The notes beneath the pieces are model-generated. The model was given only the letters and a program-made list of their open reading frames with translations, did not search any database and was not told the DNA's origin. Positions 1 to 64,000 of a stretch of DNA of 64,000 bases are shown piece after piece; position 1 is the stretch's first letter; each line of letters begins with the position of its first letter. Position numbers and translations under genes: made by a program. Origin of the DNA: Bdellovibrio sp. KM01. Lineage in GTDB: Bacteria; Bdellovibrionota; Bdellovibrionia; Bdellovibrionales; Bdellovibrionaceae. The stretch covers positions 3,658,001 through 3,722,000 of the forward strand of contig NZ_CP058348.1 of NCBI RefSeq assembly GCF_013752535.1, in the 5' to 3' direction.

Positions 1-1726
<1,726 letters not shown>

Positions 1727-1756
1727 GAATGCCTCCGGAAGATTTTGACGGAAATA

Positions 1757-3331
1757 TTACTGACCCAGCTCCGCCATAATGTCCCAACCAAATTTTGCCA
1801 GCTTTGCCTCGCCGATGCCATGGACATTTTTAAGTTCATCCAGACTTTGTGGGTTTTGGACTGCTAAATGCTTCAGTGTCAAATCGCCAAAGACAACGAA
1901 CGCAGGGACATCGAGCTCTTTGGCCTTTTCTTTGCGCCATTTTTTTAAAAGTTGGAAGCGTGCCTCTTGTGCCTCATCAAATACCACCCCATCCATGTCG
2001 ACTGTGGTCTTTGACACTTTTGAACGGGTTTTGGTTTTTGCAGGAGCTTTCAGGGCTGCCACTGGTCTTACGACCTTGCGCTCGGATTGCGGTAGACATG
2101 TATCACAGTGACCACAACGTTCGATCCGTTGGGCGTCTTTGTAGTAAGTAAGAATTTCGGCATGACGGCATTCACCGCCTTCAGCGTAATTGACCAAGGC
2201 ATCCAAATTTCTCCAGCGAGAATTTTTGATTTCCTTGGGTGCTTCAGAACTTGTGATGAAATAAGTTTGCAGACCTTTATCTTTTTTCGAATAAAGCATC
2301 AAACAGGTTGAATCCAAACCATCACGGCCCGCACGACCCATCTCTTGATATAAAGAATCAATCGTCGCAGGCATTTGATAGTGCACCACCAGGCGCACGT
2401 CGGGCTGATCGATTCCCATACCAAAAGCATTGGTGGCAACCAGAATTCTTAAGTCCCCACGCTCATAGGACTCTTGTGTTTCTGTACGTTCCGCGGTGGA
2501 AAGACCCGCGTGGTAATAGCCAACTTTATCCAAACGACGTTGCAATTGTCCGGCAAGTTCTTCCGTCACCTTACGAGTTCCGCAGTAAATTATGATGCGG
2601 CCTTCAGGGGTTTGCTGAATTGATTGCATCAATAAAGCAGCCTTTGCCTCCTCGTCCGCGCAGAATTCGACTTGGTAGTAAAGATTAGAACGATAGAATC
2701 CGTGAACACGACGTTCAGGGCTTTTTAGTTTTAAATTAATCGAGATATCCGCAAGAACCGTTGGTGTCGCGGAAGCGGTCAATGCCAATACCGGAATATC
2801 GGGACGTAATCTTTTTAAGATTTCAAGCTGACTGTACTCTTCACGGAAATCGTGACCCCACTGCGATACACAGTGAGCTTCATCAATCGCAAACAAAGCG
2901 ATGGCGCGATTTTGAATCCAACGCTGAAAGCCTTCTTTTTGAACACGTTCAGGAGATAGATAAAGTAAATACGTTCCGCCTTTTTCGATGTCCTGAAAAA
3001 TCTGACGCTTCTCTGCATCCGTTTGTCCCGCATACAAACAACCCGCCGGGATGCCTTTTCTTTGCAGGGACATAACTTGATCTTTCATCAAAGCGATCAA
3101 CGGAGAAATAACGATTACCAGCTTGTTTGCATATACTGCTGGAAATTGAAAGCACAGGGACTTACCACCGCCCGTCGGCAAAACTGCGAGCACATCTTTC
3201 CCAGAAAGAATGCCGGTGATGATTTCCTTTTGCCCGATACGAAACTGCGAAAGACCAAACGAGGTTTGCAGCGTTTGTTCCAAACGGTTTTGATCGATAG
3301 TTTGTACGGGGGAAACAGGGTCCTGAAGCAT
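1757..3331 (-). CDS. recQ: ATP-dependent DNA helicase RecQ
   Basis: This is a 3'-5' superfamily 2 helicase acting in recombination and fork repair. Visible motifs are the RecQ motif-0 region (FGLSQFRIGQKEII), Walker A LPTGGGKS, the DEAH box in AIDEAHCVSQWGHDFR, and motif VI in YQEMGRAGRDG. A zinc-binding cluster follows (ECRHA, then CGHCDTC, residues about 387-412), and a C-terminal HRDC domain occupies about 457-524. Only about 43 low-complexity Ala/Lys/Thr-rich residues separate the cysteines from HRDC, so the winged-helix half of the RQC module seems missing. The ATG at 3331 (524 residues) is preferred over the upstream TTG at 3367 because AAGGAA precedes it. It heads the recQ-SDR-trpS group. 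Confidence 0.93.
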   Translation of the reverse strand: MLQDPVSPVQTIDQNRLEQTLQTSFGLSQFRIGQKEIITGILSGKDVLAVLPTGGGKSLCFQFPAVYANKLVIVISPLIALMKDQVMSLQRKGIPAGCLYAGQTDAEKRQIFQDIEKGGTYLLYLSPERVQKEGFQRWIQNRAIALFAIDEAHCVSQWGHDFREEYSQLEILKRLRPDIPVLALTASATPTVLADISINLKLKSPERRVHGFYRSNLYYQVEFCADEEAKAALLMQSIQQTPEGRIIIYCGTRKVTEELAGQLQRRLDKVGYYHAGLSTAERTETQESYERGDLRILVATNAFGMGIDQPDVRLVVHYQMPATIDSLYQEMGRAGRDGLDSTCLMLYSKKDKGLQTYFITSSEAPKEIKNSRWRNLDALVNYAEGGECRHAEILTYYKDAQRIERCGHCDTCLPQSERKVVRPVAALKAPAKTKTRSKVSKTTVDMDGVVFDEAQEARFQLLKKWRKEKAKELDVPAFVVFGDLTLKHLAVQNPQSLDELKNVHGIGEAKLAKFGWDIMAELGQ

Positions 3332-3437
3332 AGGGCTACTTTCCTTGAAAACAGCCCTTCTTTGCAACCAAGATTCCTGCGTTAAAATGGATTATTTCCC
3401 TTGCAGAAGCAGATCCCTGAAGGAATCTCGGACAGGA

Positions 3438-4388
3438 TCAATAGCGACTCTCAAAATCCAGCTTTTCGACTTCCACCGTCGCCAATTTTATCTGAGCGGC
3501 CTTAGTTAAGTCTTTCAATTGCTCAAGTGAGGTCGCGCTCGCAATCGGAGCGGTGATACTTGGTCTTTGCATCAACCAGGCCAGTGCGATACTCGCGGGT
3601 TTCACCTGGTGATCCAAGGAAATATCATCCAAGGCGCCCAAAATTTTGAGCCCACGCTGATCTAGATAGCTGGTGGCCTTTTCTCCCCGTGCACTTTGTT
3701 TTACATCGTCTTTAGAGCGGTACTTGCCCGTCAAAAATCCGCTCGCCAAAGAATAATAGGGAATAACACCCACCTCTTTATTAAGACAAAGTGGCTCAAG
3801 TTCTTTTTCAAAAGATTCCCGATCATGCAGATTGTATTTAGGTTGCAAGGTCACGTACGACACAAAGTCTTGTTGTTCCGAAATGTGCAGACTTTCTTTG
3901 AGCCGTTTTGCGCTAAAGTTCGAAGCACCGATGGCACGAACTTTCCCCTCTTTCACTAAGGCATCGAATGCTGCCAGGGTTTCCTCGATGGGAGTTTCCA
4001 TATCATCCGTGTGGGATTGATACAGATCGATATAGTCTGTCTGCAAACGCTTTAAAGAATCTTCCACGGCTTGTTTGATATATGCGGCTTTCAAGCCTTT
4101 TTTTTCGGGAGCAAGCTCCATTCCCACTTTCGTGGCAATGACGACTTTATCGCGAATCTTGCGCTCCTTCATCCAGTTGCCAATAATGGTTTCTGATTCC
4201 CCACCTTTATTCCCAGGGACCCAGCGCGAGTAAACGTCAGCGGTATCGACAAAATTGAACCCCGACTCAACAAATCCGTCCAACAATTGGAAAGAAGTTT
4301 TTTGATCGATCGTCCAACCAAAAACATTTCCTCCAAAGCACAACGGAGCTACTTCAATTCCGGTTTTTCCAAGCTGACGTTTATTCAT
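3438..4388 (-). CDS. Aldo/keto reductase
   Basis: A 316-residue NAD(P)H-dependent oxidoreductase with a TIM-barrel fold. The catalytic tetrad is visible: Asp and Tyr in NFVDTADVYSRW, Lys in VIATKVGMEL, and His in YQSHTDDMETP. The family ring of motifs (LQTDYIDLYQSH, GKVRAIGASNFSA, IPYYSLASGFLTGKYR) places it with bacterial YajO/IolS-like members rather than the AKR1 group. A Shine-Dalgarno TAGGAGT precedes the ATG. It starts 11 bases after the glyoxalase-like gene, so the two form an operon, possibly for aldehyde detoxification (inference). The substrate cannot be deduced. Confidence 0.92.
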   Translation of the reverse strand: MNKRQLGKTGIEVAPLCFGGNVFGWTIDQKTSFQLLDGFVESGFNFVDTADVYSRWVPGNKGGESETIIGNWMKERKIRDKVVIATKVGMELAPEKKGLKAAYIKQAVEDSLKRLQTDYIDLYQSHTDDMETPIEETLAAFDALVKEGKVRAIGASNFSAKRLKESLHISEQQDFVSYVTLQPKYNLHDRESFEKELEPLCLNKEVGVIPYYSLASGFLTGKYRSKDDVKQSARGEKATSYLDQRGLKILGALDDISLDHQVKPASIALAWLMQRPSITAPIASATSLEQLKDLTKAAQIKLATVEVEKLDFESRY

Positions 4389-4399
4389 GCTGATGACTC

Positions 4400-4771
4400 C
4401 TACATTGAATGAAGACCTACACGGTTCCCTTCGGTGTCTTCAAAAATTCCGATGTTACCGTATTGACCGATTGATTTTTTCCCTGAAAGAATCTTGCCGC
4501 CATTATCGCTTACTTTTTTTAGTGCAGCTTCAATATCCGGCACGGGAATATAGGGCAGAGTTCCTTCGTGCGAAGGTTTATATCCCGGTCCCTTAACCAG
4601 AGCACCCGAGGCGCCGTATTCTTTCATATTTCCTGAAGGAAAAAACGCAAGCTTCAGCGGTCCCATTTCTTCCATTTTGAATTTTAGATCAAATGACTTT
4701 TCATAGAAAGTCATTGCGCGTGAAATATCATTTGCAGCCAGCTCAACCCAATTAAACATATTGGATGCCAT
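4400..4771 (-). CDS. VOC-family (glyoxalase/bleomycin-resistance fold) protein
   Basis: A 123-residue protein of the size and pattern of a single-gene VOC domain pair: the opening FNWVELAANDISRAMTFYE and the second half PYIPVPDIEAALKKVSDNGG, ending IGIFEDTEGNRVGLHS. Potential metal ligands are the Glu in WVELA and the Glu in IFEDTEGN. Family members act on small electrophiles or bind metabolites; the substrate here is unknown. It sits immediately upstream of the aldo/keto reductase in the same operon. The stretch from 4772 to 4858 holds no gene. Confidence 0.88.
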   Translation of the reverse strand: MASNMFNWVELAANDISRAMTFYEKSFDLKFKMEEMGPLKLAFFPSGNMKEYGASGALVKGPGYKPSHEGTLPYIPVPDIEAALKKVSDNGGKILSGKKSIGQYGNIGIFEDTEGNRVGLHSM

Positions 4772-4858
4772 AATAAAAAACCTCCATCTTGAATCTGTTC
4801 TTAAGAATCAGAATCCGTGGAGGTTTCCGTCAATATGACATTGCACACTGTTTCGTGG

Positions 4859-5617
4859 TTAGCCCGTCAAAGCTTTATTGGCTCTTTTCAGGCGAAGCGC
4901 GAGCGTTTTCACAAGGGCCTTAGCCCAGGCGGGTTTGGAGAAAATCACACTCTCGAGAGCTGACATAGGGATTTCAATTAACTCTACCTCAGTGACGGCT
5001 TCCACGGTGGCGGAGCGAGGTTCGTGATTGAAATGCCCCATCTCTCCCACGAATTCACCGGGTCCGATTTCCCCAAGGCGAACTCGGTCACCTGTCGTTG
5101 CTTCAGAAAATGCATTCAAGGTTCCGTGTTTAACGATATAGACAACTTCCGTGTCGTCGCCTTCCTTGAACAAAGTCTCCCCCACAGTCAAACTGCGAAG
5201 CTTGTACTGGGAGCCATCCTTTACTGGCTTGGGAGCAACGATTTTAGAGACAACTTCCAACAAAGCCCATTCTCTATTTGGCTCTGACAGGAATGATAAT
5301 CGTCCGGATTGCACTTCATGTGGAAACATATCGTGATCGGGAACGTAAGACATCATCACTAAGAAGATGCCGTTATTATTTTTTTCTTTAAGTACTTTGG
5401 CGACAATATCGTAGCCTGAACCCTTAGGAAGATACTCGTCGACGAACATGATTTTAGGTCGGACGTTGTCGATTTTGTATTTGGTATCAAACCAGTCGCT
5501 GCCGTGAAACACAGAGCAATTGGTGAAATGTTTGTTGAGTATATCTGAAATCGCGGTGATTCGCGTGGGATCACCACTAACAATCAAAAAGCTGTTTTTA
5601 TCCTGGCTGCGGCTCAT
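4859..5617 (-). CDS. Receiver-like domain fused to a cyclic-nucleotide-binding domain
   Basis: A 252-residue soluble signalling protein. Residues 1-120 look like a response-regulator receiver fold: NSFLIVSGDPTRI for strand 1 and MFVDEYLPKGSGYD around the expected phosphoacceptor Asp. The usual Lys of the KP motif appears as Glu in FLSEPNREW, so phosphotransfer may be altered. Residues about 135-245 are a CRP-type cNMP-binding domain with the phosphate-binding cassette FVGEMGHFNHEPRSATVEA. There is no DNA-binding or output enzyme domain. The ATG at 5617 follows GAAGG; upstream starts at 5632 and 5647 are alternatives. The ligand (cAMP, cGMP or other) is not evident. Confidence 0.85.
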   Translation of the reverse strand: MSRSQDKNSFLIVSGDPTRITAISDILNKHFTNCSVFHGSDWFDTKYKIDNVRPKIMFVDEYLPKGSGYDIVAKVLKEKNNNGIFLVMMSYVPDHDMFPHEVQSGRLSFLSEPNREWALLEVVSKIVAPKPVKDGSQYKLRSLTVGETLFKEGDDTEVVYIVKHGTLNAFSEATTGDRVRLGEIGPGEFVGEMGHFNHEPRSATVEAVTEVELIEIPMSALESVIFSKPAWAKALVKTLALRLKRANKALTG

Positions 5618-5777
5618 ACAAAAACCTTCCATAATTTTCAGTCCCATTCCTAGGACCCACAGACGTGCCAGATACTTATATTATCAACCCTAACTGTCTA
5701 ACTCTCAACATTCTGTCTAAAAGTTACCTACATTTTCTCAGGTTGATTCGTTTTGTATGTGTCGATCTGGGATTATG

Positions 5778-6536
5778 TTAGTTCAGTTGATATCTTGCGA
5801 GATCCGCAGCGAACTCTTGTTTGGACTGAGGGAAGCGTTTGTTCACCGCCTCGATCAGCGACGCTCTCATATTGTGATTAGGGTTATTGGCGATCACCGT
5901 TAATAGCCCCTGCTGGCAGCCCGCATAGCTACCACAATTATTCAGATAAATTTCATAAGCCACGATAACCGGGATATAACTTTGATCCGTTGTCGAAGCG
6001 ATGTTTCGCTCTTGCTCAGTACGAGCATTGTCCATAGTCACAGTCGCTGCTGGCGCATAATCCAAGGATTCTGCCAATGCCACCTCGGCCAACTGCTTAT
6101 CTCCGCCACGGCCATTTAACATATCCAAGGCTTCGACTCTCTCAAAGTGAGCGGAGTTGGCGCCTTGCAAATCTCTATAGTAATCCCACAGCACCTGTTT
6201 CTTATTTGGAAGAGCGTTGAATTTGGCACGAAGCTCTCGGACTCTCACGCGTAGGTCAGATTTATTTTCTGCTGCACGAGTTGTCTTAATAAGATCAACC
6301 AAGAGCGCGCGTTCTTTCGTTTCTACGGGAACAGCAGTGACCTTAGCCACTGTCGCTAAAGGAGCCGATGCCGACGCAACATTACGGTTTGGAGCTTTCT
6401 GAGTCGTTCCATCAACCACGGCCTGCGGTGGTGGTTGTGGATCGGCTGAATGATCGACGTTTTGTTCCTTCTGACGACTGAAAAATAGAACGGCGATAAG
6501 GGCTACAGTGGCTAAAACCACGAAAGTTTGCTTCAT
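5778..6536 (-). CDS. Membrane-anchored protein of unknown function
   Basis: I do not recognise this 252-residue protein. It starts MKQTFVVLATVALIAVLFF, a single N-terminal membrane segment, followed by a Pro/Ala-rich stretch (residues about 30-75) and an apparently alpha-helical soluble domain that should lie in the periplasm. Two cysteines (NNCGSYAGC) could form a disulfide. The ATG at 6536 matches the start of the hydrophobic segment; the longer reading from 6572 adds a charged leader with no ribosome-binding site. It is monocistronic, with a 130-base gap before the receiver gene. Confidence 0.65.
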   Translation of the reverse strand: MKQTFVVLATVALIAVLFFSRQKEQNVDHSADPQPPPQAVVDGTTQKAPNRNVASASAPLATVAKVTAVPVETKERALLVDLIKTTRAAENKSDLRVRVRELRAKFNALPNKKQVLWDYYRDLQGANSAHFERVEALDMLNGRGGDKQLAEVALAESLDYAPAATVTMDNARTEQERNIASTTDQSYIPVIVAYEIYLNNCGSYAGCQQGLLTVIANNPNHNMRASLIEAVNKRFPQSKQEFAADLARYQLN

Positions 6537-6699
6537 TATTAGATTATCCCCGTGTGCCCTAAGAAATTGCAACTGGAAACAAAGTCCATGCTTTAGTCAC
6601 CTGCTAAGGTTTGGACAGCTGAACTTCATTTAATTCGTTTAAACCTAAAATGACCCCATGGTCCTTTATTTGCTTTGAGTATCTGCCATTGGGGGGCCA

Positions 6700-7740
6700 A
6701 TGAAATTTACAGCAACTGCTTTATTTGCAGCGACCGTTCTCACATACAATATTGCCAACGCAGGGATCACTTGTTCTTCAACTGAATGTAAAGCTGAAGA
6801 CATGCCACTCTTAGATCAAATGGAATCATCAGTAAAAGCTAAGTTCGGATCAATGGCTTGTTTGCCAACGTCATCTACTATGGTGATGGAATCGATCTTT
6901 AATTCCAAAAAAGATATCGTCGCAGGAAGCTTCACGGAAAGCCTTTACCAACAAGGTTCCTACGGTGCAGTTGTTATGCTCGGTATTGATATGAAAACGA
7001 CCTCTGCCAACGGGACCTATGTAAATGATGCTAATAAAACGTTCACAAAAATTGCCCAAGGTTTCTCAGGCGGCGCAAGCGGCTTCAGTTTCCAAAACTC
7101 ACAAAAATCTCTGACACCAGCAAATCTTCTTGCAGAAATGCAGGGTGGAAGCTTGGGTTCGATTCTTTTTGCATCTTATATTCCTAAATGTTCTGCGATG
7201 GCCAGCGGTCGTCAGACTTGCAGCTTCACTCGTCAGTACGGTCACTCCGTCGCTGTGCAAGGAGCGTCTGCTTCTTCAGTTTCAATTTATGACCCGAATG
7301 ATGAAAAATGGTCTTCTCAGCTTTTGAAATTGGCTGACGATTCCAGTTTCTCGGGTGCGACTTTGTCTTTGCCATCCCATATCGGTGCTGATGCCCGCAT
7401 TTTGGATAAAAACTACTACACTCAAGGTGAAGTAGACTTGGCTGAATACTTTTACGGTTTGAAAACAACGGCAGGAGCTTCCGAGCCGGTTGTAACCCAA
7501 CCATCTCCTGCGCCATCTCCAGTGGTTACTCAACCTTCACCGGCTCCATCACCAGTTGTGACTCAGCCGACTCCGGCACCGTCGCCGGTAGTAACTCAGC
7601 CAAAACCATCACCATCCCCAGTAGTGACTGCTCCTAAACCATCGCCTTCTCCAGTAGTTACTCAGCCTTCCAAATCGCAAATTTGGCAGCAATGGGCTCA
7701 GTACTACCGCAATAAAGGGAAATTCGCCTCCCGCAAATAG
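6700..7740 (+). CDS. Secreted C39-peptidase-like protein with Pro-rich 11-residue repeats
   Basis: A 346-residue exported protein. Residues 1-21 form a Sec signal ending IANA. Residues about 22-260 contain MACLPTSSTMVM, a Cys in the position typical of C39-like papain-fold enzymes, and later YGHSVAVQGASASSVSIYDPND, giving a His and an Asp in the expected order; a Cys-His-Asp arrangement is therefore plausible. Residues 263-324 are six near-identical units of the type PVVTQPSPAPS, which would form an extended stalk or wall-spanning linker. The C-terminus is basic (WQQWAQYYRNKGKFASRK). I infer a secreted cysteine-peptidase-like or inactive C39-like protein; the family match is by motif only. 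Confidence 0.6.
   Translation: MKFTATALFAATVLTYNIANAGITCSSTECKAEDMPLLDQMESSVKAKFGSMACLPTSSTMVMESIFNSKKDIVAGSFTESLYQQGSYGAVVMLGIDMKTTSANGTYVNDANKTFTKIAQGFSGGASGFSFQNSQKSLTPANLLAEMQGGSLGSILFASYIPKCSAMASGRQTCSFTRQYGHSVAVQGASASSVSIYDPNDEKWSSQLLKLADDSSFSGATLSLPSHIGADARILDKNYYTQGEVDLAEYFYGLKTTAGASEPVVTQPSPAPSPVVTQPSPAPSPVVTQPTPAPSPVVTQPKPSPSPVVTAPKPSPSPVVTQPSKSQIWQQWAQYYRNKGKFASRK
7486..7671 (+). repeat. Six tandem 33-base coding repeats (11-residue Pro-rich unit)
   Basis: Six in-frame copies of an 11-residue unit, PVVTQPSPAPS with variants (TPAPS, KPSPS, and one TAPKPSPS), near the 3' end of the secreted C39-like gene. The last copy is truncated. Nucleotide-level divergence among copies, mostly at third positions, indicates an old expansion under selection for the protein sequence. 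Copy number could vary between strains. Confidence 0.9.
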
Positions 7741-7827
7741 TTTCCTCTATGAAAAAACAGGCATAACAGGCGGCAGTTTCGACTGCCGTCTTGCTATTGG
7801 AGAGGTTATTGCGTAGAACCGTTCCCT

Positions 7828-9420
7828 ATGATCAGCACATCCAATATCAGCCTCCGTTTCGGTGGCAAAAAGCTTTTTGAAGACGTAAATGTGAAATTCA
7901 CTCCAGGCAACTGTTACGGCCTGATCGGGGCCAATGGCGCCGGTAAATCCACATTTTTAAAGATTCTTTCCAAAGAGATCGAGCCTAACACAGGCGAAGT
8001 CATCATCCCGGGCAACCTACGTCTGTCGATCCTAAAACAGGATCACTACGCATACGACGAGTACGAAGTTCTTAAAACCGTACTAATGGGCAACGAGAAG
8101 CTTTACAAAGTCATGACTGAAAAAGACGCGCTTTACGCAAAGCCAGATTTTTCTGAAGAAGACGGCCACCGCGCCTCTGAACTTGAAACAGTTTTTGCCG
8201 AGCTTAACGGCTGGGAGGCTGAATCCGAAGCCGGCGTGATGCTGGCGGGTCTTGGAATTGGCGACGAACTTCATAACAAGCTAATGAAGGAACTAAATCC
8301 AGGCGAGAAAGTAAAAGTCCTTTTGGCGCAGGCTCTCTTTGGCCGCCCTGACATTCTTCTTCTGGATGAGCCGACGAATCACTTGGACATCTATGCGATC
8401 AATTGGCTCGAGGATTTTCTTTTAAACTTCGACAACACTGTCATCGTAATCTCGCATGACCGTCACTTCTTGAATAAAGTTTGTTCGCACATTGCGGATA
8501 TCGACTATGGCAAAGTAACGACCTTTACTGGCAACTATGATTTCTGGCGCCAAGCGAGCGAGCTAAAACAGCGCATGCTTTCTGATCAGAACAAGAAAAG
8601 TGCTGATAAAGCCGACGAACTTAAGGCTTTCATCGCGCGTTTCAGCGCGAACGCTTCCAAATCAGCGCAGGCTTCTTCACGTCAGAAACAACTGGAAAAG
8701 CTTGAGTTCAATGACTTGCCAGCTTCCTCCCGTAAATCGCCATTTATCGGTTTCGACGTAAAACGTGAATTGGGTAACGACGTTTTAGTGGTAGATAACA
8801 TCACTAAGACTTGGGAAGGCGAAACTGTTCTTAAAAACGTTAGCTTCACCCTTAAAAAAGGCGATAAAGTCGCTTTGATGGGTCGCAATGACTTAGCTAA
8901 GACCTTACTTATGGAAATCATCGCCGGCCAAATGCAGGCGGATTCAGGCACTTACACGTGGGGTATAACGACGACTCGTGGTTACTTCCCTACGGACAAC
9001 TCCAAGTACTTCCAAGGCAACGAGGCTTCTCTGGTTGAATGGCTTCGCGAGTTCTCTGAAGACAAAGACGAAAGCTTCCTACGTGGATTCTTGGGCAAGA
9101 TGTTGTTCTCGGGTTCTGATGCCTTAAAACAACCCACAGTTCTTTCCGGGGGCGAGAAAGTTCGCTGCATGTTCTCGAAATTGATGCTGGAAGGCTCCAA
9201 TATCCTGATCCTTGACGGTCCAACCAATCACTTGGACCTTGAGAGCATCACCGCCGTAAATGAAGGCCTGCAGCGTTTTAAAGGCACCGTGATCTTCACC
9301 TGTCATGATCACGAGCTTTTGCAAACTGTTGCAAACAGAATCATCGAAATCAACGAGACGGTAACTTACGATAATCACATTGATTACGAAGGCTATGTTC
9401 AGGCGACTAAAAAGCACTAA
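7828..9420 (+). CDS. ABC-F family ATPase, YbiT-like
   Basis: A 530-residue soluble protein with two ABC domains joined by the ABC-F linker. This family binds the ribosome E site and modulates translation. NBD1 has Walker A GANGAGKST, the YbiT-type variant signature ELNPGEKVKVLLAQALF, and Walker B LLLDEPTNHLD. NBD2 retains LSGGEKVR but has a degenerate Walker A (GRNDLAKTLL, residue 352 onward), Gly464 in place of the catalytic Glu (LILDGPTNHLD), and CHD in place of SHD. The linker FIARFSANASKSAQASSRQKQLEK is typical of YbiT. No membrane partner is present, as expected. It is followed by a strong terminator shared with the converging gene. Confidence 0.92.
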   Translation: MISTSNISLRFGGKKLFEDVNVKFTPGNCYGLIGANGAGKSTFLKILSKEIEPNTGEVIIPGNLRLSILKQDHYAYDEYEVLKTVLMGNEKLYKVMTEKDALYAKPDFSEEDGHRASELETVFAELNGWEAESEAGVMLAGLGIGDELHNKLMKELNPGEKVKVLLAQALFGRPDILLLDEPTNHLDIYAINWLEDFLLNFDNTVIVISHDRHFLNKVCSHIADIDYGKVTTFTGNYDFWRQASELKQRMLSDQNKKSADKADELKAFIARFSANASKSAQASSRQKQLEKLEFNDLPASSRKSPFIGFDVKRELGNDVLVVDNITKTWEGETVLKNVSFTLKKGDKVALMGRNDLAKTLLMEIIAGQMQADSGTYTWGITTTRGYFPTDNSKYFQGNEASLVEWLREFSEDKDESFLRGFLGKMLFSGSDALKQPTVLSGGEKVRCMFSKLMLEGSNILILDGPTNHLDLESITAVNEGLQRFKGTVIFTCHDHELLQTVANRIIEINETVTYDNHIDYEGYVQATKKH

Positions 9421-9444
9421 AACTGCCATCACATTTAAAAATAA

Positions 9445-9475
9445 AAAAGGCCGGGTTTTCCCGGCCTTTTCTTTT
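9445..9475. terminator. Bidirectional intrinsic terminator
   Basis: A GGCCGGG/CCCGGCC stem with a TTTT loop, flanked by A-rich sequence on the left and T-rich on the right, sits between two converging genes (ABC-F on plus, HExxH protein on minus). It should work in both directions. Confidence 0.92.
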
Positions 9476-9479
9476 TAAT

Positions 9480-10547
9480 CTATCTATCTAATTTGACCAT
9501 GGGCTCAAAGCCCATCTCACCCCAGGACATGGGCTGGAACGGAAGGCGAATCACTTTATACCAAGGATCACGGTACTGCTCGACCACCAAGGAACTCGCA
9601 TCATACTTCCACTTGTTGTTCAATTTCGTCGCCGTGAAGCTGATAGACATCTTATATTCGTTGCTACGAAGCAGGATGTTTGTTTTGAACAAGCAAGAAT
9701 TCGAGATATTTCCGATAAGCTTCACTTTCATTTTCGTATTGCTCTCGTCAAACTTATCCCAGTGAAGATTGTAAAGTACAGATCCTGCCGGCTTCTTACT
9801 AACTAGATCCAAATCAGGAATCGGCAAAATAGGAACCGGGATCGAGAAACGATAGCACATAGCTTCGTTTTCAATCTCTCTAGAGATATCAATCAAATCC
9901 TCACCCACGTTCAAGATCACGTCCGGTGTCGCCGTATATACGTCTTTCGTAAATACCATCGCCGAGAAATCATTACTCCAAGGCAAAAGCGGAGTTACTG
10001 ACAACTTAGATTGAACAAGCATCGAAACACGCACGCCCAACAAATCCAACTCTTCATGAGAGTAGCCACCATAGTGATGACCGAACTCATGAACCAGGAT
10101 TGCAACAGCTTCTGGAATTGAAACCGCTGTGTATTCACCTGTCGGTGCTTTGCTATAAAGAAGATCGGAGTTGATATAGATCGGTGTACCTGGAGAGCTT
10201 CCCGTTTTTGCTACCCGAACCAAACCATCAATAACAAAGAAACCTGGAGTCTTTTGTTCAGATCCGAAGTAAAGCATGCGGCTTCTGACTTCCTGAGGAA
10301 GACCTTTCGCAATGAGGCTAATAATTTGGCGCTGACGAGAATCAAGCTTACAAGCATCGGAAGTCAGGCAGACTTCAATGTATTGTTCTAAACGTTCATA
10401 AGCATAAAGAACGTTCTTTTCAGCGATACCACCACCGTTACCGATAAAGTCACCACCAACAAGCGCATTCGCTGCAACTGTCGACATCGTGATCGCCATC
10501 ATCACCAAAGAGCGGATTTTAAAAACTGAATTCTTTAGGTTACTCAC
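9480..10547 (-). CDS. Secreted HExxH putative metalloprotease, partner of a TIGR02147 regulator
   Basis: A 355-residue exported protein of unrecognised family. A hydrophobic signal follows the start (SLVMMAITMSTVAANA). The core contains AVAILVHEFGHHYGGYSHEELDLLG, a zinc-binding HExxH with a downstream Glu as possible third ligand. The start is a GTG at 10547: GGAGG lies about 6 bases upstream and the codon overlaps the stop of the preceding regulator by 8 bases, indicating translational coupling. The longer ATG reading from 10628 is antisense-like in composition and is rejected. Cysteines (CLTSDAC, MCYRF, NSCLF) suggest disulfides outside the cytoplasm. Peptidase activity is inferred from the motif alone. 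Confidence 0.75.
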   Translation of the reverse strand: MSNLKNSVFKIRSLVMMAITMSTVAANALVGGDFIGNGGGIAEKNVLYAYERLEQYIEVCLTSDACKLDSRQRQIISLIAKGLPQEVRSRMLYFGSEQKTPGFFVIDGLVRVAKTGSSPGTPIYINSDLLYSKAPTGEYTAVSIPEAVAILVHEFGHHYGGYSHEELDLLGVRVSMLVQSKLSVTPLLPWSNDFSAMVFTKDVYTATPDVILNVGEDLIDISREIENEAMCYRFSIPVPILPIPDLDLVSKKPAGSVLYNLHWDKFDESNTKMKVKLIGNISNSCLFKTNILLRSNEYKMSISFTATKLNNKWKYDASSLVVEQYRDPWYKVIRLPFQPMSWGEMGFEPMVKLDR

Positions 10548-11310
10548 TCTGATCCTCCATGCTGCCGTCCACTTTCGTGAGCGGAAACAATTGAAACGAA
10601 AACGTATATACCTCAGATAACGGGCCATCTTCTAGCAGATCCTCGATCTTTTTACGAGTCTTTAAAATCACGTCGTTAACTAGAGGAAGTTTTTCAGGAT
10701 TCACTGCCGTTGTGATCGAATAAAACTGTCGGCGTTCGACGGGATCATTATGGAGTGAATACTCTGCTAAATGTAAATTTTGAGTATGGTGCTTACGTAT
10801 TGCAGCTGACGGCACATCTCTATTAATAAAGATTGGTTTCGCTGTTCGCACCATGCGGTTACGACTCTTTTTAAGGAGTTCCAGCCTGAGTAAACGCTCT
10901 AGCGCATGTTCCGCCTCAGACTCTTTTATCCCTAACCGCTTTGCAATCCATCGAGGATTCGCTTTGTTATCGGGAAGCTTTGCAAGATTCAAAATCGCAA
11001 CATAGTACCAATCCGACATCAATCGGAACGTATCTTCCTCCATAAGAAGACGATCGTCGATTTCGACTTTCTTTGATCCCTGTCTGTACTCCGCCCACAG
11101 GATTTCTTTCTCCAAGGGGGAAACCAATAAACGCTCCATGACTTTCTCTAAGTTTGTTTTAGAGAGAGATCTTCTATCACCCATCACATCAGACAGTGTT
11201 GTGGAACCAATATCCAAATCCCGCGCAAACGCACGCAATGAATAGGAGGGATTGCGCGTTTGGCGCTTGGCGAGCTCCTGCATTAATAACTTTTTTACAG
11301 TGATTTCCAT
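10540..11310 (-). CDS. TIGR02147-family transcriptional regulator
   Basis: A 256-residue protein (ATG at 11310) with the TIGR02147 pattern: an N-terminal helix-turn-helix (YSLRAFARDLDIGSTTLSDVMGDRRSLSK), then DWYYVAILNLAKL with a winged-helix-like segment PRWIAKRLGIKESEAEHALERLLRLELLKK, and the C-terminal SITTAVNPEKLPLVNDVI block. The family is characteristic of Bdellovibrio and Fibrobacter, with essentially unstudied function. It overlaps the secreted HExxH gene by 8 bases. Two identical-arm palindromes lie just upstream, towards the divergent secreted-protein gene, so autoregulation and control of both neighbours is likely. Alternative starts are an ATG at 11349 and a GTG at 11358. Confidence 0.85.
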   Translation of the reverse strand: MEITVKKLLMQELAKRQTRNPSYSLRAFARDLDIGSTTLSDVMGDRRSLSKTNLEKVMERLLVSPLEKEILWAEYRQGSKKVEIDDRLLMEEDTFRLMSDWYYVAILNLAKLPDNKANPRWIAKRLGIKESEAEHALERLLRLELLKKSRNRMVRTAKPIFINRDVPSAAIRKHHTQNLHLAEYSLHNDPVERRQFYSITTAVNPEKLPLVNDVILKTRKKIEDLLEDGPLSEVYTFSFQLFPLTKVDGSMEDQSE

Positions 11311-11350
11311 GGAACTTATATAGACACAAAACTCTAATAACGCAAGCATT

Positions 11351-11395
11351 CGGGACACTTTGTCCCGTTTTTAAAAGTCGGGACACAATGTCCCG
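11351..11395. promoter_or_regulatory. Tandem palindromic operator (two CGGGACA-N3-TGTCCCG sites)
   Basis: Two 17-base sites with identical perfect 7-base arms, CGGGACA-N3-TGTCCCG, occupy 11351-11367 and 11379-11395. Their centres are 28 bases apart, close to three helical turns. They lie between the divergent TIGR02147 regulator and the gene at 11498. This strongly suggests a binding site for a dimeric regulator, most simply the adjacent TIGR02147 protein. Confidence 0.75.
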
Positions 11396-11497
11396 ATGGG
11401 GGTCTAGACAGCCCTAAACACCTCGATTATCTCTTGCTCCATACCGCAGCGGCGGAAAAGTTAACGAATAACAAAAACAATCCTAAGGAGGATTAAA

Positions 11498-11992
11498 ATG
11501 AAAAAAGTATTCTTGGCTATCGCAATGGTTTTAGGTGTTTCTCAAGCTCACGCTTACACAGCTCCAGCTTGGGCTTGTAACTTGAACTTCAAAGGTACTG
11601 CATCGGGCGTTAAAGTTATCCTTGGCAACTATGAATACAATGGTAAAGGGACTTTGGCTTGCATGTCTCCAACAGGTCAAACTGCAGAGTACCCTGTAAC
11701 TGTTACTATGAAAGCTAAGCCTTTCTCTCCACAAATCGCATTGGGTAAAATGGAATTGACTGGTCAAGCGGCTGAAATCGCTCTTTTCGATTCTAACCCA
11801 GAATCAATCCTTGGCACATACTATGTAGCTCAAGCTCAAGGCGCAATCCTTGGTGGCGTTGGTTTGATCACTGCGACTCGTATCGACCTTCCAACAATCG
11901 CTCTTAAAGTTTCCTTCCAGTTCGCAAAAGGTTTCGGCGTAAATCTTGGCGTGAACAGAATGGAAATCGCTCTAGATCAAGACCGTAACTAA
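11498..11992 (+). CDS. Small secreted protein, probably highly expressed
   Basis: A 164-residue protein that I do not recognise. It has a clear Sec signal (residues 1-19, ending SQAHA) and a mature part rich in Gly/Ala and beta-prone segments (GTYYVAQAQGAILGGVGLI, FAKGFGVNLGVNRMEIAL), with two cysteines in the N-terminal half. AAGGAGG precedes the ATG at optimal spacing. Codon choice is strongly biased (GCT, ACT, CTT, AAA, GGC), unlike its neighbours, which suggests high expression. It is divergent from the TIGR02147 gene across the tandem palindrome and is closed by a terminator. The pattern is loosely reminiscent of DUF992-type secreted proteins, but I would not assign it. Confidence 0.75.
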   Translation: MKKVFLAIAMVLGVSQAHAYTAPAWACNLNFKGTASGVKVILGNYEYNGKGTLACMSPTGQTAEYPVTVTMKAKPFSPQIALGKMELTGQAAEIALFDSNPESILGTYYVAQAQGAILGGVGLITATRIDLPTIALKVSFQFAKGFGVNLGVNRMEIALDQDRN

Positions 11993-12023
11993 TTCACTGA
12001 TGAATTGGGAGCGCGAATCCATC

Positions 12024-12056
12024 AAACCGGGGAAATTAAACGCCCCGGTTTTTCTT
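12024..12056 (+). terminator. Intrinsic terminator
   Basis: AACCGGGG and CCCCGGTT form the stem, with an A-rich loop, followed by TTTTTCTTT. It ends the small secreted-protein gene. Confidence 0.88.
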
Positions 12057-12100
12057 TCCCGTGAAATTATTATTTTTGATTAACCGAAGAGGTATTTTCA

Positions 12101-12523
12101 ATGTTCCAAGAACTATCCGGAGAGGCATTCGCCCTTCCCAGCCCAATCAAACAAAAAGAGTTAAGTATGATTCAACCAATTCACATCGGTAGTTATCCTG
12201 ATTACCGAGATTTTTTAAAAGAAAAATTTGTTGCCGAGAAAACTAAGAAATACTCGTTCTCTTTGCAATTTTGTGCTGACCGTCTTCACGTATCGAAAAC
12301 TTTCGTGAAGCTTGTGTTTGACAAGAAAAGACACTTCTCGATGGATACGCTTCCGCGTTTGTGGGATCTATTCAAACTTAGCGACAAGGAACGCCTTCAT
12401 TTGACATTCTTGTTCTGCCACACAATTTCAGACAGCGATTTGTTGAAACACCAATTTGAGGTGATCATGCGCAATGTGCAGAATGAAACTTTAGTAGTTC
12501 CAGCCGTAACAGAAGTCCCGTAA
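12101..12523 (+). CDS. Short TIGR02147-like protein (N-terminal part only)
   Basis: A 140-residue protein whose central part resembles the amino end of TIGR02147 regulators: PDYRDFLKEKFVAEKTKK followed by a helix-turn-helix-like block YSFSLQFCADRLHVSKTFVKLVFDKKRHFS. It stops before the larger C-terminal domain of the family. It may be a stand-alone DNA-binding protein or the remnant of a full-length gene. The ATG at 12101 has AGAGG at reasonable spacing; an internal ATG at 12167 is an alternative and begins nearer the conserved block. With the full-length TIGR02147 gene it flanks the small secreted-protein gene. Confidence 0.6.
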   Translation: MFQELSGEAFALPSPIKQKELSMIQPIHIGSYPDYRDFLKEKFVAEKTKKYSFSLQFCADRLHVSKTFVKLVFDKKRHFSMDTLPRLWDLFKLSDKERLHLTFLFCHTISDSDLLKHQFEVIMRNVQNETLVVPAVTEVP

Positions 12524-12602
12524 AGGCCCAGGTCCACCTCAATTTTTTGTACCCAAGAGTACACTGAGTGCAAGTTCAACCACTCACAAATTGAGGTGTG
12601 AC

Positions 12603-13250
12603 ATGAAAACAAGCCATCACGTAACATGTTTCAGCCTTTCGCTTATGCTGCTCGTGGGGAATTATGCGAAGGCTGAAGTTTCCACATACATTGACGATGA
12701 CCGCATTCCTAACATGCTCGAACATATCGACCCCTTCGATCCCAATGTAGAGCAGATCCTTGATCAGTACGATAAAATCTATGAACAAGAAACCGGCAAG
12801 CCTGCTCACATCAATACATTGATGGATGACATCCTTGGACCTTTCGGTGGTTGCAGCCGCAATGCATGCTCCGTCTGGGCTCAGGTGGTAAAAAGTTCTC
12901 AGCGCATGTACTTGTATGTGAACGGAAGTTTACGCGGCTCCTGGGCGGTTTCCACTGGCATGAAAGGTTATGGCACACCTAATTTTGATCGACATCCCGA
13001 TGGTCGTATCTATGACCGATATACTTCTACGAAATATCCAGAGGGAGACTATAATGGCTTAGGCAACATGCCTTATGCTGTCTTTATCACTGGAGGTTAC
13101 GCCCTCCATGGAACTCCACGAGGTAATTGGCCGAAACTGGGAACTCCAGCGTCGCATGGTTGTATACGCATGCACCCTGATAATGGATACACCTTCAACC
13201 GCCTGGTAAGATCTTACGGAATCAGTAGGGTTTGGATCACGGTACAGTAA
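12603..13250 (+). CDS. L,D-transpeptidase (YkuD domain), secreted
   Basis: A 215-residue exported enzyme. After a signal peptide (FSLSLMLLVGNYAKA) and a short acidic region, the YkuD domain covers about 95-215. The active-site signature is visible as HGTPRGNWPKLG and then TPASHGCIRMHPDN, supplying catalytic His and Cys. The family forms meso-DAP cross-links in peptidoglycan or attaches substrates to it. In Bdellovibrio, L,D-transpeptidases remodel its own and prey walls (known of the group; not shown here). The ATG at 12603 follows TTGAGGTG; the TTG at 12591 is part of that ribosome-binding region. Confidence 0.92.
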   Translation: MKTSHHVTCFSLSLMLLVGNYAKAEVSTYIDDDRIPNMLEHIDPFDPNVEQILDQYDKIYEQETGKPAHINTLMDDILGPFGGCSRNACSVWAQVVKSSQRMYLYVNGSLRGSWAVSTGMKGYGTPNFDRHPDGRIYDRYTSTKYPEGDYNGLGNMPYAVFITGGYALHGTPRGNWPKLGTPASHGCIRMHPDNGYTFNRLVRSYGISRVWITVQ

Positions 13251-13286
13251 AATGGTGAATCCACACTCCGGCTCCACCGGAGTAGC

Positions 13287-13778
13287 TTAAAGAAATCTAC
13301 TCGAAGTGACCAGAGTGGGAATACCTTTCCCACTCCACTTCGTATATTGATATTTCCCGCCGGGTCTGATTTTTTCTGATTTAATTTCCACATCAACCAA
13401 AGCATTGAATCCCGCAATCACAGTCAAGAATGCCAGACGCATCACCAACTCTTCACGGTCATCACACTCTTTGATTTCAATCGCATTTTCTTTACGGCTG
13501 AACATCTGCGTGAGTTTGGAATCTTCCTTCATGAAGATGCTAATGCCTTTGGCTTTTTTCATCTTCTGCTCATAGTCCTCAAGTGCCGGGGCAATTTCGC
13601 GATCATAACAGGGGCCACAGAAAACGGACTTATTAAGCGGAGCTGGAATCACTTTATAAAAAGAGAACGTTCCTTCATCGACGAATTGAGCACATTTTTT
13701 ACAAACGTGCTCATGGCATATACCACATTCCAAATTGGCTTTAGGTTTTTGGCAGACACAACAGTTCGTATTTTCCAT
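13287..13778 (-). CDS. Zinc-finger protein of unknown function
   Basis: A 163-residue cytoplasmic protein. The N-terminal 60 residues contain four pairs of cysteines with a His (NCCVCQKP, LECGICHEHVCKKC, VFCGPCYD), a pattern like a B-box or cross-brace zinc ribbon binding two zincs. The remaining part is a mixed alpha/beta domain (ELVMRLAFLTVIAGFNALVDVEIKSEKIR) that I do not recognise. The ATG at 13778 follows AAGGAAT; the longer reading from 13814 has no ribosome-binding site. It converges on the L,D-transpeptidase gene. Confidence 0.65.
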   Translation of the reverse strand: MENTNCCVCQKPKANLECGICHEHVCKKCAQFVDEGTFSFYKVIPAPLNKSVFCGPCYDREIAPALEDYEQKMKKAKGISIFMKEDSKLTQMFSRKENAIEIKECDDREELVMRLAFLTVIAGFNALVDVEIKSEKIRPGGKYQYTKWSGKGIPTLVTSSRFL

Positions 13779-13921
13779 ATTGATAATTCCTTGACCAGAA
13801 ATTACATGACACACCGTTTCGATGCAAGGTCCAAAGCATTAAAGCTTTCTATCTCTCAGCGCAGATTCCTTAAATCGGAGATATTGATGGCAGAACACGA
13901 GCTAGTGGGAGCAGCAAAAAA

Positions 13922-14437
13922 TTAGGGGCGAAACTCTTCGCACTTTTTAACAGCGATTTCAGTCACACGATCGTTTTCAGATACCAAGGGAATATAATGC
14001 TTCATTCTTAAAAGCGGAGCCCCTTGGTCGTACCAATTTTCCACTGACATATCCACGACAGATCCTCTGGGAGTAATCTGCGTCTCTTTCTTTACGACAG
14101 AAATATTTGCGCCTTGAGGTTGGCACGTCTTTAGGTCAACTCCCCAGATGTCTGTTCCTTCAAAAACATACAAGACACTTTCCACCGCGGATGCATCTGT
14201 CGTTCCCACCAAAGCAATGCAATAGCCGGTATTTAATTCACGCGAAGAAGTCCAAGCCGCAACACTTGCAGCCGAATCCCCGGCAGAGAGTTCAAAACCA
14301 TCACGATTATAGTCGACCGCAGAGAACTCCCACTCCGTTTCATTTTGCTGGTATTCACAGGTGATGTGATTGAATTTTTCGGAAGCGATGGCCGCACTTG
14401 TCGATAGTGTCAATAAAGCTGCAAACAGAAATCTCAT
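13922..14437 (-). CDS. Secreted protein of unknown function
   Basis: A 171-residue exported protein with signal peptide (MRFLFAALLTLSTSAAIA). The mature part has four cysteines (ITCEYQ, GYCIALVG, KTCQPQG, KKCEEF) that could pair as two disulfides, and mainly beta-strand character. No family is recognised. The start at 14437 has AGAGGTGATT upstream; the longer 14473 reading is less likely. Confidence 0.7.
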   Translation of the reverse strand: MRFLFAALLTLSTSAAIASEKFNHITCEYQQNETEWEFSAVDYNRDGFELSAGDSAASVAAWTSSRELNTGYCIALVGTTDASAVESVLYVFEGTDIWGVDLKTCQPQGANISVVKKETQITPRGSVVDMSVENWYDQGAPLLRMKHYIPLVSENDRVTEIAVKKCEEFRP

Positions 14438-14571
14438 AATCACCTCTGAAGAGGATTTGAGTAAGACAGTCAAATCTTGTCAAGAAATGACTGTCCAAGG
14501 CAATAAGCTTACTGTTCTACTTTCGCACCTTTACCATAATAGCCTACTGGTTTTAGACTAAGCTTAACTGA

Positions 14572-14961
<390 letters not shown>

Positions 14962-15041
14962 ATCTGGCAACACCTGATAAACCGGGAATGCCAGAAAAGA
15001 AATTGCCGCCGGATCCACAAATAAGAAGCTAGGAAAATCCT

Positions 15042-15452
15042 ATGAACGTTAAAGACAATGAAATCAAAGCACTACTGGAAAAGTATAAAAAGTTTTCCGT
15101 TTACGGCCTAAGCCCCGATCAAACGAAAGCAAGCCACTATGTCCCGTTATACATGCGCGATCATGGATGGGAAATGGTTGGGACCTATCCCAAGAATCAT
15201 GAAGCGAATGGATTTAAAATCTACTCCTCGCTGAAAGAGGTGCCCGCAGAATACAGAAAATTTGTGGATGTTTTTAGAAGCTCGGACCGTATTCCCGACG
15301 TTGTTGATGAAGTCTTGGAGGTCGGCGGCGTTGAAGTCTTATGGCTACAACTGGGAATCAGTAACCCGGAAGCAGAGGCCAGAGCAGAAAAGGCAGGAAT
15401 CAAAGTAGTCTCTGATCGCTGCCTTATTATCGAACACAAACGCTGGTTTTAG
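15042..15452 (+). CDS. CoA-binding protein (YccU-like)
   Basis: A 136-residue single Rossmann-fold domain of the CoA_binding family: the opening KFSVYGLSPDQTKASHYVPLYM, the central GWEMVGTYPKNHEANG, and VEVLWLQLGISNPEAEARAEKAGIKVVSDRCLIIEH, which carries the conserved Cys region. Members bind CoA in the cytoplasm; physiological roles remain poorly known. It is preceded by AGGAAA, and its stop overlaps that of the converging SRPBCC gene by 4 bases. Confidence 0.9.
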   Translation: MNVKDNEIKALLEKYKKFSVYGLSPDQTKASHYVPLYMRDHGWEMVGTYPKNHEANGFKIYSSLKEVPAEYRKFVDVFRSSDRIPDVVDEVLEVGGVEVLWLQLGISNPEAEARAEKAGIKVVSDRCLIIEHKRWF

Positions 15453-16030
15453 TTTTGCGGAGATTGCGTGGCCGCGGGTTCTACAGCCGGTGTGGTACCC
15501 GGCGGCGCCTCTACAACCTTTTTCAGATTTTCGAATCCCTTGTCCATCTGAGTTTTGAACATTTTTTCGCAATCGATCAGAACCGTCATAAGCTTGGTCA
15601 TAAAGCCACCGTCACCGTGCATGGCCCAAGTGAACTTGGTCGATGCACCTTCGGGAACTAATTTATAGTCGATCAGCTGTTCGCCATGCATAGGCTCTGT
15701 CATTGTCAGTTTCATTTGCACGAATTCATTGGGTTTGATCTCTAACATTTCCATTTTTCCCGAGCCGGCGTCTTTATTGCCTTCGAACTCCATGGCTGAG
15801 CCCACTTTGCCATCCTCGCCGGTATAGGTCTTTTTCATGTTGGGATCAATCAACTCATAGGGATTCCATTGCCCGCCCAACTTGAAATTTGAAAGATAAG
15901 GAAAGATTTTTTCCGCGGGGGCATTGATGACTGTGCTGTTTTCATAGTGAAAGGAGCCGCTACGAGTCGCTACATATCCCAAAAACAAGACGATAATAAC
16001 TAAGATACCAATTGCTATTTTTTTACCCAT
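15449..16030 (-). CDS. Membrane-anchored SRPBCC-family protein
   Basis: A 193-residue protein with one N-terminal membrane segment (IAIGILVIIVLFLGYVA), then a START/Bet-v1-like SRPBCC domain (FHYENSTVINAPAEKIFPYLSNFKLGGQWNPY, and the later FTWAMHGDGGF and QMDKGFENLKKVVE). It ends in a Pro/Ala/Thr-rich tail. The domain should face the periplasm. Family members bind hydrophobic ligands; this one is of the polyketide cyclase-like group with no known substrate. It is followed upstream by an NTF2-like gene on the same strand, 45 bases away. Confidence 0.85.
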   Translation of the reverse strand: MGKKIAIGILVIIVLFLGYVATRSGSFHYENSTVINAPAEKIFPYLSNFKLGGQWNPYELIDPNMKKTYTGEDGKVGSAMEFEGNKDAGSGKMEMLEIKPNEFVQMKLTMTEPMHGEQLIDYKLVPEGASTKFTWAMHGDGGFMTKLMTVLIDCEKMFKTQMDKGFENLKKVVEAPPGTTPAVEPAATQSPQN

Positions 16031-16075
16031 TAGAATTCCTCCGAGCTCTTATGGTGTCTTGATTAGATCTTAAGA

Positions 16076-16513
16076 TCAACTAACTAATCCGGCATCACGA
16101 TAGGCCTGCATCTCGTCCCCAGCGACGAAGCCAAAAATTTTTGGTCCTTGCTCACTGAGCTGAATAAAATAAGTCACATCAAAATCAATCGACTTTATTG
16201 GTTTTCCTTGGGGAGTATAGTCGGCGCGATAATAGACTTTTACCATGTCATGAAAACGATCAATCGGTGTCACCATAAGATTGCGAACATGCATCTCTCG
16301 GGTTCCGATCTTTTGGTAGAAAGAATAAGCCTTACGCAAAGTCGCAGAAAAAGTAATATTGTTTGATCCTGTTTCTACCGAGTCAGGGCCCGCTGCAAGA
16401 AAATGCTCTGTAAAAAAACTTTGGATCAATTCCGTATCAAGATCACCTTTAAGACCGCGATTATATGCTTCAACATATTTCTGGAAAAAATCTTTGTACT
16501 GCCGGGCAGGCAT
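16076..16513 (-). CDS. NTF2-like / SnoaL-fold protein
   Basis: A 145-residue cytoplasmic protein. The pattern DFFQKYVEAYNRGLKGDLDTELIQSFFTEHFLAAGPDSVE followed by curved-sheet strands (MHVRNLMVTPIDRFHDMVKVYYRADY, SIDFDVTYFIQL) is that of the NTF2-like fold. No catalytic residues can be named. The ATG at 16513 lies 5 bases after GGAGG, which makes the longer TTG reading (16525) unnecessary. It probably shares a transcript with the SRPBCC gene downstream. Confidence 0.75.
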   Translation of the reverse strand: MPARQYKDFFQKYVEAYNRGLKGDLDTELIQSFFTEHFLAAGPDSVETGSNNITFSATLRKAYSFYQKIGTREMHVRNLMVTPIDRFHDMVKVYYRADYTPQGKPIKSIDFDVTYFIQLSEQGPKIFGFVAGDEMQAYRDAGLVS

Positions 16514-16589
16514 AGTGTCCTCCAAAGGAACTCCTATGATAAGCTAACGGCAGATAAGACTCACATGACATTCGTGTCACCATCTGGTG

Positions 16590-17495
16590 TTATTTTTTCT
16601 TGGGATTTTGCTTCATGCAATTGCTTAGAAGTTGTTCCCACACAGCGCGGGCAACAGGCCCCAAGGGTTTATGCTTCATTCGCATAATGTGCAGATCCAG
16701 ATAAAAAGGTTTCACGTGTTCATCTTTAATCTGAATCAGAGTGCCGCGACTCAATTCTTTTTCGACCTCACTGAAAGGTAAGCTGCCCCAGCCAAAACCA
16801 TTTATAATCATTCTGTGCTTTAAAGCATGATCAGTGACATAGCTTTTCTTGGAATCAGCCACTAAGCCCTTGCCGTCTTTTTTTAGTAAATTTGCCTTAT
16901 CCCCCTGCTGTAACACCACGATCTGAGGAAACTGTTTTAAGGATTTATAGGCAAGATTCGGCAACTTCTTCGCCAAAGATTTGGCAACGACCGGAATCAT
17001 TTCGATTTTATCAAAAAATACGCTTTCAATATTTTCATTTTCCGCTGATTTAGTGGAAATGGAAAAATCTGCGTCACCTGAAAGCAGCGAGTTCAAACCA
17101 CCACTCATAATTTCTGAACGAAACGTCATTTCAGTGGGATGTTTGCTAAGAATAGTCTCTTGAAACACTCCCTCGATAGCTTCAAATCGAACTAACGGAT
17201 CCAAAACAACTGTCAAAAATGGTTCTACTTTTTTTGAACCCAGCTCTTGCCCGACAGTTTGCAACTCACGAAACGAAAACAAACACTGCTTGGCCCAGTT
17301 ATAAAACACCAAGCCTTCCGGAGTTAACTTTGGTCGGTACTCTTCACGATTAAAAAGTTGCAGGTCGAATTCTTCTTCAAGCTTCTTAATCGCCACAGAA
17401 AGGCTGGGTTGAGTTTTATAAAGATGTTCGGCCGCAGCCTTAAAACTTCCCTTTTCCACAATCATTTCAAGGGTTTCTAATTGATCAATCGTCAC
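16590..17495 (-). CDS. LysR-family transcriptional regulator
   Basis: A 301-residue LTTR. The N-terminal winged helix-turn-helix is typical (QLETLEMIVEKGSFKAAAEHLYKTQPSLSVAIKKLEEEFDLQLFNR), followed by the linker helix and a periplasmic-binding-protein-like co-inducer domain (residues about 90-295). It is divergent from the isochorismatase-amidohydrolase-pirin group across a 159-base intergenic region, the classic LysR arrangement, so it probably controls that group and itself. The inducer is unknown. Confidence 0.93.
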   Translation of the reverse strand: MTIDQLETLEMIVEKGSFKAAAEHLYKTQPSLSVAIKKLEEEFDLQLFNREEYRPKLTPEGLVFYNWAKQCLFSFRELQTVGQELGSKKVEPFLTVVLDPLVRFEAIEGVFQETILSKHPTEMTFRSEIMSGGLNSLLSGDADFSISTKSAENENIESVFFDKIEMIPVVAKSLAKKLPNLAYKSLKQFPQIVVLQQGDKANLLKKDGKGLVADSKKSYVTDHALKHRMIINGFGWGSLPFSEVEKELSRGTLIQIKDEHVKPFYLDLHIMRMKHKPLGPVARAVWEQLLSNCMKQNPKKK

Positions 17496-17654
17496 AAACA
17501 GGCTCCCGAACTATATAGTCTATATTTATTGTGATCATAAAATCATATTAATTTTTTTCAAGAGAAAATTGCCCGATATTGAATTCATCAACGCGATACA
17601 CGGAAACGAGATCGCAAAACAAACAAAACAAAAACACCGCAAGGGGAGAACAAC
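17496..17654. promoter_or_regulatory. Divergent LysR / exported-enzyme intergenic region
   Basis: AT-rich region between the divergent LysR and isochorismatase-like genes. It contains ACTATATAGT (17510-17519), a perfect 10-base palindrome, followed by TCTATATT. A related CTATATAGTATATT occurs at 20301, upstream of the pirin gene. These are candidate LysR sites, but AT-rich palindromes are common by chance. Confidence 0.35.
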
Positions 17655-18371
17655 ATGAAAGCATTTAAAGTTATTTTCGCAACATTGGTAGCATTGACAG
17701 CAGTTCAAGCACAAGCCGGCAAACCAGCTAAAGCGCTACTAACACCAACGAATCACACTTTGATCTTAATCGACCACCAGCCACAGATGGCATTTGCAAC
17801 CAGATCCATCGACATCCAAGAACTTCGCAACAACGTCACGGGTCTGGCAAAATCAGCAAAAGTATTTGGAGTTCCAACGGTCCTAACAACAGTGGCAGAG
17901 AAATCTTTCTCAGGTCCCATCTTCCCAGAGCTACAAGCTGTGTTCCCGGATCAAAAACCAATTGATCGTACGACGATGAACACTTGGGAGGATAATCGAG
18001 TTACCGACAAGGTTAAACAAATCGGCAAAAAGAAACTTGTTATCGCTGCACTTTGGACTGAAGTATGTGGGGTTGGGCCTGTGCTATCAGCTATAGAAGA
18101 TGGTTACGACGTTTACTTCGTCGTTGACGCTTCTGGTGGTGTTAGCAATGTCGCTCACGATACGGCTATTACAAGAATGGTTCAGGCCGGTGCTCACCCA
18201 ATCACATGGATGCAATATCTTCTTGAACTTCAACGTGACTGGGCTCGCGGTGCTACTTACGACGCAACAACTGGTATCGCTAAAGAACACGGTGGCGGCT
18301 ACGGCTTAGGCATCATCTACGCTAAAGAAATGTTCGGCGCAAAAGAAGGCGCTAAAGAAAGTCACAAATAA
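17655..18371 (+). CDS. Exported isochorismatase-family hydrolase (YcaC-like)
   Basis: A 238-residue protein with signal peptide (VIFATLVALTAVQAQA) followed by an isochorismatase-like cysteine hydrolase domain. The catalytic Asp is in TLILIDHQPQMAF, the active-site Cys in LWTEVCGVGP, and a Lys precedes it in the usual region. The closest pattern is the YcaC subgroup, whose substrate is unresolved. It is preceded by AAGGGGAG. It is first in a group with an amidohydrolase and a pirin, all with export signals, behind a divergent LysR gene. A terminator follows, so the next gene may have its own promoter or depend on read-through. Confidence 0.88.
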   Translation: MKAFKVIFATLVALTAVQAQAGKPAKALLTPTNHTLILIDHQPQMAFATRSIDIQELRNNVTGLAKSAKVFGVPTVLTTVAEKSFSGPIFPELQAVFPDQKPIDRTTMNTWEDNRVTDKVKQIGKKKLVIAALWTEVCGVGPVLSAIEDGYDVYFVVDASGGVSNVAHDTAITRMVQAGAHPITWMQYLLELQRDWARGATYDATTGIAKEHGGGYGLGIIYAKEMFGAKEGAKESHK

Positions 18372-18385
18372 TCAATCTCTCCCTG

Positions 18386-18417
18386 GCGCTGGGACCTATA
18401 AGTCCCGGCGCTTTTTT
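18386..18417 (+). terminator. Intrinsic terminator between isochorismatase-like and amidohydrolase genes
   Basis: GCGCTGGGAC pairs with GTCCCGGCGC (one G-U wobble) around a CTATAA loop and is followed by TTTTTT. Its place inside an apparently co-regulated gene set suggests partial attenuation of the downstream genes. Confidence 0.85.
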
Positions 18418-18436
18418 CATCTAAGGAATCACCACC

Positions 18437-20242
18437 ATGAAAAACTCAATCACCAAGCAATTTAAGAAAGTCCTACTCATGAGCTCCGCTGCTGCCCTTA
18501 CTTATGCCTCTTCCTCTGAAGCTCAAACGAAATCATCTCCAGACCTCATCATCCGCAATGCCAAAGTCTTTTCTCACAAGAACGGCTTCCAGGAAGCCTT
18601 TGCTGTGAAAAACGGTGTCTTCGTTAAAGTCGGCACGAATGACGAAGTCATGAAATTAAAAGGTGAAAATACCAACGTGATCGATGCCAAGGGTCGCACT
18701 GTCATTCCGGGCTTGGTCGATACCCATCACCACCCGATTCGCGCAGGCCTTAACTACAATCTTGAACTTCGTTGGGACGGAGTAAAATCCCTTAAAGAAG
18801 GTCTTAAGATGATCAAAGAACAAGCGGCCCGCACTCCTGAAGGACAATGGGTTCGTGTTGTCGGCGGTTGGTCTCCTCATCAATTTATCGAAAACCGCTT
18901 TCCCACAATCAAAGAATTAAACGAAGCCTCTCCGGATCGCCCTGTGTTCGTCATGTATCTTTACTCCAAAGCATTCATGAACGATGCTGGCGTGAAAGCA
19001 CTTAAATACAACAAAGACACGAAATTCCCAGGCGGCGAAGTCGAACTTGATAAAAACGGCAACCCTACGGGTGTGTTGACGGCAAAACCAAATGCTATGG
19101 TTCTTTATAAAACACTCGCCTCCACTCCAAAACTTGCAAACCGCGCCGAAGAACGCAATTCCACTGTTCTTTATTTCAACGAACTAAGCCGTCTTGGCTT
19201 AACCGGTGTCATTGACGCTGGTGGAGGCGGATTCTTTTTCCCCGAGGATCACCGCATCGCTAAAGAACTTAATGACGAAAAGAAACTCGCAGTGCGCATT
19301 CCGTTCTATTTGTTCGCTCCTGTCGCTGGCAAAGAGCTACAAGACTATGAACGCTGGACTGCTGCTGCAAACCCGGAAAGCTTACATGAACTTCACTTGG
19401 GCTCTCACTATCACCTGATGGGTGGAGGAGAAAACCTGACGGCCTCTGCTGCTGACTTTGAGGATTTCATGGAGCCACGTCCTGATCTTCCACCCCAAAT
19501 GGAATCAGAGCTAAAACCAATCTTGAAACTTTTGTTTAAACACCAATGGATATTCCGCATTCACGCAACTTATGACGAATCCATCGCGCGGGTTTTAAAT
19601 GTGGTTGAAGAAATCAAAAAAGAAGGCGGTCCTTTCCCTGACAGATTCATCATCGATCACGCGGAAACTGTGACATACAAAAACTTGCAACGTATCAAAG
19701 CATTGGGTGGCGGTATTTCCGTGCAAGATCGCATGGCTTTCCAAGGTGAAGAGTTCTTTAAACAATACGGCGCCAAAAAAGCCGAAACAGCTCCACCAAT
19801 TGCAGATATGTTAGCTCTTGGTATTCCAGTCGGCTCAGGAACAGATGCAACTCGTGTGTCTTCATTCAATCCTTGGATTTCTTTATACTGGCACGTCAGT
19901 GGTAAAACAGTGGGTGGCTTTAAACACATGAGTGATCGCAATCGCCTGTCTCGTGAAAAAGCCCTTTATCTAATGACAAAAGGTGCTGCTTGGTTCTCGA
20001 AAGAAGAAACTTTAAAAGGCGATATCGTTGAAGGTGAATTTGCCGACTTTGCACTTTTGAACAAAGACTACTTCTCTGTTCCTGAAGAACAAATCAAAGA
20101 GATCTTCTCGGATATGACAGTGGTCGGTGGCGAGATTAAAACGGCTCAAAAAGAATACTCTGATTTAGCCCCTAAAGCTCCCCGTGCTTTGCCAGATTGG
20201 TCCCCCGTCAATACCTATGGCGGCTACCAACACTCACGCTAA
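18437..20242 (+). CDS. Exported amidohydrolase (YtcJ-like, amidohydrolase family 3)
   Basis: A 601-residue metal-dependent hydrolase. A signal peptide (VLLMSSAAALTYASSSEA) precedes the split beta-sandwich/TIM-barrel fold. Motifs are PDLIIRNAKVFS, GRTVIPGLVDTHHHPIRAG (first metal HxH), later histidines in IFRIHATYDES and FIIDHAETVTYKNLQ, and the distal Asp in PVGSGTDATRVSSFNPW. The C-terminus rebuilds the sandwich (GDIVEGEFADFALLNKDYFSV). YtcJ-like members have N-substituted amides as suspected substrates. It lies just after a terminator, with its own ribosome-binding region (CTAAGGAATC). Cell location: periplasm or outside (inferred from the signal). Confidence 0.92.
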   Translation: MKNSITKQFKKVLLMSSAAALTYASSSEAQTKSSPDLIIRNAKVFSHKNGFQEAFAVKNGVFVKVGTNDEVMKLKGENTNVIDAKGRTVIPGLVDTHHHPIRAGLNYNLELRWDGVKSLKEGLKMIKEQAARTPEGQWVRVVGGWSPHQFIENRFPTIKELNEASPDRPVFVMYLYSKAFMNDAGVKALKYNKDTKFPGGEVELDKNGNPTGVLTAKPNAMVLYKTLASTPKLANRAEERNSTVLYFNELSRLGLTGVIDAGGGGFFFPEDHRIAKELNDEKKLAVRIPFYLFAPVAGKELQDYERWTAAANPESLHELHLGSHYHLMGGGENLTASAADFEDFMEPRPDLPPQMESELKPILKLLFKHQWIFRIHATYDESIARVLNVVEEIKKEGGPFPDRFIIDHAETVTYKNLQRIKALGGGISVQDRMAFQGEEFFKQYGAKKAETAPPIADMLALGIPVGSGTDATRVSSFNPWISLYWHVSGKTVGGFKHMSDRNRLSREKALYLMTKGAAWFSKEETLKGDIVEGEFADFALLNKDYFSVPEEQIKEIFSDMTVVGGEIKTAQKEYSDLAPKAPRALPDWSPVNTYGGYQHSR

Positions 20243-20374
20243 GTACATGAAACTCCTGGGATTAACCTCCCAGGAGCCCTCACAACTATATAAAATATAT
20301 CTATATAGTATATTAATTCTTAATAATTTTTTTATAACCAGAAATCACCGATACTTAGTTCATGGGAGGCAATC

Positions 20375-21181
20375 ATGAATTTCAAGATACCCCTCAAGCG
20401 CCGCGGATTTATCTTGGGCGCATTAACGACAGCAATAGGTTTGGTTGCAGGGGCAGTGCCTCTCATAAGAAAGGAAAAAGGTATGTTAACAGTAAGAAGA
20501 TCAAACGACAGAGGATTGGCAGAACACGGATGGTTGAAATCTCGTCATACGTTTTCCTTTGCAGAATACTATGACCCAGACCACATGCACTTCGGCCCAC
20601 TTCGTGTCATTAACGAAGACCGAATTGCTGCAAGCTCGGGTTTTGATACACATCCACACCGCGATATGGAAATTATCTCGTACGTAATATCCGGCGGACT
20701 ACAACACAGAGATTCTATGGGTAACGTGGCAGTAATTAAACCGGGCGAAGTGCAACGCATGAGCGCAGGCACAGGTATTCTTCACTCGGAATACAATGAT
20801 GAGTCTGATAAAGAAACCCATTTCTTCCAAATCTGGATTATGCCCAACAAACGTGGCGTTCAGCCAGGTTACGGTCAGAAATCCTTCGAGAAAGAACTGG
20901 CATCGCAAAAATTGGTGCATGTGATTTCCACAGACGGTCGCGATGGCACCATCGGAATTCATCAGGATGCAGACATGTATATCTCGCGCTTGAAAAAATC
21001 CGAAGAGCTTGAGTTCAATATCGGCGAGGACCGCCGTATGTGGCTCCAAGTGGTCAAAGGCAACGTCGAAGTGAATGGTGAAAAGCTTGCGACAGGAGAT
21101 GCGATTGCGGCTACCGATGTGGCAACTGCAAACATCAAAGCAAGTGATGACTCTGAAATGATTCTATTCAAACTTCCGTAA
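20375..21181 (+). CDS. Pirin-family protein with Tat-type export signal
   Basis: A 268-residue bicupin. Residues from about 37 match pirin/YhhW (LTVRRSNDRGLAEHGWLKSRHTFSF, then DTHPHRDMEIISYVISGGLQHRDSMG, with metal ligands in HPHRD, and QRMSAGTGILHSEYN). Ahead of it lies a 36-residue extension KRRGFILGALTTAIGLVAGA, a twin-arginine-type signal (Arg9-Arg10). The strong GGGAGGC before the ATG at 20375 supports the extended start; the usual pirin start would be at residue 36. Family members include quercetin 2,3-dioxygenases. Third of the exported-enzyme set. Confidence 0.9.
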   Translation: MNFKIPLKRRGFILGALTTAIGLVAGAVPLIRKEKGMLTVRRSNDRGLAEHGWLKSRHTFSFAEYYDPDHMHFGPLRVINEDRIAASSGFDTHPHRDMEIISYVISGGLQHRDSMGNVAVIKPGEVQRMSAGTGILHSEYNDESDKETHFFQIWIMPNKRGVQPGYGQKSFEKELASQKLVHVISTDGRDGTIGIHQDADMYISRLKKSEELEFNIGEDRRMWLQVVKGNVEVNGEKLATGDAIAATDVATANIKASDDSEMILFKLP

Positions 21182-21202
21182 TTAAATATCCCCTTCCAAC
21201 TG

Positions 21203-21234
21203 AAAAGGCGAGCCCCCGCGGGTTCGCCTTTTTA
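21203..21234 (+). terminator. Intrinsic terminator
   Basis: AAAAGGCGAGCCC and GGGTTCGCCTTTT form a long stem with one G-U pair and a short C-rich loop, followed by TT. It ends the pirin gene. Confidence 0.9.
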
Positions 21235-21374
21235 TTGCGCTAGTAATTCATTCGTACTAAGACGCAAATACGATTCACCGCGTTTTCCCTAATAAAAGTC
21301 GAGATATTACACGTTTCACGGTTGACGGGAGAACCCAGATTTTGTCATATGCGACTTCCGAAGAGGAGGTTCTG

Positions 21375-21785
21375 ATGAAAAAATTCGCTCTAGTTTTCGC
21401 TGTCACTTTGGTTTCCATGAATGCTTGGTCTTCTGCCATTGTACTTCGTTGCAACTCACCAAAAGGTGAAGTGCTTATTAACTTCGAACCATTGTCGGCT
21501 AGCTGGGTTAACAAGGATGGATCTACAACTCCATTCCTTCGTTACGGCAACATCTGCAATCAAGACGTTTCTAATTACAATCCAAAACCGAACTGTCGTG
21601 CGGAGGAAAGATCTCAAGATCACTACTGGATTCAAACATTGGAATGTGAACACGGTGGTCAATGGTTTGCAGATGCCGTTATGGAAATCAGCCAAATCAC
21701 GAAAGACGGTCGCTTCCAATGCAGATCTAAATTCGGCAGCAAAGAAGACATCAAGCTAGAACTTGATAGCTGCCGTCCATTCTAA
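21375..21785 (+). CDS. Small secreted protein of unknown function
   Basis: A 136-residue exported protein with signal peptide (MKKFALVFAVTLVSMNAWS). The mature part has six or more cysteines (LRCNSP, NICNQD, PNCRAEE, TLECEHGG, FQCRSKFG, DSCRPF), suggesting three disulfides. It is of a type often seen in Bdellovibrio, but no family is recognised. AGGAGGTTCTG precedes the ATG. Its stop codon overlaps that of the converging alkyltransferase-like gene by 4 bases. Confidence 0.75.
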   Translation: MKKFALVFAVTLVSMNAWSSAIVLRCNSPKGEVLINFEPLSASWVNKDGSTTPFLRYGNICNQDVSNYNPKPNCRAEERSQDHYWIQTLECEHGGQWFADAVMEISQITKDGRFQCRSKFGSKEDIKLELDSCRPF

Positions 21786-22153
21786 GAAAACATTTTCGGC
21801 TTGGACGCCTGGCTTTTTGATTTTGCCGGGCGTTTGCCCCACTGAAATTTGCGCAGATCCAATTTTACATCTGCGCTAAACTCCACGCCTTCTTTCTCAA
21901 GCTTCTTTTTTTGCTCTCGATAATTTCGGCTTCCTACTTCAAATGAAATGCGACCTTGGGAGTTTAAAACTCGGTGCCATGGCAATTTATACGTGGTTGA
22001 ACAAGAATGCAGAATCCAAGAAACACCACGAGACCCCTGAGGCTTACCTGCCAGCTCTGCAATCTGCTTATAAGTTGCGACCTTCCCACTGGGAATCTTC
22101 AGAATCGTTTCGATCACTTTTTTAGAAAATGGTGAAAGTTGAATGACTGACAT
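21782..22153 (-). CDS. Alkyltransferase-like protein (ATL, MGMT homologue without active-site Cys)
   Basis: A 123-residue protein with the MGMT DNA-binding/active-site fold: IPSGKVATYKQIAELAGKPQGSRGVSWILHSCS and then PWHRVLNSQGRIS. In MGMT the motif is PCHRV; here Trp59 replaces the acceptor Cys, as in the E. coli YbaZ (Eat1) and yeast Atl1 group, which bind O6-alkylguanine and hand lesions to nucleotide excision repair. The basic tail (KRPAKSKSQASKPK) may add DNA contacts. Its ATG overlaps the stop of the upstream metallo-beta-lactamase-fold gene (ATGA), so translation is coupled. Confidence 0.93.
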   Translation of the reverse strand: MSVIQLSPFSKKVIETILKIPSGKVATYKQIAELAGKPQGSRGVSWILHSCSTTYKLPWHRVLNSQGRISFEVGSRNYREQKKKLEKEGVEFSADVKLDLRKFQWGKRPAKSKSQASKPKMFS

Positions 22154-23472
22154 CAGTTCCCCTTTTGAAGGATTTTATCCAGTTGAGCCTTTTGATATGT
22201 TCCAAACTCTAAATTAAACAGACAACGAATTAAAGGATCTTCAACGACATCAACATCCACCGCCTTCTCAACTCGAAGATAAAGTGAAGTCAGGCTTTCC
22301 CCTGTGGTTAAAGCGGAATAAAGCTTAGTCGCGATAACTTCTGTTTTCCACTCAGCGGGCTGTGGAATTGTCTCGACACTTTCCATGTCGTCATCACTCA
22401 ATTTGTAACGGAAAATCTTCTCCGTTCCATCAAAATCAAATAAAGAAAGCTGCCAGAACCGCGCCTTGTTGAAATAGACATCAGCGGACGGACCCACTTC
22501 CTTGTATTTCAAAGGCAATTCCTTCTGACAATAAGCAATCACCCGAATCATCTGTTCTTGTGATAATTGAGAAAAATGCTTCGCAATGACCGAAGTCGCC
22601 GGAGGAACAAGCGCCGGCTCGTAACGATAATCAACGTCCTGATTTCCAATGACCTTGATCCAAGGCAAAGATTCCGCAGGCTTAATTTCCGAACCATCAA
22701 GTTTCAGGCTCATTCCTGGATTCAAACGATTGATATTTGTTTGCGGTAAGACGGGCTCCACCTGTTCAGAAAACAACTGATACGAAATTGGAAAGAAAGC
22801 CTGATTATACCAAGACCATTCTTCCATGCGAAACTGACAAGAGCTGGGAATCAGATTTTTAGGAGCGAGAAGGCGAAGCTGCTCCAACCACTCCTGCGGA
22901 ACTTTTCTATCAGAAGGCGCCGCCCTCAGGGGCTCGATAACTTCCAGCTCTCGCATCGTTTGAAAGGGCCACATCACAAGATCCCAGGGCTTTTCCTGAA
23001 TAAGCTGATCCATTGTTATTTCATCGACCCATGAATCCACCACATTCAAAATTTTCAGACCCTGCACATTCACCTGAAATATTGAGTCAACATCCACATC
23101 CAATGCTGGCAAGGATTTCACCTCAAAAGGACCAACTTGAACAGATCCCCCCAGCTTTAAAGCGTGAACATTCTTAAAACCCAACTGTCTGATCCAATCA
23201 AATATTACTGGGTGCACGCAAAACATGTAAATTGGCGTATTTCGATTTAGAAGCTTAAGACTATCGAATGAACAGTGATCATCATGATGATGAGAAGTAA
23301 AGACAGCGGCGAGGTTCAGCGCCCTAATACGGTCGGAATCAAATTCAAGAGCTGGATATGCATAGCAGTTACGGCTGAAAGGATTCTCGAAAATCGGATC
23401 AAAGGCAATTTGCACACCTTCGCTTTCGAATACATAACCCGCATGAAAAATTCTGGAAACTTTGACAGCCAT
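22153..23472 (-). CDS. Metallo-beta-lactamase-fold hydrolase
   Basis: A 439-residue cytoplasmic protein. Residues about 1-240 form an MBL-fold domain of the UlaG-like type, with the metal site in SHHHDDH (His61, His63, Asp65, His66). The long C-terminal portion (about 250-439) is of unknown type, mixed alpha/beta with acidic stretches. The substrate is unknown. The start codon lies inside a perfect 10-base inverted repeat (23468-23497) and only a weak GAGA is available as ribosome-binding site, so initiation may be controlled. Coupled to the ATL gene and downstream of the chemotaxis-receptor gene. Confidence 0.8.
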   Translation of the reverse strand: MAVKVSRIFHAGYVFESEGVQIAFDPIFENPFSRNCYAYPALEFDSDRIRALNLAAVFTSHHHDDHCSFDSLKLLNRNTPIYMFCVHPVIFDWIRQLGFKNVHALKLGGSVQVGPFEVKSLPALDVDVDSIFQVNVQGLKILNVVDSWVDEITMDQLIQEKPWDLVMWPFQTMRELEVIEPLRAAPSDRKVPQEWLEQLRLLAPKNLIPSSCQFRMEEWSWYNQAFFPISYQLFSEQVEPVLPQTNINRLNPGMSLKLDGSEIKPAESLPWIKVIGNQDVDYRYEPALVPPATSVIAKHFSQLSQEQMIRVIAYCQKELPLKYKEVGPSADVYFNKARFWQLSLFDFDGTEKIFRYKLSDDDMESVETIPQPAEWKTEVIATKLYSALTTGESLTSLYLRVEKAVDVDVVEDPLIRCLFNLEFGTYQKAQLDKILQKGN

Positions 23473-23497
23473 GATCTCGCTTATACTAGATCATGGC
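23468..23497 (-). promoter_or_regulatory. 10-base perfect inverted repeat over the start codon of the MBL-fold gene
   Basis: GCCATGATCT (23468-23477) and AGATCATGGC (23488-23497) are perfect complements separated by 10 bases. In the minus-strand mRNA the start codon would be sequestered in the stem. No T-tract follows, so it is not an intrinsic terminator. It could be an operator or a translational switch between the receptor gene and the MBL-fold gene. Confidence 0.5.
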
Positions 23498-23529
23498 TGC
23501 AGACGGCAATTCACTTATTGGAATCTATC

Positions 23530-25050
23530 TTACGACGCAAATCTCACAGGCTGGCTCAGTGGCAAGGCCTTCTCAGTTTCGTCGACTGCTTCCGGGGCGG
23601 CCACGCGTCCAGCTACAATGCGATCTAAGTCATCCACATTTGCCCGAAGCTGCTGGGCTTGACCAGCAAGCTGCTGGGCCGATGCAGCTGCTTCTTCAGA
23701 GGCCGCGGCATTTTGCTGAGTCACTTGATCCAGATCATTCATGGCTTTACCCATTTGCACGATGCCGTTAGCTTGTTCTTGACTGGCTGTAGAGATTTCT
23801 CCACTTAAATCTGCAATTTTTTTGATGGAAGTAACGATTTCTGAAAACACAATACCGCTTTCTTCCGCCTTCGCGCTGCCCTCTTCAATTCTTTCAACGC
23901 TTTCATTAATAAGTGCGGCAATGCTTTTCGCTGACTCGGCACTTCTTTGCGCTAAACTTCTAACAGCATCGGCAACCACCGCGAACCCTCGCCCTTGTTC
24001 GCCAGCGCGAGCGGCTTCCACCGCGGCATTTAGCGCCAGCAAGTTCGTTTGAAAGGCGATATCATCAATCACCGAAGTAATATCAGCGATCTTTTTAGAA
24101 TCAGACGAAATTATTTGAATAGACGTAATTAAGCCACGGATATCCCGCTCGCCTTGCACAGCACTTTCGCGAGTGGACTTAGCAAGGTTCGCTGCTTGCT
24201 TGGCGTTTTCGGAATTTGTTTTCACCATGGCCGTCAGTTCTTCAATCGTAGCCACTGTTTCCTCAAGGGACGCAGCCTGTTGCGACGAAGCTGAAGACAA
24301 AGCTTGCGAAGATTCCGTGATTTTTTCCGAAGCATGCTTCACTTGCTCTGCACCATTTGCGATCTCTTCAGACACATGAGCGATGGATTTAGCCAAAGAG
24401 ATGGCAACCCAAGCTCCGCAGACCATACCTAAAATCACGCCGAATAGAATTGTAACTAACACCGTGGTGTTAGTTTCTTTGCCGGTGTTACGGGCTTCGT
24501 TAACCCAAGTCTCTCCATTGATATGGTGGAATGAAACAAGACTCGCAATAGCCTTATCATAAGCTGCCGCGTACTTTGGACAATCAACCAGAAAGATATT
24601 AATTAATTTCTGCTTATCTTCGTTTGTTCCAGAAAGATAAAGTTTCAATGCATCAGCACCTAAACTCTTGAATGCCACCCAAGTCGAATTTACTTCTTCA
24701 TATTTTTCTTTCTCGCCTGGCAGAAAGGCATAAGACCTATAAATTTCATCTGCCTTTTCATACGCAGCGATACTGTCGGTCACTTCTTTGACATATTGTA
24801 AGCCTTGCTCATGCGACAAGCCCGGCAGCCCCAAACTTCTTAGACTGATTCGAATAGAGCGAAAATGAAGGTACATTTTATCGGCGACTTCGATATTACC
24901 CAGAACATCGCCCGTCACCTTTTCATAGGATCTGCCAATTCCTTGAATACCCCAGAACGCAACCCCACCCACAACAATTGGTATCGCCGCCATAAATATA
25001 CAAAGCGCGAACAACTTTGCCTTCAGACTCATTTTCATATTCACATCCAT
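23530..25050 (-). CDS. Methyl-accepting chemotaxis protein
   Basis: A 506-residue transducer. TM1 is at about 10-30, then a mainly helical periplasmic sensor of the 4HB type (residues 35-190), TM2 at about 192-215, and the cytoplasmic signalling coiled coil. The hairpin tip IDDIAFQTNLLALNAAVEAARAGEQGRGFAVVA is canonical. No HAMP domain is evident: TM2 leads almost directly into the coiled coil. The C-terminus lacks a CheR-docking NWETF-like pentapeptide. The ligand is unknown. Likely first gene of a receptor-MBL-ATL transcript. Confidence 0.95.
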   Translation of the reverse strand: MDVNMKMSLKAKLFALCIFMAAIPIVVGGVAFWGIQGIGRSYEKVTGDVLGNIEVADKMYLHFRSIRISLRSLGLPGLSHEQGLQYVKEVTDSIAAYEKADEIYRSYAFLPGEKEKYEEVNSTWVAFKSLGADALKLYLSGTNEDKQKLINIFLVDCPKYAAAYDKAIASLVSFHHINGETWVNEARNTGKETNTTVLVTILFGVILGMVCGAWVAISLAKSIAHVSEEIANGAEQVKHASEKITESSQALSSASSQQAASLEETVATIEELTAMVKTNSENAKQAANLAKSTRESAVQGERDIRGLITSIQIISSDSKKIADITSVIDDIAFQTNLLALNAAVEAARAGEQGRGFAVVADAVRSLAQRSAESAKSIAALINESVERIEEGSAKAEESGIVFSEIVTSIKKIADLSGEISTASQEQANGIVQMGKAMNDLDQVTQQNAAASEEAAASAQQLAGQAQQLRANVDDLDRIVAGRVAAPEAVDETEKALPLSQPVRFAS

Positions 25051-25113
25051 CTCGCACTAAAATGTTCATATATAGAAGAAGGGATGAACTAAGAACACTG
25101 CTTACCTTCTGAA

Positions 25114-25131
25114 TCCACCAAGGTTGGTGGA
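25114..25131. other. Short perfect hairpin upstream of the chemotaxis-receptor gene
   Basis: TCCACCA-AGGT-TGGTGGA is a perfect 7-base inverted repeat in the 231-base gene-free stretch between the receptor gene and ldhA. It lacks a T-tract. It may be an operator for the receptor gene; nothing else is seen in this stretch. Confidence 0.4.
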
Positions 25132-25281
25132 CACATTCATTTCGGGGATGTCACAAGAAAACTTGATTGGTATTTAGCAAGCAAGGCTCTTATTCGGAGA
25201 GAAAAAGAAGTTAGTTAATAGTACACATGACTTTGCGACAAACATTCGGTCTCACATTCGAGAAATCCTCGGCGAAACCGT

Positions 25282-26277
25282 CTAAGACATGTGCGCGACC
25301 TCGTTTTCACAGCGTGTTCCATGAATCAAACAAACAAAATTCTTTTTAGTCGTGTCGGCAATATTCATTAAGGCCTCTTGAGTAAGGAAGGCCTGGTGAG
25401 ACGTCATAATAACATTTGGAAATGTCGTTAAGCGAGCAAGGATGTCATCTGTGATACCTTCGCTGGATTGATCTGTGAAGAACACTCCCTCTTCTTCTTC
25501 ATAAACATCCAGACAGGCCCCACCAATACGATGAGCTTTCAGTGCTTTGATCAAAGCTTGAGTATCAATCAAGCCACCGCGGCCGGTATTAATCAAAATG
25601 GCATTACTCTTCATTTTCGCAAAGGCGCTTTCATTAATAAGATGTTTGGTGGCATCGTTCAGCGGGCAGTGCAAAGAAATGATATCAGATTTTTCAAGCA
25701 GCTCATCAAGAGTGACATATTTTGCGATCGCTGCAATTTCGGGATCCGTTTTAATATCACGAACTAAAATTGAACAACCAAAGCCGTTCATAATCTTCGC
25801 AAAGACGTGGCCAATTTTTCCGGTGCCGATGATACCCACAGTTTTCCCATGAAGATCAAAACCGACCAGTCCTTCCAATGAAAAATTCATCTCGCGAACA
25901 TGATAGTGCGCCTTGTGAATCTTTCTATTTAGAGTGAGCAATAAAGCCACCGCATGTTCGGCAACCGCGTAAGGTGAATACTCCGGCACACGAACCACCC
26001 GCAGTCCCAACTTTCTAGCCGTCGGCAAATGAACATTGTTAAATCCTGCGCAGCGAAGGGCGATAAAGCGAACGCCCAGTTTATGGAGCTCCGTTAGAAC
26101 TGCTTCGTTCAAAACATCATTAACGAAAACACAGATACCTTGATAACCGCTTGCAAGCTGCGCGGTTTTTTCAGTAAGTCTCGCCTCCAAAAAATCAAAC
26201 TCGATTTCAGAGTCTTTCTGAGCTTCTTGAAAAATCTTTTCTTCGTATTTGCGAGCACTGAAAAATGCAACTTTCAT
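25282..26277 (-). CDS. ldhA: D-lactate dehydrogenase (fermentative, LdhA-like)
   Basis: A 331-residue NAD-dependent D-2-hydroxyacid dehydrogenase that reduces pyruvate to D-lactate. It follows E. coli LdhA closely in pattern: FFSARKYEEKIF at the start, RFIALRCAGFNNVHLPTARKLGL (catalytic-domain Arg), the NAD-binding GIIGTGKIGHVFAKIM, NTGRGGLIDT, the DVYEEEEGVFF region bearing the catalytic Glu, and SHQAFLTQEA with the catalytic His. Length matches the family. Monocistronic, with gene-free flanks of about 190-230 bases. Confidence 0.93.
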   Translation of the reverse strand: MKVAFFSARKYEEKIFQEAQKDSEIEFDFLEARLTEKTAQLASGYQGICVFVNDVLNEAVLTELHKLGVRFIALRCAGFNNVHLPTARKLGLRVVRVPEYSPYAVAEHAVALLLTLNRKIHKAHYHVREMNFSLEGLVGFDLHGKTVGIIGTGKIGHVFAKIMNGFGCSILVRDIKTDPEIAAIAKYVTLDELLEKSDIISLHCPLNDATKHLINESAFAKMKSNAILINTGRGGLIDTQALIKALKAHRIGGACLDVYEEEEGVFFTDQSSEGITDDILARLTTFPNVIMTSHQAFLTQEALMNIADTTKKNFVCLIHGTRCENEVAHMS

Positions 26278-26405
26278 GGCAACCCCTGGGTTTGATTTAT
26301 AAACAATAACCGCAGTAATTGATGAATGCCACCTCTGACACGGTCCTTTTGCAGAAAATCTTTTTCACCCCTATCTAGCGGATATTACGTCGCAATTGCC
26401 TCTTT

Positions 26406-26433
26406 TTGACAAACCATCAAACCCTGGTATACT
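26406..26433 (+). promoter_or_regulatory. Sigma-70-type promoter of the ArsR-SRPBCC operon
   Basis: TTGACA (26406-26411), a 16-base spacer and TATACT (26428-26433) form a near-consensus promoter ending just before the dyad that precedes the ArsR gene. Confidence 0.75.
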
Positions 26434-26464
26434 TAACCTATAAGTTAATTAACCGATAGGTAAA
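26433..26464. promoter_or_regulatory. ArsR-type operator, extended dyad before the regulator start
   Basis: An inner perfect palindrome GTTAATTAAC (26444-26453) and outer arms ACCTAT (26436-26441) and ATAGGT (26456-26461) share one centre. Only the two bases between the inner and outer arms fail to pair. It lies directly after the -10 element and ends near the ATG at 26467, ideal for autorepression by the ArsR protein. Confidence 0.75.
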
Positions 26465-26466
26465 AT

Positions 26467-26832
26467 ATGGATCAGTTAAGTCAGACATTTCAAGCTCTCG
26501 CAGACCCCACCCGCCGGGCGATGCTCGCGCACCTGGCCAAAGGCGAATCAAATGTGACAGACCTGGCAAAGCCTTTTCTGAAAGAAATGAGCCTTCCGGC
26601 CGTCACCAAACATTTGAAAGTTCTTGAAAAAGCGGGACTGATCACCAAAACCAAAGAGGCTCAATGGCGTCCCTGCAAAATTAAAGCAGACGGACTTCGT
26701 GATGTGGCTGATTGGATGGAGCACTACCGTACATTTTGGGAAGAAAGTTTTGATCGACTGGATGCTTACTTAAAGACCGTTACTGCCAAAGAAAAGAAAT
26801 CGAAAGGAAAAAAGAATGGGCGCAAGAAATAA
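26467..26832 (+). CDS. ArsR-family winged helix-turn-helix repressor
   Basis: A 121-residue DNA-binding protein of the ArsR/SmtB superfamily: LSQTFQALADPTRRAMLAHLAKGESNVTDLAKPF followed by the recognition helix SLPAVTKHLKVLEKAGLITKTKEAQWRPCKI. No metal-binding ELCVCDL motif is present. It is the subgroup usually paired with SRPBCC/AHSA1 proteins (SdpR-like by pattern). The next gene starts 17 bases before this one ends, so the two are co-translated. A strong promoter and matching dyad lie directly upstream. Confidence 0.93.
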   Translation: MDQLSQTFQALADPTRRAMLAHLAKGESNVTDLAKPFLKEMSLPAVTKHLKVLEKAGLITKTKEAQWRPCKIKADGLRDVADWMEHYRTFWEESFDRLDAYLKTVTAKEKKSKGKKNGRKK

Positions 26833-27778
26833 ACCTAACGAAATATATCTCACCCGCGTGTACGATGCCCCGGTTAAACTTGTTTGGGATGCCTGGACAG
26901 ATCCTAAACAAGTGGCCCAGTGGTGGGGTCCTCGTGGTTTCACTATCACCACTCACAGTAAAGACCTTCGCGTCGGCGGTCATTGGTCCTATACAATGCA
27001 TGGACCTGATGGCAAAGACTGGGAAAATAAAACGATCTATCACGAAGTCGAAAAATATTCTCGCTTAGTCTATGATCATGGTGGCGGCGAAGATCGCCCG
27101 CCCCTTTTCAGAGTCACGGTGACCTTCGAGGAAATCAAGGGTGGCAAAACGAAAATGGACATGACCATGGCTCTGGCAAATGCTGAAGCCGCGAAAGAGA
27201 CAAAAAAATTCATCAAGCAGGCCAGTGGAAACTCCACTTGGGATCGCTTGGCAGAGTTCTTGGACAAAGAGTCCACGGGCAAAGAAAAATTTGTTATCAA
27301 TCGTGTTTTTGAAGCTCCGATTAACACGATGTTTGAGATGTGGACGGATCCAACACACTTTGCAAAATGGCTTGCACCGACCGGCTTTAGTATGAAGTTC
27401 TTGCGCGCAGATATTAAGCCCGGCGCAACGACATTCTATTGCATGGAAAACGATACCGGTTTGAAAATGTATGGCCGAGCAAAGTATCTGGAAGTCTCAG
27501 CTCCGAACAAATTGGTTTATACCCAAGAGTTCACCGACGAAAAAGAAAACCAATCGCGTCATCCCATGGCCCCAACATGGCCGGCAGTGATGCAAACCAC
27601 GGTTCTTTTTGCTGAAGAAAGCCCCACAGAAACTCGCGTGACTGTGACTTGGGAAGTTGTGGGTGATTACACCGCAGAAGAACTTGAAACATTTATCAAA
27701 GGACGCGCTGGCATGACTCAAGGCTGGACTGGATCATTTGATAAGCTTGAAGACTACATCGCAAGTAACAGAAATTAA
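26816..27778 (+). CDS. Tandem SRPBCC (AHSA1-like) protein
   Basis: A 320-residue cytoplasmic protein with two SRPBCC domains in tandem, each opening with the same pattern: IYLTRVYDAPVKLVWDAWTDPKQVAQWWGP near residue 8 and FVINRVFEAPINTMFEMWTDPTHFAKWLAP near residue 160. AHSA1-like domains bind hydrophobic ligands; single-domain versions are the usual ArsR partners, so this looks like a duplicated or fused pair. It overlaps the ArsR gene by 17 bases and should be under the same repressor. Its 3' end overlaps the converging membrane-protein gene by 45 bases. Confidence 0.9.
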   Translation: MGARNKPNEIYLTRVYDAPVKLVWDAWTDPKQVAQWWGPRGFTITTHSKDLRVGGHWSYTMHGPDGKDWENKTIYHEVEKYSRLVYDHGGGEDRPPLFRVTVTFEEIKGGKTKMDMTMALANAEAAKETKKFIKQASGNSTWDRLAEFLDKESTGKEKFVINRVFEAPINTMFEMWTDPTHFAKWLAPTGFSMKFLRADIKPGATTFYCMENDTGLKMYGRAKYLEVSAPNKLVYTQEFTDEKENQSRHPMAPTWPAVMQTTVLFAEESPTETRVTVTWEVVGDYTAEELETFIKGRAGMTQGWTGSFDKLEDYIASNRN

Positions 27779-28096
27779 TGTTCCTAATACTCCCCCGTGC
27801 ACCAGAATACGAAGCGCCATGGGAAAATTTTGAACCCTTCCGTAAGCCAGGATCATCGTGGGTAACATACCCAAAAAGCCCACGATGAATCCCTTCAACC
27901 AGGGTTGTATATCCCAATTAATAAAGGGTATCAGCAGCCCCAATATGACCCACTGAAAGAAAACCGAGAAAATAGAGAAGCGATATATCGAAGGCTTGGA
28001 CTTTACGTCCTTAAGCATCGGAATAATATCCAGGCCTCCCGCAACAATACCTATACCAAGAGCAATTATGATTTGAACTAACATATCAGTTATCAT
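27734..28096 (-). CDS. Small integral membrane protein of unknown function
   Basis: A 120-residue protein with four predicted membrane segments (QIIIALGIGIVAGGLDIIP, FFQWVILGLLIPFI, GFIVGFLGMLPTMILAYG, GGVLGTLISVTCDVVF). No family is named with confidence. It overlaps the end of the SRPBCC gene by 45 bases on the opposite strand, which lowers certainty slightly, but the regular alternation of hydrophobic segments supports a real gene. The ribosome-binding site is weak. Confidence 0.65.
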   Translation of the reverse strand: MITDMLVQIIIALGIGIVAGGLDIIPMLKDVKSKPSIYRFSIFSVFFQWVILGLLIPFINWDIQPWLKGFIVGFLGMLPTMILAYGRVQNFPMALRILVHGGVLGTLISVTCDVVFKLIK

Positions 28097-28173
28097 AGGA
28101 AGTCTTTATATCCGTGTCATCGGAAGTTTGCTATAATGACCTGACATTGCTGTCAGGCTAATGAGGTCTAAAA

Positions 28174-28947
28174 ATGAAATTAATTTCCTGGAACGTGAAT
28201 GGTCTTCGTTCCGTTCATAAAAAGAACTTCCGTGAATGGTTTGAAAAAGAAAAAGCAGACGTCGTCTGCCTGCAGGAAATTAAAATCACCGACGAGGCGA
28301 TTAAAAAGGATGAAACATTTTATCATCCGGCAAAATATCACTCTTCCTGGGCTTTTGCGGAAAAGCCGGGATACTCGGGTCTGGCAATCTATTCAAAGAA
28401 TGAACCCGATGATGTCCGCATCGGTTTGGGAATCCCAAAATTTGACTCTGAAGGTCGTTGGATCGAGGCGGATTTCGGCCCGATTACTGTGGTGAACAGC
28501 TATTTCCCGAATAGCCAAAGAGAACACACTCGATTACCTTTTAAACTGGAATTCTGTGCAGCTGCAGAAAAGCGCCTACAAGCTCTTAGGAAGAAAGGCC
28601 GCGAAGTCCTGATCTGTGGTGATTTTAATATCGCTCACAAAGAAATTGATCTTCGTAATCCCAAAACCAATATGAAAAATGCGGGCTTCCTGCCAGAAGA
28701 GCGCGCGTGGATGACAAAGTTCCTGGATAAGCTTGAATGGGTTGATGCTTTTAGAAAATTTGAGCAAGGCCCGGATCACTACACATGGTGGAGCTATCGA
28801 CCTGGAGTGCGTGAAAAGAACATTGGTTGGCGCTTGGATTACTTCCTGGTGAACAAAGAAGCGTCAGACAGATTAAAGGCAGCAGCCCATTGCCCAGATG
28901 TTATGGGTTCCGACCACTGCCCTGTTCGTCTGACTCTGAAAAAGTAG
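28174..28947 (+). CDS. xth: Exodeoxyribonuclease III (AP endonuclease)
   Basis: A 257-residue member of the ExoIII/APE1 EEP nuclease fold, which cleaves DNA 5' to abasic sites in base-excision repair. Motifs are MKLISWNVNGLRSV (Asn), DVVCLQEIKI (metal-binding Glu), VLICGDFNIAH (Asp and Asn), DHYTWWSYRPG, WRLDYFLVN, and the catalytic GSDHCPV near the C-terminus. Length is normal for the family. TGAGGT precedes the ATG. Monocistronic, ending just before the converging QorB-like gene. Confidence 0.95.
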   Translation: MKLISWNVNGLRSVHKKNFREWFEKEKADVVCLQEIKITDEAIKKDETFYHPAKYHSSWAFAEKPGYSGLAIYSKNEPDDVRIGLGIPKFDSEGRWIEADFGPITVVNSYFPNSQREHTRLPFKLEFCAAAEKRLQALRKKGREVLICGDFNIAHKEIDLRNPKTNMKNAGFLPEERAWMTKFLDKLEWVDAFRKFEQGPDHYTWWSYRPGVREKNIGWRLDYFLVNKEASDRLKAAAHCPDVMGSDHCPVRLTLKK

Positions 28948-28956
28948 CCCCTCGTT

Positions 28957-29808
28957 TTAATGCAAAGCTTTCTTCACTGTATCTTCCAGCGAAGAAGGCT
29001 TACGACCCAAAAGCTTTTTAAGATCGTCCCGATCCGTATAAAGATCTCCTCTGACAATCCCAGCGTCTGAATCGGCAAGAATTTCAGCAAATCCCTGTGG
29101 AACTCCAAAGCTCATCAATAGTTTCGCATATTCGCCTGTGGGCATATCTTTATATTCAATAGTCTTACCACTTAGTCGCGAAGTCACAGCTGCCAGTTCA
29201 GATAAGGTGAATGAATCCCCGCCAAGTTCGTAGACAGCGTTTTTAGAGGTATCTCCCAAAACAACTGCCGCTGCAGCCGCTGCATAGTCCGCTCGAGTAG
29301 CGGCACTCACTTTGCCGTTTTGAGCTGCACCTGCGATCACTCCACTTTTTAGAACATTAGCGAATTGCTCTGTGTAGTTTTCGATGTACCAGCTATTTCT
29401 TAAGAACGCATGAGGGATACCCGATTGAGAAATCATTTTTTCAGTCGCCAAATGCTCCTGAGCCAAAAGCATTTTGCTCGTGTCAGCCTTTAATATACTT
29501 GTGTAAGCAATAAATTTTACCTTTGCGTTTTTTGCGGCATTGATAACATTAGTGTGTTGAGGAACGCGTTGACCTGCTTCACTTCCAGAAATGAAAAGAA
29601 GCTTATCCACACCTTCCAATGCCTTTTGCAGACGATCTACATTACCGTAGTCTGCCTCTCGAACAATGATTCCTTTTGAAACAAGGTCTTTAGCTTTTTC
29701 TTTGTTTCTAACAATAGCCACCAGCTCTTGAGGTTTCGCGCCTTTGTTTAAAAGAGCCTCCACTGCCAATTTACCCAAATGTCCTGTTGCCCCTGTGATT
29801 GCGATCAT
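28957..29808 (-). CDS. NmrA-type NAD(P)H:quinone oxidoreductase (QorB/YtfG-like)
   Basis: A 283-residue atypical SDR. The nucleotide-binding motif is MIAITGATGHLGKLAVEALL, followed by KLLFISGSEAGQRVPQHTNVINAAKNAKVKFIAYTSI and LRNSWYIENYTEQ, the pattern of E. coli QorB (YtfG), which reduces quinones with NADPH. The start at 29808 is chosen because TAGGAG lies just upstream. It is divergent from an HxlR-type regulator, the same arrangement as ytfG/ytfH in E. coli, which supports regulation by quinone stress (inference). Confidence 0.9.
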   Translation of the reverse strand: MIAITGATGHLGKLAVEALLNKGAKPQELVAIVRNKEKAKDLVSKGIIVREADYGNVDRLQKALEGVDKLLFISGSEAGQRVPQHTNVINAAKNAKVKFIAYTSILKADTSKMLLAQEHLATEKMISQSGIPHAFLRNSWYIENYTEQFANVLKSGVIAGAAQNGKVSAATRADYAAAAAAVVLGDTSKNAVYELGGDSFTLSELAAVTSRLSGKTIEYKDMPTGEYAKLLMSFGVPQGFAEILADSDAGIVRGDLYTDRDDLKKLLGRKPSSLEDTVKKALH

Positions 29809-29932
29809 AAAATCTCCTATCCGATATAGATCCAACAAGTGAACTTATGCTATACTACCCCTGACACTAACATTATGTAAGTACGCACTATTTTGTTACT
29901 GTACCGATTCTTAAAAAAACCTGGAGTTTCAA

Positions 29933-30259
29933 ATGGTTACAAAATCCGATAAAAAGACAAAACAGTCACCATGCCCGGTTACCAAAACCATGCAAGTGAT
30001 TGGTGGAAAATGGAAACCCATGATTCTGTTTAATCTGCTTTCAGGCAGAAAGCGCTTCAATGAATTACAGAGACTGGCTGGAAATCCTTCAGCGCGTGTG
30101 CTTACTCTACAACTGCGCGAGCTTGAAGACGACAAAATCATCAAGCGTGATGTCTTTGATCAAATTCCTCCGCGCGTAGAATACTCACTGACCACGAAGG
30201 GAAAAAGCCTAAGTTCTGTTTTAGAAATGATGGCTAAATGGGGCCAAGCCCACGGCTAG
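29933..30259 (+). CDS. HxlR-family transcriptional regulator (YtfH/QorR-like)
   Basis: A 108-residue winged helix-turn-helix protein of the HxlR (MarR-like) family: CPVTKTMQVIGGKWKPMILFNLLSGRKRFNELQRLAG then SARVLTLQLRELEDDKIIKRDVF and PPRVEYSLTTKG. Cys14 in the N-terminal CPVTK is placed like the redox-sensing Cys of QorR and YodB-type repressors, so electrophile sensing is plausible. It is divergent from the QorB-like gene and its stop overlaps that of the converging FBP-type zinc-finger gene by 4 bases. Confidence 0.92.
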   Translation: MVTKSDKKTKQSPCPVTKTMQVIGGKWKPMILFNLLSGRKRFNELQRLAGNPSARVLTLQLRELEDDKIIKRDVFDQIPPRVEYSLTTKGKSLSSVLEMMAKWGQAHG

Positions 30260-30753
30260 TCTTTTTTTGATCCGCTTAAATTTTCAAAAAGCTTAGACAT
30301 CTTGTTAAATAGATCCGCGATGTTTTTGTCGGGGTTTTTGCCCGCTAGCATGGCGCTTTCTTCGATCTTTTCAATACAGCGAAGATCCTGACAAATCAGA
30401 TAGGAATTGCTGACGTTGGCATTCATCGCAACTGACAAGAGACCAATATCTTCCGAAGAACCATAGGCATTACACCAGTTGCACAAGCCACCCGTCGGCT
30501 CCCCACCTGTGTGAGTTCTTTTAAAAGCTACTCCACGGGGCATATCCCAATTCGGCATTTTAAATAAAAGATATGTGTAAACTCCGGACGGTTCTTTCCA
30601 GGTAAAGTAAGAACGAATATTGAATGGATATCTCAGGTTATCAGGCAAAAGTAACTTTTTCTGATCACGCTCACGAAAACAGGAAATCAATTCTTCCTCG
30701 GAAGAAATCGAGAATACATGTTCGGTTTGATAACTTGTCTCAGATGTTTGCAT
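30256..30753 (-). CDS. FBP-type treble-clef zinc-finger protein
   Basis: A 165-residue cytoplasmic protein. The central and C-terminal part (GGEPTGGLCNWCNAYGSSEDIGLLSVAMNANVSNSYLICQDLRCIEKI) has the CxxC ... CxxxxC spacing of the FBP/FusB C-terminal treble-clef zinc finger. FusB-type proteins use this domain to bind EF-G and rescue it from fusidic acid; distant members occur in many bacteria with unproven function. The N-terminal part is poorly conserved. Assignment rests on the cysteine pattern and surrounding residues. Confidence 0.7.
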   Translation of the reverse strand: MQTSETSYQTEHVFSISSEEELISCFRERDQKKLLLPDNLRYPFNIRSYFTWKEPSGVYTYLLFKMPNWDMPRGVAFKRTHTGGEPTGGLCNWCNAYGSSEDIGLLSVAMNANVSNSYLICQDLRCIEKIEESAMLAGKNPDKNIADLFNKMSKLFENLSGSKKD

Positions 30754-30837
30754 AGTTAGCCCTCATTCACCATGATACACCACAAACTGTTAGAAGTCAT
30801 GCAGACGGTCTAAGGTGCATACGACTACACTGGATCG

Positions 30838-32139
30838 ATGAAATTTCTCGTCCTCCTTATTTCTATCACAACGTGGCAGGCAATTGCCAATGCAGAATCC
30901 GAATGGAGCTTTGGAGCCGACCTCCAAATGTCAGAGCAATATTTCCCAGAAGAATACGGCGAAAACACCAACACCAGCTTGTTCAAAATCGAAATTGATC
31001 CCTTGGCGAAATGGAAACAGGGCGAACACTGGCGCTTTTACCTAAAACCCGTTGTAGTCGCGAACCCCGATAATAAATCTTCTGAGGAGCAAGTTTTTAT
31101 CGAGCCCTCCGAGGCCTATATAAAATTTCACAAGGACGTTTTAAATATTTCTCTGGGCTATCACCTGCTAACCTGGGGGGTCACCGACGGATACAACCCA
31201 ATCGACGTCGTGAACCGTCGACAAATTTTTGATCCCACTCGTTCAAAAAAGTTAGGATCCCCTTCGTTGATGATCTCCGAATCGCTGAGTTGGTTTGATT
31301 ATGACTTTATTTATATCCCCAAAGCCCGCGAAGCGATCATGCCTGGGGAAAACAGCCGGTGGCTTCCTCGTGATGTCTTCATCCCCCAAGTTCCAGAAAA
31401 CAATCTCGTCTTGCTACTACCTCCAAATCTTCGTTATCACTGGGGGAATAATGAAACTCTGAACGATGCTTTGGATAACAACATTGCGCTCCGATTACAA
31501 AAGACGATTTCCATTTTTGATATCTCATTGACCGGTTTTGATGGTGCTGGTGGATACCCCATCATCGAACCTCAGGTCACGGGAACCATTGTCCAGGTGT
31601 CTCCCAAAACGGTTATTCAAGTGGATCCCGATGTGACGTTGAACAAGAAACAGCGGAGAATTCGTCAAGGTGGATTTACGTTGGTTAGCCACCAGTGGGA
31701 CTTTCTATTAAAGTATGCCACCAGCTACACAGATGACTATGGTGACTATGTCAATTTGCCCGGATGGCTGCACGAAAATGTATTGGGCATTGAAAAAACG
31801 TTTAACTTCAACGACGCAATGCTGATCGCCATCCTTCAATACTCTTTTTTAGATTCTGAAAAACAAAATGATTCAAATATCTCGCTTACAGAAGTCTTTC
31901 GCAGATCCTGGATGGCAGGAGGTCGCTTAACCTGGAAAGAAGTTTGGAATGCCTCGCTCCTTGGACTGTACGACACTCTTAACTACAGCACTTTTTTTGA
32001 AATGACCTTAGGTCGAAGATTTTTTGATGCGTGGAGTGTGAACTTCACAGCGGACTTCATTGCTGGGAGCAGCGAAAATCCGCTGGGAGTTTATTCAAAG
32101 AATGATTCTTACTTACTATCCGTCAGCCGCTCTTTTTAA
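30838..32139 (+). CDS. Outer-membrane beta-barrel protein, possible partner of the RND-LolA fusion
   Basis: A 433-residue exported protein (signal SITTWQAIANA) composed of alternating beta-strands and ending in the aromatic SYLLSVSRSF expected of a BAM substrate. Conserved-looking features are the N-terminal EPSEAYIKFHKDVLNISLGYHLLTWGVTDGYNPIDVVNRR segment, similar in style to DUF1302-type barrels found with RND permeases and LolA-like proteins. The RND-LolA fusion gene lies 1.8 kb downstream on the same strand. Function is inferred only from class and context. Its stop overlaps that of the converging gene by 4 bases. Confidence 0.7.
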   Translation: MKFLVLLISITTWQAIANAESEWSFGADLQMSEQYFPEEYGENTNTSLFKIEIDPLAKWKQGEHWRFYLKPVVVANPDNKSSEEQVFIEPSEAYIKFHKDVLNISLGYHLLTWGVTDGYNPIDVVNRRQIFDPTRSKKLGSPSLMISESLSWFDYDFIYIPKAREAIMPGENSRWLPRDVFIPQVPENNLVLLLPPNLRYHWGNNETLNDALDNNIALRLQKTISIFDISLTGFDGAGGYPIIEPQVTGTIVQVSPKTVIQVDPDVTLNKKQRRIRQGGFTLVSHQWDFLLKYATSYTDDYGDYVNLPGWLHENVLGIEKTFNFNDAMLIAILQYSFLDSEKQNDSNISLTEVFRRSWMAGGRLTWKEVWNASLLGLYDTLNYSTFFEMTLGRRFFDAWSVNFTADFIAGSSENPLGVYSKNDSYLLSVSRSF

Positions 32140-33650
32140 GGAGCCAACTGCAATAGCAAGTCGGAGTTAGAAAGGGACGTCGCTTTTTTAATTTTAAGCG
32201 TTACACCTTCCATCACCGGAATCGCTGGCAATGCGACATTCATCGTTTTACCCGAAATCGCGCCAAGTATTTTTCCTTCAATCGTGGACGCCGCGAAACG
32301 TGTCTTAGGCGAATATTTTTTTACATAAGAAGGATCCCAACTGTATTTCAAATCCATAGTGGTGTTCGTAAACTTTACACTGGCTTTGCTTTCAGAAATA
32401 CCCACCGTCACATTGCTATTGAATGGAACTACGAAATTCATGAATGGGATATAATTCCCGTTCTTAGGAGCCTGCATCTGGCTTAGCAAATTAAAATTCA
32501 CTTGATACTTCAAACCGGATCCTGTCAGTTTCGGATCTTTATTCGAGTATACATTGAAAAGAAACTTGCTGGATTTCGGATAGTCCATCAACTCAGGCCA
32601 TACAAACCATTGCATGAAGCGAGAATTCATGACCGTTGAAAATCCAGAAATCTGGCTAGAATAGAACTGATGCACCCAAGAATCTGCAGAATACGCTTGA
32701 GTCATGATTTCTTTAGCCAATCCCCCAGGCAGACGAATCATCGCCTGAGAGCTCGCAGCAAGCTTTGGATCTATTTTTGAAAGAGCCAGCGACTTCGTCG
32801 TGTTTTGAGAGGACCTGGTGAAATTCATAATCAAGCGACCTTTAGCCGTGATTTGGTCAGGATGGGTATCATTAAAGCTATCAATCACCATACTCATTTT
32901 GACATCAGAGCGTGCACTCACCAATTCTCTCGGAGTGGATAGGTCAAAAGACCACTTACCAACATAATCATTCAGGTACGACAGCAACAATGTCTTCTTA
33001 GGATTTACGAAAGCTGCAGAGTCCATTGATATCCGAGAAATTTGTTGGTTCACGATTTGATCAAAGCCATCAGCACCCGTACATGAAAATTCTTGAGCAC
33101 TCCAAGCGTCCTGTCGCCATGTTAGGCTCACATCTTCCACACGCCCGTTAGCCGTGCTAGAAGCCACTTCCGGTGATACAGCGATAGAAAATGAGCCTGC
33201 ACCCGGCTTCATATTTAAAACGACATTAGAACATGAGGCTTGAAGGTGAAAACGGCCCGTGATGCCGTTAACAGTACGTTCAATCCATTGGTCTACAGAA
33301 ATACTAGCAATAGTCATTTGTGCGGCTAAATCTTTAGACTGGAGGATTAACTGAGTTTGCTCAGATCCCAGGTCCGGCTTTTGTAACTGAGTTTTCAGTG
33401 CAATAGAAAGTCCTTTAAGCTGAACTTGAACTCCGTCCTGTGCTTCCACCATCTGATCAGGAAATTGCCAGTTTGCCTGAAATTCCTTATTCACCAGTGA
33501 TTTCCATTTTTCCTCGACAAGATTTTGCTGAAACTGCTTTGGAAGAACAAGCTCAAACTCTGATTCGATAGTGGCAGAGGAAAATGCCGACTGCGAAAAC
33601 AGAAAAGCAGCAAATACGAAAAAAGACTTTGTGATTTGCGTTTTAGTCAT
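32136..33650 (-). CDS. Exported protein of unknown function (504 aa)
   Basis: I do not recognise this protein. A signal peptide (SFFVFAAFLFSQSAFS) is followed by about 480 residues with regular beta-strand alternation, repeated segments describing long amphipathic strands (for example LTWRQDAWSAQEF, MKFTNTTMDLKYSW-like stretches), and few cysteines, consistent with a periplasmic or outer-membrane-facing lipid-binding-type beta protein. It sits convergent to the beta-barrel gene and divergent from the RND-LolA gene, so it may belong to the same envelope function. Confidence 0.65.
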   Translation of the reverse strand: MTKTQITKSFFVFAAFLFSQSAFSSATIESEFELVLPKQFQQNLVEEKWKSLVNKEFQANWQFPDQMVEAQDGVQVQLKGLSIALKTQLQKPDLGSEQTQLILQSKDLAAQMTIASISVDQWIERTVNGITGRFHLQASCSNVVLNMKPGAGSFSIAVSPEVASSTANGRVEDVSLTWRQDAWSAQEFSCTGADGFDQIVNQQISRISMDSAAFVNPKKTLLLSYLNDYVGKWSFDLSTPRELVSARSDVKMSMVIDSFNDTHPDQITAKGRLIMNFTRSSQNTTKSLALSKIDPKLAASSQAMIRLPGGLAKEIMTQAYSADSWVHQFYSSQISGFSTVMNSRFMQWFVWPELMDYPKSSKFLFNVYSNKDPKLTGSGLKYQVNFNLLSQMQAPKNGNYIPFMNFVVPFNSNVTVGISESKASVKFTNTTMDLKYSWDPSYVKKYSPKTRFAASTIEGKILGAISGKTMNVALPAIPVMEGVTLKIKKATSLSNSDLLLQLAP

Positions 33651-33904
33651 GGGTTAACGTTACGGCTCTTCGCCCAAAATCTAAAGCAAGAATTTCCGTT
33701 CGGATGTATTCTCATTTTTCATTCAGTAAAAAGGTCCAACATCGAAGAACTTTTATACTTTTATTGCCGAATTCATAACTTCACATGTTTAACTGTCTCT
33801 CTGTTCATCTGTTCATCTTTTCTTCAATTTTCTGCACATTCCAGAGAGGAAAAATTCGTCCGATATATTGTATCTGACTTCAACAAAGGAAAAGGACTGA
33901 GCGA

Positions 33905-36900
33905 ATGTTGCAACTGCCTTTGAAAATTTCAAAAAAAGCTCTAGCGATCACATCGTTGATTGGCGTAATTATTTTAACCCTGGCAAGTTTGTTTGCTTTG
34001 CCCAAACTTACAACTCAGTACAGCCTTAAGCAGTTTCTTCCCAAAGATAACGCTCTTCTAAAGCTTGACGAAAAAAGTCGTCAGACTTTTCAGCTGTCTG
34101 AAGTTCAGCCATTCATCATCACGGCAAAAGTTAACAAGGATAACGGAGATTGGTTTAATCAATCTAAAATCTCCGATCTTGAGCAATTAACTGAGCTAGT
34201 GTCGAACTTCCCGGGAGTACGCACCGCACTTTCTTTGGCAACAGTTCAAGGCGCCATCAGCAATGAAAATGGTTTAAGTGTCGGCCCCTTGCTAAAAAAT
34301 GTGTCTGTTCAGAACTGGAGAACCGAAACCCTTGCAAATCCTATAATTGCGCCGACTCTGATTTCCAAAGACGGTAAGACCGCTTCTATTATTGTCAGCA
34401 TCAACAGGCTCAATACTCATGAACTGACTGCGCTTCGTCAGAACCTGCAGGTTACGGCGACGGCGGCACTTCCCTTTGCTGATGTTCAGTTGGGTGGAAC
34501 TCCCGCGGTACAAACGGATGTTGGGCAATTACTGCAGACAGAGCTGCGAAATTTCGTGGTACTTGGATTCGGGGCATGTTTTATCGTCTTGGCCCTTATA
34601 TTTTCCAACTTCTCCCCGCTGGTTATCTCGTTCATCGTTATCGTTTGCGCTAATATTCTAGTTGTTGCAGTGATGGCATTGATTGGGCTGCCGTTCTCCA
34701 TTCTTTCAACGACGATTCCAATTTTAACAACCGTGGACGTTGTATCACTCTGTATTCATACGCTCCTCCGATATGCCGAGGAAAAGAAAGCTTCTCCAGA
34801 AAAGTCCCATGAAGACCTGGTGATGACGACCCTTAAGGCTATTTTGAAACCAAACATGATCGCTTCTTTGACAACGATGATTGGTTTCCTAAGTCTATTA
34901 ACGACCAATGTTCCACTTATCCGCGAATATGGCGTAACGGCAGCGATATCCATTGTTACCGGATGGATTGTCACAACGATCTTACTCTTCCCACTTCTTT
35001 TATTCTTGAAAGGCCCACAGGCACGCGAATGGGCTTGGGCCAAAGCGCGTTGGGGACTTTATTTATTCCGTCGCAGTGGCTTATGGACGACGGGTATCAT
35101 CATCGTGTCTTTGGGACTCGCTTTGAAAGGCAACAGCCTGTCCTGGTCAGCTCGTCTTTTTGATGATCTTCCTCAGAATCATCAGGTTCGCTTGTCGACA
35201 GAAACTATCGACAGAGAACTGGGTGGCATGATTCCAGTGGACATCGAAATCTCCGGTGCTCAAGATTCATGGAACGATCCCAAACTTATAGAAAGACTGG
35301 ATTCTCTTTCCGCAGATCTTCGCCAAACGAAAGGCATCGGCAGTGTGGTTAGCTTGCCAGATCTGGTAGCAGCCGCCAGCTTTCAGCACTCACGATTACC
35401 GGCAAGCCGCAGCTCCACAGCAGAAATCTTCTTTCTGTATTCATTGTCTAATGAAAGTCCTTTAAAAAACTTTCTAAACGCCGACAGTTCAAAAACACGC
35501 GTTTCGGTTAGAACCCAAGATTTACCCGGAAATGAACTGCACGACCTGGTACAAGTCGTACGTAAAAAAACTGAAAACGCCTTTCCGGGAATGGCAGTTC
35601 AAGTGACTGGAATGGGGTCTACGATCCATTCCTTAAATAATGATCTTTCCCACGAGCTGATTTTTGGATTCTGGCAATCGATGTTGGCGATCGTTGTGGT
35701 TTTAGTTTTCGTCTTTAAATCCCTGCGCTGGTCCCTGGTGGCTTGTATTCCAAATTTAGTTCCGCCGGCAGCCCTACTTGGTTTCCTGGCAATTTCAGAA
35801 ACGCCAATCAAGCCAAGTGTCGCAATTATTTTCTCGATCGCTCTTGGCTTGGCATTCAACAATACCGTTTATCTTTTGTCTCGTTTGCGAATCATGCAAA
35901 AGAACACAAAAAGCGGAAAGCTGGATATCGAAAAAGCTTTGTGGCTTGAGGGCAACCCATGCCTGATCTCCAGTCTTACGTTGTTAGCTGGCTTTTCGGT
36001 ATTTATGGCTTCATATTTCGCCATGAACCGCATCTTTGGCTTTTATATGCTTTTGTCTATGCTGGCTGGTCTGGTAGGGGATTTGATTCTTTTACCAACG
36101 ATGCTGAAAAGTTGCCCGTGGCTTCTGGGACCTTTACGTTTTAAGAAGGAGAAAGTTATGGCAACAGCAGCATCAATCCTTCTGGCAATCGTCGTGATCA
36201 GTGCTCCATTAAAACTTTGGGCCCAGGGACTGCCTACTGCAGAAACTTTGGGGAAAGAAATGAGTTCTCGAATCAGCACAAAGGATGAAACCTTTATCGC
36301 TGATATGAGAATCATCGAAGCCGACGGTTCCAGAAAAGAACGCCAGATGCAAATCTGGCGCATGAGCCCTTCTAAAAAAGATCATTCAATGATGGTCAGA
36401 ATGCTTAAACCTGCTGACCTAAAAGGCACCGCGCTTTTAGCCACGATGAAAAACGATAAGGAAGACAAATGGATTTACCTTCCCTCATCCAAACAAGTTC
36501 GTCGCCTTACCGGCGAAAACAGCAAAGGTGGAATTCTTGGCTCTGAACTAAGTGCCGAAGATTTCGATTTCAATCGCGACTCTTCAGCCACGACTACCGT
36601 AAAAAAGGAATTGGAAGTAAAGGGAGCCAAATTCTATTTGGTTGAAAGCGATGTTTCTGCGAACTCTCCGAATTATTCCAAGATCGTCAGCTATGTTTCT
36701 GCGAAAGAGTTTTTGCCAATCAAAGCCGAGTGTTTTGATAAACAATCGAAATTGGTAAAGATGATTGATTTTGGTGATTACAAAAAACTTCCGGGTGGAA
36801 AATTCCGCGCTGGCAGCATTAAGATCCGTAACGTACAAAATAAACGCGGAACAGATATCACTTTGTCTGACATCAAAATTAATCAGAACCTGAAAGCATC

Positions 36901-36934
36901 CAAATTTAATCCCAAAGCCCTTTCTGACGATTAA
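33905..36934 (+). CDS. RND-superfamily (MMPL-type) permease fused to a LolA-like domain
   Basis: A 1009-residue protein. Residues 1-750 form an RND exporter of the MmpL/HpnN-like type: TM1 near 13-33, a periplasmic loop, TM2-6 (about 215-365), TM7 near 395, a second loop, TM8-12 (about 590-745). Residues from 752 read MATAASILLAIVVISAPLKL, a perfect Sec signal or extra membrane segment, followed by a LolA-like domain (FIADMRIIEADGSRKERQMQIWRM, MLKPADLKGTALLA, KWIYLPSSKQVRRLTG, LGSELSAEDF). These are usually separate genes. An internal AAGGAG precedes ATG 36158, so a separate LolA-like product is possible. Likely role: lipid or lipoprotein transport to the outer membrane (inference). Confidence 0.85.
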   Translation: MLQLPLKISKKALAITSLIGVIILTLASLFALPKLTTQYSLKQFLPKDNALLKLDEKSRQTFQLSEVQPFIITAKVNKDNGDWFNQSKISDLEQLTELVSNFPGVRTALSLATVQGAISNENGLSVGPLLKNVSVQNWRTETLANPIIAPTLISKDGKTASIIVSINRLNTHELTALRQNLQVTATAALPFADVQLGGTPAVQTDVGQLLQTELRNFVVLGFGACFIVLALIFSNFSPLVISFIVIVCANILVVAVMALIGLPFSILSTTIPILTTVDVVSLCIHTLLRYAEEKKASPEKSHEDLVMTTLKAILKPNMIASLTTMIGFLSLLTTNVPLIREYGVTAAISIVTGWIVTTILLFPLLLFLKGPQAREWAWAKARWGLYLFRRSGLWTTGIIIVSLGLALKGNSLSWSARLFDDLPQNHQVRLSTETIDRELGGMIPVDIEISGAQDSWNDPKLIERLDSLSADLRQTKGIGSVVSLPDLVAAASFQHSRLPASRSSTAEIFFLYSLSNESPLKNFLNADSSKTRVSVRTQDLPGNELHDLVQVVRKKTENAFPGMAVQVTGMGSTIHSLNNDLSHELIFGFWQSMLAIVVVLVFVFKSLRWSLVACIPNLVPPAALLGFLAISETPIKPSVAIIFSIALGLAFNNTVYLLSRLRIMQKNTKSGKLDIEKALWLEGNPCLISSLTLLAGFSVFMASYFAMNRIFGFYMLLSMLAGLVGDLILLPTMLKSCPWLLGPLRFKKEKVMATAASILLAIVVISAPLKLWAQGLPTAETLGKEMSSRISTKDETFIADMRIIEADGSRKERQMQIWRMSPSKKDHSMMVRMLKPADLKGTALLATMKNDKEDKWIYLPSSKQVRRLTGENSKGGILGSELSAEDFDFNRDSSATTTVKKELEVKGAKFYLVESDVSANSPNYSKIVSYVSAKEFLPIKAECFDKQSKLVKMIDFGDYKKLPGGKFRAGSIKIRNVQNKRGTDITLSDIKINQNLKASKFNPKALSDD
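36158..36934 (+). CDS. Possible internal start: separate LolA-like protein within the RND fusion frame
   Basis: Same frame and stop as the RND gene. The ATG at 36158 has AAGGAG about 7 bases upstream and begins a textbook signal peptide ending LWAQG, giving a 258-residue periplasmic LolA-like (outer-membrane lipoprotein-sorting protein type) product. Either the former stop between two genes has been lost, or both the fused and free forms are made. Listed separately because sequence alone cannot decide. Confidence 0.5.
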   Translation: MATAASILLAIVVISAPLKLWAQGLPTAETLGKEMSSRISTKDETFIADMRIIEADGSRKERQMQIWRMSPSKKDHSMMVRMLKPADLKGTALLATMKNDKEDKWIYLPSSKQVRRLTGENSKGGILGSELSAEDFDFNRDSSATTTVKKELEVKGAKFYLVESDVSANSPNYSKIVSYVSAKEFLPIKAECFDKQSKLVKMIDFGDYKKLPGGKFRAGSIKIRNVQNKRGTDITLSDIKINQNLKASKFNPKALSDD

Positions 36935-37035
36935 TATTATAAATTATTGAAAATATTAGTAAATTCATAGGAACTTGACAAAATTTTGCCGTAACTCAGA
37001 TTGAAAATACCTGCAATATTTTGAAAGGAGGTCCT

Positions 37036-37197
37036 ATGAAAGTCCTAAACTTGCGTTCATTAATTCAAGACATTGTTCTATTTCTAGGGATAACAGCCCT
37101 ATTAACAATCATTGTGAATACCACGACTCCCCCCGAATCTATGACAACGGCGTCGATGACATCATCGGCCTCTGAAAAATATTTGACGACGCCTTGA
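37036..37197 (+). CDS. Small single-pass membrane protein (53 aa) upstream of Hsp20
   Basis: A 53-residue reading frame with an excellent AAAGGAGGT Shine-Dalgarno 5 bases before ATG. Residues about 12-28 form one membrane segment (DIVLFLGITALLTIIV), followed by a Thr/Ser/Met-rich tail. It is followed 54 bases later by the Hsp20 gene, itself behind AAAGGAGGT, so both probably share one transcript. No homologue is recognised. The strong ribosome-binding site and hydrophobic segment are the evidence. Confidence 0.6.
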   Translation: MKVLNLRSLIQDIVLFLGITALLTIIVNTTTPPESMTTASMTSSASEKYLTTP

Positions 37198-37251
37198 CAG
37201 GATAATTTCCAAAATCAGTTTTTAAAAAACAAACCATAAAGGAGGTATGAA

Positions 37252-37719
37252 ATGAGAATGTTAACAACTACACCATATTGGACGACACGCAGTCTTACTT
37301 CTGGAATCTCCAGTATGTTCGATGAAATGGAGCATATTGCAAAAATTTATGATGATCGGGATTTCACTCCCGCCTGCGATCTTACTGAAAATGAAACGCA
37401 TTACTTCATGAGCATGGATCTGCCAGGGTTAAACAAAGAAGACTTAAAAATTGATATTACCGATAACCTTCTGACGGTCTCTGGTGAGCGAAAAAGAAAG
37501 TCAGCAGACGACAGTCGAAAATATCAATTGCTTGAAAGAAGACATGGCTTTTTCAAAAGAAGCTTTACACTTCCATCAAGCATTGACTCTGCGAAAGTAG
37601 AAGCTCGCTATGAAAATGGAGTACTAGAGCTGTACCTTCCTAAAACCGAAGCGGCAAGGCCAAGAAAAATTGAGATTCAAGACGGAAAAACGGGAATTTT
37701 TGAACGTCTGATTGGCTAA
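37252..37719 (+). CDS. Small heat-shock protein, Hsp20/alpha-crystallin family
   Basis: A 155-residue ATP-independent holdase. The alpha-crystallin domain spans about 40-135: FTPACDLTENETHYFMSMDLPGLNKEDLKIDI, LTVSGERKRK, and the signature ARYENGVLELYLPK. A C-terminal IEI matches the IxI motif used for oligomerisation. AAAGGAGGT precedes the ATG. It probably shares a transcript with the 53-residue membrane protein. Induction under stress is expected but no heat-shock promoter is convincing in the sequence. Confidence 0.95.
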   Translation: MRMLTTTPYWTTRSLTSGISSMFDEMEHIAKIYDDRDFTPACDLTENETHYFMSMDLPGLNKEDLKIDITDNLLTVSGERKRKSADDSRKYQLLERRHGFFKRSFTLPSSIDSAKVEARYENGVLELYLPKTEAARPRKIEIQDGKTGIFERLIG

Positions 37720-37744
37720 ACCACCACGTTCTCTCTCCCTCTCC

Positions 37745-37775
37745 AGTGTAGGCTTCTTATCCAGGGGCCTACACT
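37745..37775 (+). terminator. Hairpin after hsp20, weak terminator
   Basis: AGTGTAGGC and GCCTACACT form a perfect 9-base stem with a 13-base loop, but only a short T-poor stretch follows (CTTATT). Probably marks the end of the hsp20 transcript. Confidence 0.5.
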
Positions 37776-37813
37776 CTTATTGTGCTATCTGCGAGCCGCA
37801 CTCTTTAGAAATG

Positions 37814-38731
37814 CTATTTGGCTGCGTAAGCAACTGCAATTTGAGCCGCAAGTTTCGCGTTATTTAGAACCAACTGAATATTCGTCTCAAGGCTTTTTCC
37901 AGCCGTCAGCTCTTTTACTTTGCCCAGCAGGAATGGCGTCGAATCTTTGCCTTTGATTCCTTTTTCATTCATTTCAGCTAACGCATTGCTGATGACCTTT
38001 TCCATCTCTTTAAAATCAAGGGAGTATTCTTTGGGAACCGGGTTTGCGATAACCACTCCGCCCTTTAAGCCCAAATTCCATTTTGCCTGCAGGATCTCGG
38101 CGATGCTTTCGGCCGTTTCCACATTCGCATCTACTTTGAATCCACTTTCCCGTGTGTAAAACGCTGGAAGTTCAGAGGTTTGATATCCCAACACAGGGAC
38201 GCCCTTTGTTTCCAGGTACTCAAGAGTTAAGCCAATGTCTAGAATTGATTTTGCCCCGGCGCAGATCACGGCGACATTGGTTTGAGCGAGCTCTTCCAAG
38301 TCTGCAGAAATATCCATCGTCTGTTCAGCACCGCGATGCACACCACCGATTCCGCCTGTTGCAAAAATACGAATTCCCGCAAGCTCAGCAATAATCATGG
38401 TACTCGCAACTGTTGTTGCACCGTCTTTTTTTGCAGCAACAATCATCGGAATATCACGGCGGCTGACTTTAGTGATCTGCATTCCTTTTTTTGCAAAGCT
38501 TTCGATTTCTGATTTAGAAAGACCCGCGCGCAAAACACCATCGATGATCGCGATCGTCGCCGGGACTGCCCCGTGGGACCGTACCTGCTCTTCTACCGCC
38601 AAGGCCATTTCATAATTCTGTGGATACGGCATCCCGTGAGAGATAATCGTCGATTCAAGAGCGACAACGGGTTTACCGGACTTCAAGGCTTCTGCCACTT
38701 CATTTGTCATTTGCACGTTAAGACTTTTCAT
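37814..38731 (-). CDS. psuG: Pseudouridine-5'-phosphate glycosidase
   Basis: A 305-residue enzyme that splits pseudouridine 5'-phosphate to uracil and ribose 5-phosphate. The sequence follows PsuG throughout: [88 protein letters not shown], and [20 protein letters not shown]. The catalytic Lys is in KVSRRD. The ATG at 38731 gives the family length; starts at 38761 (ATG) and 38788 (GTG) are possible, none with a good ribosome-binding site. The kinase PsuK, usually adjacent, is absent here. Confidence 0.93.
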
Positions 38732-38906
38732 AGAATCAAAGATGGCACTTTTAATTGCCATTTGCAATTTTGAACGCAAAAGGCGCACCCCCTACACGTC
38801 CAGTTTTCATATAGAATATGTCAACTAACCAATATGAAGTTTACCAAATTCCCGGCGACTGGGATAATTAAAGCCTGCCAGATTCATCATCACGAGGTTA
38901 AGACAC

Positions 38907-41900
38907 ATGTCGCAGACTCTTATTTCCATTTTGCTATTCGCGATAACTGCCAACGCCGGCGAAGTCGTAAGCTTCTTCCCGACAGGATCCGTTAAGCAGG
39001 TTCAACAGGCAACCGTACGCTTTTCCACAGACATGGTCGCAATGGGTGACCCACGTTCCAAGACCGATCCATTTAGAATGAAATGCAACATTCGCACAGC
39101 CAGCACTGAATACGATCCAGATGCGGGCGCTGAAGAAGTCAAACACTCAACCCGATGGGCAGATAATAAAAATTGGGTTTTAGAGTTCAACGAACCACTT
39201 AAATCTGGAGTGACATGCACATTCACTAAGAAGGCAAATCTCAAAGACCTTGCGGGAGCAGACGTAAACGCAGAACCATCCTACACTTTTACAACGGGCG
39301 GCCCCGCGATTTTAGAGATCGTGCCCAGACACAATGAAATTGAGCCGGATCAATACTTTGTGCTTTTAACCGATGGAGCTATCGACCCTAATTCTGTAAA
39401 GTCATTGGCCTACTTTGAAGTTTCAGGCATTCCCAACAAAGTCGGTGTTAAAATTATCGAAGGAAAAGATCGAGAAGAATCCGTCAAAGCAGCGATTAAT
39501 AACAACTGGCAGCTTCGCAGAACCTATGAGCCCATCTTGGACCACAATGGAAAAAAGTCTTTCTCCCAAATCAAAGAATTGGAAAGTTTTGTCGTCATAT
39601 CTGCAACCCAGCGGTTTCCTGAAAAATCCACCGTAGTTTTAAACTGGGTGGATGGAATTCGCTCGAAATCCGGTGTGCCCGTCACAGAAATGCAAACTTT
39701 CTCCAATACTGTCATAGAGCCCTTTAACGTAAAGTTTGTCTGTGAGAAAACCACCGCGGATCGTCCATGCAACCCTATCTTGGACATGAGATTGGAGTTT
39801 TCAAAATCCATTCCTTTAAAGTCAGTTGATGGAATCAAAGTGGTCTCTGTAGATGGGAAGTCCACGTGGACTCCTGAAGAGTTGAAACCCACAACAGATC
39901 GTAAGAAATCAGTAGAGAATCCTTCCTATTTAACCTTCAAAGGTCCTTTCCCCGAAAAAAGTCAGTTTAAGGTCATAATTCCTAAAACAATTAAAGATGA
40001 GATTGGGCGATCACTGGCAAATCAAAACAAGTTTCCCTTGTCAGTTGAAACTGATGAGTACACGCCCCTTATAAAGTTCCAGGGAGCATTCGGTTTACTT
40101 GAGTCAAAAGCAGATCCCGCAATACCAGTGAGCGTTCGCAACATCGAAAAGAATATCGAAACTCAGCAGGTAAGTTACGAAAGTAATAGCCTAGCTTTCA
40201 ACTCGGGATCCAAAATTTCTGAAATTCTTGAATGGTACAGAAAAGTTGAAAGAAAGTATGACAATTCAACAGAGCAATCAGCCAGATTAATTCCGGAGTC
40301 ATCAGGAAACAAAATCTTGATGCCAAAACCAAACGGCGAACGCGAATTCGAACTTATCGGTATTCCGTTTAAAAAGCCCGGCTTCTATGTTGTCGAACTA
40401 AAAAGTGTCCGTCTTGGAAACTCTTTGATGGGTGGCAATATGCCGATGTACGTGTCATCTTCCGCACTCGTGACTGATATGGCAGTCCATTTAAAAAAGG
40501 GCCGCGAATCTTCATTGGTATGGGTTACACAACTTTCCACAGCAAAACCAGTTGCTGATGCAGATGTAACTTTAGTGAATAATATGGGACGGGAGTTTGC
40601 AAAAGGGAAAACTGACAAGAACGGCCTGCTTCGTCTGGGCGATGTATCATTTCCTTGCGAGAAAAGAACAAGCTGGGTGCAAGGATCCGAATGGGATTCT
40701 TGCACGACCTATGTGTTCGCCAAAAAAGACGGTGATGTCTCATTCGTATCAAGTTCCTGGAACAAAGGGATTGAAGGCTACCGCTTCAATGTTCCCGGCG
40801 ATGGCATCACTGGCACCTGGGGCCCTGCCACAATCCATTCCGTTTTAGATCGCATGGCCGCGCAACGTGGCGAAAGCATCAACATGAAGCACATCATTCG
40901 TGAATATCACATGAATGGATTTAGTAAGCTGTCAGATGCTGCCCTTCCCAAAAGAGTCCTTATCGTTCACGAGGGAAGCCGCAAGACCTACACCCTGCCC
41001 CTCACTTACGATAAATCTACGGGTGCCGCTTTAAATAAATTCGCAATCCCTAGAAATGCGACACTTGGAAGATATGACATATATATCTCCAACACGGAAG
41101 CGCCCAAGGAAGCTAAAGACGATGATACGGATATGCGTGATTGGACTGCCAAATCCACGGGACATTTCATTGTCAGTGAATATCGTCTGCCACTAATGAA
41201 GGCTTCGATAAAAATTCAAGGTGAACCTTTAATCAGACCAACAGAAGTGAAGGCCGACCTGTCTGCCAGCTATCTATCTGGAGGTCCCGCTAAAGATTTA
41301 AAAGTAAAACTACGCACAAGCATTCAGCCAGGATTTTTTCAACCTCAAGTTTCCGGCGCTTCAGACTTTACTTTCTTTTCAGAGCCCGTAAAAACCGGAG
41401 TAATTGATTACGAGAAAAGAGAGACACAGGAAGATGCCTTTATCAAAGTACAAGACTTCACATTGCAATCTGATGGCGGCCTTCTCGCAAAAGTAACAGG
41501 TCTACCCCAGATCAAAAGAATTCAAGACCTTCACATGGAAATGGAGTACTCGGATCCAAACGGTGAAGTAAAAACTGCGTCGGCCCATGTGCCAATGTTC
41601 CCTTCAGAACTGGTGGTTGGACTTCGCGCGGAAAGTTGGACCGCAGACCCTGGTAAAGTGAGCGCAATGGGTGTGATTACTGGAAACACTGGTAAACCAC
41701 TTAGCAAGCGCTCTTATACTGTTGAAGCCTTTAAGTCTGATTACATTACTCACAGAAAACGTCTGGTGGGTGGTTTTTATTCTTACGATTCGAAAATCGA
41801 GAATTCTTCCCTTGGCAAAGTCTGCGATGGCAAGTCTGATGAAAATGGAAGATTCAAATGTGAACCTAAAGGTTTGCCTGCCGGAAATATCATTCTTCAA

Positions 41901-44696
41901 GCGAAAGTAACAGACGAAAAAGGACATGCAACCTACGCCACGGCGGAGATGACCGTGTTTAAATCCGGTTCAGATAACTGGTGGACTCCAAGTGATAGCG
42001 ATCGTATCGATATCATTCCCGAACGCATCTCCTATGAACCTGGCGAAAAAGCGAAACTGGTCGTCCAATCTCCGTTCCCAAAATCAACAGTACTTGTCAC
42101 TGTCGAGCGCGAAGGAATCATGGATGCGTTTGTGACGGATATAACTCGTGATAAACCAAATATCGAAGTGCCGTTAATAGGACAGTTTGCTCCGAATGTA
42201 TTCATTTCGGCCTTGGTATTAAGAGGTCGCGTTGGAGATCCAAAGCCCACTGCCCTTTTAGATCTGAGCAAGCCCGCCATGAAAATGGGTATAGTCGAAG
42301 TCAAAGTCGGCTGGCGCGATCACGAGCTTAAAGTTCAACTGAAGTCTGATAAGACGAAATACAAAGCTAGAGAAAAGGCCCAAATCGAAATCGAAGTAAA
42401 AACAGTAAATGGTCAAGCCTTGCCAGCGGGTTCGGAAGTTACCGTCGCAGCCGTTGATGAGTCCCTTCTTCGCTTGAAAGAAAATACAAGTTGGGAATTA
42501 CTAAAAGAAATGATGGGAGAGCGCGGCCTAGCTATTGAAACCAGCTCCGGACAGAACCAAGTCGTGGGTCGTCGTCATTTCGGAGCAAAAGCTAAGACAC
42601 CTGGCGGAGGCGGAGGTGCTTCACCGGGCGGCGAGAATCGTGAATTCTTTGATCCGGTTATATTCTGGCAGCCACAAGTTAAGCTCGATTCAGCCGGAAA
42701 AGCTAGAGTCACCATTCCGTTAAATGATTCGATGACAAGTTTCCGCATTGTGGCAGTCGCCACAGCCGGATTTAATCATTTTGGAAATGGCAGCACGAAC
42801 ATTCAGTCCACGAAAGACTTGATCATCTATTCAGGATTTTCACCCGTGGCCCGCGAGGGAGATAATCTTAAAAATGCCCTTACACTCAGAAATACAACTG
42901 AAAAGCCAATGCTTGTTGATCTGGATATAACCAGCAAAGAAATTCCAAAGATTGGAAAAATCGCAAGCGTAGAACTAAAATCAAGCGAAGCAAAAACAAT
43001 TGCCATACCTTTCGCGATTCCAACCGGAATTAGTTCCTATACTTTTCAGATTAAAGCGAAGGACAAGATTTCAGGAGCCGAAGATTCAATTAAATCAACC
43101 GTTAAGGTCGAAACACCTGTCCCGGTAAAAATCCTACAAGCGACTTTATTTCAATTAGATAAAACTTATCAGATTCCCGTTAAGCAGCCTTTGGATGCGA
43201 TCCCAAATAAGGGTGGACTTACGCTCGATGCTCGCAACACCCTTGTCACTAGTTTAAGCGGTGTAAAATCATACATGCACGAATATCCTTATACGTGCCT
43301 TGAACAACAAGTATCCCGCGGTATTGCCCTGGAAGACAAAGCTGCAACTCAAAGAATCATCGACGATCTTCCGTCCTACATTGACGGATACGGACTACTA
43401 AAGTTTTTCACATCTTCTATGTGCGGATCTGCCCAGCTTTCACGCTACGTTCTGAATATTCTGCATGAAAACGGATACAAGATTCCGGACGCGACCAGAT
43501 CGAAAATTGTCTCTGGCATCGAATCATATGTTTATAATCGCGGTACATGTAATGTGTGGTGGCGGGAATACATGAAGGATACATCAGGAGAAGACAAAGT
43601 TCTTCTGATGGAAACTTTGTCCCGCTATGGCGCCTTTGATAACTCGATGTTAGCAATGGTCCAAATAACTCCAAATATTTGGAAGAATGAAACTGCCGCC
43701 GCTTGGTTCCAAATACTTAAACGCCAACCGGAAATTGAAAATCGCGACGCCTTACTTAAGCAGGCAGAAAATATTCTGCGCGCACGAGTGAATTTCCAAG
43801 GCACGCTGATGAATCTTCAAGGTACTTCAGACGATGAAAGCCAATGGGTGCTTTTCACCTCAAGAGATCAAGAAGCCATGGGACTATTTGGCATCGCCAT
43901 CGACGAACCTGCTTGGAAAGATGACGTGGGCAGAGTTGCCAGAGGAGTCATCGCAAGACTTCGTCGCGGCGTCTGGGATACAACTATGGCGAACGCTTGG
44001 GGTGTCACTCAACTAAGACGTTTCAGCGCAAAATACGAAAAAGATCAAGTCTCTGGCGACACTAAAATCGCCGCAAATGAAGTTGTTGCAAACTTGAACT
44101 GGAAAAACAATCCGACAGGAGAAACCAAAGTTCTACCTTGGCCAAAGGATTCCTTGAAAACAAATGTCCCAGTCAAATTTAATCACATTGGAAATGGTAA
44201 ACCGTGGATGACTTTACAAATCCAAGCGGCGATTCCTTTGAAGCAGCCGCTGGAACTGGGTTACAAAATTGCGCGCAAAATTACTCCGGTTTTCCAGCAA
44301 ACACCTGGGAAATGGCGCGTAGGGGATGTTGCCAATGTTGAACTTACGATAACAGCCAAAGCGGATCAGCCTTGGGTTGTTGTGCGAGATCCAATTCCTT
44401 CCGGAGCCACACCGTTAGGTATGGGTCTATCAGGTTCATCAGTATTGATGGACAAAACGCCTAAAAAAGATTCGGTTGCTGAAATTCAGCAATGGCCAAC
44501 GGAGTATGACGAAAAATCTCTAACGCATTTCACTTCGTATGCTGGGTACTTGCCTCGCGGAACATATCGCGTAGACTATCGTATCCGCTTAAATTCAGCG
44601 GGTGACTTCAGGCTCCCGCCTTCTCGTGTGGAAGCTATGTATTCTCCGGAAACTTTTGTGGAGGCTCCAGTTGCAAACTGGCAAGTTGCTGAATAA
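38907..44696 (+). CDS. Bacterial alpha-2-macroglobulin (large, thioester-containing)
   Basis: A 1929-residue exported protease trap. After a short signal ending ITANA, it has many Ig-like macroglobulin domains, a Gly-rich bait-like segment (GGGGGASPGGEN, residues about 1231-1245), and the thioester site YPYTCLEQQ with Cys1464, which can covalently capture attacking proteases. It belongs to the YfhM type but is longer than the E. coli protein (about 1650 residues), and the start lacks a lipobox Cys, so it is probably not lipid-anchored. It is directly followed by, and overlaps by 26 bases, a PBP1C gene, the standard pairing, thought to guard periplasmic cell-wall repair. Confidence 0.93.
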   Translation: MSQTLISILLFAITANAGEVVSFFPTGSVKQVQQATVRFSTDMVAMGDPRSKTDPFRMKCNIRTASTEYDPDAGAEEVKHSTRWADNKNWVLEFNEPLKSGVTCTFTKKANLKDLAGADVNAEPSYTFTTGGPAILEIVPRHNEIEPDQYFVLLTDGAIDPNSVKSLAYFEVSGIPNKVGVKIIEGKDREESVKAAINNNWQLRRTYEPILDHNGKKSFSQIKELESFVVISATQRFPEKSTVVLNWVDGIRSKSGVPVTEMQTFSNTVIEPFNVKFVCEKTTADRPCNPILDMRLEFSKSIPLKSVDGIKVVSVDGKSTWTPEELKPTTDRKKSVENPSYLTFKGPFPEKSQFKVIIPKTIKDEIGRSLANQNKFPLSVETDEYTPLIKFQGAFGLLESKADPAIPVSVRNIEKNIETQQVSYESNSLAFNSGSKISEILEWYRKVERKYDNSTEQSARLIPESSGNKILMPKPNGEREFELIGIPFKKPGFYVVELKSVRLGNSLMGGNMPMYVSSSALVTDMAVHLKKGRESSLVWVTQLSTAKPVADADVTLVNNMGREFAKGKTDKNGLLRLGDVSFPCEKRTSWVQGSEWDSCTTYVFAKKDGDVSFVSSSWNKGIEGYRFNVPGDGITGTWGPATIHSVLDRMAAQRGESINMKHIIREYHMNGFSKLSDAALPKRVLIVHEGSRKTYTLPLTYDKSTGAALNKFAIPRNATLGRYDIYISNTEAPKEAKDDDTDMRDWTAKSTGHFIVSEYRLPLMKASIKIQGEPLIRPTEVKADLSASYLSGGPAKDLKVKLRTSIQPGFFQPQVSGASDFTFFSEPVKTGVIDYEKRETQEDAFIKVQDFTLQSDGGLLAKVTGLPQIKRIQDLHMEMEYSDPNGEVKTASAHVPMFPSELVVGLRAESWTADPGKVSAMGVITGNTGKPLSKRSYTVEAFKSDYITHRKRLVGGFYSYDSKIENSSLGKVCDGKSDENGRFKCEPKGLPAGNIILQAKVTDEKGHATYATAEMTVFKSGSDNWWTPSDSDRIDIIPERISYEPGEKAKLVVQSPFPKSTVLVTVEREGIMDAFVTDITRDKPNIEVPLIGQFAPNVFISALVLRGRVGDPKPTALLDLSKPAMKMGIVEVKVGWRDHELKVQLKSDKTKYKAREKAQIEIEVKTVNGQALPAGSEVTVAAVDESLLRLKENTSWELLKEMMGERGLAIETSSGQNQVVGRRHFGAKAKTPGGGGGASPGGENREFFDPVIFWQPQVKLDSAGKARVTIPLNDSMTSFRIVAVATAGFNHFGNGSTNIQSTKDLIIYSGFSPVAREGDNLKNALTLRNTTEKPMLVDLDITSKEIPKIGKIASVELKSSEAKTIAIPFAIPTGISSYTFQIKAKDKISGAEDSIKSTVKVETPVPVKILQATLFQLDKTYQIPVKQPLDAIPNKGGLTLDARNTLVTSLSGVKSYMHEYPYTCLEQQVSRGIALEDKAATQRIIDDLPSYIDGYGLLKFFTSSMCGSAQLSRYVLNILHENGYKIPDATRSKIVSGIESYVYNRGTCNVWWREYMKDTSGEDKVLLMETLSRYGAFDNSMLAMVQITPNIWKNETAAAWFQILKRQPEIENRDALLKQAENILRARVNFQGTLMNLQGTSDDESQWVLFTSRDQEAMGLFGIAIDEPAWKDDVGRVARGVIARLRRGVWDTTMANAWGVTQLRRFSAKYEKDQVSGDTKIAANEVVANLNWKNNPTGETKVLPWPKDSLKTNVPVKFNHIGNGKPWMTLQIQAAIPLKQPLELGYKIARKITPVFQQTPGKWRVGDVANVELTITAKADQPWVVVRDPIPSGATPLGMGLSGSSVLMDKTPKKDSVAEIQQWPTEYDEKSLTHFTSYAGYLPRGTYRVDYRIRLNSAGDFRLPPSRVEAMYSPETFVEAPVANWQVAE

Positions 44697-46665
44697 ACGG
44701 CACTATAAAATTTTATCTGGTGTTTCAATCGGTGTCGCCGCGATCGTGGTCGCAGCGGCCTGGATGAGTATTCCCGTGCCACTCTTTCAAACGGTGGCAT
44801 CAAATTATCAACCTTCTGATTTACTGGTAGTGGATCGCAATGGTTATCCTTTGGAATCCATTCGCAAAGGAAAAAACAAACGAAGCTTGGAGTGGGTCAA
44901 GTGGTCGGAAGTCTCCCCCTCTTTCAAAGAACTTCTTATTCAGACAGAAGATAAAAGATTCTATTCACATCTGGGTATCGACTTCTTAGCCCTGGGAAAA
45001 TCAGGGTGGGATAAAATCATCGGCGGATCAAATCGCGGGGCCAGCACCATCACCATGCAACTAGTTGGTGTTCTAACCCAGGAATCGACAGGTCACCGTC
45101 GCAACATTCCTGAAAAGATCCAGCAAATCACTCGTGCCGTTAAAATGGAAATGACGTGGTCTAAAGAACAAATTCTTGAGGCCTATGTGAACCTAGCCCC
45201 TTTGCGCGGCGAGCTCCGTGGCTTACGCTCTGCAAGCTTAGGTTATTTCAATAAAAATCCATCAGGTCTAAACAGAGAAGAAGCAGCCTTGCTGGTTGCT
45301 CTATTGCGCTCACCAAATTCTTCAGCAGACCTGGTTAGCAAACGCACTTGTAAGATCTTAGGAATAGCTGAATGCAATGACCTTCACAGCAAAACAAGCC
45401 AGCTCTTGAAATCTCCTTACAAACTCACTCGGGAACGCGATATCCTTCCCGTGCTGGCATCTTCATTTACCAAATCACGATCAAACACAACGATTCAAAC
45501 ATCCTTGGATTATGGCATTCAGGATCTCGCCATCAAAAGTCTACGCGAACAAATCCGTGCCTTAAAAAATCAGAACGTCAACGATGGCGCCGTACTGGTG
45601 ATTGAAACGAGTACTGGAAATGTCGTAGCATACGCCGCAAATGCGGGAGCTGGTATTGCTTCAGCGGCACAAATTGACGGAATCCAAATGCGCAGGCAAG
45701 CGGGATCAACAATAAAACCTTTTGTCTACGCAACTGCGTTTGACTGGAACTATCTGCACCCGAACTCCCTCTTGGACGACTCCCCTGCTGATATTCCTGT
45801 ATCTCAAGGACGCGTTTATAACCCAAGAAACTACGATAAAACATTTCGTGGTCTGGTCAGCGTCGGCGATGCTTTGGGTTCAAGTATGAATGTCCCAGCA
45901 GTTCGAGCCCTGCAACTGGTTGGAGAACCAAAAGTTTTAGATAAGTTGCGATCTGCTGGATTCGAAAAACTTCAAGAGGACGAATATTATGGTCCAAGCA
46001 TGGCCCTTGGCACAATTGATGTTACATTATGGGAGCTGACTCAAGGTTACAGAAAATTTGCAATCGACGACTCTCCCTTTTCCAAAGAATCGCGCAAAAG
46101 TATTTTTAATATCCTCGCTTCACCAGAATACCGTCGCTTTACTTTCGGAATGGACAGCCTTCTTACTTTGCCATTCGCCGCAGCGGTAAAAACTGGAACC
46201 AGCAAAGACATGAGAGATAATTGGTGCATTGGGTGGACACCTCAATATGTCGTTGGAGTTTGGATTGGAAACTTTAACGGAGAGCCGATGTGGAACGTTA
46301 GCGGGATGAGTGGTGCCGCTCCGATTTGGAGATCTATCATGTTAGCACTTCACACAAATCCAACAGCAGTTCCTATTCAATATGAACCGCCCGTTGAAGC
46401 GCTGCCGATCAAAACAATCACAAAAATTCGCTACCCCGCTAAGGATATGTTAGTGGGTTTCGATCCCGATATACCTAAGCAGAAACAGAAACTTCCAATT
46501 GAAATTGAGAATCCGCAAAAAGGACATCAAGTTTTCATTAACAATCGTCTGCTGAATACGGCTCAAGAAACCACAATGTGGCCTTTACAGCGTGGAAAAT
46601 TCCGTGTTGAACTTAAAAATGCATCTGGGGAACGTATCGATTCAGTGAAGTTTGAAGTGCGTTAG
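44671..46665 (+). CDS. pbpC: Penicillin-binding protein 1C
   Basis: A 664-residue bifunctional peptidoglycan synthase. An N-terminal membrane anchor (SGVSIGVAAIVVAAAW) precedes a GT51 transglycosylase (LLIQTEDKRFYSHLGIDF with the catalytic Glu; GASTITMQLVGV; EAYVNLAPLRGELRG) and a transpeptidase domain (AGSTIKPF with the catalytic Ser-x-x-Lys, SSMNVPAV, AAVKTGTSKD), ending in a beta-rich BiPBP_C-type tail. The start is a TTG at 44671: GTGGAGG lies about 6 bases upstream, within the alpha-2-macroglobulin gene. Longer frames from 44602 lack support. Coupled to the macroglobulin gene. Confidence 0.93.
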   Translation: MQTGKLLNKRHYKILSGVSIGVAAIVVAAAWMSIPVPLFQTVASNYQPSDLLVVDRNGYPLESIRKGKNKRSLEWVKWSEVSPSFKELLIQTEDKRFYSHLGIDFLALGKSGWDKIIGGSNRGASTITMQLVGVLTQESTGHRRNIPEKIQQITRAVKMEMTWSKEQILEAYVNLAPLRGELRGLRSASLGYFNKNPSGLNREEAALLVALLRSPNSSADLVSKRTCKILGIAECNDLHSKTSQLLKSPYKLTRERDILPVLASSFTKSRSNTTIQTSLDYGIQDLAIKSLREQIRALKNQNVNDGAVLVIETSTGNVVAYAANAGAGIASAAQIDGIQMRRQAGSTIKPFVYATAFDWNYLHPNSLLDDSPADIPVSQGRVYNPRNYDKTFRGLVSVGDALGSSMNVPAVRALQLVGEPKVLDKLRSAGFEKLQEDEYYGPSMALGTIDVTLWELTQGYRKFAIDDSPFSKESRKSIFNILASPEYRRFTFGMDSLLTLPFAAAVKTGTSKDMRDNWCIGWTPQYVVGVWIGNFNGEPMWNVSGMSGAAPIWRSIMLALHTNPTAVPIQYEPPVEALPIKTITKIRYPAKDMLVGFDPDIPKQKQKLPIEIENPQKGHQVFINNRLLNTAQETTMWPLQRGKFRVELKNASGERIDSVKFEVR

Positions 46666-46754
46666 TTTGACTACACTTAGACATCCAGCTTCATGAGTAT
46701 TTTGATTGCCAATAAACCCCCACCAAGGTTGCAATAAAGACTCACGGAGGAACC

Positions 46755-47057
46755 ATGAGAATTCTAGTATTGATCCTGTCAGTATTTTGCTCGGCGCAAG
46801 CCTTGGCTATGACTTCATCCGAAATGAGAGCGAAGGGCTGCATCCCTTTCCGCCAAGATGACGGAACGATCACGATGAAATGCAAAGCCCCGCAATACCA
46901 AGTTAGTGAGGTAATTACTGAAATCAATGGTAAACCCGTCGACAGTCCGGCAAAAGCCATGGAACTTTATCAATCGCAAAAGGCCTCAACGATGTCTATC
47001 GAGCGTGTCCCTAAAGAAGCACGCGGCATAAATGAAGAAACGACGGACAACAATTAA
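46755..47057 (+). CDS. Small secreted protein with PDZ-like segment
   Basis: A 100-residue exported protein (signal VLILSVFCSAQALA). Residues about 52-86 (VSEVITEINGKPVDSPAKAMELYQSQKASTMSIER) resemble the second half of a PDZ domain as found in GspC of type II secretion, but the domain is incomplete. Two cysteines (GCIPF, KCKAP) could pair. GGAGG precedes the ATG. Could be a protein-interaction fragment that has become independent. Terminator follows. Confidence 0.65.
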   Translation: MRILVLILSVFCSAQALAMTSSEMRAKGCIPFRQDDGTITMKCKAPQYQVSEVITEINGKPVDSPAKAMELYQSQKASTMSIERVPKEARGINEETTDNN

Positions 47058-47069
47058 ATGAGAATTTTT

Positions 47070-47099
47070 AGGCACTCCACCGTGAGTGCCTTGTTTTTC
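47070..47099 (+). terminator. Intrinsic terminator
   Basis: AGGCACTC and GAGTGCCT with a CACCGT loop, followed by TGTTTTTCTTT. It separates the PDZ-like gene from the polysaccharide operon. Confidence 0.85.
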
Positions 47100-47169
47100 T
47101 TTCATTAAAAAGCTGAAATTACCGATTCAAGGTTGCGGAAACCCTCCAATATAAAATAGATTTCTGGGC

Positions 47170-48330
47170 ATGAAAACTCTGCTTTTTGTATTCGGTACTC
47201 GTCCTGAAGCCATAAAATGTGCCCCTGTTATTTTAAAAGCCCATAAAGATCCGCGCTTTAAAGTTCTTGTCTGTTCAACAGGTCAGCATCGCGAAATGAT
47301 TCGTCCATTGTTTGATTTCTTTGGCATCAAGCCTGATTTCGACTTGGATCTTATGCGCCCCGGACAAACTTTGATTGATATCTCCATGGGAGTGATGTCG
47401 GGTTTAAACAAGATTCTCAACGAAAACAAAATCGATGCAGTGGTTGTTCAAGGTGATACGACCAGTGGCTTTATTGGAAGCCTTGTTGCTTTCTATAACA
47501 AAGTCTCTGTCGTTCACATCGAAGCTGGTCTTCGCTCGGGAGATATCTACTCCCCATTCCCTGAAGAATTTAATCGCAAAGGCACAGCCTTGGTTTCCAA
47601 GGTGCACTTAGCACCAACTGAAACCGCTAAAGAAAACCTTTTGCACGAGCACTACCCGGCTGAAGATATTTTCGTAACAGGTAACACCGGCATCGATGCT
47701 CTTTTTGAAGTGAAAAGAAAAATCGCGGCAACTCCGCAACTTCAAACAGAAGTGGCTGGAAAATATTCTTTCCTGAATCCAAAACGCAAAATGATTTTGG
47801 TAACAGTTCATCGCCGTGAATCCTTTGGTGAGCCCATGGAAGAAGTGATGAAGGGATTGCTCGAACTTTCTCGTCGCGAAGACTTGGAATTGATGATTCC
47901 ACTTCATATGAATCCTCAAGTTCGTGCCTCTGCTAAAAAGATTTTTGGCGACAATGCTCAGTGGATCGATAAGGGTGAAACTTTAAATCCAGCCAACAAA
48001 ATCTGGCTGTGTGAGCCCGTCGACTATGTGCCATTTATCTATTTGATGGATAAAGCCCACATGATCATTACTGATTCTGGCGGTGTTCAAGAGGAAGCTC
48101 CTTCCCTGGGTAAGCCTATATTAGTTGCCAGAGAAAAAACTGAGCGTCCCGAAGCAATTGCCGCTGGAACCTCTAAACTAATCCCACTTGAGCAGGCCAA
48201 ATTCTTCAAAATGGCTAGCGAAGTATTGGACACTCCTGAAATTTTTAACCGTATGTCACAGGCTAAAAATCCTTTTGGCGACGGTAAAGCATCTGAGAAA
48301 ATCTTAGATATTCTGGACACCAAACTTTAA
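47170..48330 (+). CDS. wecB: UDP-N-acetylglucosamine 2-epimerase (non-hydrolysing)
   Basis: A 386-residue GT-B-fold enzyme that interconverts UDP-GlcNAc and UDP-ManNAc. Signature segments are FGTRPEAIKCAPV, VVQGDTTSG, VVHIEAGLRSGDIYSPFPEEFNRKG, VTVHRRESFGEP, and TDSGGVQEEAPSLGKPILVAREKTERPEA. Length is usual for the family. It lies 60-125 bases upstream of the barrel-glycosyltransferase genes and on the same strand, so UDP-ManNAc is the obvious candidate donor for the polymer made there. No WecC (ManNAc dehydrogenase) is adjacent, which argues for ManNAc itself rather than ManNAcA. Confidence 0.95.
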   Translation: MKTLLFVFGTRPEAIKCAPVILKAHKDPRFKVLVCSTGQHREMIRPLFDFFGIKPDFDLDLMRPGQTLIDISMGVMSGLNKILNENKIDAVVVQGDTTSGFIGSLVAFYNKVSVVHIEAGLRSGDIYSPFPEEFNRKGTALVSKVHLAPTETAKENLLHEHYPAEDIFVTGNTGIDALFEVKRKIAATPQLQTEVAGKYSFLNPKRKMILVTVHRRESFGEPMEEVMKGLLELSRREDLELMIPLHMNPQVRASAKKIFGDNAQWIDKGETLNPANKIWLCEPVDYVPFIYLMDKAHMIITDSGGVQEEAPSLGKPILVAREKTERPEAIAAGTSKLIPLEQAKFFKMASEVLDTPEIFNRMSQAKNPFGDGKASEKILDILDTKL

Positions 48331-48455
48331 CATTAGAGAATACGTTCCAGAAACTTCCATGAAATTTCTGCACCGGCATTGTAATACAAATGCCGGTCGT
48401 ATATACCACCGAGGTAATCAAGAATTTGTCAATTCGGCGGTGGTTTATCGAACTC

Positions 48456-49163
48456 ATGGTACGTGTTCTGCGATATTCTGCTCTGAGCATAATTTTATCT
48501 ACAACATTAGTCACGACCACTGCTCAAGCATCCTTCACTTCAAGTGGAGAAATCTATTCGGAAACGAATTACGTTCCTCAGTATGGTTTACTGACGGACA
48601 CGCAACTTCGTTACGTCTTCTACAAAGACGTACTGGCCGCGGTCTATTTGGGCGCGGTCGTTCAACGTCAGGACAAGACAGCCCCTGATCAAGACACTCT
48701 TTATAACAAAGAATATCTAATGGCCGAGGTGGGCTTCCGATTCAAAATCTGGAAGAGCTTACACCTCCTTGCTGAAGCTCGCACTGAAGACCGCAGTCGT
48801 TGGGGCGTGTTCTTAGGTGATATGTGGATCTACCCGGTGAGCTCTGTGAATATGTTCACTGAGTTCTACGCGGAAGGTGTGTTGATGCCTTCCTATCATC
48901 ACGATCCAGTATCTACCGGATGGATCAAACAAGGCCTTCGCTTTCAAATTGATCCGCACCTCATGATCGATCCTTATATTGAGCTTTATGGTCGTCGCAG
49001 TCCTACTCCTGATTTGGGTCGTGACACTGATCAGGCGCGCGCGGGCGTCCGCTTCCTGGGTGCATGGAAAAAATGGAGCGTGGGTCTTTTGGTTTATGAA
49101 GCCTTCGTGAAAGACGAACGCAGCCACAACGAAGCTCTTTTGTACTTTGGAGGATCATTCTAA
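48456..49163 (+). CDS. Small outer-membrane beta-barrel protein, probable polymer exporter/NfrA-barrel counterpart
   Basis: A 235-residue exported protein (signal LSIILSTTLVTTTAQA). The mature part consists of short amphipathic strands separated by turns (YGLLTDTQLRYVFYKDVLAAVYLGAVVQ, EYLMAEVGFRFKIWKSLHLLAEART, MFTEFYAEGVLMP) and ends ALLYFGGSF, with the C-terminal Phe typical of outer-membrane barrels. It overlaps the glycosyltransferase start (TAATG). E. coli NfrA has a TPR part and a C-terminal barrel; this would be a barrel-only counterpart (inference from context). Start choice is uncertain: TTG 48426 with GAGG and ATG 48390 are alternatives. Confidence 0.7.
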   Translation: MVRVLRYSALSIILSTTLVTTTAQASFTSSGEIYSETNYVPQYGLLTDTQLRYVFYKDVLAAVYLGAVVQRQDKTAPDQDTLYNKEYLMAEVGFRFKIWKSLHLLAEARTEDRSRWGVFLGDMWIYPVSSVNMFTEFYAEGVLMPSYHHDPVSTGWIKQGLRFQIDPHLMIDPYIELYGRRSPTPDLGRDTDQARAGVRFLGAWKKWSVGLLVYEAFVKDERSHNEALLYFGGSF

Positions 49164-50542
49164 TGTTGTTTGATACTCTATTTATCCTTTTAGCATTCGC
49201 CGTCGTCATTGGTGCTTTGGTCTTCACATTGGATGACCTATTCATCGACCTTTACGCCTTGATCTTTAGAATGAAACCAAAAGTTGTCACTTCTGATTTC
49301 ATCACTAAGATCAAACAAGCTCCGGAAAAACATTTCGCTATTTTGATCGCAAACTGGAAAGAAGCGGAAGTCATCGCTCCGATGATTCGCGGAAACCTGC
49401 GCGGTCTTCAATACAACAACTACACTTTCTTCCTGGGTGTTTACCCTAATGACACTGCCACATGGGAAGCCGCTAAAAAGCTTGAGGACCTGTTCCCGCA
49501 CAAAGTCGTTGTGATCGTGAACACGCAACCCGGTCCAACTTCCAAAGGCCAGATGCTAAACGAAATGGCTCGCCAGATTATTGATTCCGAAATCGCTACA
49601 GGGCGCAAAATCGATTTGTTCCTGATGCAGGACTCTGAAGACGTGCTTCATCCACATTCACTCAGCTTGATGAATCACTATTCCTCTCAAGCAGACTTCG
49701 TGCAGATCCCGGTATTTTCTTTTGACGTTCCTGCCGCATCCCTTGTGGGTGGCGTATACATCGATGAATTTTCTGAATCACACACCAAAGATCTTTTGGT
49801 ACGCGAGCGCATGGGCGCAGCAATTCCGTCTGCGGGCGTGGGCACGTGCATCGGTAAAAATCTAATGTTGAAACTTCAGGATGCACAACAGGGTCAGTTC
49901 TTAAAAGAAGACACCCTGACTGAGGACTATCACTTGGGCATGATGACGAAGCAATTGGGTTTTAAATCCAAATTCGCTTGCGTTCAGTACGAAAAAGAAA
50001 ATGGCAAAAAGGAATTCATCGCGACTCGCGAATACTTCCCGCATTTGATGCAGGCATCGATGCGCCAAAAATCCCGTTGGACTTTGGGAATTGCCTTCCA
50101 GGGTATGGACAACCTTTCCTGGAATGGAACTTTCGTCGACAAATACTTTATGTGGAGAGACCGTCGCGGTCCTTTGAACAGCGTCTTGATCGTATTCTCT
50201 GCTTTGTTACTGGTTATGTTCGCTTCCGCACGCTCAACAGGACACCTGCCGGAAATTCTGCAAACGAATTTGTTCCAGGCTTTGTTGCTCCTGAATCTTT
50301 TGAACATGTCCGTGCGTGTGGTGCAACGAATGAAAGCCGTCTCTCGTACCAATGCGCGTATGCACATTGCGCTGGTCCCCGTCAGATGGCTTCTTGCAAA
50401 TGTTATTAATATCGGCGCGACAGTGAAAGCTTATCGCCAATACAAAGAAAGTATCAGAACAGGAAAACGCCCGGCGTGGATTAAAACCGAGCACCGTATG
50501 CCTGAGCACTTTGGAAAAGAGATTGAGGTTCAAAGCACATGA
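49163..50542 (+). CDS. Membrane glycosyltransferase 2 resembling the NfrB catalytic module
   Basis: A 459-residue inner-membrane processive GT2. Membrane segments lie near 5-25 and in the C-terminal part (about 340-400). Conserved GT2 signatures are GVYPND (93-97), GPTSKGQ, QDSEDV (156-161), IPSAGVGTC (221-229), LTEDYHLG and QKSRW (302-306). The arrangement and intervening residues (YIDEFSESHTKDLLVRE, REYFP, KYFMWRDRRG) follow E. coli NfrB closely. NfrB builds the secreted NGR glycan, which depends on WecB. The C-terminal c-di-GMP-binding MshEN domain of NfrB (about 745 residues in total) is absent. GGAGG precedes the ATG, which overlaps the barrel gene by one base. Confidence 0.9.
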   Translation: MLFDTLFILLAFAVVIGALVFTLDDLFIDLYALIFRMKPKVVTSDFITKIKQAPEKHFAILIANWKEAEVIAPMIRGNLRGLQYNNYTFFLGVYPNDTATWEAAKKLEDLFPHKVVVIVNTQPGPTSKGQMLNEMARQIIDSEIATGRKIDLFLMQDSEDVLHPHSLSLMNHYSSQADFVQIPVFSFDVPAASLVGGVYIDEFSESHTKDLLVRERMGAAIPSAGVGTCIGKNLMLKLQDAQQGQFLKEDTLTEDYHLGMMTKQLGFKSKFACVQYEKENGKKEFIATREYFPHLMQASMRQKSRWTLGIAFQGMDNLSWNGTFVDKYFMWRDRRGPLNSVLIVFSALLLVMFASARSTGHLPEILQTNLFQALLLLNLLNMSVRVVQRMKAVSRTNARMHIALVPVRWLLANVINIGATVKAYRQYKESIRTGKRPAWIKTEHRMPEHFGKEIEVQST

Positions 50543-52302
50543 GACAATTATTAGCGATTTTTAGTCTATTACTTGTCATGAGCGCAACAACTGCAGCCAA
50601 TGCGGCTTCTTGCGTGAATATCTATTATGATCGTTCACCTGATGCGACATACTGGATGGGCAAAACTTATGCGACTTTCTTGCAAAACCTTATGGGTCAC
50701 TTCCCAGAGTATCAGCAAGTCGTGTCAACGGTAGAGTCTTATAAAAAAGGCGATATCGATAAGTGCGCGGCAACGATCTATATCGGATCATATTTCGATA
50801 ATGCTGTTCCTGCGGATTTCCTAAAAGATTTCACTGAGACCAAAACCAATGTCGCTTGGCTTGGTTACAACACGTGGAAGCTTGGCAAAGACTTCGATAA
50901 CATCTTTGGTTACAGCTATGAAAAAATCAGCTCCCTAGATCGCCAAAATCTTGATTTCAAAGCCCGTCCAAGTTTCTTTAAGAACATCCTGTATAAAGGC
51001 GAAAAGTTCTTTAAGTATGGCGACTTCAGCCAAACACAAAACGGTCAGTTTCTGGCAGAGTTCGAACAGTCTTTGTTTAAACCTGTGGCTCCAGAAAAAT
51101 CTCAAGTTCTGGCAAAAGCCCAACAAAACGTAACCGGCGAAGAAGCACCGTACATTTTGCGCGCAGGAAATCACTTTTATGTGGCGGACGTTCCATTCAG
51201 CTTTATGCACGAAGCAGATCGTTACCTGGTATTTGCTGACGTTCTGTTTGATATCTTGAATGCTAAGCCTCGTCACAACGACAAGTATGCTTTCTTGCGT
51301 ATTGAAGACGTGCACGCCTTGGTCCCATTAAGCTGGTTGTACATCACGAACAAAGTTCTTAAAGAAGAACAAGTTCCGCTTAACATCTCGATCATCCCGA
51401 TCTTCTATGATCCCTTGTACCAGTACACGAACAACCCTACTGAGCAGTTGTTATCCATGGACCGCGTTCCGGCGTTTATGAACTACATCCAGGATTCCAA
51501 AGCTCAAGGTGCAAACTTCATCTGGCACGGTGTTACTCACCAATACAAAAACCAATTCAATCCTCACTCTGGAACGTCCGGGGATGACTTTGAATTCTTT
51601 GATGTCGCAAATAATGGCCCGATCGCTGAAGACAGCGTGGGTTACGTGATGGATAAACTTGAGGACGGATTCTCGGTTCTTCAGAAAGCCGGCATCACAC
51701 CTAAAATCTGGTTAACGCCGCACTATCAAGCGAGCACTTTGGACAATATCATTTTCGCCAATGTGTTTTCTTGGAACGTGGGCCGCGTGATCTATTACAA
51801 CTTTAAAGCTCAAGGCTTAACTCCATCTGCGGATCCAGCGTTATGGCTTGAAACTAAAGCTGCTAACGGCAAGCAATTGCGCGATCAATTCTTTAAGGAT
51901 TTGAAAGTGACAACGGGTTCTAAAAACTGGAGTGGTCAGTTTTTCCCATACGAAATTTTCGGAGACGTTCACGGTCAACGTGTTATCCCTGAAAACTTGG
52001 GTAACTCGCAACCATTCCAAAATGACCACGTAACAAACCCTCGTAGCAAAGAAGACATCGTAGCTGATGCGAAAAGAAATCTGGTATTGCGTGATGCTTG
52101 GGCTTCTTTCTTTTATCACCCGTTCCTGTTCACGACTTACGAAGATGGTGGACGTGGTTCCTACCCAGGCGATGCAAGTGAACTTCGTTTCATTTTGCAG
52201 GAGCTAAAAAAGATGGGCTACAAGTTCATCGATATTAATGATTTTACGAATAAGAATACAAAATTTAAAAGACCTGAACCAATTTATAAGGATGTCCAGT
52301 AA
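50539..52302 (+). CDS. Secreted polysaccharide deacetylase-like protein (DUF2334)
   Basis: A 587-residue exported protein (signal LLVMSATTAANA). The N-terminal 240 residues are a distinct domain of unknown type; from about 250 the DUF2334 pattern begins: AFLRIEDVHALVPLSWL (Asp257), ISIIPIFYDP, IWHGVTHQY (His330, His334), and later FFYHPFLF (His527). DUF2334 is related to NodB-type de-N-acetylases, with Asp and His ligands for the metal. Deacetylation of the exported glycan in the periplasm is the natural inference. Its ATG overlaps the stop of the glycosyltransferase gene (ATGA). Confidence 0.85.
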   Translation: MRQLLAIFSLLLVMSATTAANAASCVNIYYDRSPDATYWMGKTYATFLQNLMGHFPEYQQVVSTVESYKKGDIDKCAATIYIGSYFDNAVPADFLKDFTETKTNVAWLGYNTWKLGKDFDNIFGYSYEKISSLDRQNLDFKARPSFFKNILYKGEKFFKYGDFSQTQNGQFLAEFEQSLFKPVAPEKSQVLAKAQQNVTGEEAPYILRAGNHFYVADVPFSFMHEADRYLVFADVLFDILNAKPRHNDKYAFLRIEDVHALVPLSWLYITNKVLKEEQVPLNISIIPIFYDPLYQYTNNPTEQLLSMDRVPAFMNYIQDSKAQGANFIWHGVTHQYKNQFNPHSGTSGDDFEFFDVANNGPIAEDSVGYVMDKLEDGFSVLQKAGITPKIWLTPHYQASTLDNIIFANVFSWNVGRVIYYNFKAQGLTPSADPALWLETKAANGKQLRDQFFKDLKVTTGSKNWSGQFFPYEIFGDVHGQRVIPENLGNSQPFQNDHVTNPRSKEDIVADAKRNLVLRDAWASFFYHPFLFTTYEDGGRGSYPGDASELRFILQELKKMGYKFIDINDFTNKNTKFKRPEPIYKDVQ

Positions 52303-54020
52303 TGAAAAACCTTAAGCACCTTCTATTGCTTTGTGTAGTAGCACCAAGCCTAGCGTTAGCTGCTCTTAACTTGCCAGCTCCGCAAGACCTTTTAACAAAA
52401 GCTGCTACAAGCCGTACGGCTTTGCGCGAAGTTATCATGGATCTTGATCTCAATATCTCTGAGATGAGAGACGCAGTAACTTTCGATAAGTACTTTGCAT
52501 TGCTAGGCCAACTTCAAACGCAAGCTACTAAATCAAACTTGGATCAATACTATCCAAACGCCGTTGAGCAACTTGGTTTGCACATGGTTACAAATGGTAT
52601 GCGCTGGTTGGATCTTTCTAAAGATTCTTCTGAAAAAGTTCAATACTATGTAACTTGGATGGATGCAGATGCATTGGGCCGTCTTCTTTCAGTGGTTGAG
52701 TACCAGCTTGACGTTGTTAAAGATCCAGCTGCTCTTCAAAAAATCACTGCAAACATCGATGCGATCCTGCCTCTTGTTGACAAGAAATCCAGCTCACTTC
52801 CGTACGTTCCAGCTGGTTTCCGCCGTCTTCAATCTGACATTGCGGTGACAATGCTTAAGCAAAACCAAATGTCTCCAGAACAAAATCAGTTCTGGATCTC
52901 TCAGATCAAAATCTCTTCTTCTTTGTCTGAGTACATCGACGTTTTGAACCAAGGTATCTATGCTTTGGGCACAAAAAACAAAGCTGATGGTCACTTCTAT
53001 TTGTCTCAATTGCTTCTTTTGAACAAACAAACGACTAAATTGACTGACAGCTCTCCAGCTTGGTTGCTTGCAGGTCTTGGTGATTCTACGATCGAAACTT
53101 TGCTTCGCATGGTTCGTTTCGAAGAAAACATCTCTGCTGAGGAATTCACGGCAGCCGTAAATTCGTTGTCTTTGCGCCACGTACAAAGCTTGGTTCAACA
53201 ATGGATGGCTCAGGACACGATCCCTTCTGGCACTTACTCTGCGAAATACATCGAACTTTCCAGAATGCTGGTTGATATGTCTCGCGCTAAAGGTGCGGCT
53301 AAAGACTCTGATGATCTTGCTAAATGGTTGGGTCAAAAATCAGCTCCAGTTTTGGCTAAAGAACAAAACTTGGAAGGTGAATACGCTCTGACTGATAAAA
53401 AAGGTCGTTCTTGGAAATTCACAGTAGCAGTTGCTCGTGAGAACATGCTGATCGCGGCTCTTTCTATGCAAGGTGGCGTGGTTTACAAGGCGTTCTTTAA
53501 CGTAGCTTACAATGTTAAAGGTTCTGGATTCGTAGCTTCTCAACGTGATCAAGACGTTGACCAAGATCAAAATCCACCCATCAAATTCGATTACAAAAAC
53601 GGCGTAATGACTGTTCAAGATCCATTCGGCCGCGATGGTATGACGACTTTGACTGGCAAAAAGGTTCAAAACTTCACAAACATGTGGGGCACGGCAGTTG
53701 CTAACCCGGAGTATGCTGAAGGTATCTACGAAGGCACTATCTACACTCCACAAGGTAAACCATTCTTTGGACGTGTGATCGTAACTGCTTTCAACGGTTA
53801 CACTTTGGGTCGTATTGATTCCAAAAACCTGACTGTGGATTTAAACATCGGCAGCAAAGGTACTGATGGCGTGATTATCATGACTTCTGGTCGCAACATT
53901 GGTTCTTCATGGGTGCAAATCCGTGCAAACGTAACAGCCTACGGTCTTGACGCTTACATCGTTGTAGGTGGCCAAGGACAAGCTAAGACAATGTCCAAAC
54001 TTAAACGCGTAAGCAAATAG
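52302..54020 (+). CDS. Exported two-part protein of unknown function in the polysaccharide operon
   Basis: I do not recognise this 572-residue protein. Signal (LLLLCVVAPSLALA) is followed by a mainly helical part (about 20-350) rich in regularly spaced Leu and Asp/Gln residues, suggestive of a helical-repeat scaffold, and a beta-rich part (about 350-572) with Gly/Thr/Val strands (FNVAYNVKGSGF, EGIYEGTIYTPQGKPFFG). No TPR motif or catalytic residues can be named. It is locked between the deacetylase-like and hydrolase-like genes (TAATG overlap upstream, 8 bases downstream), so it is expected to serve polymer handling. Codon bias suggests strong expression. Confidence 0.8.
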   Translation: MKNLKHLLLLCVVAPSLALAALNLPAPQDLLTKAATSRTALREVIMDLDLNISEMRDAVTFDKYFALLGQLQTQATKSNLDQYYPNAVEQLGLHMVTNGMRWLDLSKDSSEKVQYYVTWMDADALGRLLSVVEYQLDVVKDPAALQKITANIDAILPLVDKKSSSLPYVPAGFRRLQSDIAVTMLKQNQMSPEQNQFWISQIKISSSLSEYIDVLNQGIYALGTKNKADGHFYLSQLLLLNKQTTKLTDSSPAWLLAGLGDSTIETLLRMVRFEENISAEEFTAAVNSLSLRHVQSLVQQWMAQDTIPSGTYSAKYIELSRMLVDMSRAKGAAKDSDDLAKWLGQKSAPVLAKEQNLEGEYALTDKKGRSWKFTVAVARENMLIAALSMQGGVVYKAFFNVAYNVKGSGFVASQRDQDVDQDQNPPIKFDYKNGVMTVQDPFGRDGMTTLTGKKVQNFTNMWGTAVANPEYAEGIYEGTIYTPQGKPFFGRVIVTAFNGYTLGRIDSKNLTVDLNIGSKGTDGVIIMTSGRNIGSSWVQIRANVTAYGLDAYIVVGGQGQAKTMSKLKRVSK

Positions 54021-54028
54021 GACTGATT

Positions 54029-55300
54029 ATGAAACTTATTAATCTGATTTCAGCTTTCGTATTGATGTTCGCAGCGAATTCCTTCGCTGCTGACAAATAC
54101 GTTGCAGGCTTTAACTTAACTGAATCTGAAGGCTTCCTTTACGATGCGGCACCTGCGGGCCAGCCAAAAACATTGGCGCAGCAAGCAGTTGATGAAGCAA
54201 AACGCCTTGGTTCGAATCACGTTATCTTGAATCTTCGCGCGATCATGAAGGGTCCATATTCTTCTGAAATCATCCCAGTTACTGCTCCGGCGGAACGTTC
54301 TAAAGAAGCTATGCGCATGGCGAAGCTTATTAAGTACATCCAAAGCCAAGGCATGACGGTGGGTATCCGCCCGATTTTCTTCGTGGTTGGTCCAAACGGC
54401 GAATTCCCTTACATGGAAAAACAATCCAATGGCACTATGAAAACTTGGTGGCATGGTAACATCCAGCCTAAAGATCCAAATCGTTGGTTTGAATCTTTCC
54501 GTGTTTATCTTGATGTTTACATCACGGTAGCGAAGCTTGCGAAAGTGGACGAGTTCACGATCGGTGCAGAGCTTTACTCGATGACTGTGGGTATTGAAGA
54601 TCAATGGAAAGAATATCCATATGGTTTCCCAGGCCGCTGGTTGGAACTTCTGCGTTATGTTCGTGCCAAATTGCCAAACGCTCGTTTGATGTATGACGTC
54701 AACTTTACGGATGACAGCGTGAACAATGGTCCTTTGACTGCATCTGGTGGTGAGTTCGAAAGATGGCGCTACCGTTTGGTGGACCTTGCGGACCGTCCAA
54801 ATCCAGAAGAACAAAAAATCTGGCAAGACCTTTCCACTTTCTGGAAAGAACTAGATGCTATCGGTTTGGATATCTATCGTTCGTTGGCTTCCAATGACCA
54901 AGTGTTACCAAACACCTATGCAGACCTGGTAAGTTCTTTGAAACTTCGCTCTGATTCTTATGCAACTCAGTTGGATACAGGACTTACTCAGATCGAATTG
55001 ACTTTGGACCACCACAAGAAAGCAATCATCAAAGAAATCGGTTTCCGCTCTGTGGAAAAAGGCTTCATTGATCCATTTGCTTACGCTGGTTCAGGCACAG
55101 TAAACATTCAAGACCAAGCTGCGGCTTACCAAGCGATCTTTGAGTCTTTCTGGCAGCCACAATGGCCATGGTTCCAAGGTATCAACTTCTGGGATATCGC
55201 AATCGACTCTTCTAAAAAGGGTCGCAATGACAACGGCTTCTCTCCAATCGGTAAAGAAGCGACTGAAAAAGTTGTTAAAGAGAACTTCAAAAATAAATAG
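54029..55300 (+). CDS. Secreted GH113-like TIM-barrel glycoside hydrolase
   Basis: A 423-residue exported protein (signal SAFVLMFAANSFA). It follows the GH113/mannanase-type TIM-barrel pattern: AVDEAKRLGSNHVILNLRA, then FTIGAELYSM with acid/base candidate Glu181 and AIIKEIGFRS with nucleophile candidate Glu336, and a C-terminal WPWFQGINFWDI strand. In PgaB-type systems a deacetylase is joined to a glycan hydrolase; here these are separate genes of the same operon. The natural substrate is presumably the operon's own polymer. A strong terminator follows. Confidence 0.8.
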   Translation: MKLINLISAFVLMFAANSFAADKYVAGFNLTESEGFLYDAAPAGQPKTLAQQAVDEAKRLGSNHVILNLRAIMKGPYSSEIIPVTAPAERSKEAMRMAKLIKYIQSQGMTVGIRPIFFVVGPNGEFPYMEKQSNGTMKTWWHGNIQPKDPNRWFESFRVYLDVYITVAKLAKVDEFTIGAELYSMTVGIEDQWKEYPYGFPGRWLELLRYVRAKLPNARLMYDVNFTDDSVNNGPLTASGGEFERWRYRLVDLADRPNPEEQKIWQDLSTFWKELDAIGLDIYRSLASNDQVLPNTYADLVSSLKLRSDSYATQLDTGLTQIELTLDHHKKAIIKEIGFRSVEKGFIDPFAYAGSGTVNIQDQAAAYQAIFESFWQPQWPWFQGINFWDIAIDSSKKGRNDNGFSPIGKEATEKVVKENFKNK

Positions 55301-55306
55301 TTCCTT

Positions 55307-55340
55307 AAAAATCCCCGCCCTCGAGCGGGGATTTTTCTTT
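55307..55340 (+). terminator. Strong intrinsic terminator of the polysaccharide operon
   Basis: AAAAATCCCCGC pairs with GCGGGGATTTTT around a CCTCGA loop, followed by CTTT. Marks the end of the transcript that includes the hydrolase gene. Confidence 0.95.
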
Positions 55341-55387
55341 CTGCCCATCCAAGTTTATGCCATCATTTCTTATCAGCGAGGTGAGAC

Positions 55388-56014
55388 ATGCAAGTGGCTT
55401 TCGAATGTGATTGCGGAAATGTTAAAGGCACTGTGGAATCCAAACGCCTTAAAGGCTATCGTGCGGTTTGCCTTTGTGATGACTGCCAGGCTTATGCCCA
55501 CTATTTGAAGCGTGCTGATACTTTAGATGCCAATGGCGGGACGGATATTATTCCGGTGATGCCATCGCATCTTAAGATTCATGAAGGTATGGATAAAATG
55601 AAGTCCGTGCGCCTGTACCGATCAGGAATGTTCCGCTATTTCGCGGATTGCTGTAAAACTCCCATTGGCAATGCGATGAGCTCGCCGAAAATGCCTTACA
55701 TCGGTATGGCTGAGCGTATCTTTGAAAAGAAAAGTTCTGCAGAGAAAGTAAACGAGATCTTTGGGCCCATTCGCGAACGAATGCAGGCACAATTCGCAAT
55801 CGGAACTTTGCCACCACTTGCCCAAAAAAGAGTTTCATTTCCGTTCATGGCCCGAGTCGTGAAATTCATCCTGACGGCCAAAATCACAGGCGCAGGCTCG
55901 CCGTCCCCATTCTTTACTTCAGAAGGCACACCTACGCTGGAACCTTATGTTCTAACGAAAGAAGAGCGCGAATCACTGCGCCCGTTATGTGGAACTTTAC
56001 GTACTGATATTTAA
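55388..56014 (+). CDS. DUF6151/GFA-like zinc-binding protein
   Basis: A 208-residue cytoplasmic protein. Cysteines in FECDCGNVKG, VCLCDDCQAY and FADCCKTPIGN follow the GFA-like fold (glutathione-dependent formaldehyde-activating enzyme relatives) in the DUF6151 form, with the family landmark LKRADTLDANGGTDIIPVMPSHL. The GFA fold binds two zincs; activity for DUF6151 is unknown. It is preceded by GAGGTGAG, follows the operon terminator, and is monocistronic. Confidence 0.8.
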   Translation: MQVAFECDCGNVKGTVESKRLKGYRAVCLCDDCQAYAHYLKRADTLDANGGTDIIPVMPSHLKIHEGMDKMKSVRLYRSGMFRYFADCCKTPIGNAMSSPKMPYIGMAERIFEKKSSAEKVNEIFGPIRERMQAQFAIGTLPPLAQKRVSFPFMARVVKFILTAKITGAGSPSPFFTSEGTPTLEPYVLTKEERESLRPLCGTLRTDI

Positions 56015-56025
56015 TAGCAACTCGT

Positions 56026-56475
56026 TTAAGCTAGACCATTCAGCCACTGGGCGGCTTGGTCTTTGTCGGTAAAGAACTGCTGACGATCGCCGCCGATTCT
56101 TTTTCGATAATCCGCCATTTTATTTGGATCGTGGTGAACATTGGCAAAAGCTGTGCATCTTTTGCCGTCATCACAACTAATGATCATCTCGGGCTTTTCA
56201 TCAAACAAGTCAATGAACGCAGGGCGAAGTCCGTGAGTCGCTAATAGCTCGGGAATAACATTTCTCATTGCTTTATGAGCACTGATGGAAACAGGGTCAA
56301 AACCATTTAGATCTAACAATACTTTAAATTCGGTATTGGTGGGAATTGATGCCACCGCGACTGACAGAGTGTGCTTCCAAGCGAAGATATCAGCTTCATC
56401 GACATTTCCTTTTAAGCTCGTGAAAAGAATTTTGCCATTCTGATCCCAATGACTCTCTGTCACTTTGGTACTCAT
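56026..56475 (-). CDS. SpoIIAA-like (STAS/SEC14-type) protein
   Basis: A 149-residue cytoplasmic protein of the SpoIIAA-like fold (DUF... PF11964 type pattern): ILFTSLKGNVDEADIFAWKHTL, FKVLLDLNGFDPVSISAHKAM, and TAFANVHHDPNKMADYRKRIGGDRQQFFTDKDQAAQWLNG. The family is of unknown function, sometimes annotated as phosphatidylinositol-transfer-like. It lies 10 bases after the upstream Band-7 lipoprotein gene and is probably cotranscribed with it. Confidence 0.8.
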   Translation of the reverse strand: MSTKVTESHWDQNGKILFTSLKGNVDEADIFAWKHTLSVAVASIPTNTEFKVLLDLNGFDPVSISAHKAMRNVIPELLATHGLRPAFIDLFDEKPEMIISCDDGKRCTAFANVHHDPNKMADYRKRIGGDRQQFFTDKDQAAQWLNGLA

Positions 56476-56485
56476 CTAAAATCCC

Positions 56486-57289
56486 CTATTTGATATTAAC
56501 CATTCCCTTGAAGTCTGACGGAACGACGATGGTGTTTACTCTGCCATTTGCAATTGCTTCCGCGATTTTCATATTTGCCATCGCAGCCATATATTCAATG
56601 GCACCTTTGTTAGAGTTAAGGGCCGCAATACGCTCAGCCTCTTTCTTAGCGGTTTGAACTTCGACTTCTTTTTGCTTGTATTCATTCTTCGCGCGAACCA
56701 GTTCATTCGCTGATGCAACAACAGAATCTGCAGGCAGAATCACACGCACCAGAACTTGGCTTACGGTAATTGACGTATCAAGTTTTTCTTCAGCCAACGT
56801 GTGAATGATAAGATCTTTTACTTCGGATTCAATCGCCTGGCGATTGTCATTCATATCCAGGGCATCATATTTGCGTGCAGACTTATAAATCGCGTTTCTT
56901 GCTGCCTGATGAACATAGTTATACATCAAGTAAATGTCGCCATCGTGTTCGGCATGGAAAGATCTGTTCTTTTTCACATACAGCTCACTCACCGCTTGGG
57001 GATTGATGCTGTAAACAACCATCGCATCAAAATCCTTCATAGTACTGTTATCTTTTGCAAGCGGAGTCATGTCTTCAACACGAACGCTGACATCTTTCAC
57101 CGGGAAAGTCAGAACGCTGCCGACAATTGTTTGATTAAAGGAGCCTGGAAGCAATTCACCGGAGCTGATTTGTTTGTCGAATCCAATTCGAACTCCCACT
57201 TCACCAGTTTCAATACGTGTACAGCTGATCAAAGACGAAATAGAACATGCTAAAAGTAAAACACTGCCGGTTTTCACTGGGGCTCCCAT
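56486..57289 (-). CDS. Band 7/SPFH-domain lipoprotein
   Basis: A 267-residue protein. The N-terminus SVLLLACSISSLISC ends in a lipobox (L-I-S-Cys), so it should be lipidated after export. The SPFH/Band 7 domain follows (TGEVGVRIGFDKQISSGELLPGSF, ALDMNDNRQAIESEVKDLI, VSQVLVRVILPADSV), then a coiled coil (ELVRAKNEYKQKEVEVQTAKKEAERIAAL). Bacterial Band 7 proteins are normally held by a transmembrane helix and face either side; a lipoprotein form places the coiled coil in the periplasm. Function unknown; paired with the SpoIIAA-like gene. Confidence 0.85.
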   Translation of the reverse strand: MGAPVKTGSVLLLACSISSLISCTRIETGEVGVRIGFDKQISSGELLPGSFNQTIVGSVLTFPVKDVSVRVEDMTPLAKDNSTMKDFDAMVVYSINPQAVSELYVKKNRSFHAEHDGDIYLMYNYVHQAARNAIYKSARKYDALDMNDNRQAIESEVKDLIIHTLAEEKLDTSITVSQVLVRVILPADSVVASANELVRAKNEYKQKEVEVQTAKKEAERIAALNSNKGAIEYMAAMANMKIAEAIANGRVNTIVVPSDFKGMVNIK

Positions 57290-57378
57290 AAAGTTGATTT
57301 ACTTTATTTCGCCATACGTATTAGTTATGTTTAAGGAAAATCAGAAGGACTGCTCTTAAGACCAGCAACAAAAGTTAA

Positions 57379-57771
57379 CTATTTCTGGAAGGAAACCAAC
57401 TTGCACTGGAAATCTTCGGATTGATTTGACTGAGTATCGACTTGTTGAACCCAGACCGTAGTTCCAACTGTTTCCGTATATTCAAGAATGACCTGATAGT
57501 TGAAGTTCGCGGGATCGATCAAACGAATGATATCGACCAGGTAACCTTCATTGTCTCTATTAAAATCTTTATCGCCGACAAGTTTCATGGTTCCATTGGC
57601 AGATTTATAAATCGCCTGCAAAGGATACTCACCTGATGAGGGAGTAATAGAAATTGTGGCTTGATTGGCGCAATCGAATTTCCACGATTTTGCATAAGCT
57701 GTTGGACTTGCGAAAACCAACGCCACTGCCAGAAATATATTCGAAAATATCACGGTATAAAAATTCGACAT
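57379..57771 (-). CDS. Small secreted protein of unknown function
   Basis: A 130-residue exported protein (signal FLAVALVFASPTAYA) with two cysteines (FDCANQ, FQCKLVSF) at the ends of the mature chain, likely disulfide-linked, and beta-strand character (NFNYQVILEYTETVGTTVWVQQVD). No family is recognised. The start at 57771 matches the signal; the longer reading from 57858 lacks a ribosome-binding site. Confidence 0.65.
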   Translation of the reverse strand: MSNFYTVIFSNIFLAVALVFASPTAYAKSWKFDCANQATISITPSSGEYPLQAIYKSANGTMKLVGDKDFNRDNEGYLVDIIRLIDPANFNYQVILEYTETVGTTVWVQQVDTQSNQSEDFQCKLVSFQK

Positions 57772-57993
57772 GCACAGATAATACCTTGGGCATTTCGCGT
57801 CTTTCAAGACTTCGAAAATTATATTGCTCTCATAAAGAACGCTGAAATTACATGGCATTTCACTTGGATTAGTTAAGAAAAAACAAAGCTATCTTGCGCA
57901 GTTATGCCAAACACACTGACTCCTGTTCCAGCAATTACCTGTAAGCAGATCTGTGTGAATTTTTCTTCAAACGGCGAACGGCGGGCGACTCCA

Positions 57994-58250
57994 TTAGTCT
58001 TTTGCGAACATTCTTGGAGTTTTTGCTGAGGATTTCTGGCCCTTTTCAAGTTCTGTTTCAAGCTTCAGCGCAATGTTGCCGGCCTCTGATTTTACCAGAT
58101 ACGCCGGCTTTTCTTTAGAACCATTCCGAGTGATTTTCTTACCCTTAATAGTTTTCGTAATCGACTCAAAAAATACCTCTTCGACCTTTCCATGAATAGG
58201 TCTACCAAGGTATTTCCACTGAACATTTTCATTCTTTTTAAATGCAGCCA

Positions 58251-58251
<1 letters not shown>
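57994..58251 (-). CDS. HVA TUDOR-domain protein (DUF2945-type)
   Basis: An 85-residue basic protein of the hypervirulence-associated TUDOR pattern: KKNENVQWKYLGRPIHGKVEEVF, IKGKKITRNGSKEKPAYLVKSEAGNIALKLETEL. Small beta-barrel, unknown ligand. It starts with a one-base overlap of the katG stop (TAATG), so it is translated from the same mRNA as katG. Basic tail KGQKSSAKTPRMFAKD. The stretch from 57860 to 57993 downstream holds nothing I can support. Confidence 0.85.
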
Positions 58252-60575
<2,324 letters not shown>

Positions 60576-60613
60576 TTACTAATGGCGCTAAAGCCTTCGA
60601 TAATGAACTCACT

Positions 60614-61054
60614 ATGAGTTCCACAAGAGCGGCAAAAGTATTATGGGTGTTATTGGCATTATTTGTTTGTCGTGTACTTGGACAACTTATAGTTGTTTTG
60701 TATGCTCCCACATTTTTACCACCCATGAAGGAATGGTATTCGGGCCTCATGCCCTATCAGTACCTGCTTCCCACTCAAATCTTGATCATCGTTTTCTTTA
60801 CCAAGATCGCTTCAGATATCTCTCGTGGAGTAGGTCGTTTTTCAAAGCCTCACCATAAACTTGGCTCGTTCTTACGAAATTTTGGTTATTTCTATTTCGG
60901 CGCGATGATCTTTCGCTATGTCTTGCGTATGTCCTTGTATCCAGAGGAAAGATGGTTTGGCGGAACGATCCCGATCATATTCCATTTTGTGTTAGCGACG
61001 TTTCTGATTGTTTGGGGTAAATATAATTTGCGCCCGAGCCCTACCTCAGCCTAG
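60614..61054 (+). CDS. Integral membrane protein of unknown function
   Basis: A 146-residue protein with four membrane segments (VLWVLLALFVCRVLGQLIVVL, YLLPTQILIIVFFTKIA, NFGYFYFGAMIFRYVL, IPIIFHFVLATFLIVWG). The ATG at 60614 precedes the first segment; a TTG at 60569 would add 15 residues. No family is recognised. It is divergent from katG. Confidence 0.7.
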   Translation: MSSTRAAKVLWVLLALFVCRVLGQLIVVLYAPTFLPPMKEWYSGLMPYQYLLPTQILIIVFFTKIASDISRGVGRFSKPHHKLGSFLRNFGYFYFGAMIFRYVLRMSLYPEERWFGGTIPIIFHFVLATFLIVWGKYNLRPSPTSA

Positions 61055-61120
61055 GCCCAGATCTTAAGCTATATAGTGTTTACTCTCCACTTTCTCGAGA
61101 TAATTCGTAAAAATGGAATC

Positions 61121-62518
61121 ATGAAAAACACTATATATCTTAGTACGTTGACGCTCCTTCTCTCTCTATCAACCACTAGCGCTTTCGCCGTTGAAAATCA
61201 TGGCTCCCCTGCTGACGATTTCAAAGTAAAACTGAAGGCTGATGTTGCAGCCCCTGCACCAAAGAAAACAGCGCAAGTCGAGCACAAGGCGGCGGAACAT
61301 CCCGAGGCATCTGCAGTGAAACCTGTAGCTGCGACAACTAAGAAAACTGCTTCCAAAACTCCTTCTAGTTATAAACGTGAGATTCGCACAACTGGTGATC
61401 TAACAGTTTACACCGTTACGGGGCGCGCTCCGCACTTGTACATGGTAAGCCGTGACCTTTATGGAAATGAAAAACAATGGAAAGCTATTGCCGAGTGGAA
61501 CTCTTTGAAAGAACCTTACACTTTGAAACAAGGGCAAGAGCTGGCTATTAAAAAAGCTCCAACGATTTCCAATGCTGAAGCTGATGAAGTTTTAATTAAG
61601 AACTACACAAAACTGAATCGCATGGAAACTGTTGCTGGCATCCAGGCGGCACAGGAAAAACCAACAGCTGAAGAAGAAAAGGAAGCACCAGCACCCGCTC
61701 CTGCAGTGGCGGCGGCGGCAATTGCTCCCAAATCTGAAGTAGCACCTCTTCCTTCCCCGACTCCGGCAGCAACAGTAGCGGCGGCTGAAGAAACTCCTTA
61801 CAACCATCCAGAAGAAGCTAAGAAAGAAGAACCGGCTGCGCAAAAAGAAGAAGCAAAAGCTGAGCCGGCTCAAGCACATCATTCAAAATGGGGTTTCAAA
61901 ACTTCATTGGCTCTTTCAAAGTTCACTTTGGATGGCAAGTTGAACGATGGCACTTCAGATATCTCGTTGGATTCTGATCTTGATTACGGAATCGAACTTG
62001 AGCTTGCATATCACATGAGTGAAAAAGCAGAACTAATCATCGGGGCTGCCGTTGAGAAAATGGACATCCACCCTAAAGAATCCGTTGGCGAAATCGAAGG
62101 CGAATCTCAATATCTTGCGAAATACACTTTGGGCATGGAATACGAAGCAGTTCCTTTGGTGACTTTGGCAGGTTTGATTAACTATGAACAAACGCCTTTT
62201 GTCGAGCCGACGCCGACTGGTGCTGAAGTTAAAGCGATCTATATCCCGCAAGTGCAATTCGGTGCCCGATGGAATGTTGTTAACACTGGAAAATTTAAAA
62301 CATCGATCATCACAGATGGTCTGGTGCTGATGGCAACCAATCACGATGGTTTGGACTTGAAAACTGGTGGCGGCTTCCTAGCGGGCGTTCGCTTCGCAAA
62401 TGAGTTTTCAAATAGAACTCTGACTTATGGAGTTTCTTACCGCGACATTTATCAAGACACAGAAGATTCCAAAAACAATCTGCACACTTGGTACGCGAAT
62501 ATCGGTTTGATCTGGTAA
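61121..62518 (+). CDS. LysM protein with C-terminal outer-membrane beta-barrel
   Basis: A 465-residue exported protein (signal STLTLLLSLSTTSAFA). After a Lys/Ala/Pro-rich linker, a LysM domain lies at about 93-146 (YTVTGRAPHLYMVSRDLYGN, WNSLKEPYTLKQGQELAIKK). A long Glu/Ala/Pro-rich, extended linker follows (about 165-250), then a C-terminal barrel (HHSKWGFKTSLALSKFTLDGKL onward) ending TWYANIGLIW. LysM binds the glycan strands of peptidoglycan; the barrel should sit in the outer membrane, so the protein ties wall and outer membrane together. Precise role unknown. Confidence 0.82.
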   Translation: MKNTIYLSTLTLLLSLSTTSAFAVENHGSPADDFKVKLKADVAAPAPKKTAQVEHKAAEHPEASAVKPVAATTKKTASKTPSSYKREIRTTGDLTVYTVTGRAPHLYMVSRDLYGNEKQWKAIAEWNSLKEPYTLKQGQELAIKKAPTISNAEADEVLIKNYTKLNRMETVAGIQAAQEKPTAEEEKEAPAPAPAVAAAAIAPKSEVAPLPSPTPAATVAAAEETPYNHPEEAKKEEPAAQKEEAKAEPAQAHHSKWGFKTSLALSKFTLDGKLNDGTSDISLDSDLDYGIELELAYHMSEKAELIIGAAVEKMDIHPKESVGEIEGESQYLAKYTLGMEYEAVPLVTLAGLINYEQTPFVEPTPTGAEVKAIYIPQVQFGARWNVVNTGKFKTSIITDGLVLMATNHDGLDLKTGGGFLAGVRFANEFSNRTLTYGVSYRDIYQDTEDSKNNLHTWYANIGLIW

Positions 62519-62533
62519 TAATAGGAGCCACTC

Positions 62534-63121
62534 ATGAGCAAAAAGAATCCAAAAGTGGATGCATTCATTAAGTCAGAGAAAGTATGGCCAAATGAAGCAA
62601 AACTGATGAGAGAAGTCTGCTTGGAATGTGGCCTCGATGAAGATTTCAAATGGCGTTTTCCTTGTTACACAAATAACGGCAAAAATCTGATCATGATTCA
62701 GACTTTCAAAAACATGTGCGCTTTGATGTTCTTTAATGGCGTACTTTTGAAAGATCCAAAAAAGCTTTTGAAAGCTCCTGGTGACAACTCCCAAGTGGTC
62801 AGAAGACTCGAGTTCAAATCGCAAAGTGATGTGATCAAAGTTAAGTCTGCGATGAAAGCACTGATCAAGGAATCAATGAAAGCCAATGAATCTGGTGCGA
62901 AGGCTCCTAAGTCTGCTCCGAAATCTTTGACGATGCCTGCAGAGCTTCAAGCTCAGTTAAATAAGAACAAAAAACTGAAGGCAGCTTTCGAAAAGCTAAC
63001 TCCAGGTCGCCAAAGACTCTATACAATGCATATTGCCTCTGCCAAACAAGAAGCGACTCGCATCGCTCGAGTTGAAAACTGCATCCCCAAAATCATGAAG
63101 GGCTTGGGATTAAACGATTAA
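62534..63121 (+). CDS. YdeI/DUF1801-like protein
   Basis: A 195-residue cytoplasmic protein. The N-terminal 115 residues form a DUF1801-type domain (KLMREVCLECGLDEDFKWRFPCYTNNGKNLIMIQTFKNMCALMFFNG), and the C-terminal part matches the YdeI/OmdA pattern (MPAELQAQLNKNKKLKAAFEKLTPGRQRLYTMHIASAKQEATRIARVENCIPKI, here split by position). Family members have been linked to stress and bacteriocin protection in some species, but biochemical function is unknown. AGGAGCC precedes the ATG; 15 bases separate it from the LysM gene. Confidence 0.88.
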   Translation: MSKKNPKVDAFIKSEKVWPNEAKLMREVCLECGLDEDFKWRFPCYTNNGKNLIMIQTFKNMCALMFFNGVLLKDPKKLLKAPGDNSQVVRRLEFKSQSDVIKVKSAMKALIKESMKANESGAKAPKSAPKSLTMPAELQAQLNKNKKLKAAFEKLTPGRQRLYTMHIASAKQEATRIARVENCIPKIMKGLGLND

Positions 63122-63129
63122 TTCCGATT

Positions 63130-63582
63130 CTAATGTGGACTATCAATATATTCAAAATAAGCACGGCACAACGCCGTGTCGGCTTTGATGCGATTAAAGC
63201 GTAAAACTTTATCCATGCGGCGAGCTTTACAGCGATTTACGATTGGACCAATCAAAGCGCCCGGGCGCTCTTTTAAAACGGGAGCTGCTTCATCCTTGCA
63301 ACCTTGATCCACGCTATTCCAAGCGGATTCGCAGACAGAACGATCCAAATTATAGCATTGTCCCTGGGGACTGGAAGAGCCGCATGGTTGTTTCGCAAGG
63401 CTTTCCTCAATTTCAGCTTGGATGACGTAAGTCACCATCATGTGAATGGCAAAAGCGACTATAGCGAGCGAGCCTGCACCAATTTCCCAATAAATGGGAA
63501 TTCGCAAAGTTTTCGCCAGTGGGCGGAAGTATATTAGCAGGGCCCCGGCAATAAGAAGAACCACATACAAAATATCTGTCAT
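63130..63582 (-). CDS. Membrane protein of unknown function with Cys-rich exposed domain
   Basis: A 150-residue protein with two membrane segments near the N-terminus (LYVVLLIAGALLIYF and EIGAGSLAIVAFAIHMMVTYV) and a C-terminal hydrophilic domain containing six or more cysteines (KQPCGSS, GQCYNL, SVCESAW, QGCKDE, NRCKARR, ALCRAYF), likely disulfide-bonded and therefore periplasmic. I do not recognise the family. Confidence 0.7.
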   Translation of the reverse strand: MTDILYVVLLIAGALLIYFRPLAKTLRIPIYWEIGAGSLAIVAFAIHMMVTYVIQAEIEESLAKQPCGSSSPQGQCYNLDRSVCESAWNSVDQGCKDEAAPVLKERPGALIGPIVNRCKARRMDKVLRFNRIKADTALCRAYFEYIDSPH

Positions 63583-63600
63583 AGGTTAAGAATATCCCAA

Positions 63601-63945
63601 TTAAATGACAAACTTCAACAACTCGTCGAGGGTTATCAGACTGAGGCGAAACTTCTCCGCTTCCTCAGTGTGACCAAGTCGTTCGTATTCTGCTTTCGCC
63701 TGACGACGCACGTCCATCTCGGCTCTAATTATGTCTGCGATCTTTTCCTTCGGAACGGGCCTGCGTGGAACTTCTGTTACAGAAGGATTTAACTTTGCGA
63801 TCTCTTCTTTGGGAACGGCACTGGCATTATCAACAGCAGTCATGATTGCTCGGATGGCACCGACAACTTCTGATTCACGAGCGGCCATTGCCGCACGAAG
63901 CATTTCCAAACTTTGCACGCGAAAATACGGACTTGCATCAAGCAT
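63601..63945 (-). CDS. Small hypothetical protein with a repeated VPKE motif
   Basis: A 114-residue, mostly helical, charged protein. VPKEEIAKLNPS and VPKEKIADIIRAE are near-repeats about 23 residues apart, and the C-terminus forms a long helix (AEMDVRRQAKAEYERLGHTEEAEKFRLSL). No function is recognised. Its ATG overlaps the end of the next upstream gene by 8 bases, so the two are cotranscribed. Confidence 0.6.
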   Translation of the reverse strand: MLDASPYFRVQSLEMLRAAMAARESEVVGAIRAIMTAVDNASAVPKEEIAKLNPSVTEVPRRPVPKEKIADIIRAEMDVRRQAKAEYERLGHTEEAEKFRLSLITLDELLKFVI

Positions 63946-64000
63946 GGCTAGCCCACTTCATTGCATCTTCGGACTTTTCAAAGGAGCGAAACTCGGTGAT
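63938..64000 (-). CDS. C-terminal fragment of a gene cut by the window edge
   Basis: Only the last 20 residues (ITEFRSFEKSEDAMKWASHA) are visible, ending in TGA that overlaps the start of the next gene by 8 bases. No family can be named. Confidence 0.5.
   Translation of the reverse strand: MTEFRSFEKSEDAMKWASHA

Follow-up and report, generated by a model that had tools for sequence, protein, structure and literature searches.

The NGR glycan of E. coli, the receptor through which phage N4 enters the cell, is produced by the synthase NfrB with NfrA and YbcH, together with WecB (PMC8669469, PMC8669472). The link between WecB and NfrB has already been described (PMC8669469), and ManNAc is so far a postulated component of the glycan (PMC8669472). 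NfrB carries a C-terminal MshEN domain that binds c-di-GMP, in NfrA TPR repeats and an outer-membrane barrel are fused, and YbcH is a DUF4434 protein; other NGR clusters follow the layout wecB-(BcsB)-nfrB-nfrA-DUF4434, with some genes absent from some records. The PNAG system PgaABCD combines a GT2 synthase, a deacetylase, a hydrolase and an outer-membrane pore, and in PgaB a CE4 deacetylase is fused to the hydrolase. GT2-based exopolysaccharide operons with an associated glycosidase are also found in ydaJKLMN of B. subtilis and pssA-E of Listeria, whose hydrolases are of the GH8 type, and YdaL is a DUF2334 protein. These operons encode in addition BcsB-like proteins and GGDEF-like receptor proteins (PMC4125290, PMC5422440), Listeria PssC resembles IcaA/HmsR and not NfrB (PMC4125290), and the Listeria polymer is described, in a statement cited within PMC5422440, as beta-1,4-ManNAc with galactose side groups.

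The locus studied here lies within a window of 64,000 nucleotides from a Bdellovibrio-type organism with a genome of 3.96 Mb. At 47170-55300 it comprises six genes, whose open reading frames were all found where the earlier note had placed them, in the order wecB, barrel, GT2, DUF2334, a protein here termed UNK and a GH113-like hydrolase, with a terminator at either end:

47070..47091, + strand: intrinsic terminator ending the small gene upstream and bounding the operon on its 5' side (folding energy -13 kcal/mol, z -4.8)
47170..48330, + strand: wecB, non-hydrolysing UDP-GlcNAc 2-epimerase yielding UDP-ManNAc (TIGR00236, 423 bits, cut-off 210; closest solved structure 3dzc, E 7e-117)
48390..49163, + strand: small outer-membrane beta-barrel ending in Phe, putative export pore (probable true start ~48456)
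49163..50542, + strand: polysaccharide synthase, an NfrB-family GT2 lacking MshEN (E 1e-78 to 1e-111 against NCBIfam models of the NfrB type)
50539..52302, + strand: exported two-domain DUF2334 protein (PF10096, 133 bits, cut-off 26, E 1e-38; model pLDDT 86)
52302..54020, + strand: UNK, exported, family unassigned, recurring beside DUF2334 (model pLDDT 87)
54029..55300, + strand: exported GH113-like glycoside hydrolase (PF22612, 67.9 bits, cut-off 27, E 1e-18)
~55307..55336, + strand: intrinsic terminator closing the operon at its 3' end (12-bp stem; RNA fold -18.4 kcal/mol, z -5.2, equalled by no shuffled sequence)

The successive junctions measure 59, -1, -4, -1 and +8 bases. The 3' terminator can be read plainly from the sequence and does not appear in the list returned by the pattern scan. 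Together with the coordinates and junctions, the two terminators agree with the tight, terminator-ended array described in the earlier note, and the profile matches support the identities it had assigned to wecB, the NfrB-type GT2, the DUF2334 gene and the GH113-like gene. The note had also proposed a single operon-like unit, and a comparison of gene order across Bdellovibrionota is in line with this. In other genera the genes of the block recur in order while the flanking genes are not common to these loci, and the segment GT2-DUF2334-UNK-GH113 is contiguous in several Bdellovibrionota families, with wecB located before it, divergent from it or behind it; in the underlying table some loci are listed twice because the same genome was drawn from two collections. 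For four of the six genes dN/dS is 0.02-0.06 against a relative at 90%. Such recurrence with unshared flanks and low dN/dS argues against a chance arrangement, and the six genes form a real, conserved and functionally coherent unit. Note that a start of the barrel gene at the internal Met near 48456 would widen the first junction to about 125 bases. The small upstream protein at 46755-47057 was considered as an MshEN member and rejected, as its match (E 0.066) lies below the cut-off and it is not conserved with the block.

All of the best NCBIfam models for the GT2 protein are of the NfrB type, and no cellulose-synthase, PNAG or PgaC_IcaA model in that collection was matched. The score of 313.6 bits stays below the cut-off of 1170 bits for the NfrB equivalog, so that the enzyme is a member of the NfrB family and not an NfrB equivalog. 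It shares 32% identity with E. coli NfrB over the glycosyltransferase part, and D157, D255 and W306 of its DxD, TED and QxxRW motifs correspond to D169, D267 and W330 of NfrB, the mutation of which abolishes N4 infection (PMC8669469). A maximum-likelihood tree with NfrB, PgaC and BcsA as comparison synthases places it in a clade of 17 members (support 100/100) adjoining that of the classical NfrB enzymes, whereas a very long branch sets PgaC and BcsA apart. The branch uniting the two clades has a support of 78/78, and their exact order is therefore unsure. As evidenced by family models, tree and conserved residues alike, the NfrB-like character claimed for the synthase holds, and a grouping with PgaC or BcsA, which would have contradicted it, was not found. 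Strong membrane segments span residues 5-23 and 338-356; a sequence search of the PDB yielded no relative. Domain searches, family models and the comparison with NfrB revealed neither an MshEN domain nor a c-di-GMP motif in its 459 residues, so that its control must differ from that of E. coli NfrB. The MshEN proteins of this genome are located at other loci.

Besides the synthase family with its identical catalytic residues, the cluster shares with NGR the link to WecB, an outer-membrane barrel and one further exported protein. It differs in that MshEN is absent from the synthase, the barrel is a separate small protein and not a fusion with TPR repeats, and DUF4434 has no match among the six genes, and we have therefore not classified it as a member of the NfrBA-YbcH group, although it probably works in a similar manner. 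The DUF2334 protein, the helical and beta-domain protein UNK and the GH113 protein are additional to NGR. A profile of the GH113 protein did not match E. coli YbcH.

The extent of this likeness raises the question whether the product is simply the glycan of E. coli NfrBA-YbcH, with barrel and UNK replacing NfrA, GH113 replacing YbcH and nothing chemically new. The synthase family and the WecB link are common to both, and a hydrolase slot may already exist in NGR, given that Pfam places DUF4434 among the TIM-barrel hydrolases. Moreover, a Comamonadaceae plasmid carries the order wecB-NfrB-type GT-DUF2334-NfrA-DUF4434, and this pairing of DUF2334 with NfrA and DUF4434 forms a direct bridge to NGR. 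The synthase of our cluster, however, belongs to its own clade and is devoid of MshEN, and DUF2334 is absent from E. coli and from most NGR clusters examined, so that the final polymers should differ in N-acetylation. We consider an identical glycan unlikely, while still giving it some weight.

Further bridging clusters extend this picture. In Legionella the synthase of such a cluster bears MshEN, and an enzyme of the wider family from L. wadsworthii has the c-di-GMP motif. A Streptomyces plasmid encodes wecB, DUF2334 and a clear GH113 protein beside a GT2 outside the NfrB family, which indicates that a different synthase can be combined with this set of enzymes, and DUF2334 genes also stand beside NfrB-type synthases in other phyla. 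The earlier note had presented the combination as a candidate undescribed system. This stands insofar as no description of an NfrB-type synthase together with DUF2334 and GH113 was found in the open-access literature searched; the arrangement is nonetheless no isolated curiosity, since NGR has DUF4434 as a third gene and DUF2334 neighbors occur elsewhere. The NfrB synthase family and its link to WecB are already published.

Sugar supply was addressed by co-occurrence across the family, in a set of 66 genomes. WecB accompanies the synthase in all 20 genomes that have one and is found in only 2 of the 46 others (Fisher 6e-15, kinship ignored); within the genus the counts are 12/12 with and 1/12 without the synthase. 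UDP-sugar dehydrogenases of PF03721 are absent from the genome, although the same search detected them in 13 of 14 controls, so that there is no WecC and UDP-ManNAc lacks the WecC route to ManNAcA; among ManNAc users, which also include WecG/TagA, this search covered PF03721. From the co-occurrence and the missing WecC outlet, ManNAc is the likely building block of the polymer, in keeping with the published WecB-NfrB link (PMC8669469) and with the supply by the adjacent wecB gene suggested in the earlier note. A second WecB feeding the pathway was considered and rejected: the sole other Epimerase_2 gene, at 1784 kb, misses the 1e-40 threshold against WecB and sits in a different sugar cluster, whose genes we read as FnlABC-like.

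The last gene of the block is recognizably a hydrolase, as had been claimed, with E181 and E336 aligning with the catalytic glutamates of solved GH113 mannanases, although the match is remote and consists of two partial HMM stretches. Bdellovibrio secretes many hydrolases, and as GH113 enzymes are mannanases the locus might conceivably serve degradation, the GH113 and DUF2334 proteins digesting prey polysaccharide with GT2 and WecB as unrelated neighbors. This is highly improbable, as a 4-base overlap joins the synthase gene to the deacetylase gene and the two recur together, and GH113-like genes are confined to synthase-bearing genomes even where they lie at other loci (14/20 with and 0/46 without the synthase among the 66 genomes, unlinked copies counted and kinship ignored). 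We thus retain the reading of a biosynthetic operon. In one related genus (genome G075) a GH26 protein stands between GT2 and DUF2334. Beta-mannanases make up GH26 as well as GH113 (PMC9032380), and a hydrolase slot filled by either fits a manno-configured chain, which we infer from these family assignments. Note that in one large GH113 clade the key residues are retained and no activity is detectable (PMC9032380).

The DUF2334 protein has a ThuA/GATase1-like domain (residues 23-245) preceding the DUF2334 polysaccharide deacetylase-like domain (residues 249-578). The match to PF10096 agrees with the deacetylase-like gene reported earlier, and the separate N-terminal domain of 245 residues is an addition to that description. 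A sequence search of the PDB yielded no relative. As evidenced by Foldseek, the best structural match of the model is PelA (9cgy, E 1.1e-9), along its length; VIA-align superimposed it on Agd3 (6nwz) with Z 13.3 over 409 aligned residues at an rmsd of 7.5, the sequence identity being about 10%, and the N-terminal domain on a ThuA-like protein, again with Z 13.3. In its predicted fold this protein resembles PelA of the Pel system and Agd3 (CE18/CBM87) of galactosaminogalactan, where a ThuA/GATase1-like domain likewise precedes a deacetylase domain that has the D-H-H metal motif and a catalytic His. D257, H330, H334 and H527 are kept in all 15 homologues compared, which come from different phyla; the position of the catalytic base, usually Asp, is a Glu (E256). 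Besides this residue and the low identity, the cluster differs from the PelA and Agd3 systems in its separate hydrolase and its type of synthase. In Agd3 the N-terminal domain has the same ThuA-like fold and binds the polymer (PMC7229062), and on the strength of the model a glycan-binding role is possible for the N-terminal domain here as well. The same two-domain protein occurs in Burkholderia, Comamonadaceae and Streptomyces. These data point to a possible function for the DUF2334 family, which is almost absent from the open-access literature searched.

These relationships also bear on the earlier proposal of Pga-like processing, which was not supported. The logic of synthase, deacetylase, hydrolase and pore is shared with PgaABCD, yet the synthase is not PgaC-like, no PgaD is found among the six genes, and deacetylase and hydrolase are encoded separately and belong to other families than the two parts of PgaB. 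Profile searches with the DUF2334 protein and with the GH113 protein failed to match E. coli PgaB, the deacetylase resembles PelA and Agd3 and not PgaB, and the hydrolase is of a mannanase family. PgaC is distant in the tree. Both membership in the Pga group and PgaB-like processing were rejected.

The same structural relatives, PelA and Agd3, raise the further possibility that the N-acetylated polymer consists of a different sugar or is mixed, with WecB serving it only partly and the DUF2334 and GH113 proteins acting on it. To our knowledge the donor of no NfrB-family enzyme has been measured directly, which leaves room for such a product. PelA and Agd3 act on GalNAc polymers (PMC12022489, PMC7229062), and the ydaJKLMN polymer of B. 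subtilis binds a Gal/GalNAc lectin (PMC13274460). Against this stand the invariable presence of WecB with the synthase, the missing WecC-family dehydrogenase and the mannan-directed families of the hydrolase, and we regard a different or mixed sugar as quite unlikely.

The two remaining proteins are less readily placed. A profile of the barrel weakly matches NfrA-type proteins in their C-terminal region (E 1.7e-5, probability 78%) and also residues 399-577 of a Legionella NfrA-like protein (E 1.7e-4). UNK is modeled as an alpha-helical solenoid (27-354) followed by two beta domains (359-457 and 474-571). It matched no family among the domain and family profiles, had no relative in the PDB sequence search and showed no similarity to NfrA in a profile comparison. 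Structural searches gave only generic helical-repeat matches, the best with Z 9.9, below the level that is meaningful for such repeats, and a two-barrel resemblance to 1ei5 was weak (Z 8.6, rmsd 8.1), so that we assign UNK to no fold family. A profile of UNK identified it in 21 of 369 genomes of the phylum, in 11 genera, and in nearly all loci read it adjoins DUF2334 or a gene for the N-terminal domain. From its modeled shape and its position we would guess at a periplasmic scaffold. Hydrophobic N-termini make export of the DUF2334, UNK and GH113 proteins probable.

Taken together, we favor with moderate confidence an operon for a synthase-dependent exopolysaccharide, related to the NGR pathway in derived form, in which WecB, GT2, DUF2334 protein, scaffold, barrel and GH113 protein constitute a pathway for a ManNAc polymer. 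WecB would convert UDP-GlcNAc to UDP-ManNAc, which the membrane-bound GT2 would polymerize while threading the chain into the periplasm. There the DUF2334 protein may grip the chain by its N-terminal domain and, with the help of a metal, strip some of its N-acetyl groups, while the helical UNK protein would be a putative scaffold standing in for the TPR portion of NfrA. The small barrel would export the polymer and the GH113-like hydrolase would trim it. Judged from the gene families, the product is thus probably a partly de-N-acetylated ManNAc polymer with the small barrel as its exporter. More tentatively, and with a chance that we put somewhat short of even, it could represent a class of polymannosamine, secreted and in part de-N-acetylated, that is as yet undescribed, made by a branch of the NfrB family that is not directly gated by c-di-GMP and trimmed by a mannanase-family hydrolase adapted to ManNAc/ManN, distributed throughout Bdellovibrionota and, in modified form, in Legionella, Burkholderiales and Streptomyces. 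The synthase is a relative of the one that makes the N4 receptor, and its genetic association with a deacetylase and with hydrolases of mannanase families leads us to expect a polymer that is manno-configured and in part cationic; the soluble processing enzymes encoded here could serve to test NGR itself.

At roughly 1743-1746 kb the same genome holds a second locus, which comprises a barrel, a GT2 (62% identical) and the N-terminal domain alone, devoid of the deacetylase. At the same site genome G003, which we take to be the predator B. bacteriovorus HD100, has kept only the gene for the N-terminal domain, and searches of the family genomes detected no synthase, WecB or GH113 protein in it. 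The glycan is therefore no general requirement for predation, and the pathway is optional in predators, which weakens the connection to predation drawn in the earlier note. In our genome the second locus adjoins genes for a phosphate-type ABC transporter.

The KM01 genome holds a second locus, shorter than the probable exopolysaccharide operon, whose GT2 synthase is 62% identical to that of the operon. Its N-domain protein, carrying the ThuA/GATase1-like domain found at the N-terminus of the operon's DUF2334 protein, stands alone with the deacetylase absent, and phosphate-type ABC transporter genes adjoin the locus. Remnants persist at the same site in other Bdellovibrio.

L022:8428-11332 (about 1743.4-1746.3 kb), second locus in KM01: barrel, GT2 and N-domain protein
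L092:9512-10252, remnant: N-domain only
L041, remnant: GT2 fragment, N-domain and UNK (in the operon, the exported protein of unknown family)

Among the 66 genomes of the family, GH113 genes were seen only where an NfrB-like synthase is present, and KM01 itself carries two additional GH113-like genes at other loci. In a related genus a GH26 protein replaces GH113 between the GT2 and DUF2334 genes. The synthase clusters of Legionella wadsworthii and Bdellovibrio qaytius each adjoin an exported protein of about 292 residues; the two are 47% identical, gave no Pfam match, and possibly represent another hydrolase family acting on the same polymer.

L107:4934-6202 and L108:5286-6548, additional GH113-like genes of KM01 (39% and 37% identical)
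L083:11616-12710, GH26 protein
L074:11762-12640 (L. wadsworthii) and L035:7489-8370 (B. qaytius), exported proteins

The same enzyme set is carried by an actinobacterium, on a Streptomyces plasmid, where the GT2 scores with PgaC/EpsU-type models and not with NfrB.

L098:4335-10614, plasmid cluster: wecB, GT2, DUF2334 and a clear GH113 gene

In the close relative G013 a rearrangement breaks the cluster within UNK, leaving residues 1-464 at one site and residues 488-572 with GH113 at another. Neither the alpha-2-macroglobulin gene nor the penicillin-binding protein 1C-type gene of the window has a match within the 6.6 kb that precede wecB in G016 (L023), a near-identical genome; genes farther upstream do match.

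G013 contig 1, halves of the split cluster at 3236 kb and at 1875 kb (L024 being one)
Window 38907-46665, bacterial alpha-2-macroglobulin gene and overlapping penicillin-binding protein 1C-type gene

In the NGR clusters L099, L113 and L114 a BcsB-like gene sits between wecB and the NfrB-type synthase, reminiscent of the Pss system of Listeria with its BcsB-like subunit.
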